This document shows, in pieces, positions 1 to 64,000 of a DNA stretch of 64,000 nt. This DNA is from Prevotella sp. (GTDB lineage: Bacteria > Bacteroidota > Bacteroidia > Bacteroidales > Bacteroidaceae): assembly GCA_017619375.1 (NCBI GenBank), contig JAFZSL010000075.1, forward strand, positions 186,001 through 250,000. The letters are read 5' to 3'. A program made the position numbers and the translations under genes. Position 1 is the first letter of the stretch. The number at the start of each line of letters is the position of its first letter. Under the pieces are notes generated by a model. The model ran no database searches. It had not been told where the DNA came from and saw only the letters and a program-made list of their open reading frames with translations.

Positions 1-1143
1 ACGCTGTCTCATCTCCTCCTCCACCGTCTGTGCGGCGGTGGTGCGGATGTTGGTCAGCAGGTCGGCTTTCTCTTCGCAAGACCTCTTCAGGAGGGCAAGT
101 TTTTCTTCCATTTCCCGCAATTGCTCGTCACCGCCGTCTATCTGCCCTATCTGCCGCTCGATGTCTTGTTTCAAGGCGATCAGTTCACCGACGTTCTCCA
201 CGTGGTGTTTCTGTTCGAGGTGGTAAAGGGTGTCCAACCGGTTGTCCACCTCCTCCATGCGACGGGGGTCGAACTCCACCTCTTCGCCTTTCGTCGACAC
301 TTCGGAGGCGATGTCCTTCAGTTCGATGAAACAGCTCTCCAGGCGTTCTGCGGCCTCGGCGATGTCTTTGTACACCTCCTTCACCCCGTCGATGGCATGG
401 CTGGCGGATTTCAGCCGTTCCACCACGCCTCCTTCTCCCGAGAGAAGGTTGTCGGCTTCGTAAAGCGCGCTTTTGATTTCCTCGGCATGTGAGAGCATCT
501 CCTGCTCTTCTTCCAGTTGCTCCTGCTCGCCTTCCATCAGGCGGGCCTCTTCCAACTCATGGTATTGGAATCGCAGGAAGTCCTCGCTTTCACGGTTCTT
601 CTGGAGCAGTTCACGGGTCTTTTCTATTTCCTTGGCCAGGGTGCGGTAGGTGTTGAAGGCCGTCTGGTAGTCGGCCAGGGCTTGCGGATTGCCGGCGATG
701 ATGTCGAGTACGTTGAGTTGGAAGTCCTCTTTGTTGAGCAGCAGGTTCTGATGCTGGCTGTGGATGTCGACGAGCATCGCTCCCAGTTCCCGGAGTGTGG
801 TGAGTGCCACGGGGGTGTCGTTGACGAAGGCACGGCTTTTCCCCGCGCTGGTCAACTCTCTTCTGAGGATGCAGTCGCCATCGTCGTATTCGAGGTCTTT
901 TTCCTCGAAAAACGATTCCATGTCGTATTTGCGCAAGTCGAAGTGGGCTTCCACGGTGCAGCGGTCGCGACCGGCCTTGATGGCCTTGGTGTCGGCGCGT
1001 TGTCCAAGCAACAGTCCCAAGGCTCCGAGGATGATGCTCTTGCCGGCTCCTGTCTCGCCGGTGATGACGGAGAACCCTCCCTCAAACGAGATGTCAAGTT
1101 CGTCGATGAGGGTGAAGTTTTTGATATATAATCGGTGTAGCAT
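1..1143 (-). CDS. recN: DNA repair protein RecN, N-terminal part (cut by window edge)
   Basis: Only residues 1-381 are visible; the gene continues beyond the left edge. The start ATG is at 1143-1141 and the protein opens MLHRLYIKNFTLIDELD. A Walker A motif (GETGAGKS, about residues 29-36) is followed by the Q-rich segment DIHSQHQNLLL and then long Glu/Gln/Leu-rich stretches that look like coiled coil, the order expected of an SMC-like RecN. RecN is a cytoplasmic ATPase acting at double-strand breaks during recombinational repair. It lies 24 bp downstream of the DUF4835 gene on the same strand, an arrangement common in Bacteroidales, and is probably co-transcribed with it. The missing C-terminal half should hold the Walker B motif. 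Confidence 0.93.
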   Translation of the reverse strand, partial: MLHRLYIKNFTLIDELDISFEGGFSVITGETGAGKSIILGALGLLLGQRADTKAIKAGRDRCTVEAHFDLRKYDMESFFEEKDLEYDDGDCILRRELTSAGKSRAFVNDTPVALTTLRELGAMLVDIHSQHQNLLLNKEDFQLNVLDIIAGNPQALADYQTAFNTYRTLAKEIEKTRELLQKNRESEDFLRFQYHELEEARLMEGEQEQLEEEQEMLSHAEEIKSALYEADNLLSGEGGVVERLKSASHAIDGVKEVYKDIAEAAERLESCFIELKDIASEVSTKGEEVEFDPRRMEEVDNRLDTLYHLEQKHHVENVGELIALKQDIERQIGQIDGGDEQLREMEEKLALLKRSCEEKADLLTNIRTTAAQTVEEEMRQR

Positions 1144-1167
1144 GTGCAGGATGACGTTAATGGGATT

Positions 1168-2070
1168 TCATTGCTTGATTTTCTCCCATGCGTTGTTTTG
1201 TGAGGCGTTGATGCCGAAAAGGATTTCATACACCTTTTCCTTTTCGTTCTGCGTGCCCTTGCCCTTGTAGATGTTGGCCAATTCGTCTTTCTTGTAGTCG
1301 GTCCAGATTTGGGGGAGCATGCTCAGGGGCTTGTTTTCATGCGCCTTTTTCAGGCACTCCTCCAAGGCTGTGGTCACGTTGGTGCGCCCGCGTTCCACAT
1401 TGGTGGCCATCTCGTCCAGCCCTTTGCGGTAGTAGTCATACTGCAGTTGTCGGAAGGGTTGCATTCCGCCATCGAGGTAGTCGTTGATGATGGCGAAGCG
1501 ATTGCGGTCGTTGTCGAATGCCTTCCAGCCTGGAAAATTGAGGTTCTGGGCGTTGTTGGTGAGGTTCATGCACCGCTGCAGGACATCCTCGCCGCCCATG
1601 GGTGAGAAACTGTCAAGGTCGAGGCCGATGATGAGGTAGGCGTAGTAGGCGATGAGCGCCACGAGTTGGTTGTCGATGATTTCCTCGTTGAACTCCAACT
1701 GGTCGAACTGCTGGAACTCAAAACTGAAGTCGTTGTCCCTGTTGTTGTACAACGTGGTGGTGTAGGCAGAGTTCCACACGGGGCGGTTGGCCTGGATGAG
1801 TGCGTTGCAGGTGAAGAGATTCGACGAATTGTCGTATTTCGTCACCGTGATGTTGAAGTTGCAGTTGATGCGCTCGTTTTGCTGGAACTGCAGGCTGGTC
1901 CACTGCTTGTCGTTGATGAATTGCTCCAAGGTCTCCTGCAGGTTTTCAAATACGCTGGCGTCGGTGCCTTGTATCTGGTTGTGGTTGATGGTGACCTTTG
2001 CCGACAGTTCCTGGGCTTGTGCGCTGAGGGTGAAGAGTGCCATGCAGGCCATGATGAATACCTTTTTCAT
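1168..2070 (-). CDS. DUF4835 family protein, PorD-like
   Basis: This 300-residue protein starts with a signal peptide (MKKVFIMACMALFTLSAQAQ) and has no lipobox or further membrane segment, so it is predicted periplasmic or outer-membrane associated. The body is rich in Asn, Tyr and Phe, with segments such as FINDKQWTSLQFQQNERINC and YLDGGMQPFRQLQYDYY that resemble the DUF4835 family. That family is named after PorD, linked in Porphyromonas to the type IX secretion system, but its molecular role is not settled. The position just upstream of recN is typical. Length is normal for the family. Three secreted proteins in the window carry a tail that could be a type IX cargo signal, so a link is possible but inferred. 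Confidence 0.8.
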   Translation of the reverse strand: MKKVFIMACMALFTLSAQAQELSAKVTINHNQIQGTDASVFENLQETLEQFINDKQWTSLQFQQNERINCNFNITVTKYDNSSNLFTCNALIQANRPVWNSAYTTTLYNNRDNDFSFEFQQFDQLEFNEEIIDNQLVALIAYYAYLIIGLDLDSFSPMGGEDVLQRCMNLTNNAQNLNFPGWKAFDNDRNRFAIINDYLDGGMQPFRQLQYDYYRKGLDEMATNVERGRTNVTTALEECLKKAHENKPLSMLPQIWTDYKKDELANIYKGKGTQNEKEKVYEILFGINASQNNAWEKIKQ

Positions 2071-2104
2071 ATGCTTGTCTGGGGTGGGTCTTGTTTGATG
2101 GGGG

Positions 2105-2112
2105 CAAAATTA
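2105..2112 (-). promoter_or_regulatory. -7 box of the DUF4835-recN operon
   Basis: Read on the minus strand this is TAATTTTG, a full match to the Bacteroidetes -7 consensus TAnnTTTG. It lies 35 bp upstream of the ATG of the DUF4835 gene. No clear TTTG is present at the -33 distance, so this is a partial match. Confidence 0.45.
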
Positions 2113-2209
2113 GGAAAAATAGGCGCAATAACCGCTTGTAAAACGCAAAAAAAACAAAAAAGTACCATACTTTGATAAGATAATATTACAATAATTCATA
2201 ATTTAAATG

Positions 2210-2217
2210 TAATTTTG
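2210..2217 (+). promoter_or_regulatory. -7 box upstream of the secreted protein at 2266
   Basis: TAATTTTG matches the Bacteroidetes -7 consensus and lies 49 bp before the ATG at 2266, giving a leader of about 40 nt. The -33 region is AT-rich without a clear TTTG. Confidence 0.45.
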
Positions 2218-2265
2218 TGCCGTATTTACGCCCTATCTTTATACTAACTAATTAAACAAACGCTT

Positions 2266-4332
2266 ATGAAGAAAATTTTTACTTTGTTTGCCGTTGCCAT
2301 CATGGCTCTTTCTGTCAATGCACAGGAGAGGGTGCTCTTTGAGAATGGTGGCGCTTATGGCAATGGAGCAACTCTGACTTCAGAGAACACCAAGGTGGTG
2401 CTGGGCAATGACCGCGCAACCAAGAACTATGACCTTAAACTATCTACCTGTAAGGCTTATTGCGCTGAGTTGTTCGGACAGCAGGTGATGGTGGAGAACA
2501 GCGAGACGGGTGAGATGGAAGAGAAGACCCGCGTGGTGTATGTTGTTGGTGCAAACAACCCTAAGGATGGTGAACTCGACGGCAGCGACAAGAGTTCCGG
2601 CTCTGGCTACAAGCCCGAGAGCATGAACCTCCCGCAGTCGGGTTGCTACTATATGATTACTCCTGCGAAGGACGGCCACATCACCGCTTTTGTCATTGTC
2701 AATAGTAGTAAGAACCTCTATGTGGTGAAGAGCAATGGCGAGTGCCTGTCCAAGAACCAGCTTACTGTCAAAGCCGATGGAGAAGAGCCTACTGTGGTGA
2801 CCATCAACGATGACTTCACTCTTGACGAGAAGACCACGGGTACGTTGGAGTTCGACGTCGTGGCCAACGAGACCTATTACGTGTTCTGCACAGGCTCGAA
2901 ACTCAGTTTCGGTGGCTATGTGTTCACTCCCAAGGCAGACGTAGGTCCCGGTGGCTTGGTGATCGACCCTGCACTTCCTATCACATTCGACTCATGGGAT
3001 GCTAATTTCCTCATCCAGAAGACCGATGTGAAGGCTGGCGACAAGTTCGTGTTCACTTGCGAGCCTGTTGATGTTGAAGGTTGGGAGTGGGGACCACAGG
3101 TTCTTCCGAAGAGCAATGCCGACTGGAGCGACCTTGGCAGCGCTCTTGTCCCCAATGAAGAGGGCAAGGCCATCTTCAAAATCACTGAGGAGTTTGCAGA
3201 GGTCATTAATGGCAACGGCGGCCTCCGTGTCCAGGGTATGGCTGTCAAGGTGACTGCCGTGGAATTTGTCGAGGGTACCGCTCCTGGTCCCGAGGGCGAC
3301 CATGTCAGCATCATCGACAAGTTCACCTATACATGGAACAGTAGCGAGTCCTTGACTCACAATGACGATGGTTCCATCACTTTCAACGCAGTGTCATGGG
3401 GTGGCTTGAGCGCATGGATGGCTGAGAATGACACACCGGTCGACTGGTCTGAATACAGCAAGATCGTGTTTGAGTATGCTGAGCCTGCTACTGTCAACAC
3501 CCAGATTGTCGTGCAGACGGTGAGTGGCGATGTCAAGGCATGGGGCGAAGTTGGTATCACCAAACTCGAGTGCTCGTTCGAAGAGGCTGATGTCACTCAG
3601 GTCAACCAGGTGGCTCTTCAGTGCTCCGATGTCACCACGCTCGTCATCAAGGATGTCTATCTCGTCAAGGCTGGCGGCAGCGTCGGTCCTCAACCCGAGG
3701 AAGGATGGCAGGAACTCGTCAAGAACGGTGACGTGGAAGGTGAAGACGGTACAAGCCTCATCACCAAGAATGGTGAAGACGGTGGTGCTTTCATCTTCAA
3801 TCCGCAGGCTGGCGTAGGCCTCGACGGCTCAAGGGCCGCTGTCGTCCATGCTGTCGACAATGCTGTTAACGAGTGGGATTCCCAGTTCTTCATCTATGCT
3901 CCCGACCATGTCTTCGCTGCTGGTGAGGAGTACAAGGTGTCATTCTGGGTGCGTGCAGACAAGGCTACTGCTGTCTCCGTCCAGGCTCACAAGAAGGCTG
4001 GCGAATACCTCCACTGGGCTGTCATCACAAATGGCGAGACTGTCAACATTCCTACCGAATGGACTGAGGTGACCTATCAGGGAACTGTCTCCGCCGAGCA
4101 GGATGGTATGCAGACCATCGCATTCAACCTCAACCAAGACAAGACCTTGGAGAACAACTACTACTTCGACAACGTCTCTTGGAAGGTGAAAGTGGATGAA
4201 ACTGGTGTGAAGGAAATCAACAATCCGAAGCAGCAGATGAACGGCCAGAAGTACAATCTTGCCGGCATGCGCGTGGGCGACGACTACAAGGGTATCGTCA
4301 TCCAGAACGGTCGCAAGTTCATCCAGAAATAA
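2266..4332 (+). CDS. secreted multidomain protein with CBM4/9-like module and sorting-type tail
   Basis: The 688-residue protein has a signal peptide (residues 1-19, ending SVNAQ) and several beta-rich modules. Residues about 225-335 and 345-470 look like two beta-sandwich domains. Residues about 480-660 (from WQELVKNGDVEGEDGT to YYFDNVSWKV) resemble a CBM4/9 carbohydrate-binding module. The last ~40 residues (KYNLAGMRVGDDYKGIVI, then NGRKFIQK) match the tail of the proteins at 45791 and 54581, a form common in Prevotella secreted proteins and similar to type IX sorting domains. No catalytic motif was recognised. It has its own candidate promoter and is followed by a strong terminator, so it is probably separate from the SusCD operon, though its position suggests a role in glycan binding. 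Exact function unknown. Confidence 0.8.
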   Translation: MKKIFTLFAVAIMALSVNAQERVLFENGGAYGNGATLTSENTKVVLGNDRATKNYDLKLSTCKAYCAELFGQQVMVENSETGEMEEKTRVVYVVGANNPKDGELDGSDKSSGSGYKPESMNLPQSGCYYMITPAKDGHITAFVIVNSSKNLYVVKSNGECLSKNQLTVKADGEEPTVVTINDDFTLDEKTTGTLEFDVVANETYYVFCTGSKLSFGGYVFTPKADVGPGGLVIDPALPITFDSWDANFLIQKTDVKAGDKFVFTCEPVDVEGWEWGPQVLPKSNADWSDLGSALVPNEEGKAIFKITEEFAEVINGNGGLRVQGMAVKVTAVEFVEGTAPGPEGDHVSIIDKFTYTWNSSESLTHNDDGSITFNAVSWGGLSAWMAENDTPVDWSEYSKIVFEYAEPATVNTQIVVQTVSGDVKAWGEVGITKLECSFEEADVTQVNQVALQCSDVTTLVIKDVYLVKAGGSVGPQPEEGWQELVKNGDVEGEDGTSLITKNGEDGGAFIFNPQAGVGLDGSRAAVVHAVDNAVNEWDSQFFIYAPDHVFAAGEEYKVSFWVRADKATAVSVQAHKKAGEYLHWAVITNGETVNIPTEWTEVTYQGTVSAEQDGMQTIAFNLNQDKTLENNYYFDNVSWKVKVDETGVKEINNPKQQMNGQKYNLAGMRVGDDYKGIVIQNGRKFIQK

Positions 4333-4350
4333 ACTGGAAAACTAATTATA

Positions 4351-4379
4351 AGAGGGTGGCCTCACGACCACCCTCTTTC
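4351..4379 (+). terminator. Rho-independent terminator after the 2266 gene
   Basis: AGAGGGTGG (4351-4359) pairs perfectly with CCACCCTCT (4368-4376) across an 8-nt loop and runs into TTTC. It separates the 2266 gene from the SusCD operon. Confidence 0.8.
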
Positions 4380-4446
4380 ATTGAAACGAGTCAGCCAAAA
4401 GGCACAAAGCAAACTACAACCACAATAATCCTTTTTTATAAGGAAA

Positions 4447-4478
4447 TTTAAGGGACTCAACCTAAAAACCTATTTTTG
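4447..4478 (+). promoter_or_regulatory. candidate promoter of the mannan locus (susC)
   Basis: TTTA (4447-4450), a 20-bp spacer and TATTTTTG (4471-4478) fit the Bacteroidetes promoter with one mismatch in the -33 box. The predicted transcription start (about 4485) lies after the first possible ATG at 4481, which favours the ATG at 4499. Confidence 0.5.
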
Positions 4479-4498
4479 ATATGAATTTAAGAAAGTCT

Positions 4499-7400
4499 AT
4501 GAAGAAGCATGGCCTTGCTATATTATATAAGGTGATGCTGCTATTCTTGACGTTGCTGCCTTTGCAGGCGTTTGCCCAGACGGTGGAAGGAACGGTCGTC
4601 GATGAAGCCAATGGCGACCCCGTCATCGGGGCGACAGTCAAAATCAAGGGCTCCAGCACCGGCGTGGTGACCGACCTCGATGGCAACTATTCCATCGAGG
4701 CCGCCGTTGGCCAGACGTTGGAATTCTCCTACATTGGTTATGCCACTCTCGCGGTGAAGGTCACTAAGGCTGGACGGCTCAACGTCCGTCTCTCCGAGGA
4801 TACCCACACCCTCGACCAAGTGGTCGTGGTGGGTTATGGTACGATGAAGCGCAGCGACCTCACGGGAGCCGTGGCGAGCATCGACGAGAAGGCCATCAAG
4901 CAGGGTGTGAACACCAACATCGAGCAAGCCATGCAGGGCCGCATCGCCGGTGTGCAGGTGACACAGAACTCCGGCGCACCGGGTGGCGGCATCTCCGTCC
5001 AGATTCGTGGTGTCAACTCCCTTTCCGCCAACGAGCCGCTCTACATCATCGACGGCATCGCCGTGTCGGGACAGACCGATGGCAACTCCAGCGCCTTGTC
5101 GGGACTCAACCCCTCCGACATCGTCTCGCTTGAAGTGCTCAAGGATGCCTCCGCCACCGCCATCTATGGTTCCAGGGCTTCCAACGGCGTGGTTATCATC
5201 ACCACCAAGAGAGGCACGGAGGGCAAGACGCAGGTGCTGTATGAAGGTTATGCCGGATGGCAGCAGATTCCCACGCAGTTGGACTTGATGAACCTCAAGG
5301 AGTATGCCGTGTTCTACAATGAGAGAGGACGGCTTTATGGAGGCGACTGGGCCATGCGTGAGGACTTCAAGGACCCGTCGCTGCTCACCGAAGGAACCGA
5401 CTGGCAGGACGTGCTCTTCCAGACCGCATTCATGCACAACCATCAACTCAATCTTAGCGGAGGTTCTAAAGACACCAAGTTCTCCATCTCAGGAGGCTAT
5501 CTCGACCAGGACGGCATAGGCATCGGCTCCAGTTTCCAAAGAGCCTCCTTCCGTTCCAACCTTGACATGAACGTCAATAAATGGTTGTCAGTGGGTGCCA
5601 ACGTGTCGTTTGCCAACACCAAGCGCACCGTCACCTTCGACGAGTCAAACGTCATACAAATCGCACTGTCGCAATTCCCCGATGTGGCCGCCAAGAACCC
5701 CGACGGCACATACGGCTTCAACAGCGACGCCACGGACAAGTTCAACGTCTCCTACCAAAACCCCCTCTTCGAGGCCGACATGCGTGAGAACGACCGCAAG
5801 AACTTCTCCATCGACTATAATTTCTTCGCCAACATCATGCCCGTCAAGGGGCTCAACATACGCGTGGAGTATGGTGGCAGCAGGGGATGGAACCACACCT
5901 ATCAGTTCCAGCCCGACTACCAATATGGCAACACCATCATCACCTCGCAATCCACACGGCGCATTGACAAGAACGAATACAACTCCTTCAAGCAATACGC
6001 CACCTATGACATCGACCCTCTCAAGGGCCATCACCTCCAGATGATGCTCGGCCATGAGGCACAGTGGGGTGAGTGGGGCTTCCTCTCCGGCAGCAGGAAA
6101 GGCTTCGTCTCCGACGACATCCACTACCTGAGCGTGGGCGACGCCAACACTGCCACCAATGACAACGGCGGCAACACCTGGAGCATTGAGTCCTATTTCG
6201 GACGTCTCAACTACAACATCCATGACAGGTATCTCCTCACCGCCACCCTCAGGACCGACGGATCCTCCAGTTTCAGCAAGGATAACAGATGGGGATGGTT
6301 CCCTTCGGCCGCTGTCGCTTGGCGCATCACCCAGGAGAAGTTCATGGAGAACGTCAAATGGCTGCACAACGCCAAACTCCGTCTGGGATGGGGACTCGTG
6401 GGCAACCAGCAGGCAGGAAGTTATGCCTATGGCTCCACCCTCAAACCCATCACCACCGCATGGGGCACCGGTTTCCTGCCTTCCAACGTAGGCAATCCCG
6501 ACCTCACATGGGAATCGACCAAGGCATGGAACATCGGTTTGGACCTCAATCTCTTCAGTCGCATAGAAATCATCATCGACGCCTATCTCAAGAATACCGA
6601 CAACCTCTTGATGACGGCGGCGCTTCCCACTTACGCCAATATGAACAGTTGGCTGGGCATGAACGCACCTTGGGTGAATGCCGGAAGCATCCGCAACAAA
6701 GGTATCGAGTTCACCATCAACTCGCAGAACATCAAGACGAAAGACTTTGACTGGCGCACGGGAGTCACCTTGAGCATCAACCGCAACAAACTCGTCAAAC
6801 TCAATAGTACCGCTTCGGCCATCCAGGGCATCGACAGCAGGAACCTCACCTACACCCTTTCCGAAGTGGGAGGAGCCGTGGGACGCTTCTATGGATACAA
6901 CGTCATCGGCATGTTCACCTGTGAGGACGACTTCTACCAGAAGAACCAACTCGGAGAGTACATGCTCGACAAGGATGGCAACCGCCTGCCAGTGGCAAGG
7001 CCGGTGGCCACCGACGGCACCATGCATCCCATACAGGTGGATGGCATCTGGGTGGGCGACTACATCTTCGAGGATGTCAACGGCGACGGCGTCATCGACG
7101 AGAGCGACCGCAAGTACATCGGCAACCCCAACCCCGATTTCACCTTCGGCATCAACAATGTCATCACTTGGAAGAACTTCGAACTCTCCTTCTTCTTCAA
7201 CGGAAGCGTGGGCAACGACATCTACAACTATGTGCGCGAGCGTCACACCAACTACCTCAACTGGGGCAATTATCTCAGTTCGGTGGCCGACTTCGCACGC
7301 GTCGAGTTACGCGACCCGGACGGACTGGGAACAGACATATCCAATGTGTTCGTGGCCAACGCCGAAACGGCGAAGAGCCAGCGTATCAACCCTGCGCGCA

Positions 7401-7693
7401 CCAACCTCAACGAGAACAACCGTGTCAGTTCCCGATTCATCGAGGATGGCTCATACATCAGATTGAAAACACTCTCGCTCGCATGGAACATGCCTTGGAA
7501 GTGGTCGCATAAGATCGGCATCGAATGGATGCAACTCTATGTCAACGCTCAGAATCTCTTCACCATCACCAAATATGATGGTTACGACCCGGAGATTGGT
7601 GCTTACAACCAGAGCGTCATCATGCAAGGCATCGACATGTACAGATATCCCTCGCAGCGCATCTACAATGTAGGTCTGAAAGTGAAATTCTAA
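4499..7693 (+). CDS. susC-like: SusC-like TonB-dependent outer-membrane transporter
   Basis: About 1064 residues. A signal peptide (MKKHGLAILYKVM to QAFAQ) is followed by a carboxypeptidase-like N-terminal extension (VEGTVVDEANGDPVIGATVK), the region VVVVGYGTMKRSDLTGAV that precedes the plug in SusC proteins, the plug itself (GRIAGVQV, IRGVNSLSANEPLYIIDG) and a long C-terminal beta-barrel ending VGLKVKF. It imports glycan oligosaccharides across the outer membrane with the SusD protein encoded 40 bp downstream. An in-frame ATG at 4481 would add six residues, but the promoter-like -7 box ends three bases before it, so 4499 was chosen. It is the first gene of the mannan locus, so the expected substrate is beta-mannan or glucomannan oligosaccharide; that specificity is inferred from neighbours. 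Confidence 0.95.
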   Translation: MKKHGLAILYKVMLLFLTLLPLQAFAQTVEGTVVDEANGDPVIGATVKIKGSSTGVVTDLDGNYSIEAAVGQTLEFSYIGYATLAVKVTKAGRLNVRLSEDTHTLDQVVVVGYGTMKRSDLTGAVASIDEKAIKQGVNTNIEQAMQGRIAGVQVTQNSGAPGGGISVQIRGVNSLSANEPLYIIDGIAVSGQTDGNSSALSGLNPSDIVSLEVLKDASATAIYGSRASNGVVIITTKRGTEGKTQVLYEGYAGWQQIPTQLDLMNLKEYAVFYNERGRLYGGDWAMREDFKDPSLLTEGTDWQDVLFQTAFMHNHQLNLSGGSKDTKFSISGGYLDQDGIGIGSSFQRASFRSNLDMNVNKWLSVGANVSFANTKRTVTFDESNVIQIALSQFPDVAAKNPDGTYGFNSDATDKFNVSYQNPLFEADMRENDRKNFSIDYNFFANIMPVKGLNIRVEYGGSRGWNHTYQFQPDYQYGNTIITSQSTRRIDKNEYNSFKQYATYDIDPLKGHHLQMMLGHEAQWGEWGFLSGSRKGFVSDDIHYLSVGDANTATNDNGGNTWSIESYFGRLNYNIHDRYLLTATLRTDGSSSFSKDNRWGWFPSAAVAWRITQEKFMENVKWLHNAKLRLGWGLVGNQQAGSYAYGSTLKPITTAWGTGFLPSNVGNPDLTWESTKAWNIGLDLNLFSRIEIIIDAYLKNTDNLLMTAALPTYANMNSWLGMNAPWVNAGSIRNKGIEFTINSQNIKTKDFDWRTGVTLSINRNKLVKLNSTASAIQGIDSRNLTYTLSEVGGAVGRFYGYNVIGMFTCEDDFYQKNQLGEYMLDKDGNRLPVARPVATDGTMHPIQVDGIWVGDYIFEDVNGDGVIDESDRKYIGNPNPDFTFGINNVITWKNFELSFFFNGSVGNDIYNYVRERHTNYLNWGNYLSSVADFARVELRDPDGLGTDISNVFVANAETAKSQRINPARTNLNENNRVSSRFIEDGSYIRLKTLSLAWNMPWKWSHKIGIEWMQLYVNAQNLFTITKYDGYDPEIGAYNQSVIMQGIDMYRYPSQRIYNVGLKVKF

Positions 7694-7733
7694 GATGGTG
7701 CATCATTGTTATACTACTAATAGGACTGAATAT

Positions 7734-9536
7734 ATGAAAACCAGAATATTTCAACTCATGATTCTCGGGGCTTGTTGCAGCATGACACTATCGCTCGTCA
7801 GTTGCGGCGAGGACTTCCTGGACAAGACACCCGAGAGTGAATATGTAGCCAGTACATATTACAACAGCGATGCTGCCGTGATCAAAGCCATCGAACCGCT
7901 CTACAATCGTGCATGGCACGAGTTCAACAGGCGTTCTCTCATGGCAATGGGTTCAATCAGGGCCAACGATGCTTGGAACCCCTATGTCAATGCGGAGTTT
8001 GCCAGGTTCCAACTCACGGGACTCGATGAGAACGTCGCCGCTGCATGGTCTGCATTATACAACGTGGTGAGCATGACCACTGAGACCATCGACAACGTCA
8101 GGAACTATGCCACAGGCGATGTCTCGGAAGAGGTGAAGAACCAGGCCTACGGCGAATGCTACCTCCTCAGGGCAACCGCCTATTTCTACCTCCTCAGGGG
8201 ATGGGGCGAGATTGTGCTGTATGAGAACAATCAGGAAATCATCAACCAACCCATCCGTCCTCTCACCAAGGAAGAGGATGTGCTCAAGTTCATCGTGCGC
8301 GACCTTCGACGAGCCATCGAGTTGTTGCCCGTCGTCGGTGCCGACCACCATCCTTCGCGCTATGCCGCCAAGGCCATGCTTGCCAAGGTGTTGCTGGCAC
8401 AAAGCGGATGGAACAAGAGCGAACGTGACCAGGGCATCCTCAGCGAAGTGGTCAAACTGTGCGACGAAGTCATCAACTGCGGACAGTATGCCCTCATGGA
8501 CGACTACGAACAACTCTTCCGCATGCAGAACAACGACAACCCGGAGACCATCCTCGCCCTCCGTTGGGCAAAGCCCAGTTCCAACGAATATGGTTCGATG
8601 AACGCCACCTACTCCGACCTCGCCTCTAACGACATCTCCGACGATGTCAACGTGTGGGGTGGTTCGCTATGTCCTTCGCCCGACATGATTGACTATTACA
8701 ACGAGGAACCCGCCGACTCCTTCCGCCTCCGTGGCACCTTCTTCTCATTTGGACGGCACTACGACTACCTTTGGATGAATGAGGGTGGCTACACCTACAG
8801 GAAGAATTGGATGCAGGTGAAAAAAGGCGTGTTGGGAAGAAAGGCCGACGCCAACGGCGAACTCGACCAGATGGCCTCGCCGCTCAACACCTACATCATG
8901 CGACTTGCCGATGTCTATCTCATCAAGGCAGAGGCCTTGCTCGGCAACCAGATGGAAACCTCCGACCCGCAGGCGCTGGCCGCATTCAACGCCACACGCA
9001 TCAGGGCCAAGTTGCAACCGAAGACCTCGTTCTCCTTCGACGACCTCGTCCGCGAGAGACGCATCGAGTTCTGCATGGAGTATCTCAATTGGTTCGACAT
9101 GGTGGTATGGTATCGTTGGAAGCCGCAATACATGCTCGATTTCTTCAACAACAAGCAGCACCGCGCCTTTGAAATCAGGGAGAACGACATCCTGAAGAAC
9201 GACGACGGCACCTTCAGTTACCGCGCCTTCCTCAACAGCGGCACCGACTGCTGGTATTTCGCCGACTGGACGAATCACGACGGCGGCGTCTATTGGAACG
9301 ACTTCATGGCAAAGAATGCTGATATCAATGCCAAGAACATCTTGGAGAACGGAAACATCATCCTTACAAAGAAGGATGGGTATGTCTATGATGTCAACGA
9401 CCTGGTGAGCCAGAACAAGAACCTCATTCCCATCACCCTCAATGAGGCCAACATCTTCATGCCGTATCCTGAGACAGATGTCATCCAGAACCCCTATTTC
9501 AACCAGCCTGCTCAGAACTATGATTTCGGAGAGTAA
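7734..9536 (+). CDS. susD-like: SusD/RagB-like surface glycan-binding lipoprotein
   Basis: 600 residues from the ATG at 7734; an in-frame ATG at 7695 would place 13 extra residues before the signal peptide and is less likely. The lipobox is LSLVSC and FLDKTPESEY follows, typical for the SusD/RagB family. The TPR-rich body has characteristic segments YGECYLLRATAYFYLLRGWG and YIMRLADVYLIKAEALLG, and the family motif RERRIEFCMEYLNWFDMVVW is near the C terminus. It acts as a lid on the SusC transporter at the cell surface, binding oligosaccharide for import. It directly follows susC and is co-transcribed. Confidence 0.95.
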   Translation: MKTRIFQLMILGACCSMTLSLVSCGEDFLDKTPESEYVASTYYNSDAAVIKAIEPLYNRAWHEFNRRSLMAMGSIRANDAWNPYVNAEFARFQLTGLDENVAAAWSALYNVVSMTTETIDNVRNYATGDVSEEVKNQAYGECYLLRATAYFYLLRGWGEIVLYENNQEIINQPIRPLTKEEDVLKFIVRDLRRAIELLPVVGADHHPSRYAAKAMLAKVLLAQSGWNKSERDQGILSEVVKLCDEVINCGQYALMDDYEQLFRMQNNDNPETILALRWAKPSSNEYGSMNATYSDLASNDISDDVNVWGGSLCPSPDMIDYYNEEPADSFRLRGTFFSFGRHYDYLWMNEGGYTYRKNWMQVKKGVLGRKADANGELDQMASPLNTYIMRLADVYLIKAEALLGNQMETSDPQALAAFNATRIRAKLQPKTSFSFDDLVRERRIEFCMEYLNWFDMVVWYRWKPQYMLDFFNNKQHRAFEIRENDILKNDDGTFSYRAFLNSGTDCWYFADWTNHDGGVYWNDFMAKNADINAKNILENGNIILTKKDGYVYDVNDLVSQNKNLIPITLNEANIFMPYPETDVIQNPYFNQPAQNYDFGE

Positions 9537-9561
9537 CTTACAACCGCATAACATACGAAAC

Positions 9562-11208
9562 ATGACAACCATCAATATCAAAAGCCTGCGCGACCATGGA
9601 TGGACTTGCTGCGCCATCCTCGCGGCATTCGTTATGCTCTTCACTGCCACCTCTTGCAAGGATGACGAGGAGGGCATGGGCACTCCCGAAATCACGGGAG
9701 TAAGGATGTGCGACCCCGCCAAGGCCGACAGCCTCTTCACCAAGGCCAGCACAGGACAGACCTTCGCCGTCATCGGGCGCAACCTCGCCGACGTGCAAAG
9801 GGTGTATATAAACGACCAGAAGGTGAGTTTCAATCCCACCCTCAATACCGACCACAGCGTCATCATCTCCGTTCCCACCGAGGAGAGCGGTTTCGTCCTC
9901 ACCGCTTTCGACAGCAGTCTCAAGGATGAGATACGTATTGAGACCTCGCACGGAACGGCAACCTACTCGTTTAAAATCACCGCTCCATATCCTTCCATCT
10001 CACGCGTGCAAGCCATATACCCCAGAAAGCCGGGCGACTTGCTCAATGTCTATGGACTCAACCTCGTGGATATCGAGAGGGTCTATTTCACCGACATCCC
10101 CGCCGAGGTGCTTGACACCACCGTTTGGGAGACCATCGGGGGCAACATCGTGGAGGTCAAGGATGTGACAACAGTGATGACCGACCACAGGCTCAACTCC
10201 CGCACCCAGGTTTACGAGACCAATTCGCAGTTGGGGGTCACCATGCCCGACCTGCCGTATCAGAATGGTTCGCTCGTCATCCAATGTGCCAGTGGAACCA
10301 CCTACATCGCCTTCTCAGTGGTGCCGGGACGTCCCGTACTGCTCGACATCTCATCGGATATGCCGGTGCCGGGTGAGAAAGTGGTCATCACTGGCAGGGA
10401 GTTCGTACAAGTGGAATCGGTGGATTTCGGCGACATCCACCTGGGAGCAGGACAATTTGAGGTGTCGTCCAGCGAGGATGCCATCACCTTTACCATGTCG
10501 AAGATGCCTTCCGTAACAGACGGGACGCTCACCATCGTCACGCCGGGTGGAACGGCCTCCACGCTCTTCTACAACTACAACTGTCTGCTCACCAATTTTG
10601 AAGGCGAGGATGCCATCAACAATGGATGGGATCCGGATGTAGTTTACGAGACCGTCACGCCGGGAACAGCACCTTACACCAGCGATGGCACCTATGCACG
10701 CCTTACGGTGGAAAGCGAAGCCCAACAGTGGTGGGGCAAGATGATTTATTTCCGCAAGGACTGGGACGGACACTCCTTCACGCTGCCCTCGTTCGACATC
10801 ATCCCCGAAAATGCCACTGCCGACGAGGTCTACCTCGCCATGGAGGTGTTTGACAACAACTGCGACTACAACAACGGGCAGTTCTCAGGCTATCTCAGGT
10901 ATATGATACAGCCCATCGGCGATTCGGAGAACACCTATGACAACTTCGAATGGGTGGATTACGGCGCTGGGACGTTCAGGAACTTCAGTCCCGTCCTCGC
11001 CGACATCAATGGTGAGAGCCACAAGGGAACATGGTACCGCCATGTCGTTCCGCTCAGCGTCTTCCCTTGCTACACGGGACTCACCTATACTGAAATCGTG
11101 AACGTCGGACTCAACCAGTTCCGCATCCAGTCCATCAACCAGGGCACGGCACGTGGATTCATCGACGTGTGCTTCGACAATGTGAGAATCTTCTACAAGA
11201 AGAAATAA
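9562..11208 (+). CDS. IPT/TIG-domain surface glycan-binding lipoprotein (SGBP-B type)
   Basis: 548 residues from the ATG at 9562, 25 bp after susD; the longer frame from 9442 would overlap susD and lacks a leader peptide at its start. The signal peptide ends in lipobox TATSC, then KDDEE, an acidic stretch like a lipoprotein surface-export signal. Repeated IPT/TIG-like segments follow (TPEITGVRMCDP, YPSISRVQAIYPRKPGDLLN, PVLLDISSDMPVPGEKVVIT), then a C-terminal beta-sandwich (from LLTNFEGEDAINNGWDPDV) resembling the glycan-binding domain of SGBP-B proteins of xyloglucan loci. It likely captures polysaccharide at the surface together with SusD. No catalytic residues are expected. Confidence 0.85.
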   Translation: MTTINIKSLRDHGWTCCAILAAFVMLFTATSCKDDEEGMGTPEITGVRMCDPAKADSLFTKASTGQTFAVIGRNLADVQRVYINDQKVSFNPTLNTDHSVIISVPTEESGFVLTAFDSSLKDEIRIETSHGTATYSFKITAPYPSISRVQAIYPRKPGDLLNVYGLNLVDIERVYFTDIPAEVLDTTVWETIGGNIVEVKDVTTVMTDHRLNSRTQVYETNSQLGVTMPDLPYQNGSLVIQCASGTTYIAFSVVPGRPVLLDISSDMPVPGEKVVITGREFVQVESVDFGDIHLGAGQFEVSSSEDAITFTMSKMPSVTDGTLTIVTPGGTASTLFYNYNCLLTNFEGEDAINNGWDPDVVYETVTPGTAPYTSDGTYARLTVESEAQQWWGKMIYFRKDWDGHSFTLPSFDIIPENATADEVYLAMEVFDNNCDYNNGQFSGYLRYMIQPIGDSENTYDNFEWVDYGAGTFRNFSPVLADINGESHKGTWYRHVVPLSVFPCYTGLTYTEIVNVGLNQFRIQSINQGTARGFIDVCFDNVRIFYKKK

Positions 11209-11230
11209 TGCATCATTAAAGGAAATGATT

Positions 11231-12703
11231 ATGAAAATGAGAAAGATTTTCGCCGTCATGCTGCTCGCCGCCACCGCCATGGGGGTCAATAGTTGCAGCG
11301 ATGATGATGACAATACCGTCGACAACGGCATGCGCACTGGCAATGCCACAAAGATAGAACTGACCAAGGACGCGGTCCCTGTGTCCGCACTCCAATTCTC
11401 CATCGGAAGGGGGTCGGCCATCATCGGCATCGAGAGTGATGGCAATTGGACTGCCGAGGTGGATGACACCACCTGGGTGAAACTTGCCGTCCATGCAGGG
11501 TATGGATACACCAACAAATTGTCCTACACCAAGTTGGATGTCTTGAAAAACGAGGGAGAGCAAAACCGCTCCACCACGCTCACCGTGAAGTCGGGTTCCT
11601 TGACAAAGACTCTCGTCATCAATCAGAATGGCATGGGGCTTGACCCCAACGACCCCTTCATCAGTGCCTTCACCTTTGTCGAGCGCATGGGACTGGGTTA
11701 CAACTTGGGCAACACCCTCGATTCCAATCCTTTGGGGTCGTGGTGGGATCCCGAGGACAAGACTCCGTACGATTTTGAGACTCAATGGGGACAGCCGGAA
11801 ACCACGCAGGAAATCATCGATTTCATCGCTGAGAGGGGATTCAAGACCATACGCGTGCCGGTCACATGGGGCATCCATTGCAACTCTAACGGTACCATCC
11901 GAAAAGACTGGATGAACCGCGTGGAGGAAGTGGTGAAGATGGTGCTGGATGCCGGCTGCTACTGCATCCTCAACATCCAGCATGACTCCGGTGATGCTGA
12001 AAACGCCTGGCTCAGGGCTGATATGGACAACTATGAGGCCATCAGCGCACAAATGAAGAGCCTTTGGACCCAGATTGCAGAACGCTTCCGCGACTATGAC
12101 GAACGACTTGTCTTCGAGGCGTTCAATGAGATTCTTAGTGCCAGCGGGGAATGGGGCGACCCGGCTGATGATGCCTGCTACACGGCTGTCAACAAGTTGG
12201 AACAGGACTTCGTCGATGTCGTCAGGGCCACCGGTGGAAACAACGAATACCGCAACCTGATGGTCAACCCCTATGGCTCGGGCAGTTCGGCAGCCAAACT
12301 GGCGGCGATGGAGATACCCAAGGACATCCATCCCAACCACATCATGGCTTCCATCCATAGTTACGACCCATATTGGTTCTGCAACGACACCAGTGACAAG
12401 GATGCGCAGCAGTGGTACATCTACATGTTTGACACCACTTGCCAGCAGGAAATCGACGACATCTTCATGAGGATTGAGAAACGATTCTCTGGAGAACTCG
12501 GCGTGCCATACATCATCGGCGAGTTTGGCGCCATCGGCAAGCACCCGGCCATGGCCGAGCGCGTGAAATATGCGCAATACATGGTGCAGAAGTTCAAGCA
12601 ATACAACACCACCGGACTATGGTGGATGGGACTCTGCGACCGTGACGAACTCGAATGGACAGAACCGAATATTGTTGATGCCCTCTTTGGAAACTCACAA
12701 TAG
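11231..12703 (+). CDS. GH5 endo-beta-glucanase/mannanase lipoprotein with BACON domain (GH5_4-like)
   Basis: About 490 residues. The AAAGGA upstream fits the ATG at 11231 better than those at 11225 or 11237. The lipobox is GVNSC, followed by SDDDD, which suggests surface display. Residues about 40-135 are a BACON-like domain (SDGNWTAEVDDTTWVKL, STTLTVKSGS). The GH5 barrel begins at MGLGYNLGNTLDS, a motif typical of subfamily 4. Predicted acid/base is Glu300 (FEAFNE) and nucleophile Glu431 (IIGEFG). It likely makes the initial cuts in the backbone of glucomannan or a related beta-1,4-glycan outside the cell. The GH5_4 subfamily is broad (glucan, xyloglucan, glucomannan), so mannan specificity is inferred from the locus. 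Confidence 0.88.
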   Translation: MKMRKIFAVMLLAATAMGVNSCSDDDDNTVDNGMRTGNATKIELTKDAVPVSALQFSIGRGSAIIGIESDGNWTAEVDDTTWVKLAVHAGYGYTNKLSYTKLDVLKNEGEQNRSTTLTVKSGSLTKTLVINQNGMGLDPNDPFISAFTFVERMGLGYNLGNTLDSNPLGSWWDPEDKTPYDFETQWGQPETTQEIIDFIAERGFKTIRVPVTWGIHCNSNGTIRKDWMNRVEEVVKMVLDAGCYCILNIQHDSGDAENAWLRADMDNYEAISAQMKSLWTQIAERFRDYDERLVFEAFNEILSASGEWGDPADDACYTAVNKLEQDFVDVVRATGGNNEYRNLMVNPYGSGSSAAKLAAMEIPKDIHPNHIMASIHSYDPYWFCNDTSDKDAQQWYIYMFDTTCQQEIDDIFMRIEKRFSGELGVPYIIGEFGAIGKHPAMAERVKYAQYMVQKFKQYNTTGLWWMGLCDRDELEWTEPNIVDALFGNSQ

Positions 12704-12717
12704 GCACTTCCTCTTGC

Positions 12718-12753
12718 ATAAACATCCCCCGGCCTCGGTCGGGGGATGTTTAT
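12718..12753 (+). terminator. terminator-like hairpin after the BACON-GH5 gene
   Basis: ATAAACATCCCCC (12718-12730) pairs with GGGGGATGTTTAT (12741-12753) around a GC-rich loop. There is no long T run. It lies 15 bp after the stop codon and probably ends the susC operon. Confidence 0.6.
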
Positions 12754-12756
12754 CTA

Positions 12757-12905
12757 TAACCCCATTCCTCTCCCCAAAAACCACCTATCCTCTTATCCTC
12801 TCCAAAAACCACCTATCCTCCCCTAAAACCACCTATTCTTTCCCAAAACCACCTATCCTCTCCTAAAACCACCTATTCTCTCCTAAAACCTCCTATTCTC
12901 TCCAT
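12757..12905 (+). repeat. 20-bp-period tandem array (CCACCTAT family)
   Basis: CCACCTAT(C/T)CTCTCC(C/T)AAAA is repeated. The CCACCTAT cores begin at 12781, 12809, 12829, 12849, 12869 and 12889 (the last is CCTCCTAT), so five cores are spaced by exactly 20 bp, and a degenerate unit precedes them. The array fills the gap between the terminator of the BACON-GH5 gene and the promoter of the GH5_7-like gene. It shares the CCTAT core with arrays at 14297, 18112 and 49331. Confidence 0.85.
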
Positions 12906-12957
12906 AATTGTATCAAACAAAAGCAAGATAATATCATCCTATATGGGAAAAAATGTT

Positions 12958-12965
12958 TATTTTTG
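12958..12965 (+). promoter_or_regulatory. -7 box of the GH5_7-like mannanase gene
   Basis: TATTTTTG matches TAnnTTTG and would start transcription about 20 nt before the ATG at 12991. An upstream in-frame ATG at 12943 would not be transcribed, supporting 12991 as the start. No clear TTTG at -33. Confidence 0.5.
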
Positions 12966-12990
12966 CACCAAATTGCAATTTTCTTCCACT

Positions 12991-14283
12991 ATGAAGCATT
13001 TGTTTACGCTTTTCACTTTGGCATTGGTGCTGTGTGCATGCAACCAAGCCGATGGCAGCGACCCTTTCGTGCGCGTCAAAGACGGGCATTTCATAAGGAA
13101 TGGAAAACCGTATTATTATGTTGGCACCAATTTCTGGTATGGTGCCATCCTTGGAAGTGAAGGACAGGGAGGCGACCGCGAACGCCTATGCCGAGAACTG
13201 GATTTCATGAAGGAGATGGGGATTGACAATCTCCGCATCCTCGTGGGCAGTGATGGCGAAAGAGGTGTCACCACCAAGGTGGAGCCTACATTGCAGGAAA
13301 AGCCGGGTGTATATAACGACACCATCCTCGCCGGACTCGACTTCCTTCTTCAAGAGATGGGCAAGCGCGACATGGTCGCCGTGCTCTACCTCAACAATGC
13401 TTGGGAGTGGAGTGGGGGATACGGTTTCTACCTCGAACATGCCGGTGAGGGGAAGGCTCCCAGGCCCAACGAGGACGGATATGGCGCATATATGGAGTTT
13501 GTCGCCAAATATGCCACTTGCGAAAAAGCCCACCAATTGTTCTACGATTATGTGAAATTCATCCTTGGTCGTACCAACCAATATACTGGCGTGAAATATA
13601 TTGACGACCCTGCCATCATGTCGTGGCAAATCGGCAACGAACCAAGGGCGTTCAGCAAGGAAGCACTGCCTGCTTTCGAGAAATGGCTCGCCGAGGCTTC
13701 GGCACTCATCCGCAGCATCGACCCCAACCATCTCATCTCCGTCGGTAGCGAAGGAGCGTGGGGATGCGAGGGCGACTTCGAGGCTTACGAGCGCATCTGC
13801 TCCGACAAGAATATCGACTACTGCAACATCCATCTTTGGCCGTTCAACTGGTCGTGGGCAAGAAAAGACCACCTCGTGGAGGATGTGGACTCCAGTTGCA
13901 TCAAGGCCAAGGACTACATCGACCGTCATCTCGACATTTGTGCACGCATCAAGAAACCGCTGGTTATGGAGGAGTTCGGCTATCCTCGTGATGGTTTCCT
14001 CTTCTCCAAGGACACGCCGACCACCGGAAGGGATGCTTTCTACAAATATACCTTCTCCCTCGTAGGCGACAATGCCGTCAAGGGTGGCTACTTCGCCGGA
14101 TGCAACTTCTGGGGATGGGGTGGATTCGCCAATCCTGCCCACAACCAATGGCAGGTGGGTGATGACTACACAGGCGACCCTGCACAGGAAGACCAAGGGC
14201 TCAACTCGGTCTTCGCCACAGACACCTCCACCCTCAAGGTGGTCAAGGCCGAAGTGGACCGCATGGCCGCCATAGGTAAATAG
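12991..14283 (+). CDS. GH5_7-like endo-beta-1,4-mannanase, lipoprotein
   Basis: 430 residues. A short leader ends in lipobox LVLCAC and the sequence continues as a single GH5 barrel typical of mannanases: FVRVKDGHFIRNGKPYYYVG at the start of the domain, NFWYGA, and catalytic Glu217 in WQIGNEPRAF (acid/base) and Glu328 in VMEEFGYPRDG (nucleophile). The conserved RILVGSDGE and NIHLWPFNW also fit subfamily 7. It hydrolyses internal beta-1,4-mannosidic bonds in mannan or glucomannan, probably in the periplasm or anchored to a membrane. A candidate promoter of its own lies upstream, so the second half of the locus (this gene to the transporter) may be a separate transcription unit. Confidence 0.9.
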   Translation: MKHLFTLFTLALVLCACNQADGSDPFVRVKDGHFIRNGKPYYYVGTNFWYGAILGSEGQGGDRERLCRELDFMKEMGIDNLRILVGSDGERGVTTKVEPTLQEKPGVYNDTILAGLDFLLQEMGKRDMVAVLYLNNAWEWSGGYGFYLEHAGEGKAPRPNEDGYGAYMEFVAKYATCEKAHQLFYDYVKFILGRTNQYTGVKYIDDPAIMSWQIGNEPRAFSKEALPAFEKWLAEASALIRSIDPNHLISVGSEGAWGCEGDFEAYERICSDKNIDYCNIHLWPFNWSWARKDHLVEDVDSSCIKAKDYIDRHLDICARIKKPLVMEEFGYPRDGFLFSKDTPTTGRDAFYKYTFSLVGDNAVKGGYFAGCNFWGWGGFANPAHNQWQVGDDYTGDPAQEDQGLNSVFATDTSTLKVVKAEVDRMAAIGK

Positions 14284-14296
14284 CAATCCAAAAAAA

Positions 14297-14396
14297 TCCT
14301 ATATCCACCTATAACCACCTATAACCACCTATAACTACCTACATCTACCTATATCTACCTATAACTACCTATAATCACCTATCCCCACCTATCCCC
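14297..14396 (+). repeat. 10-bp tandem array (ACCTATAACC family), 10 units
   Basis: Ten consecutive 10-bp units of the form (A/T)CCTATANYY start 14 bp after the stop of the GH5_7-like gene and end 19 bp before the next ATG. Units vary at the third-last and last bases but the 10-bp phase is never broken. Same family as the arrays at 12757 and 18112. Confidence 0.9.
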
Positions 14397-14415
14397 CTAA
14401 AAAGACAAAAACCCC

Positions 14416-15696
14416 ATGAGAAAAATATTGACCCTGCTGCTACTCATCGCCTTGCTCACACCGGCACAAGCCCAAATCCGAGGCAACAACATCGTTGTCT
14501 CTGTCACGCCCGACCACAAGGATTGGAACTATGCCATGGGAGAAAAGGCACACTTTGTCGTCAATGTGAGGAGGTCGGGCACGCTGCTCGACAATGTCGA
14601 CGTGGACTATGAGGCAGGCCCCGTGATGTATCCCGAGGTGACAATAAAACATGTCACACTTGCCGAAGGCACAATGAATTGGACCGGCACGATGAAGGAA
14701 CCGGGCTTCTATCGCCTCAAGGTCACCGCTCATGTCGACGGGAAAGACTATGTGGGGCTATGTACCGCCGGTTTCTCGCCGGAAAAAATCGAACCTGCCA
14801 CGCAGTGCCCTGCCGACTTCGATGAGTTCTGGGGCAATGCGCTCAAGGATGCCCGCCAATATGCCCTCGACCCACACAAAACACTACTGCCCGACCGATG
14901 CACGGAGACCGTCAATGTCTATGAGGTGAGTTTTGTCAACAACAAACCTTCCAGCCGCATTTATGGTATCTTGTGTGTCCCTGTCAAACCTGGGAAATAC
15001 CCGGCGTTGCTCAGGGTGCCCGGAGCGGGCGTGCGACCATACAGCGGCGATGTCTATACTGCTTCGCAGGGCGCCATAACCCTTGAAATAGGCATCCACG
15101 GCTTCTCCGTCACCTTGCCGCTCTCCGTCTATGTGGATATGCGCGACGCATGTATGGAAGGGTATTGGGAGAGCAACCTCGACCAACCCGACAAGAACTT
15201 CTACAAACGTGTGGTGGTGGGGGCCGTCAGGGCGGTCGATTACATCGCCTCGCTGCCGGAATGGAATGGCAACGAGGTGGGTGTCTCCGGTGCTTCGCAA
15301 GGTGGGTTCCTCTCCCTCGCCGTTGCCGCCCTCGACAACCGCATCACCTTCCTCGCACCCGTGCACGACGCCATGTGCGACTATGAGGTGGCTCTGAAGA
15401 AAAAGGCTTGTGGATGGCCACACTATTTCTACCAGGTGGACAAGCCTGACATGGATAAAGTGAAGGGCGCACGCTACTACGACGGCATCAATTTCGCACG
15501 ACGCGTCAAATGCCCGGGATGGTATTCTTTCGGCTATAACGACGAGGTGGTGCCGCCATCTTCCGCCTACTCCGTCTACAATGTTGTCAATGCGCCCAAA
15601 ACCCTCAGCATCTATCAAATGACCGGTCATTACTGGTATCAGGAGCAATGGGATGAGTGGGAGGAATGGCTCTTGCAACAGATGCATTTGAGATGA
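14416..15696 (+). CDS. CE7-family acetyl esterase (AXE1-like)
   Basis: 426 residues. The cleavable signal peptide (to PAQAQ) is followed by an N-terminal beta domain (about residues 20-130). An alpha/beta-hydrolase domain of the acetyl xylan esterase AXE1 family then begins near CPADFDEFWGNALKDAR. The nucleophile elbow is GASQGG with Ser294. Downstream are a likely catalytic Asp in FGYNDEVVPPSSAY and a His near TGHYWYQEQW. Family 7 esterases remove acetyl groups from xylo- and other oligosaccharides. In this locus the likely substrate is acetylated mannan or glucomannan oligosaccharide in the periplasm, which would expose chains to the GH26 and GH5 enzymes. Substrate is inferred. Confidence 0.88.
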   Translation: MRKILTLLLLIALLTPAQAQIRGNNIVVSVTPDHKDWNYAMGEKAHFVVNVRRSGTLLDNVDVDYEAGPVMYPEVTIKHVTLAEGTMNWTGTMKEPGFYRLKVTAHVDGKDYVGLCTAGFSPEKIEPATQCPADFDEFWGNALKDARQYALDPHKTLLPDRCTETVNVYEVSFVNNKPSSRIYGILCVPVKPGKYPALLRVPGAGVRPYSGDVYTASQGAITLEIGIHGFSVTLPLSVYVDMRDACMEGYWESNLDQPDKNFYKRVVVGAVRAVDYIASLPEWNGNEVGVSGASQGGFLSLAVAALDNRITFLAPVHDAMCDYEVALKKKACGWPHYFYQVDKPDMDKVKGARYYDGINFARRVKCPGWYSFGYNDEVVPPSSAYSVYNVVNAPKTLSIYQMTGHYWYQEQWDEWEEWLLQQMHLR

Positions 15697-15718
15697 CCCG
15701 CCTGGCCTGTCCGCCCCG

Positions 15719-15754
15719 TCCGATTACTCTGATTATTCCGTACACTCCGAAAAA
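15719..15754 (+). repeat. 9-bp tandem array (TCYGAYNAY family), 4 units
   Basis: Four consecutive 9-mers: TCCGATTAC, TCTGATTAT, TCCGTACAC, TCCGAAAAA. The array ends 8 bp before the ATG of the GH26 gene, so it occupies its leader. The same family occurs at 35680, 40767 and 59368. Confidence 0.75.
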
Positions 15755-15762
15755 GAATCGAT

Positions 15763-16854
15763 ATGAAAAAAATGATTTTGCTGGCGATGACCTTCTCCAT
15801 CATGCTTGCATGCAACACACAGCAGAACACTCCGAAATCCGGCGCCGAGCAACTCCTCGACCGGCTGCAGGCCTTGCAGCAGAAAGGCTATATGTATGGC
15901 CATGAGGATGACCCGTTCTATGGACTCACCTGGGATGGCGACACCATGCCGGGGGTGGAAAGGAGCGACATCCTCTCCACCGTGGGTGACTATCCCGCCG
16001 TCATGGGGTTCGACCTTGGAGGCATAGAGATGGGCGACAATAAAAACTTGGATAGCGTGTCCTTCGTGCGCATACACGACGAAATCGTCAAGCACCATGA
16101 GCGTGGGGGAATCATCACCATCAGTTGGCATCCGAGAAATCCCGTCACCGGAGGTAACGCCTGGGATGTGAGCGACACCACCGTGGTGAGGCAGATCCTG
16201 CAGAACGACTCTGTCAAGGAAAAATTCAACACTTGGATGACAAGGGTGGCCGATTTCCTCAAGACACTCAAGACCGGGAATGGAGACCCGGTGCCCGTCA
16301 TCTTCAGGCCTTGGCATGAGAACAATGGTTCTTGGTTCTGGTGGGGACAAAAACTTTGTTCTGACGAGGAGTTCCATGGACTGTGGGACACCCTTCAGGA
16401 TTTCCTCAAGGGGCAAGGGCTCGACAACCTCATGTGGAGTTACTCGCCCAACCTCGACGGGGGATGGGACGAACAGCGTTTCCTGGCGCGCTATCCCGGC
16501 AACGACCGTGTGCAACTCATCGGCGAGGACGCCTACCAGTGGGGCACGGAGGATGAATTTGTCAAGGCTCTCAACGCCGACCTTGCCTTCCTCTCTGATT
16601 TCGCAAAGAAAAACAACAAGATGATTGCCATGACCGAATGTGGGTTCGTAAACATCCCCGACTCCACATGGTGGACCAGGGTGCTCAAACCTGTCATGGA
16701 CCAATATCCTATCTGCTATTTCCTCACCTGGCGCAACTACAACGGCACCGACAAGGTGGAGTATTTCGCTCCCGACCCCGACCAAGTGAGTGCGGAGGAT
16801 TTCAAAAAACTCTACCAAGCCCCAAATACGTTGTTCCTCAAGGATATACAATAA
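15763..16854 (+). CDS. GH26 endo-beta-1,4-mannanase, lipoprotein
   Basis: 363 residues. The lipobox is IMLAC at residues 13-17. The GH26 barrel has the characteristic acid/base motif RPWHENNGSWFWWG (Glu186) and the nucleophile in MTECGF (Glu292). GYMYGHEDDPFYGLTW at the domain start and WSYSPN are also typical of the family. GH26 enzymes in Bacteroidetes mannan loci cut beta-mannan into mannobiose or short oligosaccharides. With a lipid anchor it could be periplasmic or on the surface. It lies between the esterase and the GH130 phosphorylase, in the usual GH26-GH130-transporter order of mannan catabolic clusters. Confidence 0.93.
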   Translation: MKKMILLAMTFSIMLACNTQQNTPKSGAEQLLDRLQALQQKGYMYGHEDDPFYGLTWDGDTMPGVERSDILSTVGDYPAVMGFDLGGIEMGDNKNLDSVSFVRIHDEIVKHHERGGIITISWHPRNPVTGGNAWDVSDTTVVRQILQNDSVKEKFNTWMTRVADFLKTLKTGNGDPVPVIFRPWHENNGSWFWWGQKLCSDEEFHGLWDTLQDFLKGQGLDNLMWSYSPNLDGGWDEQRFLARYPGNDRVQLIGEDAYQWGTEDEFVKALNADLAFLSDFAKKNNKMIAMTECGFVNIPDSTWWTRVLKPVMDQYPICYFLTWRNYNGTDKVEYFAPDPDQVSAEDFKKLYQAPNTLFLKDIQ

Positions 16855-16888
16855 ACCATTGCCCTCTGTCTCTCCCCGTTCTCCCCAA

Positions 16889-16908
16889 GCAGCGGTTTTG
16901 CCGCTGCC
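16889..16908 (+). repeat. short palindrome, copy 1 (AGCGG-loop-CCGCT)
   Basis: GCAGCGG and CCGCTGC form a hairpin around TTTTG. The near-identical CAGCGGTTCTGCCGCTG is found at 33004-33020. Both lie a few tens of bases upstream of a start codon. Confidence 0.6.
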
Positions 16909-16929
16909 CCTATCATCACTAAGACCATT

Positions 16930-18129
16930 ATGACAACAATGCAAAATAGCCTTTTCCAAGACCGTGTGAAAGCGCTCAAGGCCCGTCACGAAGAACTCCT
17001 CTCCCGGAAAAACGAACCCGTGGAGTGGGGGAATGGCATCTACACCAAGTACAAGAACCCCATTGTCACTGCCGAGCACACTCCGCTAACTTGGCGTTAT
17101 GACTTCAACGAGAAGGACAACCCGCACCTCATGCAGCGCATCATGATGAACGCCACGCTCAATAGCGGTGCCATCAAGTGGAACGACAAGTATGTCATCG
17201 TCGTGCGTGTGGAGGGTGCTGACAGAAAGTCGTTCTTCGCCGTGGCGGAAAGCCCTAACGGCATCGACAACTTCCGCTTCTGGGACGAGCCAATCACCAT
17301 GCCCGAGGATGTCATTCCCGCCACCAACGTCTACGACATGCGTCTCACCGCCCATGAGGATGGGTGGGTCTATGGGGTGTTCTGTGCCGAACGGCACGAC
17401 GACACACAGCCTGGCGACCTCTCCGCCGCCACGGCGACGGCAGGCATCGCTCGCACCAAGGACCTCGTCAACTGGGAGCGGCTTCCCGACCTCAAGGCCC
17501 GGAGTCAGCAGCGCAACGTGGTACTTCACCCGGAGTTCGTGGATGGGAAATATGCTTTTTACACACGACCCCAGGACGGGTTCATCGACACCGGTTCTGG
17601 CGGCGGCATCGGATGGGCGCTGGTGGATGACATCACCCATGCGGAGGTCAAGGAGGAGAAAATCATCAATGCCAGGCACTACCACACCATCATGGAGGTG
17701 AAGAACGGCGAAGGGCCGCACCCCATCAAGACCGACAAGGGATGGCTCCACTTGGCCCATGGCGTCCGCGCATGTGCCAGTGGCCTGCGCTATGTGCTCT
17801 ACATGTATATGACGGCACTCGACGACCCCACCCGTGTCATTGCGCGCCCCGGAGGCTATTTCCTCGTGCCTGAGGGGTGGGAGTACATCGGCGATGTGAT
17901 GAATGTGGTCTTCACCAACGGATGGATAGCCGACGACGACGGGAAAGTGTTCATCTATTACGCCTCCAGCGACACCCGCATGCACGTGGCCACCTCCACC
18001 ATCGAGAAACTCGTCGACTATTGCATGAACACACCGGAGGACGGATTGACGACAGCCTCCAGCGTGGAAACCATCAAGCGCCTCATAGCCAAAAACAAAG
18101 CCTTTGGAGCATCCTATAATCTCCTATAA
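16930..18129 (+). CDS. GH130_1-like 4-O-beta-mannosyl-glucose phosphorylase
   Basis: 399 residues without a signal peptide, so cytoplasmic. It has the five-bladed propeller pattern of GH130, with segments [77 protein letters not shown] and GHGVR-like [17 protein letters not shown]. Asp136 in YDMR corresponds by position to the general acid of characterised family members. The close likeness to Bacteroides MGP suggests phosphorolysis of Man-beta-1,4-Glc to mannose-1-phosphate and glucose. No mannobiose 2-epimerase lies beside it here. The last codons (TCC TAT AAT CTC CTA TAA, giving SYNLL) are made of the 10-bp repeat that continues downstream. Confidence 0.92.
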
Positions 18130-18271
18130 TCACCTACAATCACCTATAATCACCTATAATCATCTATAATCACCTACAATCACCTATAATCACCTATAAT
18201 CACCTATAATCACCTACAATCACCTATAATCACCTACAATCTCCTATAATCTCCTACAATCACCTATAATT
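18112..18271 (+). repeat. 10-bp tandem array (ACCTATAATC), 16 units, overlapping a stop codon
   Basis: Sixteen uninterrupted 10-bp units of (A/T)CCTA(T/C)AATC. The only other changes are one ATCTATAATC and a final T. The first two units encode the last residues and the TAA stop of the GH130 gene (18127-18129). The array ends 40 bp before the transporter start. There are no spacers, so this is not a CRISPR. Confidence 0.95.
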
Positions 18272-18311
18272 ATTCAAAAAAGAATATCTAAAACCTAAAA
18301 ATATAAACATT

Positions 18312-19904
18312 ATGGCATCATTAAAAGAAAAAATCGGATATGCTCTGGGTGACGCTGCCGCTGGTGGTATCACGTGGAAAGTCATGTCCATCGCATTCCC
18401 CTTGTTCTTCACCAATGTCTTCGGACTTACCGTGGCCGACACCGCCACCCTTATGCTCATCGCACGTATGTTCGACGTGGTCACCGACCCGCTCATGGGT
18501 AGTCTTGCCGACCGTACGCAATCGAAATGGGGCACCTATCGCCCATGGCTCATTCTTGGCGCAATCCCGTTCGGTCTCATTTTCGCATTGCTCCTTTATA
18601 CGCCCGATTTCGGACCGGTGGGCAAACGCATCTATGCCTATACCCTGTATCTGCTGATGATGGCGATTTACACAGCAGTCAATGTCCCATACGGTTCGTT
18701 GCTCGGTGTGATGACTGATGACGACAACGAGAAAAACCAGTTCTCGTCTTATCGCATGGTAGGTGCATACGCCATGGGCTTCATCACATTGCTCTCCTTC
18801 CCCTATATCCAAAAGTTTGCCGGGGGCTCTGAACAGCATCAATATGCATTTATTGGCGTTGTCTTCGGTGTGATTGCTGCAGCGGGAACGTTGGCATGTG
18901 GTCTGCTCACCAAGGAGCGCCTGAAGCCAGTCCGGGCAGAGAAATTCTCCTTCAAGCCTTTCGCCGACTTGGTCAAGAACAAGCCCTGGATTTATCTTAC
19001 ACTCATAGGCATCTGCACCAATTTCTTCAATGGTTTCCGTTATGCCGTGGCTGGTTATATGTTCGACTATATTTTGGGCAAGGAAATCACCATCGGCAGC
19101 CTGATTATCAATTATACGGTATTTATGACCTTTGGAGAGGTCACTTGTATGATTTTCGGTGGACTGTCGCCGAAATTCACGCAGTTGATGGGCTCGAAGC
19201 GCAAGGCGTTCATCGTGGCAGCATTTATCTGCTTGATTTTCTCTACGTTGTTCTTCTTCCTTCCCAAAGATCCTGCTTACATTTGGCTCCTTATCGCCAT
19301 CGTCGTTCTCACCTCTGTAGGAATCGGTCTTTATTCACCACTGCTGTGGTCGATGTATGCTGATGTGGCTGACTATGCCACCGAGAAAAACGGCACGTCC
19401 TCCACGGGCCTCATCTTCTCCTCGGGAACCATGGCGCAGAAATTTGGCACGGCCATCTCAGGGTCTCTTCTTGCGATGCTCTTGGGATTGGTGGGTTTCA
19501 GTTCGGGAACGTCTACTGTAAATGAGAAAATCGTACCGGAAGAAAATGCGATAACCATCACTTCGAAGACAAAGGACGGCAAGGAATCAACCGTTTCCAT
19601 TGCTGGTAAAGAGGCTGCTGAATTCATGCAGTTCGCAGAACTTGAAGAGAACGAGGTCACTGCAAATGGTTCCAACGTGATTACGGTTACTGAGGAGGGA
19701 ATGAAAAAGGTGAAAAATCGTATTTGGGCGCTTTCTGAAGAAACCTCTTTGACTACTTCTGAAATAGACAAGAGCACCACAACCATAAAAATTGAGAAAA
19801 TGGGTGGCGTGCGTGATATGATATGGCTGATATTCTCCCTTTTCCCCGCAGGCATAGCACTCATTATGATTTTCCTCACTCGCCTGTATCCGATAAAGAA
19901 GTAA
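18312..19904 (+). CDS. GPH-family sugar:cation symporter (MFS), probable mannoside importer
   Basis: 530 residues with about twelve hydrophobic segments. The N-terminal signature (KEKIGYALGDAAAGGITW) and the loop MFDVVTDPLMGSLADRTQSKWGTYRPW are typical of the glycoside-pentoside-hexuronide family. An unusually long hydrophilic insert (about residues 395-500, with SKTKDGKESTVSIAGKEAAE) sits before the last membrane helix. As the last gene of the locus, directly after the GH130 phosphorylase, it is expected to bring the disaccharide or short oligosaccharide from periplasm to cytoplasm. The exact sugar is inferred from context. Confidence 0.9.
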   Translation: MASLKEKIGYALGDAAAGGITWKVMSIAFPLFFTNVFGLTVADTATLMLIARMFDVVTDPLMGSLADRTQSKWGTYRPWLILGAIPFGLIFALLLYTPDFGPVGKRIYAYTLYLLMMAIYTAVNVPYGSLLGVMTDDDNEKNQFSSYRMVGAYAMGFITLLSFPYIQKFAGGSEQHQYAFIGVVFGVIAAAGTLACGLLTKERLKPVRAEKFSFKPFADLVKNKPWIYLTLIGICTNFFNGFRYAVAGYMFDYILGKEITIGSLIINYTVFMTFGEVTCMIFGGLSPKFTQLMGSKRKAFIVAAFICLIFSTLFFFLPKDPAYIWLLIAIVVLTSVGIGLYSPLLWSMYADVADYATEKNGTSSTGLIFSSGTMAQKFGTAISGSLLAMLLGLVGFSSGTSTVNEKIVPEENAITITSKTKDGKESTVSIAGKEAAEFMQFAELEENEVTANGSNVITVTEEGMKKVKNRIWALSEETSLTTSEIDKSTTTIKIEKMGGVRDMIWLIFSLFPAGIALIMIFLTRLYPIKK

Positions 19905-20023
19905 TCTTGCGGGCAGATGATTTTTTGATATGAAACGACTGATGTCTACCACCTGACAGGACGATTGCTACTCACCATCGTCTTCTGGGCAGCCCTTCGG
20001 CCTTCAAGGTGGGAAACTTCAGT

Positions 20024-20068
20024 GAAAAAACAAGCATGGGAGGCGATGCTTCCCATGCTTGTTTTTTC
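20024..20068 (+). terminator. strong bidirectional terminator hairpin
   Basis: GAAAAAACAAGCATGGGA (20024-20041) pairs perfectly with TCCCATGCTTGTTTTTTC (20051-20068). The T6 run makes a good intrinsic terminator for the mannan locus. The rest of 19905-20267 holds the ssrA promoter and its leader and no gene. Confidence 0.9.
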
Positions 20069-20135
20069 AAGAGGTCGTCCATAAGTCTTCAGCCTAAGTC
20101 TTCAGACAGAAGAAACAAAAAAAGTGGTCTGAAAA

Positions 20136-20167
20136 TTTGGTCGATTAAAAACTATTTCCTACATTTG
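20136..20167 (+). promoter_or_regulatory. promoter of the tmRNA gene
   Basis: TTTG (20136-20139), a 20-bp spacer and TACATTTG (20160-20167) match the Bacteroidetes consensus exactly. Transcription would begin near 20174, about 95 nt before the mature tmRNA 5' end, so a precursor leader is processed. Confidence 0.8.
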
Positions 20168-20267
20168 CAGCCCCAAATGACGGAAAAGAGGTGGAGTGCC
20201 GCCTTGAATGCTCCTTCATCAATGGGATTTTGCAACGTCAAGTCATTGACATCTTGCAAGTTAATCT

Positions 20268-20664
20268 GGGGTTGACTGGATTTGACAGCAAGTTGAGATG
20301 GTACGTAAGCATGCAGAGTGACGGCTGTAGACTCTTCAAAAATTCGGTCAAAAAATTAATTGGCAACAATGAGTATGCTCTCGCTGCCTAATCGAAGTAT
20401 AGTAGATTAAGGCTCAATCCTGCCACCAGGTGACAGGACGAGACGTCGCTCCGAGGGTGTAGTCCCGAATCTGAGGATCAAGCGGCGCAGGCAAATCGGG
20501 AATAGTCATGTTTGGCCTCGCAGGTATGATGAAATTTTAGAGGATAAGGCTCCAGTTGGTGGTCCAGGTCTTGCTGTAGCACGAAAAACAAAGGCTGGAA
20601 TAAGCATGTAGAAAACGTATGGTTTCCTTGTTTGGACGCGGGTTCGATTCCCGCCAGCTCCACA
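20268..20664 (+). ncRNA. ssrA: transfer-messenger RNA (tmRNA)
   Basis: The 5' end GGGGTTGACTGGATTTGACAG is the conserved tmRNA start, and GGGGTTG pairs with CAGCTCC at the 3' end to make the acceptor stem. A T-arm (GCGGG TTCGATT CCCGC) lies just before it. The tag reading frame is 20362-20391, GNNEYALAA followed by TAA. The 3' CCA is not encoded (CTCC is followed by ACA). tmRNA with SmpB rescues stalled ribosomes and tags the nascent peptide for proteolysis. The reading frame 20191-20391 is an artefact of the tag and leader. Confidence 0.97.
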
Positions 20665-20678
20665 ACCCACACATTATT

Positions 20679-20717
20679 AAAGTCGCTAATCCTCAACGGA
20701 TTGGCGACTTTCTTTTT
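20679..20717 (+). terminator. Rho-independent terminator of ssrA
   Basis: AAAGTCGCTAATCC pairs with GGATTGGCGACTTT (one G-U) and is followed by CTTTTT. It lies 15 bp after the tmRNA. Confidence 0.9.
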
Positions 20718-20757
20718 GCTTGAATCAAAAACTCCGTCCTTGTGATTCAGGACAAAA

Positions 20758-21198
20758 CTATTTCCAGATTTCTTCCAATTTCAAAGCGATTTCCTCTGGA
20801 ATGGAAATGCCTGAAGCTTGGGAAGACCACTTAAATGAAGGCGAAATAACTTTAAGTATAGACATTGGTAAAGGCGAATCTTTTATGTCGAGTATTTTAT
20901 CAAACTCTACATAAATATGTTTTGAAAGGTCACCCTTTTCAGCACGATGGTCTTCCCAATGGGGGGACTTGAAAACATTTGTTGCGGCATAACCGCTTGC
21001 TACGATACCTCTTGGGTCTTCGCCTAATCGAATTAAGAAAACCCTGTCCCCCTCTTTGATACTAACGTTAACTCCAGTAGACCAACGTTCAAAAACTTTA
21101 CCAACTTGCTGAATTCGATTCATCAGATCTAAATATCCACCAAGCCTTTCGTTCCAACCCCATCTTTTGGGATTCCATGTTAATAACCAATAGTTCAT
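20758..21198 (-). CDS. orphan EVE/PUA-like domain protein
   Basis: 146 residues, opening MNYWLLTWNPKRWGW, with GDRVFLIRLGEDPRGIVASG at about residues 50-69. These features match the EVE/PUA-like domain that usually forms the N-terminal half of HNH endonucleases in Bacteria; such domains are thought to recognise modified bases. Here the protein stops at the point where the domain normally joins the nuclease part (ends GISIPEEIALKLEEIWK). No HNH coding sequence follows within the next 50 bp before the ssrA terminator. It may be a truncated restriction endonuclease or a functional stand-alone reader. It lies at the 3' side of ssrA in an AT-rich stretch, which suggests horizontal acquisition. Confidence 0.7.
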   Translation of the reverse strand: MNYWLLTWNPKRWGWNERLGGYLDLMNRIQQVGKVFERWSTGVNVSIKEGDRVFLIRLGEDPRGIVASGYAATNVFKSPHWEDHRAEKGDLSKHIYVEFDKILDIKDSPLPMSILKVISPSFKWSSQASGISIPEEIALKLEEIWK

Positions 21199-21251
21199 AT
21201 CATTTTTGTTTTATTTCTCGTGGTCAAATGTGAGGTACCTATATTTTCATC

Positions 21252-21485
21252 TTATTTGTAGCAGATTCCGCACGCGTCACGGCCCAATTCCTTTGCCTTT
21301 GTCAAGGTTACTTTCTCTATGGATTCCGAGCAATTGTTCAGCCCTCGACAATTTTTCGTGCAATGGTATCTCTTCGACTTAGGGCCGGTGCAGATGTACA
21401 CATAGGTTTCATTGGCATGGTTGACCATGTTGTTGGTCGTGGCGTTCCCTGCCAATAGCATTAGGGTCAAAAGTATTGTTTTCAT
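21252..21485 (-). CDS. small secreted Cys-rich protein
   Basis: 77 residues. A probable signal peptide (MKTILLTLMLLAGNATT) precedes a compact domain of the pattern C-x6-YHCTKNCRGLNNC-x(17)-GRDACGICY. The spaced Cys/His residues (YVYICTGPKSKRYHC, CRGLNNC, CGIC) suggest metal binding or disulfides. Similar small domains with YH(C/S)..CRGL..C and GR..C..CY occur widely in Bacteroidetes, with no assigned role as far as I know. It sits 53 bp downstream of the EVE-like gene's start, on the same strand. Confidence 0.65.
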   Translation of the reverse strand: MKTILLTLMLLAGNATTNNMVNHANETYVYICTGPKSKRYHCTKNCRGLNNCSESIEKVTLTKAKELGRDACGICYK

Positions 21486-21556
21486 ATTGTTTTCGTTATG
21501 ATTTGTTGTATGTGTTTTATTCTTTATACATTTTTAATCTTCCTCTTGTTCCTCTT

Positions 21557-21679
21557 CTATTGGGATTGCCCCTCATAATACCCTTCAAAGTATCTTGTTT
21601 CTAAATAGTCATAGTAATCGTTGGAATCATCATGGCCACTTCCGTAGTCATATCCGTTACGACCATCTTCCACCCTTGC
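21557..21679 (-). pseudogene. remnant of a Gly/Tyr/Asp-rich small protein
   Basis: An open frame of 40 codons runs from a stop (21680-21682) to a TAG at 21557, reading ARVEDGRNGYDYGSGHDD, then SNDYYDYLETRYFEGYYEGQ. This looks like the C-terminal end of a real protein but has no ATG; a GTG could only give 38 residues. Probably a decayed gene, part of the AT-rich accessory stretch. Confidence 0.35.
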
Positions 21680-21712
21680 TCATATCCAGGTGAAAGTCAC
21701 AACATCTCTTAG

Positions 21713-22024
21713 TTAATACCCACTTTGCCAATAATAGACAGATATTTTCAAAATAGGTGCAGGAGCAGACAAAACAATCTCATTGAACATTTTTGAATCT
21801 TTTGCCGGATAATACAAGCTTATGATGCCGTCTTCCAGCCATTTCTTAACTTCTTCTATGTTTGTTTCCCTTCGGTAGTCAAGTTCACCGCAACTCGTAT
21901 CTTCTTGAAGGTTGTATTTTTCAGCAAAGTCAAGTGTTGCGCCTTTCATATATTTCAATTCGAAATTCTCATCTGGATGTTTGGACTCAGATGATTTGTA
22001 ATAACTTAATTCTAAAATGTACAT
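21713..22024 (-). CDS. hypothetical protein, 103 aa
   Basis: 103 residues, no signal peptide or membrane segment. It opens MYILELSYYKSSESKHPDEN and ends ILKISVYYWQSGY; the composition is rich in Tyr, Glu and Lys. I do not recognise the family. The two neighbouring minus-strand genes are 230-800 bp downstream, and all share AT-rich codon use unlike the rest of the window. This suggests they arrived together. An immunity-type or small cytoplasmic role is possible but not supported. Confidence 0.55.
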   Translation of the reverse strand: MYILELSYYKSSESKHPDENFELKYMKGATLDFAEKYNLQEDTSCGELDYRRETNIEEVKKWLEDGIISLYYPAKDSKMFNEIVLSAPAPILKISVYYWQSGY

Positions 22025-22317
22025 AGTCTTTTTTCTTTATTGTTTGAGTCAAACATAGTAATTATCATTCGATGTGGAAATTGATTTCTTTTATTCGTAG
22101 GTGATTTTCTACACAATTAGTGTTTTCATTTTCCATGACAAAGATACAACATATGATGGAGAATGCCAAACATTTTCTTTCCTAAGTAAGTGCGTCCTAT
22201 GAAATCTTGCGTTGATTCGACCTATACGCTTCCTTTTTCAAGACGGTCGGAGCAAGCGCTGTATTTCGTCAGGCTTCAAACAAATTGTAGATTCATATAC
22301 ATTTTTCCGCCCGTTTT

Positions 22318-22348
22318 TTTGCAAATAGGAGTTTATGATGTATATTTG
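22318..22348 (+). promoter_or_regulatory. promoter upstream of the 22498 small gene and WG-repeat gene
   Basis: TTTG (22318-22321), a 19-bp spacer and TATATTTG (22341-22348) match the Bacteroidetes consensus exactly. Transcription would start near 22355, giving a leader of about 140 nt. The rest of 22025-22497 shows no convincing gene. Confidence 0.75.
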
Positions 22349-22497
22349 CAGAAAGACTACAAGATGCCAAGACAGGCAGGAATGAATATCGCCACAGCAT
22401 GCCTTTTGTCGTGGCGCTTCACCCATGCACATGGCCTTTGGCTTCAATGTGGGAATTTTCAGTTATAATAGCATTAACCCTTAATACCATTAGAAAG

Positions 22498-22695
22498 ATG
22501 ACTTTTAGAGAAAAGGCGAGAGCCAAAGTGAAAGAATTGGATGAGAGGATGGCCGAACTGAATGCCATGCTGGACGAAAATATAGATCCGGAACAGAAAG
22601 AAGCCATCGTTGATGAAATCCTCTCGGTAGCCGCCCTGACCAACAAATATTTAAGGATCGCGGGAGCCGATGAGAGTGAGATGTATGACATTTGA
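22498..22695 (+). CDS. small helical hypothetical protein, 65 aa
   Basis: 65 residues from the ATG at 22498, after AGAAAG. The sequence (FREKARAKVKELDERMAELN, EQKEAIVDEILSVAALTNKY) is almost entirely charged helix, likely a coiled coil or helical bundle. I recognise no family. It follows the promoter at 22318 and precedes the WG-repeat gene by 87 bp, so the two are probably co-transcribed. A longer frame from 22399 lacks support for its extra 33 residues. Confidence 0.55.
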   Translation: MTFREKARAKVKELDERMAELNAMLDENIDPEQKEAIVDEILSVAALTNKYLRIAGADESEMYDI

Positions 22696-22782
22696 GCGAA
22701 GGAGTGTACTGAAGATTCTGGAATGTAGACCTTCAGAAACTCTTTTGGCAAACGAATGGTGTAATTTGTAAAACTGCTGACC

Positions 22783-24162
22783 ATGCAAGACAAATCATCA
22801 AATGGAATCTCCGACACGCTGCGCCAATATATCGAGGCGGTGGTGATGGAGGTCGTTCTCGAGGGCATACCCTTTGGGACACAGAAAAAGTATCTGCGTC
22901 GCTTCTGTGAGGCGGAAGGAGTCGATTACGATTCTTTTGAAACTGATCTTTACGATTTCTTCGAACGTTTGGAGGAATATAGGAAACGGAAATCCCAGTC
23001 TGGCGAACACCTGTTAAGACTGCTCGGCAAAGACCTCTTCATCACTGAGGAGGTGATGGAGAAGTTGATTGGGGGTGGTTCTCCTACTCCTGTCATCCCG
23101 GATGATGTCACTCGTTCCAGTATGGAGTTCGTGGACCTGCAGATGCTGCTGCGAAATGGAAAGTTGCAGGAAACGAAGGAGAATGGGCGTGTCATCACTC
23201 CATGTGGATGGAAATATGTTGGTGACTTTCACGAAGGATTGGCACGTGTGGAAGATGCAGATGGAGAGGGGTATGTCGACGCTATGGGAAATATCGTTAT
23301 CCCGTGCCAATGGGGGGGGGCTGAAGATTTTTCAGAAGGTCTTGCCCTGGTTGAGAACAAGAACCGTGAATATTTCTTTATCGATAAGTATGGGAAGGTT
23401 GTCATTACATGTGCACCAGGAATCAATCCTTTCCAACGATGCCAAGGCTTCCATGAGGGACTGGCTGTCGTCGAGGATGAAAACAAAGGAAAGTTCGGAT
23501 TCATTGACAAATCCGGCCGAATGGCAATTCCCTGCAAATGGCATGACGCCGATTCTTTTGAAAACGGATTGGCTGCAGTAATGGGCGAGAATGAGAAATG
23601 GGGATGCATTGACAGGAATGGAAGGCTGGTGATACCTTGCCTATACGATGAAGACATGATTTTTTATGATGGTATTGCCAATGTCACCACTGATGATTAT
23701 GAAAACAATTTCTGCATTGACAGTGAAGGCAACAAACTCTTTGATTGGAATCAAGGAAACAATACTATTTGTTTCAAGGAAGGACTTGCGTCCATAGAGG
23801 AAAACGGTTTCATCGACGAGAATGGTGATTTTGTCATCGATGGCAAGTGGAGTCCGGAATGGCTGGGATTCTCCGAAGGACTTGCTCCTACCAACGAAGG
23901 ATACATCGACCATTCAGGACGGGTGGTTATTCCTGGTGACTGGGAGGATTGCCACGAATTCAAAGAGGGCTTGGCTTGGGTGCAAAAGAATGACAAGTGG
24001 GGCTATGTTGACCGCAATGGCCGCATGGTCATGCCTTTTATCTGGGATTATGCAAATGATTTCAGCGAGGGTTTGGCCATTGTTCAATTGGAGAATCGTT
24101 TTTACATCATCAACAAACAAGGCAAAGTGCTCAGCAAGGTGACTGCTTTCAAACACAGATAA
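22783..24162 (+). CDS. WG-repeat (KWG-type) protein
   Basis: 459 residues, no signal peptide. Residues about 1-110 are a helical N-terminal region (YLRRFCEAEGVDYDSFETDL). From about residue 130 there are eight or so WG-type repeats of roughly 40 residues with the pattern (F/G)(I/Y)D..G.(V/M)(V/I)IP..W..A..F.EGLA.V, for example GEGYVDAMGNIVIPCQWGGA and KWGYVDRNGRMVMPFIWDYA. WG repeats form beta-rich structures thought to mediate protein binding. Function unknown. A run of nine G bases lies inside repeat 2 at 23312-23320 (see findings). Confidence 0.8.
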   Translation: MQDKSSNGISDTLRQYIEAVVMEVVLEGIPFGTQKKYLRRFCEAEGVDYDSFETDLYDFFERLEEYRKRKSQSGEHLLRLLGKDLFITEEVMEKLIGGGSPTPVIPDDVTRSSMEFVDLQMLLRNGKLQETKENGRVITPCGWKYVGDFHEGLARVEDADGEGYVDAMGNIVIPCQWGGAEDFSEGLALVENKNREYFFIDKYGKVVITCAPGINPFQRCQGFHEGLAVVEDENKGKFGFIDKSGRMAIPCKWHDADSFENGLAAVMGENEKWGCIDRNGRLVIPCLYDEDMIFYDGIANVTTDDYENNFCIDSEGNKLFDWNQGNNTICFKEGLASIEENGFIDENGDFVIDGKWSPEWLGFSEGLAPTNEGYIDHSGRVVIPGDWEDCHEFKEGLAWVQKNDKWGYVDRNGRMVMPFIWDYANDFSEGLAIVQLENRFYIINKQGKVLSKVTAFKHR

Positions 24163-24183
24163 TAACATCCCCCTTAATATATT

Positions 24184-24801
24184 ATGAAAGTACTATTGAT
24201 CAACGGAAGCCCGAAAGAGAACGGAAACACCTGTCTTGCACTCGCCGAGGTGGCCAGGACACTGAACGCGGAAGGTGTCGAAACGGAAATCGTCAGCATC
24301 GGCAAACAGGCCATACAGGGCTGCATCGCCTGCGGCATGTGCGGAAGGCTGGGCAAATGCACGTTCAATGACGACCTTTACTACAAAGTGTGGAGGAGTG
24401 TAAAGGACGGCATCGACGGTCTCGTCGTTGGCTCACCGGTCTATTACGGGGGGCCGAACGGCTCCCTTTGCGCCTTGCTCGACCGCGTGTTCTACTCTCT
24501 GGGGCCTATGCTTCAATACAAACCTGCTGCAAGCGTTGTCGTCTGCCGAAGGGGTGGGGCGTCGGCTGCCTTCGACCGCCTGAACAAGTATTTCACCATC
24601 ATGAACATGCCTGTCGTCAGTTCGCAGTATTGGAACATGGCCTATGGCCATACGCCCGGACAGGTGGCTCTGGACGAGGAGGGCATGCAGACCATGCGTA
24701 CCCTGGGACGCAACATGGCGTGGATGCTCAAGAGGCTGAATGTCGCCGAGGATGGCCACCCCAAACAGGAACGGCCTGCATGGACCAACTTCATCAAATG
24801 A
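24184..24801 (+). CDS. NADPH-dependent FMN reductase / flavodoxin-like oxidoreductase
   Basis: 205 residues. MKVLLINGSPKENGNTCLAL holds the phosphate-binding loop of the flavodoxin-like fold, with QGCIACGMCGRLGKCTFNDD as the Cys-rich motif seen in the iron-sulfur flavoprotein-like subgroup, and VVGSPVYYGGPNGSLCALLD as the second flavin-contact loop. It probably transfers electrons from NAD(P)H to a quinone, nitro or azo compound via FMN; the true substrate is unknown. It begins 21 bp after the WG-repeat gene and could be in the same transcript. The next gene starts 47 bp later. Confidence 0.85.
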   Translation: MKVLLINGSPKENGNTCLALAEVARTLNAEGVETEIVSIGKQAIQGCIACGMCGRLGKCTFNDDLYYKVWRSVKDGIDGLVVGSPVYYGGPNGSLCALLDRVFYSLGPMLQYKPAASVVVCRRGGASAAFDRLNKYFTIMNMPVVSSQYWNMAYGHTPGQVALDEEGMQTMRTLGRNMAWMLKRLNVAEDGHPKQERPAWTNFIK

Positions 24802-24848
24802 TATACAGACAGGCACTTTGTGCGTTAAAAACAGTAAACTACTTAAAA

Positions 24849-27800
24849 ATGAAACCTACCTTGCCTTCCTTTGTGCTGTGTTCTCAGCGCATTGCCGTGT
24901 CGATGCTGTTCTTCTTCCTTTGTCATCTTTCCGTTTGGGCGCAACGGCTTCTGCAGCCGTTGGACCGTGGAGTGGTGGCCGTCTATCGTTCAGGCGGGCG
25001 CAATGTCACCGCGTCGGGCGGCACGGGCTATCTTATCTCTTGGCGCAAGTTGGCACAAGAGCCGGAAGGCACGACCTATAATGTCTACAAGCGTTCGGCA
25101 GGAGCAACGGAATACACGAAGATGAACGCCACGCCCCTGAAGGTGACCAACTACAAGCCGGCATCGCTTGTCGCGAATACCGAATATGCCGTCACCGCCA
25201 TCAGTCCCGATGGCCAGGAGGGTGCCATGAGCAAGCCCTTCCTATACAGGACCCAACCTTGGCCCAATGTGTGGTTGAACATCGACTTCGACAACACGGT
25301 GATTCCGCGCAATGACTATCGCACCAAGTATTGCTGGCCCATGGACACCGACGGCGATGGTGAGTATGACGCCGTGGTAGTGGACCGTCTTTTTGCCGGC
25401 GGTGTGTCTGACGAGGCGGAAAACACGGAGAACACCGCCACCACCACCCATAAGATTCAGGCCTACCGATTCACGGGCGAACTGTTGTGGACGGTGGATA
25501 TGGGGCCCAACGTGAACATCTGCGGCGGTCAGAACGACATGGTCGTGGCGTGGGACATCAACTGCGACGGGCGCTGCGAGGTGATGGTACGCAGCAGCGA
25601 CGGCACCCGCTTCTGGGACAAGGCCAACAACACCTGGGGCAAATACGTCATGGGCAGCGACGTGCCCGATGTCGATGGCGACGGCATCGTGGACTACCGT
25701 ACGCAGGCCGTGCGCAACCGCCCGTTCTATATCAGCGTCATCGATGGCCTCACGGGCGAGGAAATCGCCGCCAGCGAACTGAAATACGACGAGGTTCACG
25801 ACGGCAGCGACCACTACACACGCACCTCACGCCCCAACTACATGAGTGATGGCTACTCCGCCATGGACGGTCATTTCGCCATATGCTACCTCGACGGCAT
25901 CCACCCCTCACTGGTGATGGAATGCCTGGACCGCGACAACAACAAGACCCACCACAATTACGTCTTCACCTGGGACTATGACTGGAGCAACGGCAATCCG
26001 ACAAACTGGCATCATTCACATACGTGGAGTCGTAACGACAAGACTCCCTGGCCCGCAGAGTTCCACCAGTTGCGCGTGGCGGATGTCGACGGTGACGGCA
26101 CGGACGAGATGATACAAGGCGGCTATTCGGTCAATCCCCACACTGGATGGTTCGCCAGTCCCGGCATCGGCCACGGCGACCGTTTCGTCCTCTCCGACAT
26201 CGACCCCGACCGCCCCGGTCTGGAGGTCTATGCCATACAGCAGAGTTCGCTGCTCGGCCAACTGCTCTACGACGCCCGCACCGCTGAGCGCATCAAGGAA
26301 TGGTATCTCCCCAGCGTCTACGATGTGGGGCGTGGCACCTGTCTCGACATGGACGCCTCGCATAAAGGCTACGAGATATTGAGTTATGTGGATGATTATG
26401 TGTACGACTGCAAGGGCGAGCGCACCGGCCAGACCCGCACGGGGTCGATGTTCGAGGGTTGCTGGTGGGATGGCGATTTGCAGCGCGAATGGCTCAATTC
26501 ACCCGGCGGAAGCGGTTGGGGCACCAACCTGATGGTGTCGAAGGTGCTGGGCGACCGTCTGGCAGAATTCTCGCAGGAGAGCAACTGGGCAACGCACGCC
26601 GCCACTGGCACCCGCCCGGCATTCATGGGCGACATCATGGGCGACTGGCGCGAGGAAGTCATCCTGGCCAAGCAGAACGACGAGAGTTGCACCGGACTCG
26701 TGGGATACACCACGGCCATGCCCACCAGCCATAGCATCTATTGCCTTCAGCAAGACCCCCACTACCGGGGCGACTGCACCACGCGTGGATACTACCAGCA
26801 TCCCAACACTGGATTCTATCTCGGTGGCGACATGCCGATGCCGCCACTGCCTCCCGTGTTCCAAACTGACCTGCGTTGGAAACGAGGTTCTGCCTCTTCA
26901 ATAGGCCAGGGTTTCACGCTTGAAGATGGTTTCACCACCTTCGACATGGCGAACACGGCACCTTATGCAGACGGCAAGAGCATCCTTTTCGACATCAATG
27001 GCGACAATAGTTCCAGCATCTGGGTTGACAATCCGATGAACGCCCCGGTCATCTACCTGATGACCCCACGAGGCCACGACTATGAAATCGTGAGTCAGCA
27101 CCTGGGGGCGACGAATGGCATCGTCACGACCGGTTCCGGCTCGCTCGTCAAGTCGATGCAGGGCAAGGCTTCTTTGGCTGGTTGGCTGCGACACACTGGT
27201 CCCACCATCATCAGCGAGGGGATGCTGCAGGTGTGTGGCGACATCGCCGGACCTGTGGAACTGCGCGCTCGTGGCACCTTGAGTGGCAACGTCACCTTGA
27301 AGGACACCATCACGTTTGAGGGTGCATTAAACCACGAGGGATGCCGCCTGATGCCGGGAACCGAAGACGATGCCATGGATGGTGTCATCACATCGAAGAA
27401 GAGCATGGTGCTGCCCGGCAACGTCTATTTGGAAGTGACGGCAGGATTGATATGCAACTCGCATGGGACATATCCCCGATGCGGCAGTCTCCAAGTGGAG
27501 GGCGACCTCGCCTTCCGTGGCACCAACCATGTCACTGTCAACTTCTTTGGCATGGACTCCACCGAGTACGTCATTGCCTCGTGCACAGGCGAACTTACCT
27601 GCGACGTGACAAAATTGAAGACGCACGGCCTCGAGGGCATCAACTACGACCTCGTCGTGAAAGACAACAAGTTGGTGCTTGTCATCAACGGAAGTCGAGT
27701 ACCACAGCAAGGTGTGGTGTGGTATGGCTATGAAAGCAATGTGTGGGACTACAAGTCGCATAATTTCGACTACAACGGTTCCACGGCTTTCGTGGCAGGC

Positions 27801-29480
27801 GACGCCGTGGTGTTTAACGATCAGGGGTGGCAGAAGAACGTCACCGTCAACGAGATGATGGTCACCAGCGGCGTCACCTTCGACAGTGGCACTTACACTC
27901 TTTCCGGCGAGGGAGGCATCAGCGGCGAGGGAGGCATCACCGTGAATCACGATGCCAACGTGACGCTGAATATGAAATACAGCGACTATACGGGCAAGAC
28001 CATCGTGAACGGCGGTACGCTCACCGTGCCCAACTTCTTTGATGGTGGAAACAAGAGCGCCCTCGGCGCTGCAACTGCTGCCAAGGACAACCTGCAACTC
28101 AACGGCGGCACCCTCGTGCTGAGCAAGGAGAACATGGGCACCGACCGCCAGGTCACCATCACCGACACCGCCACCATACGCATCACGCAAAGCAACAGTT
28201 CGCTTTCGTTGAAAGGTGCCGTCAGCGGTTCAGGATACCTGGTCAAGGATGGCGCAGGCCAACTGAACTTCACCTATGGCGGTGTCAACAACTTCGCCGG
28301 CTTGATTGTCAAGAAGGGCGTGGTGGCCCAAGGGGCATGGAACACCACTTTCGGACGTAACGGGTCGCCCATGCTGCTGGCAGGTGGCGAGGTGCACCAA
28401 ATCGACGTCAACAACACGTCGACCGTGCCCGTCTTCAATCACGTGGTCACCGTGGCAGAAGGCACGACCAACAAGATAGTGGGTTCTTCACGAGGCAAAT
28501 TAAACGGTAGCGTGAAGGGAAAGGGCGCACTGACCATCGTGTCAAAATACGTGCGCTGCGACATTGGTTTGAACTTCAAGGACTACGAGGGCACGCTGAC
28601 CGCCTCGGGCAGCCAATGGCGCCTGATGAGCAATGTCACCGACATGTCGAAGGCCACGCTGAAGGTCGATGCAGCCACCAACATCGCCCATTACTCCGGA
28701 GGCAGTGCCAGCCTACAGGCTGCCACGCTGACAATCGGCGCCATTGCCGGCACGGCCACCGACGGCGTGTTGGAAGGGCAGACCACTTATCGCGTTGGCT
28801 GTCTCGACAAGGATATGGCGTTCTCCGGACTTTTCAAGGGCGCTGCAGTCATCAAGGAGGGCAAGGGCCGCCTCACGCTGAGGACGGCAGGGAGCACATC
28901 GCCCATCACCGTCAATGGAGGAACATTGGAACTTCTCAACGCCTCCACCACGGCGGTCACCACTGGCCAGGTCACCGTGGCTTCCTCTGGTGTCGTCACC
29001 GGCACGGCCACCTTGCAGAACCTGACATTGAAGAAAGGGGCTACCACGTTGTGCCAGTTGAGTGCTTATGGCAACTCGTGCCTCACCGTGAAAGGAAATC
29101 TGAGGCATGACGGCGACACCATCCTCGTGGTCGTTCCCACCACACGGCAATTACAGGTAGGCAGTGAAATCACCGTGTTTAAGGTCAGCGGCTCCCACAC
29201 GGGCAGTTTCATCGTGAAAGTGGATGACGGCGGCGTGGGTTATGAGTTCGATAGTTCTACGATGCTTTCCGATGGCAAACTGCGTGTCACAGCCATAACC
29301 GACGGCGTTGGCGCCGTCATCGACGCCGACGACTTGGTGGACATCTACACCATCGGAGGCATCTGCATCCACGCCCGCAAGCCTTATGCCGCAGCCCGTG
29401 CGTCGCTACGCCCCGGTACATACATCGTCGTCCGCGGCAACATATCCCGCAAGATAAGAATCGAGCGGTCGGACGACTGA
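24849..29480 (+). CDS. PL11-like rhamnogalacturonan lyase with long repeat C-terminal region
   Basis: About 1543 residues from the ATG at 24849; upstream in-frame codons overlap the FMN reductase gene and are not used. A signal peptide ends near VWAQ. RLLQPLDRGVVAVYRSGG and GYLISWRKLAQEPEG open a PL11 domain (to about residue 680), with Asp/Gly calcium-type loops (DTDGDGEYDAVVVD, DVDGDGIVDYRT, DVDGDGTDEMIQGGY) of the family's beta-propeller. It cuts the rhamnogalacturonan-I backbone. The C-terminal 800 residues are beta-solenoid-like, with autotransporter-type segments (TIVNGGTLTVPN, VNGGTLELLN). The end (VDIYTIGGICIH..LRPGTYIVV..SRKIRI) resembles a type IX sorting tail. No other pectin genes lie nearby. 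Confidence 0.85.
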   Translation: MKPTLPSFVLCSQRIAVSMLFFFLCHLSVWAQRLLQPLDRGVVAVYRSGGRNVTASGGTGYLISWRKLAQEPEGTTYNVYKRSAGATEYTKMNATPLKVTNYKPASLVANTEYAVTAISPDGQEGAMSKPFLYRTQPWPNVWLNIDFDNTVIPRNDYRTKYCWPMDTDGDGEYDAVVVDRLFAGGVSDEAENTENTATTTHKIQAYRFTGELLWTVDMGPNVNICGGQNDMVVAWDINCDGRCEVMVRSSDGTRFWDKANNTWGKYVMGSDVPDVDGDGIVDYRTQAVRNRPFYISVIDGLTGEEIAASELKYDEVHDGSDHYTRTSRPNYMSDGYSAMDGHFAICYLDGIHPSLVMECLDRDNNKTHHNYVFTWDYDWSNGNPTNWHHSHTWSRNDKTPWPAEFHQLRVADVDGDGTDEMIQGGYSVNPHTGWFASPGIGHGDRFVLSDIDPDRPGLEVYAIQQSSLLGQLLYDARTAERIKEWYLPSVYDVGRGTCLDMDASHKGYEILSYVDDYVYDCKGERTGQTRTGSMFEGCWWDGDLQREWLNSPGGSGWGTNLMVSKVLGDRLAEFSQESNWATHAATGTRPAFMGDIMGDWREEVILAKQNDESCTGLVGYTTAMPTSHSIYCLQQDPHYRGDCTTRGYYQHPNTGFYLGGDMPMPPLPPVFQTDLRWKRGSASSIGQGFTLEDGFTTFDMANTAPYADGKSILFDINGDNSSSIWVDNPMNAPVIYLMTPRGHDYEIVSQHLGATNGIVTTGSGSLVKSMQGKASLAGWLRHTGPTIISEGMLQVCGDIAGPVELRARGTLSGNVTLKDTITFEGALNHEGCRLMPGTEDDAMDGVITSKKSMVLPGNVYLEVTAGLICNSHGTYPRCGSLQVEGDLAFRGTNHVTVNFFGMDSTEYVIASCTGELTCDVTKLKTHGLEGINYDLVVKDNKLVLVINGSRVPQQGVVWYGYESNVWDYKSHNFDYNGSTAFVAGDAVVFNDQGWQKNVTVNEMMVTSGVTFDSGTYTLSGEGGISGEGGITVNHDANVTLNMKYSDYTGKTIVNGGTLTVPNFFDGGNKSALGAATAAKDNLQLNGGTLVLSKENMGTDRQVTITDTATIRITQSNSSLSLKGAVSGSGYLVKDGAGQLNFTYGGVNNFAGLIVKKGVVAQGAWNTTFGRNGSPMLLAGGEVHQIDVNNTSTVPVFNHVVTVAEGTTNKIVGSSRGKLNGSVKGKGALTIVSKYVRCDIGLNFKDYEGTLTASGSQWRLMSNVTDMSKATLKVDAATNIAHYSGGSASLQAATLTIGAIAGTATDGVLEGQTTYRVGCLDKDMAFSGLFKGAAVIKEGKGRLTLRTAGSTSPITVNGGTLELLNASTTAVTTGQVTVASSGVVTGTATLQNLTLKKGATTLCQLSAYGNSCLTVKGNLRHDGDTILVVVPTTRQLQVGSEITVFKVSGSHTGSFIVKVDDGGVGYEFDSSTMLSDGKLRVTAITDGVGAVIDADDLVDIYTIGGICIHARKPYAAARASLRPGTYIVVRGNISRKIRIERSDD

Positions 29481-29533
29481 AGCAACCTGCTTCCTCAGGT
29501 GACGGGTTGTGTGCGCGGTGGCTTGCGCCTTTA

Positions 29534-31357
29534 CTATTTTATCGTGTTTGCAATCTTGTCCACATTCATGCTTCGTGCGCTGGCGTCAAAAATATCTTTG
29601 TAGACACCACCTTGCTGATAGACCTCGTCGGGTTTTCCGCCTTGTACGACATGGCCCTCCTTGAGCACGTAGATGTAGTCGGCATCGATGATTTGTCCGA
29701 TGTTGTGAGAGATGATGATGACGGTGCGCCCGGCTTTGATGGCGTCGATGCTCGCCTTGATTTGTTCGGTGGCGATGGCGTCAAGGCTGGCGGTCGGTTC
29801 GTCGAGGAAGATGATGGGCGGGTTCTTGAGGAACATTCTCGCGATGGCTATGCGTTGCTGCTGGCCGCCACTGAGTTGGAGCGCCTGCGTCTCGAATCCG
29901 TTGGGCAGTTGCACGATTTGGTCGTAGATGTAGGCTTGTCGTGCGGCTTTCACCACCTCTTCGTGGGTGGCATCGGGGTTGCCGTACTTGATGTTCTCCT
30001 CTATGGTGCCGTCGAAGATGTGGTTCTTCTGCAGCACCAACCCCACGTTCTCACGAAGCCATTGTGTGTCCCACTCGCCAAGTACCACGCCGTCAAGGGT
30101 GATGCTGCCGCAGTCGGGGTGGTAGAACTTGTCGAGGAGGTTGACGATGGTGCTTTTGCCGGCTCCGCTCAGTCCCACCAAGGCGGTAATCTTGCCGCTT
30201 TGGATGTGCATGGAGACATCGAAGAGAGCCTGTGTGCCGTTGCTGTAGGTGAAATCCACATTGGAGAGGTGGAAATCGCCTTTCACCTCTGCAGGATGGT
30301 GCTTGCCCGTCTCCTCCACCTCGTTGTCGGCATGGAGGATGCCAAAGAATCCCTCGGCGTAGATGAGGGCGTCGTTCATGTCGTCGTAGATGCGGTGCAA
30401 CTGACGGATGGGCGCGCTCACATTGGCGAAGAGCATGACATGGTACATGATCTTGCCGATGGTCATCCCGGGATAGTCGATGAGTACGAGGTAGGCCGTG
30501 AGGATGATGATGAGCACGGTGCCGATTTGTTCGAGGAAACTCTTCAAACCGTTGAACATATAACTTTGCTTGCGGGTGTTGAGTTGCAGGTCGGTCATCG
30601 TGCGCTGGATGTCGGCCTGTCGGCCGGCCTCTATCTTTTCACGATTGAACGACTTGATGACGGTGATGCTCTCGATGATGTTGAGGATGCTCTGGCTCAC
30701 CGCCTGGTGACCGCCGAAGATGCCTCTTCGCCCGCCTTTCATCCGCTTCGCCTGGATGTAGGTGACCCAGAAATAGATGGGGACGATGCACAAGGCCACC
30801 AAACCCACATAGACATTGGCCATGAACATCAATCCCAGGGCGAGGATGGCGCTGGTGAAGAGTGGGAGGATTTCGATGAAGAAGTTGTTAACCGTGTTGC
30901 TCAGGCTCATGATGCCACGGTCGATACGCGATTGCAACTTGCCCGTCTCGTTGCCCTCGGAGGTGAAGAATGCCATCCTGAACGACAGCATCCTTCGCAC
31001 CACGTTCACCGACAGGTCCCTGCTCACCAGGATGCGCATGCGCTCGCCGTAATAACGTTGGAAGAAGGTCACCAGGGCAGATATCACCTCCTTTCCCAAG
31101 AGGATGATGCTGATGGTGGTGAGGATGCTCACCGCATTTCCCCATGAGAATTGGGGTTGCTGTATGAGGGCGTTGATGGCGTCGACTGCACGGTCGAGCA
31201 CCACGGCGTTGACCTGTGCCATAAACGACCCGACAAGGGTGAGGCCCAACGTCACGCAGATGAGCCACTTGTAGGGCAGTACAAAGGGCAGGATGTTTTT
31301 CAGCAGGTCGAGGATGTTCATCTTGCCTGTCGGTTCCGTCTTCTTCTCGGTTGTCAT
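29534..31357 (-). CDS. ABC exporter, MsbA-like (fused membrane and ATPase domains)
   Basis: 607 residues. The N-terminal half (about residues 20-320) holds six membrane helices; the C-terminal half is an ATPase with Walker A GLSGAGKST, signature LSGGQQQR and Walker B IIFLDEPTASLD. The domain order and length fit the MsbA/lipid A or multidrug exporter type; the true substrate cannot be told from sequence. It is convergent with the PL11 gene and divergent from metY. Read on the minus strand, the region before its start holds TATATTTG (31379-31386), a good -7 box. Confidence 0.88.
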   Translation of the reverse strand: MTTEKKTEPTGKMNILDLLKNILPFVLPYKWLICVTLGLTLVGSFMAQVNAVVLDRAVDAINALIQQPQFSWGNAVSILTTISIILLGKEVISALVTFFQRYYGERMRILVSRDLSVNVVRRMLSFRMAFFTSEGNETGKLQSRIDRGIMSLSNTVNNFFIEILPLFTSAILALGLMFMANVYVGLVALCIVPIYFWVTYIQAKRMKGGRRGIFGGHQAVSQSILNIIESITVIKSFNREKIEAGRQADIQRTMTDLQLNTRKQSYMFNGLKSFLEQIGTVLIIILTAYLVLIDYPGMTIGKIMYHVMLFANVSAPIRQLHRIYDDMNDALIYAEGFFGILHADNEVEETGKHHPAEVKGDFHLSNVDFTYSNGTQALFDVSMHIQSGKITALVGLSGAGKSTIVNLLDKFYHPDCGSITLDGVVLGEWDTQWLRENVGLVLQKNHIFDGTIEENIKYGNPDATHEEVVKAARQAYIYDQIVQLPNGFETQALQLSGGQQQRIAIARMFLKNPPIIFLDEPTASLDAIATEQIKASIDAIKAGRTVIIISHNIGQIIDADYIYVLKEGHVVQGGKPDEVYQQGGVYKDIFDASARSMNVDKIANTIK

Positions 31358-31465
31358 GTCGTAGGTGTTTTATCGCTGCAAATATACCTTTTTTTTCGCA
31401 ATGACGCGTGAGTCTTGTCAATTTTTTTTGCTTTTTCCCTGACCAGAACGAAGATTTTAGTGGTC

Positions 31466-31522
31466 CTTGTAATCCTATTGGTTCTATAGGTCTTAGGAAT
31501 TTTATAGGTTCTATAGGTCCAA
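31466..31522. repeat. 9-bp-period array with CCTATA core (MsbA-metY intergenic)
   Basis: GGTTCTATA, GGTCTTAGG, AATTTTATA, GGTTCTATA, GGTCCAATG: consecutive 9-mers with CTATA cores. On the minus strand these read CCTATAGAACC and so resemble the 10-bp CCTATA family, but the period is 9. They lie between the two divergent promoters. Confidence 0.55.
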
Positions 31523-31576
31523 TGTCAGTGGCCAATGTCTGGGGTGGTGCCCTCACTGCCAAAAATCCCTTATTTT

Positions 31577-31607
31577 TTTGTAGAATCACTTTTTTGCATT
31601 ACTTTTG
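31577..31607 (+). promoter_or_regulatory. promoter of the O-acetylhomoserine sulfhydrylase gene
   Basis: TTTG (31577-31580), a 19-bp spacer and TACTTTTG (31600-31607) match the consensus. Transcription starts near 31614, leaving only about 10 nt before the ATG at 31625. This excludes a riboswitch and the upstream ATG at 31535. Confidence 0.75.
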
Positions 31608-31624
31608 CAAGAAAATTGCCCATT

Positions 31625-32908
31625 ATGAAAAAACAACTGAGAACAGCATCACTCTGCATCCACGCTGGATACAAGCCAAAGAACGGAGAACCCATCGAAC
31701 TGCCCATCATCCAAAGCACCACTTTCAAGTATGACGATTCTGACGAGATGGCACACCTTTTCGACCTGAAAAAGGAAGGCTATTTCTATACTCGCCTCCA
31801 AAACCCCACCAACGACGCGGTGGCAGCCAAGATTGCCGCCCTTGAAGGCGGTGTCGGGTGTGTGCTCACCTCCAGTGGACAGGCAGCCAATTTCTACGCT
31901 TTGTTCAACATCTGCGAGGCGGGTGGGCATATTGTCACCTCCAACGAAATCTATGGCGGCACCTTCAACCTTTTCGGCGTGACTTTGAAGAAACTCGGCA
32001 TCGACTGCACCTTCGTCTCCCCAGAAGCCAGTGAAGAGGAAATCCAACAGGCTTTCCGTCCCAACACCAAGGCATTGTTCGGAGAGACCATTTCCAATCC
32101 GGGATGTGCTGTCATCGACATAGAGAAATTCGCTCGCATCGCACATCGCAACGGTGTGCCCCTCATCGTCGACAACACCTTCGCCACTCCCGTCAATTGC
32201 CGTCCGTTTGAGTGGGGGGCCGACATCGTGACCCATTCCACCACCAAATATATGGATGGATTGGCCACACAGGTAGGAGGCGCCGTGGTGGACAGCGGCA
32301 ACTTCGACTGGATGGCTAACGCAGAGAAGTTCCCAGGACTCACCACCCCTGATGAGTCGTATCACGGACTCACCTATGTCAAAGCCTTCGGGAAGATGGG
32401 GTACACCACCAAACTCGTGGCGCAGTTGATGCGCGACCTGGGAAGCATCCCGGCACCTCAAAACTGTTTCTTGCTCAACCTGGGGCTTCAGACGCTGCAC
32501 CTGAGAATGGAACGCCATTGTGCCAATGCGCAGCGTGTGGCGGAGTTCCTCAACGATGACGACAGGGTGGCGTGGGTGCACTACTGCGGACTGCCTGGCG
32601 ACAAATACCATGACCTTGGGCGGAAATACCTTCCCAATGGTTCTTGCGGAGTCATCGCTTTCGGACTGAAAGGGGACCGCGAGACCGCCATCCGCTTTAT
32701 GGACTCCCTTGAGATGATCAACATCGTCACCCACGTGGCCGACGCTCGTACCTGCGTCCTCCATCCTGCCAGCCACACCCACCGCCAACTTTCTGATGAG
32801 CAGTTGCGCGAGGCAGGGGTGGCGCCCGACCTCATTCGCCTCTCCGTAGGCATCGAAGACGTGGAGGACATCCTCGACGACATCCAGCAGGCATTGAACA
32901 AAATTTAA
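31625..32908 (+). CDS. metY: O-acetylhomoserine sulfhydrylase (PLP-dependent, Cys/Met metabolism)
   Basis: 427 residues from the ATG at 31625. It belongs to the gamma-family of PLP enzymes: CIHAGYKPKNGEPIELPIIQ at the N terminus, TSSGQAANFYALFN for the phosphate contacts, VDNTFATPVNCRPFEWGADI, and the cofactor lysine Lys208 in HSTTKYMDG. The length and the long insert near residues 250-300 fit O-acetylhomoserine sulfhydrylase, which makes homocysteine from O-acetylhomoserine and sulfide, better than cystathionine gamma-synthase. Cytoplasmic, a single-gene unit judging by its own promoter and 150 bp of spacing to the next gene. The exact enzyme name within the family is likely but not proven. 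Confidence 0.88.
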   Translation: MKKQLRTASLCIHAGYKPKNGEPIELPIIQSTTFKYDDSDEMAHLFDLKKEGYFYTRLQNPTNDAVAAKIAALEGGVGCVLTSSGQAANFYALFNICEAGGHIVTSNEIYGGTFNLFGVTLKKLGIDCTFVSPEASEEEIQQAFRPNTKALFGETISNPGCAVIDIEKFARIAHRNGVPLIVDNTFATPVNCRPFEWGADIVTHSTTKYMDGLATQVGGAVVDSGNFDWMANAEKFPGLTTPDESYHGLTYVKAFGKMGYTTKLVAQLMRDLGSIPAPQNCFLLNLGLQTLHLRMERHCANAQRVAEFLNDDDRVAWVHYCGLPGDKYHDLGRKYLPNGSCGVIAFGLKGDRETAIRFMDSLEMINIVTHVADARTCVLHPASHTHRQLSDEQLREAGVAPDLIRLSVGIEDVEDILDDIQQALNKI

Positions 32909-33003
32909 GTTTTTTGTCCCTATAGAGGCAGGTGTCTCCCATCCTCCATGGTCGGTTCTCCGCAGGCCTTCTTTTTCTTTTGTGATAGCTTCCAGTGCCG
33001 CAT

Positions 33004-33020
33004 CAGCGGTTCTGCCGCTG
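33004..33020. repeat. short palindrome, copy 2 (CAGCGGTTCTGCCGCTG)
   Basis: Near-identical to the palindrome at 16889-16908, differing in one loop base. It lies about 35 bp before the start codon of the next gene. Confidence 0.6.
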
Positions 33021-33054
33021 CTTCTTATTTCTTGTCTTTAGAAAACCATTAAAA

Positions 33055-33981
33055 ATGAAAAATAGTAGGTTGGTCTTGTCTTTGTTGCTGGCAACCCTCT
33101 TCTTTTCCGTCGAGGTGATGGCGCAGCAGTTGGTGGTGGGGTCTTACAATCTCCGCAACAAGAACGATGGCGACTCCATCAAGGGCGAGGTGTGGAGCAA
33201 GCGATGCCAGGTGATTTGCGACCAGGTGAATTTCATCGCGCCGGCCATCTTGGGGACGCAGGAACTCCTTCATGGGCAGATTGTCGACATGCTCCCTGCA
33301 CTCGACGGTTACGACTATATCGGTGTGGCGCGTGACGATGGCGCCATGAAGGGGGAGTATTCCGCCATCTTTTACAAGAAGGACCGTCTGAAACTCCTTG
33401 AACAGGGCAATTTCTGGTTGAGCGAGACTCCCGACCGCCCGGGACTGGGATGGGATGCCGCCTGCATCCGCATCTGCACCTGGGGGAAGTTCAAAGACAG
33501 GCTGACTAAAAAGAAGTTCTATTGTTTCAACTTGCACATGGACCATGTGGGGAAGGTGGCGCGTCGTGAGGCTGCTAAATTGGTGGTGAGGAAAATCCAG
33601 GAGATGGCAAAGGATGCCATTGTCGTGCTCACCGGCGATTTCAATGTAGACCAGACGGACGAGATTTACACCATCTTCACTCGTTCCGGCTTGTTGGCCG
33701 ACAGTTATGAAGCCGCCCGATTGCGCTTTGCCGAAAACGGCACGTTCAACAGTTTCAAGACCCAGTTGAAAACCACCAGCCGCATCGACCATGTCTTTGT
33801 TTCGCCATCTGTCAAGGTGGATGCCTACGGGGTGCTCACCGATAGTTATTGGACGCCCTTGCAGCACTCCGCCGACAACCTCAAGGGGGATGACGCTCCA
33901 CAGGAAATCTCCTTCGGGGAATACCAACGCCGCAACCCTTCCGACCACTATCCCGTCTTCGTGAGGATGAGGATGAAATAA
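33055..33981 (+). CDS. secreted endonuclease/exonuclease/phosphatase-family protein
   Basis: 308 residues from the ATG at 33055; a longer frame begins at 32995 without a leader peptide. The signal peptide ends near VMAQQ. The EEP fold is recognised by SYNLRNKNDGD, FIAPAILGTQELLHGQ (metal-binding Glu), FYCFNLHMDHVG, VVLTGDFNVDQTDE (Asp/Asn pair), SRIDHVFVS and the C-terminal SDHYPVFVRMRM with the catalytic His. Family members hydrolyse phosphodiester or phosphomonoester bonds (nucleic acids, phosphoinositides, sphingomyelin), so the periplasmic or extracellular substrate is open. It precedes tRNA-Ala by about 70 bp. Confidence 0.85.
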   Translation: MKNSRLVLSLLLATLFFSVEVMAQQLVVGSYNLRNKNDGDSIKGEVWSKRCQVICDQVNFIAPAILGTQELLHGQIVDMLPALDGYDYIGVARDDGAMKGEYSAIFYKKDRLKLLEQGNFWLSETPDRPGLGWDAACIRICTWGKFKDRLTKKKFYCFNLHMDHVGKVARREAAKLVVRKIQEMAKDAIVVLTGDFNVDQTDEIYTIFTRSGLLADSYEAARLRFAENGTFNSFKTQLKTTSRIDHVFVSPSVKVDAYGVLTDSYWTPLQHSADNLKGDDAPQEISFGEYQRRNPSDHYPVFVRMRMK

Positions 33982-33994
33982 AAGTGCGATAAAA

Positions 33995-34026
33995 GTTGCA
34001 TGTCACATCATCTTTTCCTATCTTTG
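33995..34026 (+). promoter_or_regulatory. promoter of tRNA-Ala
   Basis: GTTG (33995-33998), a 20-bp spacer and TATCTTTG (34019-34026). The -33 box differs by one base from TTTG. It lies 26 bp upstream of the tRNA. Confidence 0.6.
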
Positions 34027-34052
34027 CAGCAAACTACATAGGACATGCAAAA

Positions 34053-34126
34053 GGGGGTATAGCTCAGTTGGCTAGAGCATCTGCATCGCACGCAGAAGGT
34101 CGTGGGTTCGAGTCCCATTACCTCCA
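34053..34126 (+). tRNA. tRNA-Ala (anticodon CGC)
   Basis: 74-nt cloverleaf: acceptor GGGGGTA pairs with TACCTCC, including the G3-U70 pair that marks tRNA-Ala; D-stem GCTC/GAGC; anticodon stem TCTGC/GCAGA with loop ATCGCAC (anticodon CGC); T-arm GTGGG TTCGAGT CCCAT. CCA is not encoded. Confidence 0.95.
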
Positions 34127-34192
34127 CAATATATGCTTCAACAAGGTGTCTTTTGCATCATTTCGCACTACTTCAACAAAAACACCTCCCCC

Positions 34193-35824
34193 TTATCTCT
34201 TGACTTCATACCTCACCCATGGCAGGGTGACATATCCTTCGTCGGCCTTCACATTGTAATGGTATACGGCCATGCGTATGCCTTTCCAGAATCCGGCGTT
34301 GACAAAAAACGGTTCGCCTGTGGGAGTGAAGGTCTTGTTGTCAGTGCTGTATGCGAAGCGGAAGTTTTTTCCTGGGATGTCGATGGACAGCCTCAAATAG
34401 AGGGGTTTGCGTCCGTTGATGGCTTTTAACTCCGTCTCGCCCTCGTTGTTTCCACGGTATAGAATGGTTTTCCCGTCGCGTTTCATCACACCCAAGAGTT
34501 CGTTGGTCTTTCCCATGCAAGCGAGTCCCACACGTCCCCCCTCTGCCAGATGGGAAATGTCGAAGGTGGCGACAGCCTCGCTTTCATAACCCATCACCTT
34601 TTGCGTCAACGTGTTGCGTGCTTTCGTGAAATGCCCGGCTTGTAGAGCGTGCAGGGTCAGACTTCCTTTATGTTCCGTCAGCGACCATGCCTCGTTCATC
34701 GGGTTGTGGTTCCATTGCCATTGCGGTGAGAAAATCGTTGTCTCGAATTCGTCGCTTGTCTGGGGTAGGAGAGGGGTGGTGGCAGAGGTGACATGGGGCT
34801 TCTTCCACACGTAAACGGGTTCGCCGATGCCGTTGCGGTCGATGTCTACGCCCATCACCGGCCAGTCGTCCTGCCAATGCATCGGCTGCAGGTGTACCAC
34901 GCGCCCCAAGGCGCCCGCCTCCTGGAAATGGTAGAACCACCACTCGCCCTCCGGCGTGTCGACGATGGCCCCTTGGTGCGGTCCGTTGATGTCGGTGGAA
35001 CCTTGCTCCAACACGACTTTCTTCTCGTAAGGACCGTAGATGTTTTTCGAGCGTAGGATGGTCTGCCATCCGCCGCCTACACCACCCTCGGGGATGGAGA
35101 GGTAGTAAAAGCCATTGCGCTTCAGGAATTTCGTGCCCTCCGCCACGGGACCGGTATAGACCGTCACGCCTTCGTCGAGCAGTTCACGGCCGTCGGCACT
35201 CATCTTGTGGATGATGATGGGCCCCGCTCCGTGGCGGCTGCGTCCCAGGTAGGCTTGGCCGTCTTCATCCCAGAAGGGGCAGGGGTCTTCCCATTTCTCG
35301 ATGGCTTTCAGACAATGGAGCGGACTCCAGGGGCCTTCCGGGTGTTCGGCCTGTGTCATGAAAAGCCCCTCGTCGGGTGTGCAGAAAAACACCCAGAATT
35401 TCCCGTCGTGATATCGGATGGCCGGTGCCCAGGAGCCGCCCGCATAGTGGGCGTTGGCATCCCATCCCGGAAGGTCGAAACGGTCGTACAACTGCGTCAC
35501 CAAGCGCCAGTTCACCATGTCGTCGCTCTCCAGAATCTGCATGCCGATGAAGTGGAAGTCGGAGGCCACCATGTAATATTTCTCCCCCACGCGGATGACG
35601 TCGGGGTCGGAATAGTCGGCATTGAGAACAGGGTTGACATACGTCCCGTTGCCCTGGTCGCCCCACGCAAGGCAGCCACTCCGTTCACTCCGATTATTCA
35701 GTTCACTTCGATTCTTCTGATTATTTTGGTCACTCCGACTCAGATGTGTGCTCTGCGCCATAGCCCCGACGCTGAGAGCCAGCATCACCAATACGGCAGT
35801 TGTGTTTTGGGGTAGTCTTTTCAT
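34193..35824 (-). CDS. GH43-family glycosidase (beta-xylosidase/alpha-arabinofuranosidase type), two-domain
   Basis: 543 residues from the ATG at 35824 (AGGAAAAG upstream); a start at 35896 would put 24 residues before the signal peptide. The signal peptide (to GAMAQ) is followed by a low-complexity linker rich in Asn/Arg/Ser/Glu, which is the 9-bp array at 35680. The GH43 five-bladed propeller begins at VNPVLNADYSDPDVIRVG with the catalytic Asp in DYSDPD and a likely acid region in YYLSIPEGG. A C-terminal concanavalin-like sandwich (from about residue 360, FETTIFSPQWQWNHNP) completes a family architecture. It removes xylose or arabinose side groups from hemicellulose or pectin side chains. 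No locus surrounds it; exact specificity unknown. Confidence 0.88.
   Translation of the reverse strand: MKRLPQNTTAVLVMLALSVGAMAQSTHLSRSDQNNQKNRSELNNRSERSGCLAWGDQGNGTYVNPVLNADYSDPDVIRVGEKYYMVASDFHFIGMQILESDDMVNWRLVTQLYDRFDLPGWDANAHYAGGSWAPAIRYHDGKFWVFFCTPDEGLFMTQAEHPEGPWSPLHCLKAIEKWEDPCPFWDEDGQAYLGRSRHGAGPIIIHKMSADGRELLDEGVTVYTGPVAEGTKFLKRNGFYYLSIPEGGVGGGWQTILRSKNIYGPYEKKVVLEQGSTDINGPHQGAIVDTPEGEWWFYHFQEAGALGRVVHLQPMHWQDDWPVMGVDIDRNGIGEPVYVWKKPHVTSATTPLLPQTSDEFETTIFSPQWQWNHNPMNEAWSLTEHKGSLTLHALQAGHFTKARNTLTQKVMGYESEAVATFDISHLAEGGRVGLACMGKTNELLGVMKRDGKTILYRGNNEGETELKAINGRKPLYLRLSIDIPGKNFRFAYSTDNKTFTPTGEPFFVNAGFWKGIRMAVYHYNVKADEGYVTLPWVRYEVKR
35680..35742. repeat. 9-bp array inside the GH43 coding region, 7 units
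   Basis: Seven consecutive 9-mers on the plus strand: TCCGTTCAC, TCCGATTAT, TCAGTTCAC, TTCGATTCT, TCTGATTAT, TTTGGTCAC, TCCGACTCA. They are in frame with the GH43 gene on the other strand and encode SRSDQNNQKNRSELNNRSER just after the signal peptide. Confidence 0.85.
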
Positions 35825-35980
35825 GATGATTCTTTTCCTGATATGTCCTACGATGGAATCCCATGACTCCGCTTTCCACGCTTTGTAATAATGCAATAAG
35901 ACAATGACGTGTTTTCAACATGACGACACGATGGTTGAGAGTGGTCTTGTGGGTGCAGCGTTTGCTGGGGATTCACGCTG

Positions 35981-36012
35981 CGAAGATAAGCAAAACCTCC
36001 GACTTTTCCAAA
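35981..36012 (-). promoter_or_regulatory. promoter of the GH43 gene
   Basis: On the minus strand TTTG (36012-36009), a 20-bp spacer and TATCTTCG (35988-35981); one mismatch from TAnnTTTG. The leader is about 150 nt. Nothing else was recognised in 35825-36194 apart from the ileS promoter region. Confidence 0.55.
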
Positions 36013-36194
36013 TTTTTGGTGCCATGCGGTTGAAATAGATCAGGTTGGGGGCGAACTGCCTACGCCATGCATGAGCAAGCAAATCATTCAAAGGTGCGGA
36101 CTAATGATAATGATGGATTTGTAACTGTCTGTTCACCTATTCCTAAAATCAAGTTAAAATAGGCCTTTGCTGTGGGTTTTTAAAAAATTATACG

Positions 36195-36202
36195 TAACTT
36201 TG
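36195..36202 (+). promoter_or_regulatory. -7 box of ileS
   Basis: TAACTTTG, a full match to TAnnTTTG, about 90 bp before the ileS ATG. A TTTG at 36166 is spaced by 25 bp, longer than usual, so only the -7 element is certain. No T-box-like structure was recognised in the short leader. Confidence 0.5.
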
Positions 36203-36291
36203 CACCCTAATTGGAAAAACCTTTTACAACCAATCTTGGAAAGGGGTTTTAATCAATTGAAAACCAATAATATAGATATATACTTGCGATT

Positions 36292-39200
36292 ATGGCCAAG
36301 AAATTTCCCGAGTACAAAGGTCTCAATCTGACCGAGATCAACAACCAGGTGTTGGAACAATGGAAAAAAGGCAACGTCTTCCGCCGCTCTGTAGAGGAGC
36401 GAGAGGGCTGCCCTGAGTTCGTCTTCTATGAAGGGCCTCCATCAGCCAACGGACACCCCGGCATACACCATGTGCTCGCACGCACCATCAAGGATACTTT
36501 CAACCGTTACAAGACGATGAAGGGATATCAGGTGAAACGCAAGGCAGGATGGGACACCCATGGACTGCCTGTGGAACTGGGCGTGGAGAAGGAACTGGGC
36601 ATCACCAAGGCCGATATCGACAACCCTGAAAGTCCGAAATACATCTCCGTGGAGGATTACAACCGCCGCTGCCGCGAGGACGTGATGAAGTTCACCGCAG
36701 AATGGGACGAACTGACGGAGAAGGTGGGCTACTGGGTCGACCTCGACAACCCCTACATCACTTACGACAACAAATACATCGAAACTCTGTGGTGGCTCCT
36801 CAAGCAGTTCTATGACAAGGGGCTGCTCTACAAAGGCTACACCATCCAACCCTATTCGCCTGCCGCAGGAACAGGACTCTCCAGCCACGAACTCAACCAG
36901 CCCGGCTGCTATCGCAATGTGAAGGATACCACCTGCACGGCGCAGTTCGCCATCGTCGACCCCAAGCCGGAGATGGAAGGGTGGGGAAAACCTTTCTTCC
37001 TCGCTTGGACCACCACTCCGTGGACACTTGCCGCCAACTCCGCACTCTGCGTAGGACCGAAGATTGAGTATGTGGCTGTCAGGACCTACAATCCCTATAC
37101 CGCAGAACCGGTCACAGTGGTGATGGCAGAGGCACGCCTCGCTGCCTATTTCAATGAGAAAGGGCGCGATGCCGACCTCGAAGGCTATAAGAAAGGCGAC
37201 AAAGTGCTCCCGTGGACCATCGTGGCCCACTATAAAGGCACCGACCTCGTCGGCATGCATTATGAACAACTCCTGCCCATGGTAAAACCGCTTACAGATG
37301 GTGCCTTCCGCGTCATCCCGGGCAGTTATGTCACCACGGAGGATGGTACCGGCATCGTGCACATCGCACCTAACTTCGGTGCTGATGATGCCATGGTGGC
37401 CAAGCAGTCTGGCGTGCCACCCATCGTCATGGTCGACAAGAAAGGCAGGCAAAGACCCGTTGTAGACCTCCAAGGCAAATATTTCGCCGTGGAGGACCTC
37501 GACCCGGCCTTTGTCGAAAGCAACATCAACCTTCCTTTATGGAGCCGCTACGCCGGGAAGTTCGTGAAAAATGCCTACGACGAGACACTCACCGAGAAGG
37601 ACGAGACCCTCGACATCGCCATCTGCATGGACCTCAAGATGGAGAACAAGGCATTCAAGATTGAGCGCCATGAGCACAATTATCCACATTGTTGGAGAAC
37701 CGACAAGCCCGTGCTCTATTATCCCCTCGACAGTTGGTTCATCAAGAGCACCGAGTGCAAGGAGCGCATGTCGCAACTCAACCATGACATCAACTGGAAA
37801 CCAGAGTCCACGGGAACAGGACGCTTTGGCAACTGGCTGGAGAACCTCAACGACTGGAACCTCAGCCGCAGCCGCTTCTGGGGCACACCGCTGCCCATCT
37901 GGGTCTGCGAGGAGGATGGAGAGGCCATCTGCATCGGTTCCGTCGAACAACTCTACAACGAAATCGAGAAGGCTGTCGCAGCCGGTGTGATGAAGTCGAA
38001 CCCATTGAAGGAAAAAGGCTTCGTCCCGGGCGACTATGCCAAGGAGAATTACGACCGCATCGACCTGCACAGACCCTATGTCGACCAAATCACCCTCGTC
38101 TCCTCCAAGGGACACCCCATGAAGCGTGAGACCGACCTCATCGACGTTTGGTTCGACTCCGGCTCCATGCCCTACGCACAAATCCATTATCCTTTTGAGA
38201 ATGCCGAACTGGTGGACGAGGGTAAAGCGTTCCCCGCCGATTTCATCAGCGAGGGCGTTGACCAGACACGTGGATGGTTCTTCACACTCCATGCCATCGG
38301 AACGATGGTCTTCGACAGCGTGGCTTTCAAGAATGTCATCTCCACGGGCCTCGTCCAGGATGCCAAGGGCAACAAGATGAGCAAGAGGCTTGGCAACGCC
38401 GTAGACCCCTTCGAGGCCATCGAGAAATACGGCTCCGACGCTCTCCGATTCTATATGATGACCAACTCCCAACCATGGGACAACCTCAAGTTCGACCCCA
38501 AGGGAGTGGACGAGGTGAAGCGCAAGTTGTTCGGAACCTTGTACAACACCTATTCCTTCTTCGCACTATACGCCAACGTCGATGGTTTCGACAGCACCTT
38601 GCCACAGGTGCCCGTCGAGGAGAGACCCGAGATCGACCAATGGGTCATCTCACAACTCAACTCCCTCGTCAAGGCTGTCGACGAGAGCCTGGCAGACTAT
38701 GAACCCACCAAGGCGGGACGCATGATCGACGAGTTCGTCGACGAGCATCTCTCCAACTGGTATGTGCGCCTCAACCGCAAGCGCTTCTGGGGCAAGGAGA
38801 TGGACAAGGACAAACTTAGCGCCTACCAGACCCTTTACACCTGCCTCGTCACCATCGCCAAACTACTCGCACCATTCTCGCCCTTCTATGCCGACAGACT
38901 CTACATCGACCTTACAGCGTCGACGAGAGCGGCGGAGGCCGACAGCGTGCACCTCGCAAGTTTCCCCGTGGCCGATGAGTCGCTCATCCAGACGGAAAAG
39001 GAGGCCAGGATGGAGATGGCACAGGACATCACCTCCATGGTGCTTGCACTCAGGCGGAAGGCCGACATCAAGGTGCGCCAGCCGCTTAAGAGAATCATGG
39101 TGCCTGCAGTGGACCAGCAACAGAAGGAGCGCATCGAAGCGGTTGCCGACACCATCCTCAACGAGGTCAACGTCAAGGAACTGCAGTTCGCCGAGGGAAT

Positions 39201-39729
39201 GACCTTGCTCGTGAAGAAGGTGAAGTGCAATTTCCGCACCATGGGAAAGAAATACGGCAAACTCATGAAGGGTGTGGCCGCCGCCATGGCCGCTCTCGAC
39301 CAGCAACAAATCGCACAACTTGAGAAGGATGGCACACTGCCCATCAACGTGGAAGGACAGAGCCTCGACATCGATGCCGCCGACGTGGAAATCATCAGCG
39401 AGGACATCCCGGGATGGCTCGTCGCGAATGAGGGCAATCTTACCGTGGCGCTGGAGGTGACACTTACCGAAGAACTCGTCGACGAGGGAATGGCAAGGGA
39501 ACTGGTCAAGCGCGTGCAGAAGATGCGCAAGGACGGAGGATTGGAAATCACCGACCGCATACAGGTTGTCATCGACCCGGCACAACCCCTCGTGAAGGCC
39601 ATGGAGGCTTTCGGAGACTATGTCAAGACCCAGGTGCTGGCCGATGAAGTGACGTTTGCCGACAACGACGGAACTGAAGTGGATTTCGAGGACTTCAAGG
39701 TCCATATCCAGGTGAAGAAAAGCAATTGA
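36292..39729 (+). CDS. ileS: isoleucyl-tRNA synthetase
   Basis: 1145 residues, normal for the class I enzyme. The HIGH-type motif is PPSANGHPGIHHVLART near residue 50, the KMSKS motif is GNKMSKRLGNAVDPF near residue 700, and the CP1 editing domain lies between (TTPWTLAANSALCVG). The C-terminal tRNA-binding domain reads into YVKTQVLADEVTFADNDGTE. It charges tRNA-Ile in the cytoplasm. It heads the conserved Bacteroidales set ileS, dksA-like, lspA, DUF4296, with gaps of a few to 36 bp. Confidence 0.97.
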   Translation: MAKKFPEYKGLNLTEINNQVLEQWKKGNVFRRSVEEREGCPEFVFYEGPPSANGHPGIHHVLARTIKDTFNRYKTMKGYQVKRKAGWDTHGLPVELGVEKELGITKADIDNPESPKYISVEDYNRRCREDVMKFTAEWDELTEKVGYWVDLDNPYITYDNKYIETLWWLLKQFYDKGLLYKGYTIQPYSPAAGTGLSSHELNQPGCYRNVKDTTCTAQFAIVDPKPEMEGWGKPFFLAWTTTPWTLAANSALCVGPKIEYVAVRTYNPYTAEPVTVVMAEARLAAYFNEKGRDADLEGYKKGDKVLPWTIVAHYKGTDLVGMHYEQLLPMVKPLTDGAFRVIPGSYVTTEDGTGIVHIAPNFGADDAMVAKQSGVPPIVMVDKKGRQRPVVDLQGKYFAVEDLDPAFVESNINLPLWSRYAGKFVKNAYDETLTEKDETLDIAICMDLKMENKAFKIERHEHNYPHCWRTDKPVLYYPLDSWFIKSTECKERMSQLNHDINWKPESTGTGRFGNWLENLNDWNLSRSRFWGTPLPIWVCEEDGEAICIGSVEQLYNEIEKAVAAGVMKSNPLKEKGFVPGDYAKENYDRIDLHRPYVDQITLVSSKGHPMKRETDLIDVWFDSGSMPYAQIHYPFENAELVDEGKAFPADFISEGVDQTRGWFFTLHAIGTMVFDSVAFKNVISTGLVQDAKGNKMSKRLGNAVDPFEAIEKYGSDALRFYMMTNSQPWDNLKFDPKGVDEVKRKLFGTLYNTYSFFALYANVDGFDSTLPQVPVEERPEIDQWVISQLNSLVKAVDESLADYEPTKAGRMIDEFVDEHLSNWYVRLNRKRFWGKEMDKDKLSAYQTLYTCLVTIAKLLAPFSPFYADRLYIDLTASTRAAEADSVHLASFPVADESLIQTEKEARMEMAQDITSMVLALRRKADIKVRQPLKRIMVPAVDQQQKERIEAVADTILNEVNVKELQFAEGMTLLVKKVKCNFRTMGKKYGKLMKGVAAAMAALDQQQIAQLEKDGTLPINVEGQSLDIDAADVEIISEDIPGWLVANEGNLTVALEVTLTEELVDEGMARELVKRVQKMRKDGGLEITDRIQVVIDPAQPLVKAMEAFGDYVKTQVLADEVTFADNDGTEVDFEDFKVHIQVKKSN

Positions 39730-39765
39730 TACATATTTTTTTACTTTGAATTATTGAACAAGACT

Positions 39766-40146
39766 ATGGCTGAGAAAACACGTTACAGCGATGAGGAACT
39801 GGAGGAGTTCAGGGCCATCATCAATGAGAAGCTGCAACTTGCTTATCGTGATTACAACCAGATGATGAGGCAACTCATGAACCTCGACGGCAATGATGTC
39901 GACGACACCTCGCCTACATACAAGGTGCTGGAAGAGGGAAGTGCCACGCAGAGCAAGGAGGAACTGATGCAACTGGCAGGAAGACAGCAGAAATTCATAC
40001 AAGGGCTGGAGGCCGCCATCGTGCGCATCGAGAACAAGACCTACGGCATCGACCGCATCACCGGCGAACTGATTCCAAAGGAAAGGCTTCGCATGGTACC
40101 ACATGCCACACTCACCGTGGCATCGAAGAACGCAAGGAAGAAATAA
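39766..40146 (+). CDS. TraR/DksA-family protein lacking the zinc-finger cysteines
   Basis: 126 residues from the ATG at 39766; a TTG at 39754 would add four. The N-terminal two-thirds is a coiled-coil helix pair (EELEEFRAIINEKLQLAYRD, EELMQLAGRQQKFIQGLEAA). The C-terminal segment TYGIDRITGELIPKERLRMV matches the DksA zinc-finger region, but the four cysteines are replaced (none in the protein). DksA proteins enter the RNA polymerase secondary channel; cysteine-free versions exist in Bacteroidetes. It sits between ileS and lspA and is translated from the same transcript. Confidence 0.85.
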   Translation: MAEKTRYSDEELEEFRAIINEKLQLAYRDYNQMMRQLMNLDGNDVDDTSPTYKVLEEGSATQSKEELMQLAGRQQKFIQGLEAAIVRIENKTYGIDRITGELIPKERLRMVPHATLTVASKNARKK

Positions 40147-40148
40147 GC

Positions 40149-40997
40149 ATGGCGGCATCGAAGGCGATGAAGGGGAGGGTGATGCTTGTCATGGCACTTC
40201 TCCTGCTTGTGATTGACCAGATTATAAAAATCGAGGTCAAGACAAACATGTGCCTGCATGAGTCCATCAAGATTCTCAATTGGTTCTATATCCTCTTCAT
40301 CGAAAACGAAGGGATGGCTTATGGGGCCACCTTCATCAACAAGTTCGTGCTCACTTCGTTTCGCTTCGTGGCGGTCATCGTCCTCGTGTGGTACATCTTC
40401 AAACAGGTGAAAAAAGGGGCGAGATGGACATACCTCGTTCTTCTCACTCTCGTCGCCACGGGGGCTATGGGCAACCTCGTTGATTGTCTCTTCTACGGGA
40501 AGGTGTTCTCTGAGTCGACACCCTATGCCATATCGGAATTCGTGCCTTGGGGCGAGGGGTATGGCGACATGTTCTACGGGAAGGTGGTCGATATGTTCTA
40601 TTTTCCCATCATCAACACCGTGTTGCCCGAATGGGTGCCATTCTACGGAGGTGAGCAGTTCATCTTCTTCAGTCCCATCTTCAATTTCGCCGACTCTTGC
40701 ATCAGCGTGGGAGTAGTGGCACTATTGTTGTTCTGCCGCAAGGAATTGACAGAACTCACATCCTCTTCCGACAATTCCGACGAATCCGACAAGTCCGATG
40801 ATTCCGACAACTCCGATGATTCCGACAAGTCTGATGTCTCCGACAAGTCCGATGTCTCCGACAAGTCAGATGTTTCCGAAAAGTCCGACGATTCCGACAA
40901 GTCTGATGCCTCCGACAAGTCTGACGACTCCGACAAGTCTGACGACTCCGACAAGCAAGATGGTGTCGGTCAAGAGGTTGAAAAAACAAGTGAATGA
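40149..40997 (+). CDS. lspA: lipoprotein signal peptidase (signal peptidase II) with Ser-Asp repeat tail
   Basis: 282 residues; only about 205 form the enzyme. The aspartyl protease motifs are intact: GAMGNLVDC (Asp112) and FNFADSCISVG (Asp182), and VIDQIIKIEVK near the N terminus is the usual first motif. Four membrane helices are seen. It cleaves lipoprotein signal peptides in the inner membrane, which this genome needs for its many lipoproteins. After the last helix (VGVVALLLFC) comes a tail of about 75 residues with SDKSDDSDNSDDSDKSD-type repeats, encoded by a 21-unit 9-bp array. Such a tail is not part of LspA. It starts 2 bp after the dksA-like stop and its stop overlaps the next start. 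Confidence 0.93.
   Translation: MAASKAMKGRVMLVMALLLLVIDQIIKIEVKTNMCLHESIKILNWFYILFIENEGMAYGATFINKFVLTSFRFVAVIVLVWYIFKQVKKGARWTYLVLLTLVATGAMGNLVDCLFYGKVFSESTPYAISEFVPWGEGYGDMFYGKVVDMFYFPIINTVLPEWVPFYGGEQFIFFSPIFNFADSCISVGVVALLLFCRKELTELTSSSDNSDESDKSDDSDNSDDSDKSDVSDKSDVSDKSDVSEKSDDSDKSDASDKSDDSDKSDDSDKQDGVGQEVEKTSE
40767..40955 (+). repeat. 9-bp array in lspA, 21 units, encoding the SD tail
   Basis: Exactly 21 units of 9 bp (189 bp) of the form TC(C/T)GA(C/T)NN(N), starting TCCGACAAT and ending TCCGACAAG. Pairs of units make an 18-bp higher-order repeat TCTGACGACTCCGACAAG (Ser-Asp-Asp-Ser-Asp-Lys). The frame is kept by the length of the unit. Confidence 0.95.
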
Positions 40998-41977
40998 TGA
41001 GAAAGGCGGCTGCAATCCTCTTGACATGCTGGTTGGCATGCATGGCCACGACTTTCGTGGGCTGCAAGCCACGTGTGCCTAAGGAATACGTGCAGCCGGG
41101 AAAGATGGAGGACATCCTCTATGACTACCTCTTGGCAGACGGCATCGCCTACACCGAGGGGGGCAATCAGGAATTGGCGTTCAGAAGAAAGGCCTACAGG
41201 GAGGCTGCGCTTAGGAAACACGGCGTCAGTGAGGCGCAGTTCGACTCCTCCCTTGTATATTACTACAGGCACACCAAACTTCTCCACGACATCTATCAGA
41301 AAATCTCCAAGAGACTGAACAACGACGCCATCTCACTGGGAGCGACAGCAAACGAATTAAGCCAGTTTGAGGGCATGGCATCGCAAGGCGACACCGCCAC
41401 CGTTTGGAGCAACACACAGACCATGGTGCTCATGCCCATGGTGCCATACAACTATGTTTCCTTCAACATCAAGGCCGACACCACGTACCATGAAGGAGAC
41501 AAGATGATCCTCTCCTTCGACAGCCAGTTCCTTTTCCAAAGCGGCTTGAGGGACTGCGTGGCAATGCTCACCGTGACCTTCGCCAACGACAGTACGGCGT
41601 CGTCGGTGATGCATTGCAACAGGGATGACCATGTCACCGTCCAACTCCAGGACAACAACCACATAGGCATCAAGCACGTGAGTGGCTTCGTCTATCTGGG
41701 GAAAGGGAACGACAACAACACGGGTGCCAACGACTTGAGGGTGCTGACCGTGAGTAATCTCAAACTGATGAAGATGCACACCGCGCCACCGGGAGAGAAC
41801 TCCGAAGAGAACGATGAAGCCGGCGGCCCTGGCGGCACGCCCGCTGGAGGAAGGCATGAAGGAGACTCCATGTTGATGCCGGTGAACATGCGGCCGACAG
41901 TGGACGACGTGTCGGGACAGGTGCCACCACCGCCACATCCCAGGACAGGGGATATTGAGCCTCCTACCAGGCGATGA
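40994..41977 (+). CDS. DUF4296-containing lipoprotein
   Basis: 327 residues; the start ATG overlaps the lspA stop (ATGA), so the two are translationally coupled. The lipobox is FVGC after a signal peptide. The N-terminal region (YVQPGKMEDILYDYLLADGI, RKHGVSEAQFDSSLVYYYRH) matches the DUF4296 family that follows lspA in Bacteroidales. The rest is less conserved and beta-rich; the C-terminal 80 residues are Pro/Gly-rich (GGPGGTPAGGRHEG, PPPPHPRTGD), likely a disordered tail. Role unknown; a function in lipoprotein or envelope processing is only a guess from context. Confidence 0.75.
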   Translation: MMRKAAAILLTCWLACMATTFVGCKPRVPKEYVQPGKMEDILYDYLLADGIAYTEGGNQELAFRRKAYREAALRKHGVSEAQFDSSLVYYYRHTKLLHDIYQKISKRLNNDAISLGATANELSQFEGMASQGDTATVWSNTQTMVLMPMVPYNYVSFNIKADTTYHEGDKMILSFDSQFLFQSGLRDCVAMLTVTFANDSTASSVMHCNRDDHVTVQLQDNNHIGIKHVSGFVYLGKGNDNNTGANDLRVLTVSNLKLMKMHTAPPGENSEENDEAGGPGGTPAGGRHEGDSMLMPVNMRPTVDDVSGQVPPPPHPRTGDIEPPTRR

Positions 41978-42010
41978 AATGATGAGAATCAACACTAATA
42001 CGCTTTGTCG

Positions 42011-43690
42011 ATGATACTTGCCCATATCCTTCTTGCTGCAGTGACCTATCTCTCGCCCGTGCATTTCGATGTGTCGCTGGCGGGCAACTTTGGTGAGCCA
42101 AGACCCAACCATTTTCATGTGGGACTGGACATCAAAACGCAGCAGGTGGAGGGAAAGGCGGTCTACTCCATCGGTGACGGATTCGTGTGCAGGGTGTCGA
42201 AAAACGTAGGGGGCATGGGAAATGCCGTCTATGTGAGGCATCCCGAGGGCTACACCAGTGTCTATGCACACCTACAAAGATTCGCACCGGCCATAGAGGC
42301 CGTGGTGAGAAAATGGCAATATAAGAACAAGACCGACGAGATAGACATCAACCTCGATGCAACGGCATGCCCGGTGGCTAAAGGGCAACTCATCGCACTG
42401 AGTGGAGATTCGGGGGCGAGTGTGGGGCCACACCTCCACCTGGAGATTCACCAAAATGATAATTGGAACATCGTTGACCCACTCGACTTCATACCGGAAT
42501 TGCTGGAAGACAGCGTGAGCCCCAAGGCACACGCCATCATGGCTTACCCCATCTCCGGGCAAGGCATGGTGTGCGGGAAGAACACACCGACGAGGTTCGA
42601 CTTTGAGAACGAACAAATCAAAGACTCTGTCATCGTATGGGGAAAGGTGGGGTTCGGCCTTTACGCCGATGACTTCATGCAAGGCTCTTCCAACAGGTTC
42701 GGCATACGCTACACCGCCCTCTACGTCGATGGGAAAGAGGTGTTCTCAAGCAACATCGACTATATTCCCGTGGAATGCCATAGGATGGTGAACCTTTGGG
42801 GCGACTATGACTATTATGCTGAAAACCAACAATGGTTCCTCAAATCTTTCCTCATGCCTGGCAACACCCTGCCCTTCATCAAGACTGACGCCTCGAAAGG
42901 CATTATCGACTTCAACCAGCAACGGACATACCAACTCACCTATGTCCTGAGCGACCGTTTCGGCAATAAGGCAAAATACTCTTTCGAGGTCTTCGCCCAA
43001 CCCGTCGAGATGAAGCAGCAACAACCTGCGGCCAACGACTCCGTTTCCTTCAAGCCCGAAGAGGACAACGAGGCAAGAATGGAGGGGATGGTCATCCAGG
43101 TGCCAAAGGGAGGGATGATGGAGGACGCTTGGGTGAAACCTTCCGACAAGGCGAGAGCCACCAAGGTGTCGAAGGGTTACATGCTTGCTCGGAAATCGAT
43201 GCCGCTCTTCCAGAAAGCCCGTCTCAGGATAAAGGTGGATGCCGAAGTGGAGGACAAGGACAAGTTGTATGTCTTCGCACAGAGAAGGGGAAAGAAGGAC
43301 GAACTGGCTCCTGATGCCATGCCGAGGATGTACATACCGGCAAAATATGCCGATGGATGGATGGAGTGTGAGGTCGATGACATAGGAAACACTTTCGCCG
43401 TCGATTTGGACGACAGTCCGCCTAAACTCATCCCTATCAATGAGAAACGATGGGAGGAGGAGGCCACCCTGCTCGTCGACGTCAGGGACGAACAGACGGG
43501 CGTGGCGGAGTTCCATGCTTTCATCGACGGACAATTCATCCTCTTCAACCATGTGAAAAAATCATCGAGGATGGTCTGTTGTCTCAAGGATACACCGGTT
43601 ACACCCAACGGGATGGAAAGGAAACTGCAACTCAAGGCTCGCGACCATGTGGGAAACCTCACCGTCTACGACACCACCATACATTATTGA
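42011..43690 (+). CDS. M23-family (LytM-like) peptidase
   Basis: 559 residues from the ATG at 42011; the upstream TTG at 42005 is possible and an in-frame stop lies before it. The signal peptide is short (MILAHILLAAVTYLSP). The zinc site is intact: NHFHVGLDI (His36 and Asp40) and GPHLHLEIH. The catalytic domain occupies about residues 20-165. The remaining 390 residues are a beta-rich region of unknown type. M23 enzymes cut peptide bridges of peptidoglycan in the periplasm. It is separated from the DUF4296 gene by 33 bp and is probably in the same operon. Confidence 0.9.
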   Translation: MILAHILLAAVTYLSPVHFDVSLAGNFGEPRPNHFHVGLDIKTQQVEGKAVYSIGDGFVCRVSKNVGGMGNAVYVRHPEGYTSVYAHLQRFAPAIEAVVRKWQYKNKTDEIDINLDATACPVAKGQLIALSGDSGASVGPHLHLEIHQNDNWNIVDPLDFIPELLEDSVSPKAHAIMAYPISGQGMVCGKNTPTRFDFENEQIKDSVIVWGKVGFGLYADDFMQGSSNRFGIRYTALYVDGKEVFSSNIDYIPVECHRMVNLWGDYDYYAENQQWFLKSFLMPGNTLPFIKTDASKGIIDFNQQRTYQLTYVLSDRFGNKAKYSFEVFAQPVEMKQQQPAANDSVSFKPEEDNEARMEGMVIQVPKGGMMEDAWVKPSDKARATKVSKGYMLARKSMPLFQKARLRIKVDAEVEDKDKLYVFAQRRGKKDELAPDAMPRMYIPAKYADGWMECEVDDIGNTFAVDLDDSPPKLIPINEKRWEEEATLLVDVRDEQTGVAEFHAFIDGQFILFNHVKKSSRMVCCLKDTPVTPNGMERKLQLKARDHVGNLTVYDTTIHY

Positions 43691-43767
43691 AATTGATGAA
43701 AAAGTGTCGGGCGCGTAAAAACACGCTACGACATGAAAAATGTCTGAACATACCAAATCTTGAATAT

Positions 43768-45405
43768 ATGAAAAAACTTCTTCTTTCTTTTGCCTTGATG
43801 GCTGCCACGAATGCCATGGCGTGCACCAACTTCATCGTTGCCAAGGGTGCCAGCACCGACGGCTCGGTCATCTGCACCTACAACGCCGATGACTACGGCA
43901 TGTTCCAAAACCTATGTCATTATCCCGCAGCCACCCATGCACCGGGTGAAATGCGACGTGTCGTGGACTGGGACACCAACGAGTATCACGGGGAAATTCC
44001 AGAGGCACCCCAAACCTACAACGTCATAGGAAATATCAATGAGTTCCAGGTCACCATAGGAGAGACCACCTATGGGGGACGCGAGGAAATGGTGGACCCC
44101 ACAGGTATACTCGATTACGGCTCGCTTATCTACATCGCATTGCAACGCTCCAAGACGGCCAGAGAGGCCATCAAGGTGATGACCACCCTCGTGGAGACCT
44201 ATGGCTACAATTCTGAGGGGGAGACCTTCACCATCTGCGACCCCGACGAGGCGTGGATCATGGAGATGATGGGCATGGGACCGGGCAGCAAAAGTGCAGT
44301 GTGGGTCGCCATCAGAATTCCTGACAACGCCATCTGCGCACATGCCAACCAGAGCAGAATCACCACCTTCGACATGAAGGACAAGAAAAACGTCCTCTTC
44401 TCGAAAAATGTCGTCAAATATGCCAAGAAGATGGGATGGTACGAGGGCAAGGATGCCGACTTCAATTGGAACATGACCTACGCCGTACCCGACTTCTCCG
44501 GAAGACGCTTCTGCGAGGCAAGGGTGTGGAGTTTCTTTAACCATTTCTCCAAAGACATGAACCGTTACCTGCCTTACGCCATGGGAAAGGAACCCAACGC
44601 CGAACCCATGCCGCTGTGGATTGTTCCCGACCACAAGGTGTCGGTACAGGAGGTCATGGAGTGCATGCGCGACCACTACGAGGGGACACCTTTCGCCCTT
44701 GACGGCGACATCGGCGGTGGCATCTGGGGAATGCCTTACAGACCCACGCCATTGTCCTTCGAACTCGACGGGGAGAAGTATTTCAATGAGCGCCCCACGT
44801 CCACACAGCAGACGGGATTTTCCTATGTCAGCCAGATGCGCTCGTGGCTGCCAAGGGAAATCGGTGGCTTGATGTGGTGGGGAAACGACGATGGAAACAT
44901 GGTGGCTTACACCCCCGTCTATTGCAGCATGACACAGAGGCCAGAGTGTTACAACACCCCGGGAGCCGATGAAATCACTTTCTCCGACAAAAACGCCTTC
45001 TGGGTGTGCAACTGGGTGGCCAACATGGTCTATCCACGCTATTCGCTCCTCTTCCCATCCCTCAAGGAGGTGCGCGACTCCCTTGAACAGTCTTATTTCG
45101 CCACCCAGGTCGAGATAGAGAAAAGGGCACTGGCGCTCTATGACGCCAGCCAGCCGGAAGTGGCCGTGAAATACCTCAATGCATACAGCGTGGAGAAGGC
45201 GCAGCAGATGCTCGCCAGTTGGAAGAATCTCGCTACATACCTTATCGTCAAATACAACGATATGATCATCCATCCTGAGGAAAACGGCAAATTCACCCGG
45301 GACAAGAATGGATTGGGCACCAGACCCAAGCGTCCGGGATACCCTGATGCCTACAAGCGAGCCCTCATCAAGCAGACTGGCGACAAGTTCAAGTCTCCAG
45401 AGTAA
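43768..45405 (+). CDS. C69-family dipeptidase, secreted
   Basis: 545 residues from the ATG at 43768; upstream in-frame codons overlap the M23 gene. A signal peptide (MKKLLLSFALMAATNAMA) ends directly before Cys19 in CTNFIVAKGASTDGSVI, the N-terminal nucleophile of the C69 family of Ntn hydrolases, so cleavage would expose the active residue. Other family segments are NEFQVTIGETTYGGREEMVD, ETFTICDPDEAWIMEMMG and PRYSLLFPSLKEVRDSLEQS. It hydrolyses dipeptides, a useful activity for peptide-fermenting Bacteroidales. Located 78 bp after the M23 gene. Confidence 0.9.
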   Translation: MKKLLLSFALMAATNAMACTNFIVAKGASTDGSVICTYNADDYGMFQNLCHYPAATHAPGEMRRVVDWDTNEYHGEIPEAPQTYNVIGNINEFQVTIGETTYGGREEMVDPTGILDYGSLIYIALQRSKTAREAIKVMTTLVETYGYNSEGETFTICDPDEAWIMEMMGMGPGSKSAVWVAIRIPDNAICAHANQSRITTFDMKDKKNVLFSKNVVKYAKKMGWYEGKDADFNWNMTYAVPDFSGRRFCEARVWSFFNHFSKDMNRYLPYAMGKEPNAEPMPLWIVPDHKVSVQEVMECMRDHYEGTPFALDGDIGGGIWGMPYRPTPLSFELDGEKYFNERPTSTQQTGFSYVSQMRSWLPREIGGLMWWGNDDGNMVAYTPVYCSMTQRPECYNTPGADEITFSDKNAFWVCNWVANMVYPRYSLLFPSLKEVRDSLEQSYFATQVEIEKRALALYDASQPEVAVKYLNAYSVEKAQQMLASWKNLATYLIVKYNDMIIHPEENGKFTRDKNGLGTRPKRPGYPDAYKRALIKQTGDKFKSPE

Positions 45406-45430
45406 CGGGACGACAATCCAGAAGTCGTAG

Positions 45431-45451
45431 GGGCGGGACTTGTGCCCGCCC
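45431..45451. repeat. GC-rich palindrome (REP-like)
   Basis: GGGCGGG (45431-45437) pairs with CCCGCCC (45445-45451) around ACTTGTG. Such palindromes are frequent in Bacteroidetes intergenic regions. It may act as a weak terminator after the C69 gene. Confidence 0.55.
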
Positions 45452-45510
45452 GATTTTGCCGACTGCGCCAAGGAAGTTCTGTCGTTTTTGCGCCAAGAAT
45501 GACACCAAGA

Positions 45511-45548
45511 ATGTTCTGCCGGATTTGCAATTTTTGCAATCTGGCAGC
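45511..45548. repeat. dispersed palindromic repeat, copy 1 (GTTCTGCCGGATTTGCAA)
   Basis: ATGTTCTGCCGGATTTGCAA is identical to 60612-60631, followed by a paired CTGGCAGC arm; this copy has an extra TTTTTGCAA in the centre. The remainder of 45406-45790 holds a promoter and a long leader. Confidence 0.75.
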
Positions 45549-45636
45549 TTTCTATTTAAGGATTATCCGCTAAAAAGCATTTTCAACGTTACTTTTCAGT
45601 CTTTTAGACCTTTTGTGTTCAAAAAACTACCAAATA

Positions 45637-45668
45637 ATTGTGCAAATACAAAAAAATCCATAATTTTG
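45637..45668 (+). promoter_or_regulatory. promoter of the 1152-aa secreted protein gene
   Basis: ATTG (45637-45640), a 20-bp spacer and TAATTTTG (45661-45668). The -33 box has one mismatch. The leader is about 115 nt, as for the gene at 54581. Confidence 0.6.
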
Positions 45669-45790
45669 CACTATTATGGGGCTTGTTTCTCCATTCCGAC
45701 AAAAGAAATGAAGGGCTCGTTTCATACCGGATACAGGGAGCCGCATGTACTAACAACGTCAATATTATTCATTTTTAAATCATAACGCTC

Positions 45791-48700
45791 ATGAAAAAAG
45801 CAAAATTATTACTACTATCAATCCTTGCATTGTTGGGAATCAACAATGTGCAGGCCGGTGAGGTGGTCAATGGCTACTCGACCAATTTCGATAATGTCAG
45901 CACCAGCGACCATGCGTTCTCTGTGGACAAGGACTGGAAACACATCGTAGATTATTACGACGATGATGGAGATTACAGATACATGTCCTATTCCACCTAC
46001 ACCTCTGGCGGCGTGGATGACTCGGGCACGCTGCTCGCCTATCGCCAGTATGCCTCCGGCTCCGGCTATGGTTCAAGCGGAAAGGTGGTTTATGACATGC
46101 TCGTGACCCCGAAGGTTAGCGGCAAGGTGACCATCCAGGTGAAAGGAAGTACTTCTGCAACCACTTCCTATCCCTCGTTCATCCAATTTTACAAGGTGAA
46201 TGAGAAAGGCACCGAGTATGGAGAGCAGATTACAGCTGTCACCTACACCGACGCCGACAACCAAACTTCTGAAATCAACACTAGCGGATTCGTAACTGCT
46301 GAGATTGAAGTTGATGAGGCCACACGCATCGGCATCCGCGCCCAGTATGTGTATTTGGATGACTTCACAGCAGAGACAGCTGTTTTGGAGAAGGAGAAAA
46401 AACTCTCCATCACCTCCGCCGTGCCTTCTGCAACCAACGGTACCATCTATTGGGACCAGCAGGAAAATGGCAATGTATTGGTGAAATATACTGTCACAGT
46501 GAAGAACATTGGTGAAACCTCCTTCGCTGTCGACGACGATGACTACAGCGTATCCATTTTCAACCGTAAGACGAAAGAGGTGTATGTCACCATCAATGTG
46601 CCCGAAGCATTGGGGCCTGGAGAGACATCTGGAGAGTTTGATGTGGCGGTGGAAATTCCATCCAGCGCATGGCCCAACACCTACACATACATCAATATGG
46701 ACTTGAAGGAGAACATCTCCGGCACCGTGGTGCAAAGGGCACAGTCACAATACAACGCCTATGAACCAAAATTCGTGTTCCGCGAGGGAGGCTCAAGCAG
46801 CACCAGCAACCTGTATGGAGACATCGCATTCGGCAAGATTACTGATGAGACCACGAAAACCTACGAGATCTACAACGATGGCGTGGCACCTTTGCAAGTG
46901 AAAAGCATCACCGCACCGGAAGGGTTCATCGTGAACAACAGCGGCAATTTCACTCTCGCTTCCAAGGCCAACCAGCCATTTACCATCACTTTGCCTATCA
47001 CTACGCCTGGCATCTTCTCAGGAAACCTGGAAATCGTGTATGTGGACAAGACAGGCGCTGATTTCACCTACACCAAGGCAGTCTCCGGCACCGTGCTTGA
47101 CCCCTCGAAGAATTTCATCACCTTCGACGACGGAGAAGGGAATGCCTATTACCCGCAAGGGTCGGTGCGCTACAACGCATACATCAGTTCAGAGGGGTCG
47201 GGCAGCAGCAAGAACTATTACTTGCAAGGTTCCACTCCCAACCCGCTCTTCATCACCCCGCTGATGACCGCAACCGACAATGAGAGCCTTACTTTCGATG
47301 CTGAATATACCAATTACAGCAGTGCAAAGGTGGAAGTGATGATCTCTACCGACCGTCAGAACTGGACAACCATACAGACCATAAGCAATATTGCGTCAAG
47401 CTACAACTGGACGACATACACCGCCACCATCCCCGATGCCGGCGACTACTACATCGGCTTCAAGGTGACGAGTGCCAAGATTGACAACATTTATGGCCTT
47501 GTCTATGCTACTGCTCCTGAGCATGACTTGCTGCTTGTCGACTCCGACATCCCTGCTACAGGAAAGCAGAACAAAGATTATACCGCCACCATATCCATCG
47601 GCAACGTCGGCCCGAACATGGAGACCGCTGGCTCATACACCGCAACGCTCTATGTCGATGGTGAAGCCGTTGCCACTTCCAACGAGGTTGACCTCCCCGT
47701 CGCTGTCATCTCTGGCAACTACAACAACGCTGAGGAGCAGAACTACACCGAGCTCTCCTTCACTTTCAGACCTCACATTGTAGGCACATATCCAGCATAT
47801 ATAGAAGTTAAGAGTGGTGATGCGGTAGTTAAGACAGAAGAGGTTGACTTGACCATCAGCCAAGAGAAACTCGAAAGTGAAATTGCTGTAGGAGATTCTA
47901 ATTCTACTAGTGGTTTTGTTCCGTTCTATGGTTCATGGTGGGATGACGGTTCAAATTGCGATTTCTATTACACTTCTGGACAACTTGCTCAATTTGGTAT
48001 CAAAAAAGATGATGTAATAACTGCGATTACATTCAAGGGAACTCCTTCTTCTAGTAAGAATTTTTCCTCACTGAAACTTGAGGCTTGGGTGGCTTTAGAG
48101 TCTGCCTCTTCATTTGTAGCAGGTTCACCTGATGTAGATAATATGAAGCATGTTGTTGTTCTTGATGATGCAAAATCATTTGTTTCAGGACAAATGGAGA
48201 ATTTTGTTTTAGATTTATCTGATGCTCCTATTGTCTATGATGGAGAATCGATTCTTCGTATTTATGCATATGGAAAAGGAAGTACTTATGTAAACGTAAA
48301 CTTTGAAGTTGACAACACTATCTCAGGACAAGCATACTATCGATACAAATCAAATTCGTTTAGTAGTACTTATCTCCCTGTGGCTCATGTTTCATTGGCA
48401 GTCCAAGCCAAGACCTTGGCAGGTGTGGTGACAGAGGAAGATGGTGAGACACCTGTGGCCGGGGCCACCGTCACCATCCGCAATGATGAGAACGACATCG
48501 AGTATTTTGCCACAACCAATGAGGCAGGCGCTTACACCATCAATGTCGTGCAGAACTCCTTGACCTACACCGCCACGGTGACCGCAGATGGCTATGAGAC
48601 TTTGGTTGATGAAGAAGAACTCGACTTCAAGGAGAAGAGTCAGACCAAGAACTTCACACTCGTCAAGTTGCCGGCTGTCGTGGTCAACATCGGTCAAACC

Positions 48701-49249
48701 GGCTATGCCACCTTCTACTATTCCAACAGCGCATACGTTATTCCAACGGGAGTGGAAGCCAAGGCAGTGGAGAGCATCAGCGGGAGAACCATCACGCTCA
48801 TACCTGTCTCTGACATCATTCCTGCCGGATGTGCCGTAATCCTGGAAGGTGAACAAGGTGAATACACCTTCGTGCAGACCTCGGAGGAGGGCGCTGCTGT
48901 GGAGAACTTGTTGCGTGGCACCGACGAGACGGAGATGATTACGCCGGAAGACGACCAGGATTACAAGTATTATAAGTTGTCGGTCAAGAACAACGTCGTG
49001 GGCTTCTACTTTGGTGCCAACAATGGCGCAGCCTTCGAGAACGAGGCTCACAAAGCTTATCTTGCCGTCCCAGTGTCGCAGGCGAATGGTGTCAACTGCT
49101 TCACCTTCGACAACGCTAGTGGTATCGACAACATCCAGACCACCAGCCAACAGACCGGCAAGGCCGTCTATAACCTCTCTGGCCAGCGCGTCAACGATTC
49201 CTACAAGGGTGTCGTTATCGTAAATGGCAAGAAAGTGCTGAGAAAATAA
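45791..49249 (+). CDS. large secreted multidomain protein with Ig-like domains and sorting-type tail
   Basis: 1152 residues. A signal peptide (to NNVQAG) is followed by beta-sandwich modules (about residues 25-200 and 200-430), a CARDB/fibronectin-like region (430-680), a separate module (about 665-870) with visibly AT-richer codons, a carboxypeptidase-regulatory-like domain (TLAGVVTEEDGETPVAGATV, about 875-960) and a C-terminal cassette of about 190 residues (from VVVNIGQTGYATFYYSNSAY) shared nearly unchanged with the protein at 54581. The tail VYNLSGQRVNDSYKGVVIVN is like a type IX sorting signal. No catalytic motif recognised; adhesion or glycan/protein binding at the surface is plausible. 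Confidence 0.8.
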   Translation: MKKAKLLLLSILALLGINNVQAGEVVNGYSTNFDNVSTSDHAFSVDKDWKHIVDYYDDDGDYRYMSYSTYTSGGVDDSGTLLAYRQYASGSGYGSSGKVVYDMLVTPKVSGKVTIQVKGSTSATTSYPSFIQFYKVNEKGTEYGEQITAVTYTDADNQTSEINTSGFVTAEIEVDEATRIGIRAQYVYLDDFTAETAVLEKEKKLSITSAVPSATNGTIYWDQQENGNVLVKYTVTVKNIGETSFAVDDDDYSVSIFNRKTKEVYVTINVPEALGPGETSGEFDVAVEIPSSAWPNTYTYINMDLKENISGTVVQRAQSQYNAYEPKFVFREGGSSSTSNLYGDIAFGKITDETTKTYEIYNDGVAPLQVKSITAPEGFIVNNSGNFTLASKANQPFTITLPITTPGIFSGNLEIVYVDKTGADFTYTKAVSGTVLDPSKNFITFDDGEGNAYYPQGSVRYNAYISSEGSGSSKNYYLQGSTPNPLFITPLMTATDNESLTFDAEYTNYSSAKVEVMISTDRQNWTTIQTISNIASSYNWTTYTATIPDAGDYYIGFKVTSAKIDNIYGLVYATAPEHDLLLVDSDIPATGKQNKDYTATISIGNVGPNMETAGSYTATLYVDGEAVATSNEVDLPVAVISGNYNNAEEQNYTELSFTFRPHIVGTYPAYIEVKSGDAVVKTEEVDLTISQEKLESEIAVGDSNSTSGFVPFYGSWWDDGSNCDFYYTSGQLAQFGIKKDDVITAITFKGTPSSSKNFSSLKLEAWVALESASSFVAGSPDVDNMKHVVVLDDAKSFVSGQMENFVLDLSDAPIVYDGESILRIYAYGKGSTYVNVNFEVDNTISGQAYYRYKSNSFSSTYLPVAHVSLAVQAKTLAGVVTEEDGETPVAGATVTIRNDENDIEYFATTNEAGAYTINVVQNSLTYTATVTADGYETLVDEEELDFKEKSQTKNFTLVKLPAVVVNIGQTGYATFYYSNSAYVIPTGVEAKAVESISGRTITLIPVSDIIPAGCAVILEGEQGEYTFVQTSEEGAAVENLLRGTDETEMITPEDDQDYKYYKLSVKNNVVGFYFGANNGAAFENEAHKAYLAVPVSQANGVNCFTFDNASGIDNIQTTSQQTGKAVYNLSGQRVNDSYKGVVIVNGKKVLRK

Positions 49250-49292
49250 TCGGCTTTGAAAAGACGCAAGGATGCCCATCCTTGCAAAATGC

Positions 49293-49330
49293 AAAAAGGG
49301 AGCAAGCCACACTGGCTTGCTCCCTTTTTA
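49293..49330 (+). terminator. Rho-independent terminator after the 45791 gene
   Basis: AAAAAGGGAGCAAGCC pairs perfectly with GGCTTGCTCCCTTTTT. The same hairpin, with a shorter stem, follows the gene at 54581. Confidence 0.95.
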
Positions 49331-49420
49331 TGATCTATAGTAGGTTGTTATAGGTTGTTTTAGGATTCCTATTATCTTCCTATCACTACCTATCACTACC
49401 TATTCCTCCTACATCTTCCT
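49331..49420. repeat. 10-bp-period CCTAT/ATAGG array overlapping the hisC stop
   Basis: TTCCTATCAC, TACCTATCAC, TACCTATTCC, TCCTACATCT on the right and AGGTTGTTAT, AGGTTGTTTT, AGGATTCCTA on the left make two 10-bp arrays in opposite orientation. The right arm enters the 3' end of hisC (stop at 49409-49411). Confidence 0.75.
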
Positions 49421-50443
49421 CAGTGCGCTCAGCAACTGTGCATTCTCGTTTTTCGTCCCTATGGTGATGCGGAGGCAGTTGCCGCAGAGGGAGACGCGGT
49501 TGCGGTTTCTCACGATGATGCCGTTTTCCACCAGGTAGCGGTAAATGCCGTCGGCGTCGGTCATCTTGGCGAGGAAGAAGTTGGCTTCGGTGGGATATAC
49601 CTTCTCGCAGCAGGGGAGCAGAAGGAATGCCTCCATCATCCTGCTGCGCTCCACAAGCAGTGTTTTCACCCATTTCTCCACCTCAAAAGGTGATTCCAGC
49701 ATCTCTATCGCCTTTTCTTGAGTAAGTTGGTTGACATTGTAGGGATATTTCACTTTGTTGAAGATTCTGATGATTTCCTCTTGGGCGAAGGCCATTCCCA
49801 GTCGGATGGCTGCGCAACCCCAAGCCTTGCTCATGGTGTTGAGCACGATGAGGTGAGGCCGACGTGAAATCTCCTTGCGGAAGGCGGGTTTGCGGGAGAA
49901 GTCGGAGTAGGCTTCGTCGATGACCACGATGCCGTCGAAACGGTCGAGCAGAATTTCTATCTCCTCTCGTTTGATGGCGTTGCCCGACGGGTTGTTGGGC
50001 GAACACACCCAGATGACCTTCGTATAGGCGTCGCAGGCATCGAGCATTTTTTCCGCCGACATTTGGAAGTGCTCGTCGAGGGTCACGGGGCGGTATTCCA
50101 CCTCGTTGATGTCGGCGCAGACCTTGTACATGCCGTAAGTGGGTTCGATGGCCACAACGTTGTCGATGCCGGGGCGGGTGAAGATGCGGTAGACGAGGTC
50201 GATGGCCTCATCGCTGCCGTTGCCCAGGAAGATTTGTTCGGGGCGGACGCCTTTCGTCTTCGCCAACAGGTCTTTCAACTCGCGTTGCAAGGGGTCGGGG
50301 TAGCGGTTGACGGGGTGGTTGTAGGGGTTTTCGTTGGCATCGAGAAACACATGGGCGTCGTGCCCGCTGTATTCGTCGCGCGCACTACTGTAGGGTGATA
50401 GGGCCCAGATGTTGGGGCGCACAAGATCTTTAAGTTCTCTCAT
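49409..50443 (-). CDS. hisC: histidinol-phosphate aminotransferase
   Basis: 344 residues, start overlapping the hisD stop by four bases. It is a fold-type I PLP aminotransferase: [19 protein letters not shown] near the N terminus, [30 protein letters not shown]-type [39 protein letters not shown] and the cofactor lysine in [15 protein letters not shown]. It converts imidazole-acetol phosphate to L-histidinol phosphate. It is the last gene of hisGDC here; the usual Bacteroides neighbour hisB is missing. Its 3' end lies in a repeat array. Confidence 0.95.
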
Positions 50444-51732
50444 GATTCTTGCTCTAAGTGTTTGATCCTTACAGTCATTGCTTGCTTGTGGGCCATCAGT
50501 TGCTCGTTCTCTGCCATCACCTCGACGGCGTGGCCGATGGAACGGATGCCCTCAGTGTCGAGGTGCTGGAAAGTGACCTTGCGGCAGTAACTGTCAAGGT
50601 TCACACCGCTGTAGGCCAGGGCGTAGCCGTGGGTGGGCAGCGTGTGGTTGGTGCCGCTGGCGTAGTCGCCGGCGCTCTCGCAGGCGTAGTTGCCGAGGAA
50701 TACGCTGCCGGCGTTCACCACCTTCTCTGACAGGCGCTCGTAGTCGGCGGTGCAAATAATGAGGTGTTCGGGGGCGTAGGCATTGCTCAGCCGCATCGCC
50801 TCGTCAGTGTCGTTCACAAGCACCAGGAGGCTGTTGTCGAGCGATTTCTGGGCGATGTCGTGGCGAGGGAGGGAGGCTAACTGCCGTTCCACCTCGTCGG
50901 CGACGGCGTGTAGTGTATCTTCCGACGTGGTGATGAGCAACACTTGAGAGTCGGGGCCATGCTCGGCCTGGGACAATAGGTCGGCGGCGACAAACTCCGC
51001 ATTGCTGCTTGCATCGGCGATGACGCACACCTCGGAGGGACCGGCTGGCATGTCGATGGCCACGTCGTGGAGCGACACTTGCTGCTTGGCGGCCATCACA
51101 TACTGGTTGCCGGGACCGAATATCTTGTAGACCTTGGGGACGCTTTCCGTGCCGTAGGCCATGGCACCGATGGCTTGCACGCCGCCAGCCTTGAACACCT
51201 GGCTCACGCCGGCGATGCGGGCGGCGACGAGGATGGCGGGATGCACCTTGCCTTCGCGGTTGGGAGGTGTGCAGAGCACGATATCGTTGCAACCGGCGAT
51301 TTTAGCAGGAGTGGCGAGCATCAACACCGTGCTGAACAAAGGCGCCGTGCCTCCGGGTATGTAAAGGCCGACGCGCTCGATGGCCACGCTCTTCTGCCAG
51401 CAGACGACGCCGGGGCGGGTCTCCGTGCGGATGCCCTCAAAGACCTGGGCGGCATGGAAACGGTGGATGTTGGAGTGAGCCAGTTCCAAGGCGGCTTTCA
51501 GTTCGGCTGAAACCAATGTCTCTGCCTCTGCCATCTCTTCCTCGCTGACACGGAGGGAGGACAGGCACACGTGGTCGAATTTCTCTTCATAGCGCAGCAC
51601 GGCCTCGTCGCCGTGAGCGCGGATGTCGTCGAGCACCGACTGCACCGTGGCGGTCAGGCTCGTCATGTCCATCTGGGGGCGACGGGTGAGTTCGGCCCAT
51701 CTGTTCTCCTCGGGATATCTCTCTATTCTCAT
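50440..51732 (-). CDS. hisD: histidinol dehydrogenase
   Basis: 430 residues. Family segments are [94 protein letters not shown] and [17 protein letters not shown], with the conserved Glu and His pairs that bind zinc and act in catalysis. It oxidises L-histidinol to L-histidine in two steps with NAD. It starts 10 bp after the hisG stop. Confidence 0.96.
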
Positions 51733-51742
51733 GATGCCAGGT

Positions 51743-52594
51743 TTACAGTATCATCTTCTCTATCGGCGTGACAAGGATGCCTTGGGCGCCCAACTCTTTC
51801 AGACGGCCGATGATTTCCCAGAAACGACGCTGGTCGAGCACCGTATGCACACAGCACCAGTCCTCGTCGGCGAGGGGGATGATGGTGGGACTCTTCAAGC
51901 CGGGCAGCACATCGATGATGTCGCCCAAACGGGCGCGGGGCACATTCATACGCACATATTTCTTGTCCTCGGCTTGGCGCACTGCACCGATGCGGAAAAG
52001 GAGTTCCTGCAGCGTTTCACGTTTCGTTTCGTCCATATCCTTGTGGCCGATGAGCAAAGCCTCGCTTTGCATCACCACCTCCACCTCGCGCAGGTTGTTG
52101 CTCACCAGGGTGGAACCGCTGCTCACGATGTCGAAGATGGCGTCGGCAAGTCCGATGCCCGGGGAAATCTCCACGCTGCCGGTGATGATATGGATTTCGA
52201 TGTGGATGCCTTTGCTCTCCATGAAGCGACGGAGGATGTTGGGGTAGGAGGTGGCCACTTTCTTGCCTTCGAACCACTTAAGGCCAGGGTAATCAATCTC
52301 TTTCGGAATGGCTAAGGAGAGACGGCATTTGCTGAATCCCAGGCGCTCGATCACCTCAGCGGGCTCGCCACGCTCCTCGAATTCGTTCTCGCCCACCACG
52401 CCGATGTCGGCGATGCCGGAGGCAACGCTCTCGGGGATGTCGTCATCGCGGAGGTACAACACCTCCAAGGGGAAATTGGTGGACTGTGCCAGCAGGGTGC
52501 GCTTGCTTGAACTGATCTTGATGTCTGACTCGGTCAGCAGGTGAAGGGTGTCCTCGAAAAGGCGCCCCTTCGATTGTACGGCTATTCTTAACAT
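51743..52594 (-). CDS. hisG: ATP phosphoribosyltransferase (long form)
   Basis: 283 residues. MLRIAVQSKGRLFEDTLHLL opens the family; DIGVVGENEF and DAIFDIVSSGSTLVSNNLRE are the phosphate-binding parts. The C-terminal 75 residues (YVRMNVPRARLGDIIDVLPG) form the ACT-like regulatory domain of the long form, which is feedback-inhibited by histidine. It catalyses the first step of histidine synthesis and heads the operon hisG-hisD-hisC. Confidence 0.96.
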   Translation of the reverse strand: MLRIAVQSKGRLFEDTLHLLTESDIKISSSKRTLLAQSTNFPLEVLYLRDDDIPESVASGIADIGVVGENEFEERGEPAEVIERLGFSKCRLSLAIPKEIDYPGLKWFEGKKVATSYPNILRRFMESKGIHIEIHIITGSVEISPGIGLADAIFDIVSSGSTLVSNNLREVEVVMQSEALLIGHKDMDETKRETLQELLFRIGAVRQAEDKKYVRMNVPRARLGDIIDVLPGLKSPTIIPLADEDWCCVHTVLDQRRFWEIIGRLKELGAQGILVTPIEKMIL

Positions 52595-52619
52595 TTCTCT
52601 TTACCTTGTTTTTGCGATG

Positions 52620-52650
52620 CAAAATTATCGATTTATCAGCAAAACACCAA
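52620..52650 (-). promoter_or_regulatory. promoter of the his operon
   Basis: On the minus strand TTGG (52650-52647), a 19-bp spacer and TAATTTTG (52627-52620). The leader is only about 20 nt, so no attenuator or T-box is encoded. The region 52651-52956 shows G-rich runs (GGGGGTGGG, TGGGGTTGGG at 52690-52720) but no gene. Confidence 0.6.
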
Positions 52651-52956
52651 GAAAACCAACGCTTTTTCGCTTTTTTGGCGGTTTTAGAAGGGGGTGGGAA
52701 GTTTTTGGTGGGGTTGGGAGGTTTTTGAAGCGCCTGGGAGAATTTGATTGCCATTTAGGGATTGTTGTTCTTGACACTCGCTTGACTTTGTCGCTCGACT
52801 CGTCCAAGAATTTCCACGCGTTCGACTTGTCGACTCCTCCAGTTTTGCCTGTCATTGAGTAACAATTTTTGAATAGTTACCTGGCAATTACATGCTTTGA
52901 TGAAATTTGCGGAACAGATACGGCTTTAGGTGACAATGTTAACTAAAACAAAAAAT

Positions 52957-52988
52957 TTTGGCTCTTGGTGATTATTTTAGTAATTTTG
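52957..52988 (+). promoter_or_regulatory. promoter of the MltF-like gene
   Basis: TTTG (52957-52960), a 20-bp spacer and TAATTTTG (52981-52988) match the consensus exactly. The predicted transcript starts near 52995, so the apparent TTG start at 52958 lies in the promoter and cannot be used. Confidence 0.8.
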
Positions 52989-53017
52989 CAGCCGAAATAG
53001 GTATTAATATCAGCATT

Positions 53018-54229
53018 TTGAAGAATTTCTTTTTTCTCATAGCACTTTTGCTCCTCGTTGCATGCCAAAAGAAAGAGGAGGGACTGACAAAAGTCATTGT
53101 TGCGCCGTGGGGGGTCATCAACCAAGTGGATGTTGACTCCATGGAGCGATATTCCCTTGAGGAAATCTTGAAAAATGGAGAACTCATAGCCCTCACCATC
53201 CCGGGGGAAAAATCATATTATACTTTCAGAAACGCCGAGATGGGCATCCAATATTTGGTGGGGCGGAAAATGGCAGAAGAACTCAGGGTGGGATTGCGCG
53301 TCAACGAATGCTTGGACACCCTGGAGATGGTGGAAAAACTAAAAAAGGGAGAAGGAGACATCATCCTCTTGCCGGTGAGAAAGGACATCGAGGGGGCTGA
53401 CAGCCTCATTTTCTGCGGACCGGAACAAGGCAATGCGCAGTGGGCCGTCATGCAATATAACAAGGAACTGGCGGACACGATTGATAAGTTGTTCAAACCG
53501 GAATTGATTGCTGAAATGGAGAAAATGGAGACCGAAATCCTTGAAAACGGCGGCATTGTGCAATGCCATGCCTCTGCACCGTATATTGACAAGGAGAACG
53601 GTATCATCTCCGAATGGGATGCCTTGTTCAAGGAGTATGCCGGAGAGGCCAGTGCCGATTGGAGACTCCTCGCTGCCATCTGTTACCAAGAGTCATGCTT
53701 CGACCCCAAGGCTAAGTCGTGGGCGGGAGCGTGTGGTCTCATGCAACTCATGCCACAGACTGCATTGGGGCTCGGTCTGAAAGAGGACATGATTTTTGAC
53801 CCGGAGGCCAACGTACAGACTGCCGTGCAGGTCATCAACCAGTTGCTCAAGGAGTACAGGGACGTGCCTGACAAGGTGGAGCGGCTCAATTTCGTACTCG
53901 CCAGTTACAACGGTGGTATGGGGCATGTGAGAGACGCCATGGCGTTGGCGGAAAAGCATGGGGCCGACAAATATGTATGGGACGACGTCTCGGAATACAT
54001 CCTCTTGCTCAGCAAACCGGCTTATTACCGTGATGCCGTCGTCAAGCATGGGTATATGCGTGGCACGGAAACCTATGCCTATGTCACCAGCGTACGTGAG
54101 AGGTTCGAGGAATATTCTGGACAGAAACTCACTGGCAATCATTATGGTGCTCCAGAAGCCGCCGGGTATGCCGGAGTCAGCACGGAACCCACAAGAAGGG
54201 TGGCAAAAACCAACAGATTCCAAATATAA
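53018..54229 (+). CDS. MltF-like membrane-bound lytic murein transglycosylase, lipoprotein
   Basis: 403 residues from TTG at 53018, chosen because the promoter lies at 52957-52988 and the resulting N terminus, MKNFFFLIALLLLVACQKKE, is a good lipoprotein signal (lipobox LVAC). Residues about 40-195 resemble a periplasmic solute-binding domain; residues 205-350 are an SLT (lysozyme-like) domain with the catalytic Glu225 in ICYQESCFDP and AGACGLMQLMPQTALGLG and FVLASYNGGMGHV. The order is that of MltF. It cuts peptidoglycan glycan strands. No ATG is available in frame at the N terminus, so the start is unusual. Confidence 0.85.
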   Translation: MKNFFFLIALLLLVACQKKEEGLTKVIVAPWGVINQVDVDSMERYSLEEILKNGELIALTIPGEKSYYTFRNAEMGIQYLVGRKMAEELRVGLRVNECLDTLEMVEKLKKGEGDIILLPVRKDIEGADSLIFCGPEQGNAQWAVMQYNKELADTIDKLFKPELIAEMEKMETEILENGGIVQCHASAPYIDKENGIISEWDALFKEYAGEASADWRLLAAICYQESCFDPKAKSWAGACGLMQLMPQTALGLGLKEDMIFDPEANVQTAVQVINQLLKEYRDVPDKVERLNFVLASYNGGMGHVRDAMALAEKHGADKYVWDDVSEYILLLSKPAYYRDAVVKHGYMRGTETYAYVTSVRERFEEYSGQKLTGNHYGAPEAAGYAGVSTEPTRRVAKTNRFQI

Positions 54230-54246
54230 GACTTTTTCTTGTGAAT

Positions 54247-54285
54247 AATCGGTGCGCACAAATCGGTGCGCACAAATCGGTGCGC
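54247..54285. repeat. 14-bp tandem repeat, 3 units (AATCGGTGCGCACA)
   Basis: AATCGGTGCGCAC(A) is repeated at 54247, 54261 and 54275, the last unit ending TGCGCTTC. It lies 18 bp after the MltF stop. The rest of 54230-54580 holds a -7 box and leader, and no gene was seen. Confidence 0.8.
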
Positions 54286-54450
54286 TTCTCGTCATCATGA
54301 GTAAGAGCCGTTTCGTAACCATTCCGCGAATATTGTTTTTTCACGTACTCGATTTTGTCGCTATGTTTTGATGATATTCACAGAACATATTCGTCATTTC
54401 CTTGATGTGTTAAAATCCTCCAAACAGATTCGGTTTTTGTTTTTTATTGC

Positions 54451-54458
54451 TATATTTG
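54451..54458 (+). promoter_or_regulatory. -7 box upstream of the 386-aa secreted protein
   Basis: TATATTTG matches TAnnTTTG exactly. No clear TTTG at the -33 spacing. Leader about 115 nt. Confidence 0.5.
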
Positions 54459-54580
54459 CCGAGTCTATCAGAGTTTTATGGACTTTTGAAGTTTCACACC
54501 ACCAAGGGAGACTACATTCCTGATGGCCAAAAACAATGGCAACTTATTGTTGTATAGATACTTAACTATTTCTTTGATTT

Positions 54581-55741
54581 ATGACACAAGGTATTTACAA
54601 CTTTATTGGTATCCATCAATCAATCAAATTGCATGGTACCCACGGACATGGCCTTGAATCATGTCGCAGGGCGTTGGTTGTGTTCTTCATGGCCACCCTT
54701 TCTATCCTTACGTCTTTGGCCCAGACGCCTCTCAATGAAACTGATGTTTACAACCGCATCATGCAACGCCAACACATGGAAGGCTACACGCAAGGTACGT
54801 CATGGGACAACAGCCATACATATGTCAATACGGTGGTGTACGATGGCTGGCTTCCAGGTCGTTATACCGCAGCGGGGTGCCATGCTTTCATGCTCGACAT
54901 GATGGAGTATGCCTCCAACTACGAATACCCCATACGCGTCATTAATGGCTCTTATGATAATCTGCCGAAGATACGTATAGGAGATGGCGTCCGACTCAAT
55001 AACAACGGCCATTCCGTGTTGGTCATAGGGGTGGATGATGATGGTCATACCGTAACAGTCGCCGAGGGTAATATGAATAAAGCTGTGTATTGGGGAAGGA
55101 AAATCGATTTGGCTAACCCTAATAACGGCTTTAACTATATTGCAACTTTCTGGCCAGAGAAGGAGCCTGACGTGGCTGTCACCATCGGCCAATCCGGCTA
55201 CGCCACCTTCTACTATTCCAACAGCGCATACGTCATTCCTCAAGGCGTGGAAGCAAAGGCAGTGGAGAATATCAGCGGGAGGACCATAAATCTCATACCT
55301 GTCTCTGGCATCATTCCTGCAGGATATGCAGTAATCCTTGAGGGTAATCCAGGTGAATACACCTTCGAATCGACCTCGGAGGAGGGCGTTGCTGTGGAGA
55401 ACTTACTGCGCGGTACCGACGAGACCCAGATGATTATATCAGAAGACCAAGAGTGCAAATACTACAAGTTGTCGTTCAAAAACGACTTGGTGGGCTTCTA
55501 CTATGGTGCAAACCATGGCGCCGTCTTTGAGAATCAGGCTCACAAGGCATATCTCCCCGTGCCTGTGTCTCAGTCGAATGGTGTCAACTGCTTCCTCTTT
55601 GACTCCGCCACTGGAATCGACAACATACAGGCCGCTGGTGAGAATGCAGACTGTGCCATTTACAACCTCTCTGGCCAGCGCGTCAGTGACTCCTACAAGG
55701 GTGTTGTCATCGTCAATGGAAAGAAGGTGCTGAGAAAGTAA
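54581..55741 (+). CDS. secreted papain-fold (Cys-His) domain protein with shared C-terminal cassette
   Basis: 386 residues. A hydrophobic segment (RRALVVFFMATLSILTSLAQ) after a long basic start acts as signal peptide. Residues about 50-195 resemble a family of secreted cysteine-peptidase-like domains: NSHTYVNTVVYDGW, GRYTAAGCHAFMLDMMEYAS (Cys100), RLNNNGHSVLVIGVDDDG (His144) and VTVAEGNMNKAVYWGRK. The pattern suggests a papain-like or amidase active site, but the substrate is unknown. Residues about 197-386 are the cassette present in the 1152-residue protein at 45791 (VTIGQSGYATFYYSNSAYVI, IYNLSGQRVSDSYKGVVIVN). The genes are separated by hisGDC and an MltF gene, so they are not tandem duplicates. 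Confidence 0.7.
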   Translation: MTQGIYNFIGIHQSIKLHGTHGHGLESCRRALVVFFMATLSILTSLAQTPLNETDVYNRIMQRQHMEGYTQGTSWDNSHTYVNTVVYDGWLPGRYTAAGCHAFMLDMMEYASNYEYPIRVINGSYDNLPKIRIGDGVRLNNNGHSVLVIGVDDDGHTVTVAEGNMNKAVYWGRKIDLANPNNGFNYIATFWPEKEPDVAVTIGQSGYATFYYSNSAYVIPQGVEAKAVENISGRTINLIPVSGIIPAGYAVILEGNPGEYTFESTSEEGVAVENLLRGTDETQMIISEDQECKYYKLSFKNDLVGFYYGANHGAVFENQAHKAYLPVPVSQSNGVNCFLFDSATGIDNIQAAGENADCAIYNLSGQRVSDSYKGVVIVNGKKVLRK

Positions 55742-55791
55742 TCGGCTTTGGATTAAAAAAACGAGGTTGAGTCATCACCCTCGCAAAATAT

Positions 55792-55826
55792 AAGGGAGCA
55801 AGCTTTTCTGGCTTGCTCCCTTTTTA
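55792..55826 (+). terminator. Rho-independent terminator after the 54581 gene
   Basis: AAGGGAGCAAGC pairs with GCTTGCTCCCTT followed by TTTA. Sequence is the same as in the terminator at 49293 except for the loop and outer stem. Confidence 0.9.
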
Positions 55827-55951
55827 GTTTTTTTGTCTCTATGGTTTCTAACTCAAGTTTCGCTGAGTTGGAATAAGTCAAGGGGATTGTTATCAAAAAA
55901 CCAACGAGTTGACTTTCTCAACCCATTGGTTTTCAATCCTTTACCTTTTTG

Positions 55952-56022
55952 AGCGGAATACGGGAATCGAACCCGCCTCCTCGGCTTGGGAAGCCGATGC
56001 ACTACCGATGTGCTAATTCCGC
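55952..56022 (-). tRNA. tRNA-Gly (anticodon CCC)
   Basis: 71-nt cloverleaf on the minus strand: acceptor GCGGAAT/ATTCCGC, D-stem GCAC/GTGC, anticodon stem TCGGC/GCCGA with loop TTCCCAA (anticodon CCC), T-arm GCGGG TTCGATT CCCGT, discriminator U as in tRNA-Gly. CCA not encoded. Confidence 0.95.
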
Positions 56023-56036
56023 AAACTTGTATTTTG

Positions 56037-56109
56037 AGCCGATACCGGGACTCGAACCCGGGACCTATTCATTACGAATGAATTGCTCTACCAACTGAGC
56101 CATATCGGC
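56037..56109 (-). tRNA. tRNA-Thr (anticodon CGT)
   Basis: Minus-strand cloverleaf: acceptor GCCGATA/TATCGGC, D-stem GCTC/GAGC, anticodon stem ATTCA/TGAAT with loop TTCGTAA (anticodon CGT), T-arm CCGGG TTCGAGT CCCGG. It precedes tRNA-Gly in the same transcript, 14 bp apart. Confidence 0.95.
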
Positions 56110-56139
56110 GGTTTCTATCCCTTTTTCGTATTGCGTCTG

Positions 56140-56170
56140 CAAAGATAGGCTTTTTTTTCTTTCCTACAAA
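56140..56170 (-). promoter_or_regulatory. promoter of the tRNA-Thr/tRNA-Gly operon
   Basis: On the minus strand TTTG (56170-56167), a 19-bp spacer and TATCTTTG (56147-56140) match the consensus exactly. The region 56171-56397 holds a hairpin (CCGGGGGTTGACACCCCCG near 56305) and two copies of CAAGCAGACATATGTCCCTTT (56281 and, slightly changed, 56382) and no gene. Confidence 0.85.
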
Positions 56171-56397
56171 ATTTTTTGTAAAAAAACTATTTTGACTTGA
56201 TTGTTGTGACTTGGTTTCTTCATGACTGCAACGAGGTCACAGCTACAGTAAAAACGAACACGTGCCTTAAACTCCCTAAACAAGCAGACATATGTCCCTT
56301 TCCCGGGGGTTGACACCCCCGTCTGTGTTCTGTCACCCCTTCAGGGTTGGTGTGAATTGGCTTGTTGTCCCCTCCTGATACAAACAGACATACGTCC

Positions 56398-56538
56398 CTT
56401 TAACTCCTCTTTAACTCCCCTTTAACTCCCTTTTAACTCCTGAAACAAGCGGTCCCTTTAACTCCTCCCCCTCTGCCCGAGAGGGGTTGGCTGCAGGCCG
56501 GGGGCGAGGGAGAACTCCCCTTTAACTCCCCTTCAACT
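56398..56538 (-). repeat. 11-bp GGAGTTAAAGG array overlapping the uvrA stop
   Basis: On the plus strand TTTAACTCC(T/C)(C) repeats at 56398-56440 with an 11-bp period, again at 56456 and at 56520-56538. The last units cover the end of uvrA, whose final codons (GAG TTG AAG GGG AGT TAA) have the same sequence as the repeat unit GGGGAGTTAAAG, so the array may have grown from this gene end. Confidence 0.75.
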
Positions 56539-59350
56539 CCAGCACTTCCTTGAGATATTTCCCCGTGATGCTTTCCTTGCATTTCACCAAATCCTCCGGT
56601 GTTCCGGCAAACACCAGGTTGCCGCCCTTGTCGCCGCCGTCGGGTCCAAGGTCGATGACATGGTCGGCGCATTTCACCACTTCGAGGTTATGCTCTATCA
56701 CCAGGATGGTGTGTCCTCTCAAAATCAGTGCTTGGAAGGCTTCGAGCAATTTGCGGATGTCGTGGAAATGCAGGCCGGTGGTAGGTTCGTCGAAGATGAA
56801 CAAGGTGGGGTCTTGACGCTCTTGGCCGATGAAATAGGCCAGTTTCACACGCTGGTTCTCGCCACCAGAGAGAGTAGATGAACTTTGTCCCAGTTTGATG
56901 TAGCCCAACCCCACATCCTCCAAGGGTTGGAGACGCTTGGAGATGACGCCTTGGTTGTTGGCGTTGAAAAACTCTATGGCTTCCGAAACCGTCATGTCGA
57001 GCACCTCGTTGATGTTCTTGCCGGCGAATTTCACCTCCAGGATGTCGTGCTTGAAACGTTGGCCGTGGCAGGCTTCACATTCCAACTCCAGGTCGGCCAT
57101 GAACTGCATCTCCACCGTGATGACTCCGGCACCCTTGCACTCCTCGCAACGTCCACCGTCGGCGTTGAAGGAGAAATACTGGGCAGAGAAACCCATCTGG
57201 CGGGACAGTTGCTGTTCGGCGAACAATTGGCGAATGGCGTCGTAGGCCTTCACATAGGTGGCGGGGTTGCTGCGGCTGCTCTTGCCGATGGGGTTCTGAT
57301 CGACGAACTCCACGCGGCTCACCTGTTGCCAGTCGCCATCGAGGGCGAGGTATTCACCTGGGGCGTCGCACACGTCGCCGAGGTGTCGCTTCAATGCGGG
57401 ATAGAGGATGCCGCTGACAAGCGATGACTTCCCGCTGCCGCTCACACCTGTCACTACGGTGAACACGTTGAGCGGTATCAGCACGTCGATGCCGTGAAGG
57501 TTGTTCATACGGGCGCCACGGATGGTGATGTATTGGTTCCAAGGGCGGCGGCTCGAGGGGACGGGGATGGTCTCTTGATGGGTGAGGTATTTCACCGTAT
57601 AGCTGTTGGGGTACTTCTCCAAAGACTGCGCACACACCTCGGAGGCATTGCCCTCGAAAACAATCTCCCCTCCAAGGCGGCCGGCGTCGGGACCGATGTC
57701 GATGAGGTAGTCAGCGGCTCGCATGAACTCCTCGTCATGCTCCACCACAATCACCGTGTTGCCTATCGACTGTAGGTCCTTGAGAACGTTGATGAGACGA
57801 TGGGTGTCGCGGCAGTGCAGCCCGATGCTGGGTTCGTCGAGGATGTAGAGCGACCCTACGAGCGAACTGCCCAATGAAGTGGTGAGGTTGATGCGCTGGC
57901 TCTCACCGCCGCTTAGCGTGTTAGACTGTCGGTTGAGGGTGAGGTAGCCCAGGCCTACATCGTCAAGGAAACGGAGACGGTTGTTGATTTCCGTGAGAAG
58001 TCGTTTGGCTATCTCCTGCTCGTGTTCTTCCAGTTGAAGGTTGAGGAACCATTGGCGCAGGCTCCATATCGGCATCTCCACCAAGTCGGAAATGCTCTTG
58101 CCGGCTATCTGGACGTAGCCGGACTCTTTCTTCAGGCGGGTGCCGTGACATTCCGGACAGATGGTCTTGCCTTTGTAGCGACTCATCATCACCCGGTATT
58201 GAATCTTGTATTGGTTCTCTTGGACCATCGCAAAGAAGGCGTCGATGGACACTTGTTCGTGGATGTCAAGGTCGAGCTCGCCAGGCAGGCCATGCCACAA
58301 CCAGTCCTTCTCCTTACGCGACAGTTCAAGGTAGGGCTTGAAGATGGGGAAGTTGTGACGTGAGGCGCGACGACAAAACTCATCTTGCCAAAGTTTCATC
58401 TTCTCACCATGCCAGCACTGCACACAACCGTCATAGACGCTCAGCGTGGTGTTGGGAATCACCAAGCGTTCATCGATGCCCAATACACGCCCGTAACCCT
58501 CGCAGCGTGGACAGGCACCCACGGGGGAGTTGAACGAGAACATGTTGTCGCTGGGTTCCTCGAAAATCATCCCGTCGGCTTCGAAACGCATGGAGAAGTC
58601 ATAGGAGATGTTGGAGGGGAGGAACGTCAAGCGGCATTCGCCGTCTCCCTCGAAAAGAGCGGTCTCGCACGAGTCGGTCAGGCGTGAGAGGCTGTCGGGG
58701 CTGCCGTCCACGGAGAGGCGGTCGATGAGTACGTAGATGTCGGAGGGAGTGGTGGAGGAGAGTGCTGGGGTGTCGGCCAGGAAATCATCTATCCGCACGA
58801 ACTGCCCCTTGACAAACAACCTGACGAAACCTTGTTGCAGTTCCATCTGCAACTGCTTTTCCAACGTTCGGCCTTCGGGGACGTGCAGGGGAGCCATCAC
58901 GCAGAACCGCGTGCCGGGAGAGTATTGGAGCACCTGTTGGATGATGTCGTCGATGGAATGCTTCTTCACCAGGCATCCGCTAACGGGGGAATAGGTCTTG
59001 CCGATGCGGGCGAAGAGGAGACGCAGGTATTCATAAATCTCAGTGGATGTACCCACCGTGGAACGAGGGTTACGACTGATGACGCGCTGCTCGATGGCTA
59101 TGGCAGGGGGAAGGCCTTTGATGTAGTCGCATTCTGGCTTGCTCATACGGCCGAGGAATTGGCGGGCGTAAGAGGAGAGACTCTCCACATAGCGTCGCTG
59201 ACCCTCGGCATACAAGGTGTCGAAGGCAAGTGATGACTTGCCGCTGCCGCTGACGCCTGCCACCACGACCAACTTCCCGTGGGGAATGCGCACATCGATG
59301 TTCTTCAGGTTGTTCACCCGAGCACCCTTCACTTCGATTTCCTTCCTCAT
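56522..59350 (-). CDS. uvrA: excinuclease ABC subunit A
   Basis: 942 residues, normal length. Both ATPase halves are complete: Walker A GVSGSGKSSLAFDTLY and GVSGSGKSSLVSGILY, signature motifs LSGGESQRI and LSGGENQRV, and Walker B ILDEPSIGLHCRD and IFDEPTTGLHFHD. Zinc-finger cysteines are visible in CPECHGTRLKKES and CEECKGAG..CEACHGQRF. UvrA finds bulky DNA lesions with UvrB in nucleotide excision repair. It lies 188 bp after the phosphate acyltransferase gene. Both its 5' leader (array 59368) and its 3' end (array 56398) carry tandem repeats. Confidence 0.97.
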   Translation of the reverse strand: MRKEIEVKGARVNNLKNIDVRIPHGKLVVVAGVSGSGKSSLAFDTLYAEGQRRYVESLSSYARQFLGRMSKPECDYIKGLPPAIAIEQRVISRNPRSTVGTSTEIYEYLRLLFARIGKTYSPVSGCLVKKHSIDDIIQQVLQYSPGTRFCVMAPLHVPEGRTLEKQLQMELQQGFVRLFVKGQFVRIDDFLADTPALSSTTPSDIYVLIDRLSVDGSPDSLSRLTDSCETALFEGDGECRLTFLPSNISYDFSMRFEADGMIFEEPSDNMFSFNSPVGACPRCEGYGRVLGIDERLVIPNTTLSVYDGCVQCWHGEKMKLWQDEFCRRASRHNFPIFKPYLELSRKEKDWLWHGLPGELDLDIHEQVSIDAFFAMVQENQYKIQYRVMMSRYKGKTICPECHGTRLKKESGYVQIAGKSISDLVEMPIWSLRQWFLNLQLEEHEQEIAKRLLTEINNRLRFLDDVGLGYLTLNRQSNTLSGGESQRINLTTSLGSSLVGSLYILDEPSIGLHCRDTHRLINVLKDLQSIGNTVIVVEHDEEFMRAADYLIDIGPDAGRLGGEIVFEGNASEVCAQSLEKYPNSYTVKYLTHQETIPVPSSRRPWNQYITIRGARMNNLHGIDVLIPLNVFTVVTGVSGSGKSSLVSGILYPALKRHLGDVCDAPGEYLALDGDWQQVSRVEFVDQNPIGKSSRSNPATYVKAYDAIRQLFAEQQLSRQMGFSAQYFSFNADGGRCEECKGAGVITVEMQFMADLELECEACHGQRFKHDILEVKFAGKNINEVLDMTVSEAIEFFNANNQGVISKRLQPLEDVGLGYIKLGQSSSTLSGGENQRVKLAYFIGQERQDPTLFIFDEPTTGLHFHDIRKLLEAFQALILRGHTILVIEHNLEVVKCADHVIDLGPDGGDKGGNLVFAGTPEDLVKCKESITGKYLKEVLELKGS

Positions 59351-59367
59351 CTCTCCTCTTCTTAAAC

Positions 59368-59466
59368 TCCAATCACTCTGATTACTCTGACGACTTCGAT
59401 TGTTCTGACTATTCCGACAACTCCGACTACTCTGATTACTTAGATTTTTCTAATTACTCTGACAGA
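59368..59466. repeat. 9-bp array in the uvrA leader, 11 units
   Basis: Eleven consecutive 9-mers: TCCAATCAC, TCTGATTAC, TCTGACGAC, TTCGATTGT, TCTGACTAT, TCCGACAAC, TCCGACTAC, TCTGATTAC, TTAGATTTT, TCTAATTAC, TCTGACAGA. It lies 18-116 bp before the uvrA start on the opposite strand sense and 72 bp after the stop of the acyltransferase gene. Confidence 0.9.
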
Positions 59467-59537
59467 GCGGCTTAAGTCATATAGCTCCCGTCCAATCCTA
59501 AATTATTACTTATAAATTATTAATTATTAATCCAACG

Positions 59538-60449
59538 TCATTCCGCGTTGATGACGGCCAGAGCGAGACTGCAGAACTTGCAAGCCTTGCTGTCACTGCG
59601 TGAGGGGAGCACCACCGGTGCGATGGTGCCTGCGAGGATGCCGGCGGTCTCAGCCTGGCAGAACAGGGTGATAGTCTTGTAGAACACATTGCCGGCTTCG
59701 ATGTCGGGGAACACCAAGGCGTCGGCGGCTCCTTCCAATGGCGACTGGATGCCTTTCTTTTCGAGGCTCTCCTTGCAGCAGGAGGTCTTCAAGTCGAGAG
59801 GGCCGTCGATGATGCAATTGCCAAACTCTCCTTGCCGGCCGGCTTCGATGATTTCGGAGTAGCGTTCGGTGAAGGGAAAGAACTTTCCGCCGACCTTCTC
59901 GGAGCAGTGGATAAGGGAGACACGTGGCTGGGCTATGCCGAAGTGATGGCAGAGGCGTGTCACATATCGCACTTGCTCCACTCGTTGCTCATGGGTGGGG
60001 TAGGGGATGACGGCAGCATCGGTGAAGAACAGCATACGGGGGTAGCCGGGGATGCTGGAGGCTGTGATGTGGGTCAGCACATTGCCCTTGGGAAGGAGGC
60101 CTTCCTCCTTGTTGAGGATGGCATGGAGCAGGTTGTCGGTGTTGATCAGACCTTTCATCAGCACATCGGCTTTTCCCTCGCGCACCAGGCTGACAGCGGT
60201 GCGTGCAGCATCGTCGGGAGTGGCGGCATCTACAAAGGTCACGTGTTCGGCTTGGCGAGCAAACACGTCAAGATGTTCCACCTTGCTCTTGTCGCCTACG
60301 AGGATGGCATCGATGAAGCCTTCCTCCAAGGCGCGCCCTACTGCATATTGTGTGGAGTCGTCATAGGCGCATACCACGGCGACACGTTTGCGAACTCCTC
60401 TTCCTGAAAGGTGAGCAATCAGCTGCTCAAATTGTGTGATTGTTTCCAT
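59538..60449 (-). CDS. phosphate acetyl/butyryltransferase family enzyme (Ptb-like)
   Basis: 303 residues. Family segments are VAVVCAYDDSTQYAVGRALE at the N terminus, VLMKGLINTDNLLHAILNKE, LTHITASSIPGYPRMLFFTD, EKVGGKFFPFTERYSEIIEA and IEAGNVFYKTITLFCQAETA near the end. The length and pattern fit phosphate butyryltransferase (butyryl-CoA plus phosphate to butyryl phosphate and CoA) more than the larger Pta. The usual partner butyrate kinase is not beside it, so another acyl group or a distant kinase is possible. It has its own promoter. Confidence 0.88.
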   Translation of the reverse strand: METITQFEQLIAHLSGRGVRKRVAVVCAYDDSTQYAVGRALEEGFIDAILVGDKSKVEHLDVFARQAEHVTFVDAATPDDAARTAVSLVREGKADVLMKGLINTDNLLHAILNKEEGLLPKGNVLTHITASSIPGYPRMLFFTDAAVIPYPTHEQRVEQVRYVTRLCHHFGIAQPRVSLIHCSEKVGGKFFPFTERYSEIIEAGRQGEFGNCIIDGPLDLKTSCCKESLEKKGIQSPLEGAADALVFPDIEAGNVFYKTITLFCQAETAGILAGTIAPVVLPSRSDSKACKFCSLALAVINAE

Positions 60450-60475
60450 CTCTTTCTTCTTGTTGATTTATCCTA

Positions 60476-60506
60476 CAAAGATAGTGCAAGCCGAAGACAA
60501 TACAAA
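60476..60506 (-). promoter_or_regulatory. promoter of the Ptb-like gene
   Basis: On the minus strand TTTG (60506-60503), a 19-bp spacer and TATCTTTG (60483-60476) match the consensus exactly. Transcription starts near 60469, 20 nt before the ATG. Part of this promoter is duplicated at 60575-60602. Confidence 0.8.
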
Positions 60507-60611
60507 ACAAATAACCTTTTTTTTGTTTTAATTGTTGAGGCGCCGCCTATCTTCGCCCGAAGGGCAAAGTACTGCAAGCCGAAGACAAAACAAATAACCT
60601 TGACGCTAAAA

Positions 60612-60641
60612 ATGTTCTGCCGGATTTGCAATCCGGCAGCA
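60612..60641. repeat. dispersed palindromic repeat, copy 2
   Basis: ATGTTCTGCCGGATTTGCAA, then TCCGGCAGCA: GCCGGATT and AATCCGGC form a hairpin. It matches 45511-45548. A second small palindrome AGGATTTGTAATCC follows at 60650-60664. Confidence 0.75.
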
Positions 60642-60709
60642 TTGAATAGAAGGATTTGTAATCCGATAAGATCCCTGTCTTCGTCTAAATCAAGTTTTCG
60701 ACCTGGTGC

Positions 60710-61891
60710 TCACACTATGACATCCCAAAAATCTTGTGGCAAATAGACGTTGTCAATCTCCTTCGCCCAATCAAACATAGGCGCTATTTCTTTAGGAGTA
60801 AAACCGGCAATGCCGCAGCCGATAGGTGTGACAAAGAATGTCTGTTGGGGATGGCTAATCGCATATTTCAGGAAATCAGAGATATATGGACGAATATTTT
60901 TCAGCCCTCCGACAATGGTGGGGATGGCATAGCACTGTCCTTGAGGACCGACGCCCTTGCCCAACTGCGCCCCGAAACTACGCAGGGCTTGATAAGCTGT
61001 TCCGCCACAGTGAACGCCACGCAGGTCGCTTCCGAATACAAAGATTTCGTTCTCGTTGAGTTTATGGATGACAGACGGAGTGATGCGCAGGGGCATGTCC
61101 ATGCGATGTCTTTTCTTTCCCGATGGTTTATCAGTGTTGCCACCCTTGAACTTGCTACGGACTTTCTTCCAGATAGTCCCATCGCTTTCTGGGCTTTCAA
61201 GCGTAAATCGTTGAAAGGCATTTGGGAGATAGGATACATCTTGACATTGAGAAATCACGCATGGTTCGGTATAATACTTGATGAAATATGGCCGCACCAC
61301 CTTGTCCATCATCGTGTGATAGCGCTGGCTTACTGCGGCAGGAGTGATGCCCAACTGCTTTGCCACTTCTTTACCTTTCATTCCCATGATCAGAATCATT
61401 CGCAGAATGCTTTGCGCCTTGCGGTCTTTGGCATAGTAAGCATGGCAAATCTCCTCGACCATCTGCTTTACTTCTTCCTGGGTGTTGTCGATAGGAGTGT
61501 CGAACATTTCTTTCCCTTTGGATGTCCGCTCCTCTAAACTCTCATCATGATGCTTTTTTAAATAGGTGTTGAGTCGCTCGCGTACAAGGTAATGAAATCT
61601 GTTGATTGTCCAGTTGGCAAGGGTGATGTTGGGCTTGCGTTCTTCAAGTTGTCGCCAGTCGTTGTTGCACAACCGCAAATAATAATCATGGGCCAGGGAG
61701 TAAAAATCCATCCCCGTCTTGTAGCGTAACCCATACCTCTTATCATCTATGCAATAGGCTATACGACAAGTGTCATAAAAGAATTCATTCGTCACCTTCT
61801 CGTCATATCGTTTAAGTCTTTGCAGGATTTCGGTATCTGAAAGATTCTCAATCATAGGCATTTTTTTATGCAAAAATACATTTTTTTCCAT
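60710..61891 (-). CDS. sigma-70-like protein fused to an A1S_2505-like domain
   Basis: 393 residues from ATG 61891; ATGs at 61861 and 61855 are alternatives, since TATTTTTG (61878-61871), a -7-like box, overlaps the first codons. Residues about 15-110 are a sigma-70 region 2-like helical domain (EFFYDTCRIAYCIDDKRYGL). Residues 150-200 hold a region 4-like helix-turn-helix (GMKGKEVAKQLGITPAAVSQ). Residues about 265-390 match the A1S_2505 family known from phages and some bacterial proteins (NEIFVFGSDLRGVHCGGTAY, FFVTPIGCGIAGFTPKEIAP). The role of that domain is unknown. The gene diverges from the VWA gene at 61984. Confidence 0.78.
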   Translation of the reverse strand: MEKNVFLHKKMPMIENLSDTEILQRLKRYDEKVTNEFFYDTCRIAYCIDDKRYGLRYKTGMDFYSLAHDYYLRLCNNDWRQLEERKPNITLANWTINRFHYLVRERLNTYLKKHHDESLEERTSKGKEMFDTPIDNTQEEVKQMVEEICHAYYAKDRKAQSILRMILIMGMKGKEVAKQLGITPAAVSQRYHTMMDKVVRPYFIKYYTEPCVISQCQDVSYLPNAFQRFTLESPESDGTIWKKVRSKFKGGNTDKPSGKKRHRMDMPLRITPSVIHKLNENEIFVFGSDLRGVHCGGTAYQALRSFGAQLGKGVGPQGQCYAIPTIVGGLKNIRPYISDFLKYAISHPQQTFFVTPIGCGIAGFTPKEIAPMFDWAKEIDNVYLPQDFWDVIV

Positions 61892-61983
61892 TCGCTGCTT
61901 AATTTTTCCTGAATTATTTCCTTATTGGTTATAGAAGCATGCTTAATAACAATAATGTCTAATCTTCGAAAAAATAAAGGGAA

Positions 61984-62616
61984 ATGAAAAAAAGAGTATT
62001 TAATTTAATCATTGTTGATGAAAGCGGAAGCATGAGTTCTATCCGTCAACAAGCATTCTCAGGGATGAACGAGACATTGCAGACCATCAAGATTTGTGCC
62101 GAAAAGAATCCCGATATGGAACAATATGTGACGTTGATCACATTCGATTCCGACCACACCCGCTTCCATTACGACAATGCCAAAGGCACGGCAGTGGTGC
62201 CCCTCAAGGAGAGCGACTACCGACCGGGAGGCTGCACTCCGCTTTACGATGCCATTGGGGCAGGAATAGCCAAGGTGAACGCGCAGACACAAGAAGGCGA
62301 TTCGGTGTTAGTGACCATCATCACCGACGGCTATGAGAACGCTTCAAGAGAATACGATCTCAAGATGGTGAAGAATCTTATCGATAAGTTGACGGCACAA
62401 AATTGGACCTTCGCTTTCATTGGTACTGATGACTTGGACGTGGAGGGGATGGCTGCGTCGATGGGAATCAGCCACACACTCAGCTTCGCTCGAAATGAAA
62501 AACAGGCCAAGGCCATGTTCAAGGAGGAATGTGAGAGCCGCATGTGTTATTACGATCAATTATTGGTACAGCCAGACGGCGCAGATATAACTTACTTCAA
62601 GAAAAAACACGTTTAA
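61984..62616 (+). CDS. von Willebrand factor A (VWA) domain protein
   Basis: 210 residues, no signal peptide; the whole protein is one VWA domain. The metal-ion-dependent adhesion site is intact: DESGSM (Asp12, Ser14, Ser16), a Thr in GGCTPLYDAI and Asp in TDGYEN. Bacterial cytoplasmic VWA proteins usually bind partner proteins through this metal site. It is divergent from the sigma/A1S_2505 gene, with 92 bp between the two starts, suggesting shared control. Function unknown. Confidence 0.88.
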   Translation: MKKRVFNLIIVDESGSMSSIRQQAFSGMNETLQTIKICAEKNPDMEQYVTLITFDSDHTRFHYDNAKGTAVVPLKESDYRPGGCTPLYDAIGAGIAKVNAQTQEGDSVLVTIITDGYENASREYDLKMVKNLIDKLTAQNWTFAFIGTDDLDVEGMAASMGISHTLSFARNEKQAKAMFKEECESRMCYYDQLLVQPDGADITYFKKKHV

Positions 62617-62626
62617 GAAAGTATTT

Positions 62627-62657
62627 CCCTTTCCCCTCAGACTTTGAGGGGGAAGGG
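62627..62657. terminator. hairpin after the VWA gene
   Basis: CCCTTTCCCCTCA pairs with TGAGGGGGAAGGG (one G-U) around GACTT, 10 bp after the VWA stop. No T run follows, so termination is likely but not certain. Confidence 0.55.
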
Positions 62658-62784
62658 ATTGTTGCCTTTGGCCTTATGGTGATGTAATTTGTTTCTTGAC
62701 ATTCCCCAATTGACATAAATCAATAAAATGGCGTTTTTACACTAATTATCGTAGTGATTTGATGGCTTTCCTCGCAATTATGTT

Positions 62785-62792
62785 TAATTTTG
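62785..62792 (+). promoter_or_regulatory. -7 box of a possible small RNA
   Basis: TAATTTTG matches TAnnTTTG; a TTTG at 62758 is spaced by 23 bp, two or three more than usual. No protein-coding gene follows before the hairpin at 62956. Confidence 0.4.
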
Positions 62793-62798
62793 CAACAT

Positions 62799-62990
62799 CA
62801 GAACGACGAATGAGAATCTTTGTATAGGTAGTATTAAAGGTAATAGATTGGTTGAGGATGACATCATCTTTGAACCAATTTGACTATTTGGTAGAAAGAT
62901 GATCGTTTTCGTTTTCAACGTATCAAGCAATTTTGAGAGAGTTGATTTATAGTTCACCGGCCTGACGTAGTGATACATCAGGCCGGTTTG
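62799..62990 (+). ncRNA. candidate small RNA of about 190 nt
   Basis: Between the -7 box at 62785 and a 10-bp perfect hairpin (ACCGGCCTGA 62956-62965 with TCAGGCCGGT 62978-62987, then TTG) there is no reasonable open frame, only a 13-codon ORF at 62857. The hairpin could instead serve the minus-strand DUF4270 operon. The expression is unknown. Confidence 0.3.
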
Positions 62991-63002
62991 CTATTGGGGG
63001 GT

Positions 63003-63131
63003 CTATAATGCTTCGTCGTCGGGCTTTTCGAGTCTCTGTGGCTTGGGAGGGAGGTGGCGTTTCTTGCGGAGCCACTCCTCTTTCCTTCGCTCATACGATT
63101 CCCGGCGATATTCCAGATAGTTGTCTGCCAT
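63003..63131 (-). CDS. small basic conserved-type protein, 42 aa
   Basis: 42 residues: MADNYLEYRRESYERRKEEW, then LRKKRHLPPKPQRLEKPDDE and AL. It starts 2 bp after the stop of the DUF4270 gene and is likely co-translated. Highly charged, probably helical at the start. Small proteins of this type (MADxYLE, then a Lys/Arg-rich end) are common in Bacteroidales and have been given misleading dehydrogenase names in some annotations; I do not know the function. Confidence 0.65.
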   Translation of the reverse strand: MADNYLEYRRESYERRKEEWLRKKRHLPPKPQRLEKPDDEAL

Positions 63132-63133
63132 TG

Positions 63134-64000
63134 CTATTCAAACTTGCTGTAAATCACATGGATTTTGATGGGAGAGTCTTTGCCACCTCGAAGACGTGTG
63201 CTGGTGAGCGACATGTCGTTTTGCACGTTGGTCAGCAATGTAGACGAACTGTACGTGGTCGTCATCGTCGTGACAGGCACGAGCAGCACCTTGTTCCAAT
63301 TGGGGTGGTTCAACACCCAGTCGGGGTCTTTCTTCAGCCCTTCGGTCTTGGCATAGTGCATGGCACTGATGAGTGCCCCGATGTTGCTGAATGTATATGA
63401 ATTGCCCGCGGTGGAATAGGAGGCGAGGAACGACTGCTTGTAGTTGGCCACCTTGCTTTTCTCGAAGAAACTGTAAAGGCTGTCGGTCTCCACCAATAGA
63501 AGCTGTTCGGCGGCAGGAAGGTTGTAGGCGTTCCAATGCTCGTTGTTCAAGCGGTTGAGCGTGATTTTCGCACTGTTGATGGTGTCGTTGTCATGCCCGT
63601 TCATGATTTCGTCCACGGGAAGGGTGATTTCGGTGAAGATGCCAGAGGGGCTTTTGATGTATGTGCAACTTTCGTCAGCCACCAGGTTGGCGATGGCGTT
63701 GGCGTCATTGGTCACGGTGGTGGTTTGGAGGATTTCTTCAGTGCCATTGAACAAGGTGACGCGTTTGCCGATGCTGTCCTTGTTCACACGCACTCTGTAA
63801 TAGATGTTGAGCTGGGGAACCGAAACGTAGGCCATGGACCCCATGCCTCCCGTCACTTTGAAGAAGAATCCAGGCATCAGTTTTGTCTTGAAGATGTTGG
63901 AGTTCTTGAAATATTCGGGATGCTCGTAGAATTTGCGCATCACATAGGTGCCGTAGTTGTTGTAGGTCTCTCCCTCCTTGTCGATGTAGGGGGCGTTCAG
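63134..64000 (-). CDS. DUF4270 family protein, C-terminal part (cut by window edge)
   Basis: The C-terminal 288 residues are visible; the frame stays open through the right edge (LNAPYIDKEGETYNNYGTYV before MRKFYEHPEYFKNSNIFKTK). Residues FFKVTGGMGSMAYVSVPQLN and VNKDSIGKRVTLFNGTEEIL match the DUF4270 family of outer-membrane-associated lipoproteins of Bacteroidales. The N-terminal lipobox would lie beyond the window. Role unknown. Confidence 0.75.
   Translation of the reverse strand: MNAPYIDKEGETYNNYGTYVMRKFYEHPEYFKNSNIFKTKLMPGFFFKVTGGMGSMAYVSVPQLNIYYRVRVNKDSIGKRVTLFNGTEEILQTTTVTNDANAIANLVADESCTYIKSPSGIFTEITLPVDEIMNGHDNDTINSAKITLNRLNNEHWNAYNLPAAEQLLLVETDSLYSFFEKSKVANYKQSFLASYSTAGNSYTFSNIGALISAMHYAKTEGLKKDPDWVLNHPNWNKVLLVPVTTMTTTYSSSTLLTNVQNDMSLTSTRLRGGKDSPIKIHVIYSKFE

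Follow-up and report, generated by a model that had tools for sequence, protein, structure and literature searches.

The lspA gene of a Prevotellaceae genome (signal peptidase II, PF01252; 40149..40997, plus strand) ends in a tail of 9-bp repeats, and repeats of the same consensus stand at three further places nearby. This raises the question of what kind of element is present, how it has come to be dispersed, and whether anything beyond slippage maintains it. The window, here the whole stretch of 64,000 nucleotides that was analysed (G000:C16:186001-250000), belongs to a genome of 4.26 Mb, referred to below as G000. The best matches of its LspA are found in Prevotellaceae metagenome bins, with RUG13201 at the top (85% identity over the best segment), and RUG13201, here G040, served as the sister genome for comparison. 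Genes were called with a simple codon-usage caller, and their exact starts are uncertain.

Four arrays of one unit

The array in lspA (40767..40955, plus strand) lies in sense orientation in the C-terminal tail of the gene and codes for an acidic stretch in which Ser-(Asp/Glu)-x is repeated 21 times, with Asp in 20 units and Glu in one. Further arrays were located, all on the plus strand, at 15710..15754 (four to five units, two of them clean), 35680..35742 (seven degenerate units) and 59368..59466 (11 units). An earlier note, made from the sequence alone, had described arrays of one consensus at 15719, 35680, 40767 and 59368; all four were recovered, in register and without indels, with an exact period and with variation between units mainly at positions 3, 6, 7 and 9. 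The note had placed two arrays in leaders and two in coding DNA. This was borne out for the coding pair, 35680 and 40767, the former lying antisense in a GH43 gene on the minus strand (34193-35785), at residues 15-35 and directly after the apparent signal peptide of the protein. The assignment to leaders did not hold in that form: the array at 15719 occupies a 66-bp gap between the same-strand genes 14416-15696 and 15763-16854 (GH26), and the array at 59368 has a minus-strand gene on either side, in a gap of 187 bp, and lies 17 bp upstream of one of them, a UvrA-type gene (56522-59350) to which, as this gene is on the minus strand, it is antisense. A two-unit pattern with at most two mismatches was found 34 times in the window, where 1.41 matches would be expected; a count of 34 was reached in 0 of 100 shuffles. 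No Rfam family reached its gathering score over the window arrays.

Short-period arrays of other kinds share this DNA. A 20-bp (2 x 10) array of another family lies at 12794..12903 (plus strand, intergenic), 10-bp arrays are located at 14298..14392 (CCTATAACCA; plus strand, in the gap before the gene at 14416) and at 18113..18270 (CCTATAATCA; plus strand, overlapping the 3' end of gene 16939-18129), another short-period array sits in the spacer at 49341..49403, and 11-bp arrays of CCCTTTAACTC, whose left flank is recurrent, extend over 56396..56540 (plus strand). In a 464-kb sample of G000, 52 of the 231 spacers of at least 25 bp hold a short-period array. Scored against reversed controls, the 11-bp family reached 8 vs 0 in G000 and 21 vs 0 in G040, and the 10-bp family 6 vs 4 and 6 vs 2; with counts this near the control, the 10-bp family is poorly separated from chance by this scorer. 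A REP-like palindrome (GGGGCGGG...CCCGCCC) is present at 45417-45453 and has dozens of near-identical copies in G040. The 2.6 kb at 19905-22497 contain a tmRNA and no called gene, at a GC content of 0.41 compared to 0.52 for the window.

Abundance and placement in the genome

The core of the 9-bp family can be written as TC-N-GA-NN-A-N, or TCNGANNAN, and was counted genome-wide with the reversed pattern or the reversed sequence as control for pattern counts and chain scores. Three units of TCYGAYNAY, with at most three mismatches, gave 114+62 matches in G000 and 1+10 for the backwards pattern. Three units of TCNGANNAN, with the free positions left open and at most one mismatch, gave 105+98 in G000 against 0+2 for the reversed pattern, and 288+288 in G040 against 1+1, forward and reverse counts being equal there. 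Recurrence at unlinked places far beyond chance, as the earlier note had claimed, is thereby supported both in the window and across the genome; the contrary outcome that the note had itself named, a motif no commoner genome-wide than chance, was checked and is not what these counts give. A chain scorer run on the 464 kb, which had been picked without regard to arrays, detected 16 arrays at a score of at least 20 and 15 at a score of 22, each time against one in reversed sequence; by extrapolation from the 16, about 150 arrays would be present genome-wide. The margin was weaker on contigs C2 and C3 of G040 (386 kb), with 11 vs 4 at a score of 22. A scan without preset motif ranked TC.GA..A joint first among 9-bp spacer cores in both genomes, with small counts of four spacers in G000 and five in G040 compared to at most one after shuffling. 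Isolated units showed no clear enrichment over the control, with counts of 7 vs 5 for spacers and 87 vs 61 for genes; arrayed units numbered 44 vs 3. The signal is a property of arrays. A DNA uptake sequence was rejected on the same counts, as isolated units are not strongly over-represented.

At a score of at least 25, in the 464-kb sample together with stretches chosen for holding arrays, 36 arrays of G000 are intergenic and 10 are coding (n=46). The 34 intergenic arrays for which both neighbours were called occupy 25 same-strand, six convergent and three divergent gaps; divergent gaps account for 33% of the spacer bases in the 464-kb sample, and arrays are depleted there (P=0.001). In the same-strand gaps (n=25) the start of the downstream gene is a median of 89 bp away from the array and the stop of the upstream gene 29 bp, and neither closeness to this stop (17/25, p=0.11) nor a strand preference in these spacers (17 sense vs 8 antisense, p=0.11) was significant. 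Arrays inside genes occupy hydrophilic stretches. The sense coding arrays are read as Ser-Asp-x in all four cases, the antisense ones in a frame of the Asn-(Arg/Gln)-Ser type in five of six. Among six array-bearing proteins scanned against Pfam, the array lies outside the matched domains in four (LspA, the GH43 glycosidase, a topoisomerase IV/gyrase A-type protein and a TPR protein) and inside in one, a GH106-type protein with two arrays within its domain match; the sixth had no match.

The frame of the sense arrays would fit another origin of the consensus, namely independent local slippage at each locus combined with codon-like selection for Ser-Asp-x peptides, TCN GAN NAN being codon-degenerate. 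TAA and TAG are, in agreement with this, somewhat rarer than expected in the intergenic units of G000 (6/85 vs 18/94, p=0.03). However, most of the scored arrays are non-coding (36/46), among intergenic arrays an in-frame ATG with read-through occurs in only 8 of 36 in G000 and 1 of 11 in the sister, and in G040, G122 and G055 stops are not significantly avoided, so that we consider this explanation very improbable. Hidden small genes within the intergenic arrays find no support either, as the arrays mostly have no open frame with a start. Expansion driven by hairpins, as in CNG triplets, could be envisaged because TCNGA is self-complementary; the core of the unit forms a short palindrome, and some arrays contain inverted junctions. 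Against this, the folds of five 9-bp arrays did not clearly exceed shuffled sequences in stability (z from -0.42 to +2.95), making such a mechanism exceedingly unlikely. For the single strands of these five arrays at 37 C, which are unstructured, hairpin slippage is contradicted and was rejected.

Change between sister species and spread among relatives

Approximately 63 kb of aligned G000/G040 DNA were compared. Ten own arrays were examined, leaving out a weak coding match in the aligned DNA (C30:37690), and seven of them have an array at the same site in the sister, mostly with another number of units: lspA, 59368, C30:32235, C30:40520, C30:87643, C32:14896 and C32:23015. Counted from the sister, seven of nine loci in the aligned DNA are common to both. 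The lspA tail comprises 21 units in G000 and seven to eight in the sister; no such tail was seen in more distant relatives among the LspA sequences read, from which the incomplete L090 was left out. At 59368 the sister carries a degenerate four-unit array beside the same UvrA-type gene, matched by one flank only. Three own loci remain. The array at 35680 is eroded to two unit-like remnants in the sister; C30:88144 has no array in the sister, the linker at this site being replaced between the two; and C30:33650, with 11 units in the sister, is doubtful because the three units in G000 are weak and on the opposite strand, in a spacer which there holds a 7-bp array. One sister gene is longer by exactly 27 bp next to a 9-bp-periodic stretch, at a position without a scored array in G000, and this clean difference of exactly three units, or nine residues, bears out the earlier proposal that 9-bp units keep the reading frame and may grow inside genes. 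Taken together, the absence at C30:88144, the spacer at C30:33650 and the unmatched 27-bp gain indicate that loci do appear or vanish.

The positions of the unit do not change equally. In six orthologous arrays the core positions 1, 2, 4, 5 and 8 differ at 25 of 287 sites, the free positions 3, 6, 7 and 9 at 60 of 226 (p=8e-8) and the flanks at 68 of 406 (core vs flanks, p=0.002), with the qualification that arrays in G040 were detected by a core-based scorer, which inflates the apparent conservation of the core, and that repeat alignment is ambiguous. In the four non-coding arrays the corresponding figures are 18/214, 48/170 and 40/252, and this lower change of the core would, judged from the aligned sequences, not be expected of neutral debris; in the two coding arrays core and free positions did not differ significantly (7/73 vs 12/56, p=0.08). 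The earlier suggestion of selection for the motif thus gains some support, from the lower change of TC-GA--A between the sisters and from the presence of the core in other genera.

The earlier note had also suggested a mobile or copied repeat, and mobile or templated copying (by a MITE, retro-copying or templated repair) could place units at new sites. The unit TCCGATCAC occurs at 10 of 24 G040 loci, several of which were fetched for their resemblance to own arrays, and at 0 of 44 own loci (p=7e-6), and on contigs C2, C3 and C18 alone the ratio is still 4/10 vs 0/44 (p=7e-4). This bias would be consistent with copying; however, GATC is about fivefold under-represented in the samples of both genomes (0.18 of expectation in G000 and 0.20 in G040), as if it were avoided because of restriction, and a relaxed avoidance in G040 could therefore yield TCCGATCAC in parallel. 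The order of units gives a similarly divided picture. Over 35 arrays the longest run shared between loci averages 9.86, more than in all 30 shuffles of units within arrays (mean 9.50, SD 0.13) but less than the mean of 10.01 for shuffles of pooled units, and five locus pairs share at least 22 bases, compared to at most four in 30 pooled shuffles, although five is also the maximum among the within-array shuffles. The 11-bp arrays of G040 would also fit copying: those with CCCTTTAACTC on C18 (L151-L153; window 56280-56400) have a recurrent left flank ending in CATATGTCCC, and four of the five spacers that hold 11-bp arrays in the aligned part of C18 are without them in the window. Another 11-bp array, adjoining C32:23015, is missing from the sister. 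The 9-bp arrays, in contrast, revealed neither common flanks nor inverted-repeat ends by eye (35 arrays), and in the aligned loci, where most of the examined own arrays are common to both species, no clear target duplication was apparent at an insertion, the linker at C30:88144 being replaced and the 27-bp gain lying beside a 9-bp-periodic stretch.

Templating by a reverse transcriptase of the DRT type was rejected, as no linked repeat template and, for the RT_UG26 protein tested, no co-occurrence was found. G000 has two reverse transcriptases of the RVT_1 family, one of the group II intron type and one of the RT_UG26 type (L257, G000:C44:23349-23969), and within about 1.5 kb of both, a single sub-threshold two-unit match (score 14) was all that was detected. 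The RT_UG26 protein is present in 1 of 23 relatives tested and in neither of the array-rich genomes G040 and G002. Mobile or templated copying is a distinctly improbable source of the 9-bp arrays; the earlier suggestion of mobility has weak support, and for block copying between loci the evidence is mixed.

Of the 121 genomes sampled from the taxonomic family, G000 among them, 25, from 10 of 30 genera, contain at least one exact three-unit match and the other 96 none, the distribution hence being patchy; the control was zero in 115 of the 121, and G096, G108 and G132 gave control matches (4+4 to 7+8) without pattern matches. Among 23 congeners, 20 have at most six loose matches, often not exceeding the control, and higher numbers were obtained for G002 (49+54), G019 (12) and G008 (11). 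The free positions differ by species, with TCCGATTAC in G000, TCCGAYCAC in G040, TCTGATTAC in G002, TCGGAGTAA in G100 and TCNGACCAG in G055. G055 displays a regular, dyad-symmetric four-unit form of 34 bp with 93 matches (at most three mismatches, overlapping matches counted) vs 0 in the control, mostly intergenic and often present two or three times at a spacing of about 55 bp. This form had no match in five sampled congeners of G055, in G050 and in G100, and weak matches only in G000 (3) and G040 (5).

Among the matches listed, arrays look regionally clustered in G055:C5, G055:C2 and G122:C1 (802-899 kb), the last with at least 10 loci within 97 kb of a 2.92-Mb contig. In G122, 72 minus-strand matches were counted, none beyond about 0.81 Mb among the matches listed, from which we make no claim about strand, and sampling of GC skew to place the array clusters of this genome gave no clear picture. 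Contigs C61, C71 and C146 of G002 end in 9-bp arrays or within about 40 bp of them; assemblies may thus break at arrays, and unit numbers may be understated.

A fixed core with positions that vary by species might be speculated to be a recognised site, at which TCNGA, spaced at 9 bp, is read by a putative protein that binds DNA or RNA, so that selection keeps the core while the other positions and the unit number are tuned in each species. The low divergence of the core, also in non-coding arrays, would fit such a role, as would its occurrence across genera in which the other positions have changed, and the regular dyad form of G055. On the other hand, isolated units are not clearly enriched, most genomes and most congeners have few matches or none, arrays are depleted in divergent gaps, where promoters lie, homogenisation of units could produce an equal constraint, and the difference between core and free positions is not significant in the coding arrays. 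We therefore regard a recognised site as possible, though unlikely. The more far-reaching proposal that TCNGA every 9 bp constitutes a recognition code in the spacers of part of the taxonomic family, with a putative protein reading the core, the other positions drifting by species and the 34-bp dyad of G055 as a highly ordered form, appears improbable.

The arrays are dispersed, their loci are mostly conserved, their unit number changes, and their core has changed less between the two species. One core at dozens of unlinked loci is not accounted for by slippage alone, and neither is its recurrence in other genera. With a probability of roughly 0.58, we favour the view that the arrays form an old, slippage-driven and dispersed family of 9-bp short tandem repeats with the core TCNGANNAN, constrained or homogenised, which is present in this Prevotellaceae species and some relatives and to which the four window arrays belong. 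In keeping with this view, units resemble each other more inside a locus than across loci (5.75 vs 5.38 of 9 in G000, 6.55 vs 6.06 in G040). In such a family, the number of units would change within each array through replication slippage or unequal exchange, arrays would stay where their harm is small, and units may be partly homogenised or selected across loci.

Relation to known repeats and significance

Arrays of 9 bp in Prevotella were not found in the literature searched, mostly without subscription journals, and we do not claim their absence from print. Several known systems can nevertheless be compared. STRR of cyanobacteria are dispersed families of short tandem repeats, and REP and BIME elements are dispersed, mostly intergenic palindromic repeats. 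The latter are resembled by the 34-bp dyad element of G055 with its dispersed, mostly intergenic palindromic consensus; the arrays of G000 differ from such palindromes in varying in length and in having no stable fold (five folded) or fixed ends. BrickBuilt repeats reportedly stand in the same order at several sites of one genome. According to the accessible part of its description, BrickBuilt is a 23-nt minisatellite inside a MITE of Porphyromonas gingivalis and is similar to the present arrays in being an intergenic tandem repeat at several sites of one genome (PMC4596501). It has, however, a leader and a tail with inverted ends, none of which were seen for the 9-bp arrays, and the 11-bp arrays with their recurrent left flank come closer to it (PMC4596501, accessible part).

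The closest likeness is to repeats of the STRR and TAACTGA kind, which the 9-bp arrays fit as direct repeats at many unlinked loci, mainly intergenic, with a unit number that varies between relatives, here at the level of species. TAACTGA heptamers form direct repeats in Beggiatoaceae, cyanobacteria and some Bacteroidetes and, in the parts of the source available, are described from many mostly intergenic places, with a patchy taxonomic spread, no evident mechanism of transfer and some of the copies lying within genes or at their ends; certain Bacteroidetes have relatives that share the gene neighbourhood without obvious repeats (MacGregor 2015, PMC4679880). Both systems thus consist of one short unit in direct repeats, mostly intergenic, patchy and partly within genes. 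As far as that partial text goes, they differ in unit length (7 bp compared to the 9 bp of TCNGANNAN), in variability, related heptamers being rarely repeated whereas four positions of the 9-bp unit vary, and in location, the majority of TAACTGA copies in the main genome lying no more than several nucleotides upstream of start codons, in contrast to the 9-bp arrays in same-strand gaps, which have no significant nearness to gene ends (PMC4679880). For long simple sequence repeats of prokaryotes, the same source, in its accessible part, mentions proposed change by slippage and tolerance of multiples of three in genes (PMC4679880). The 9-bp arrays are like these repeats and STRR, to the extent covered there, in forming dispersed short tandem repeat families in which multiples of three are tolerated in genes, and differ in unit length, sequence, a fixed core with free positions and recurrence across genera. 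They are best filed with the dispersed short tandem repeats of bacteria (TAACTGA, STRR), as a variant in which part of the unit is free.

The spacers of a group of gut and rumen bacteria accordingly hold fast-changing short satellites with periods of 7, 9, 10 and 11 bp. Such loci could serve as strain markers and may break assemblies, and within genes the arrays give proteins acidic segments, as in LspA and a topoisomerase A-type subunit. With a conserved non-coding core, a sister species and a relative with an ordered form at hand, the question of whether these repeats are debris or signal becomes testable.
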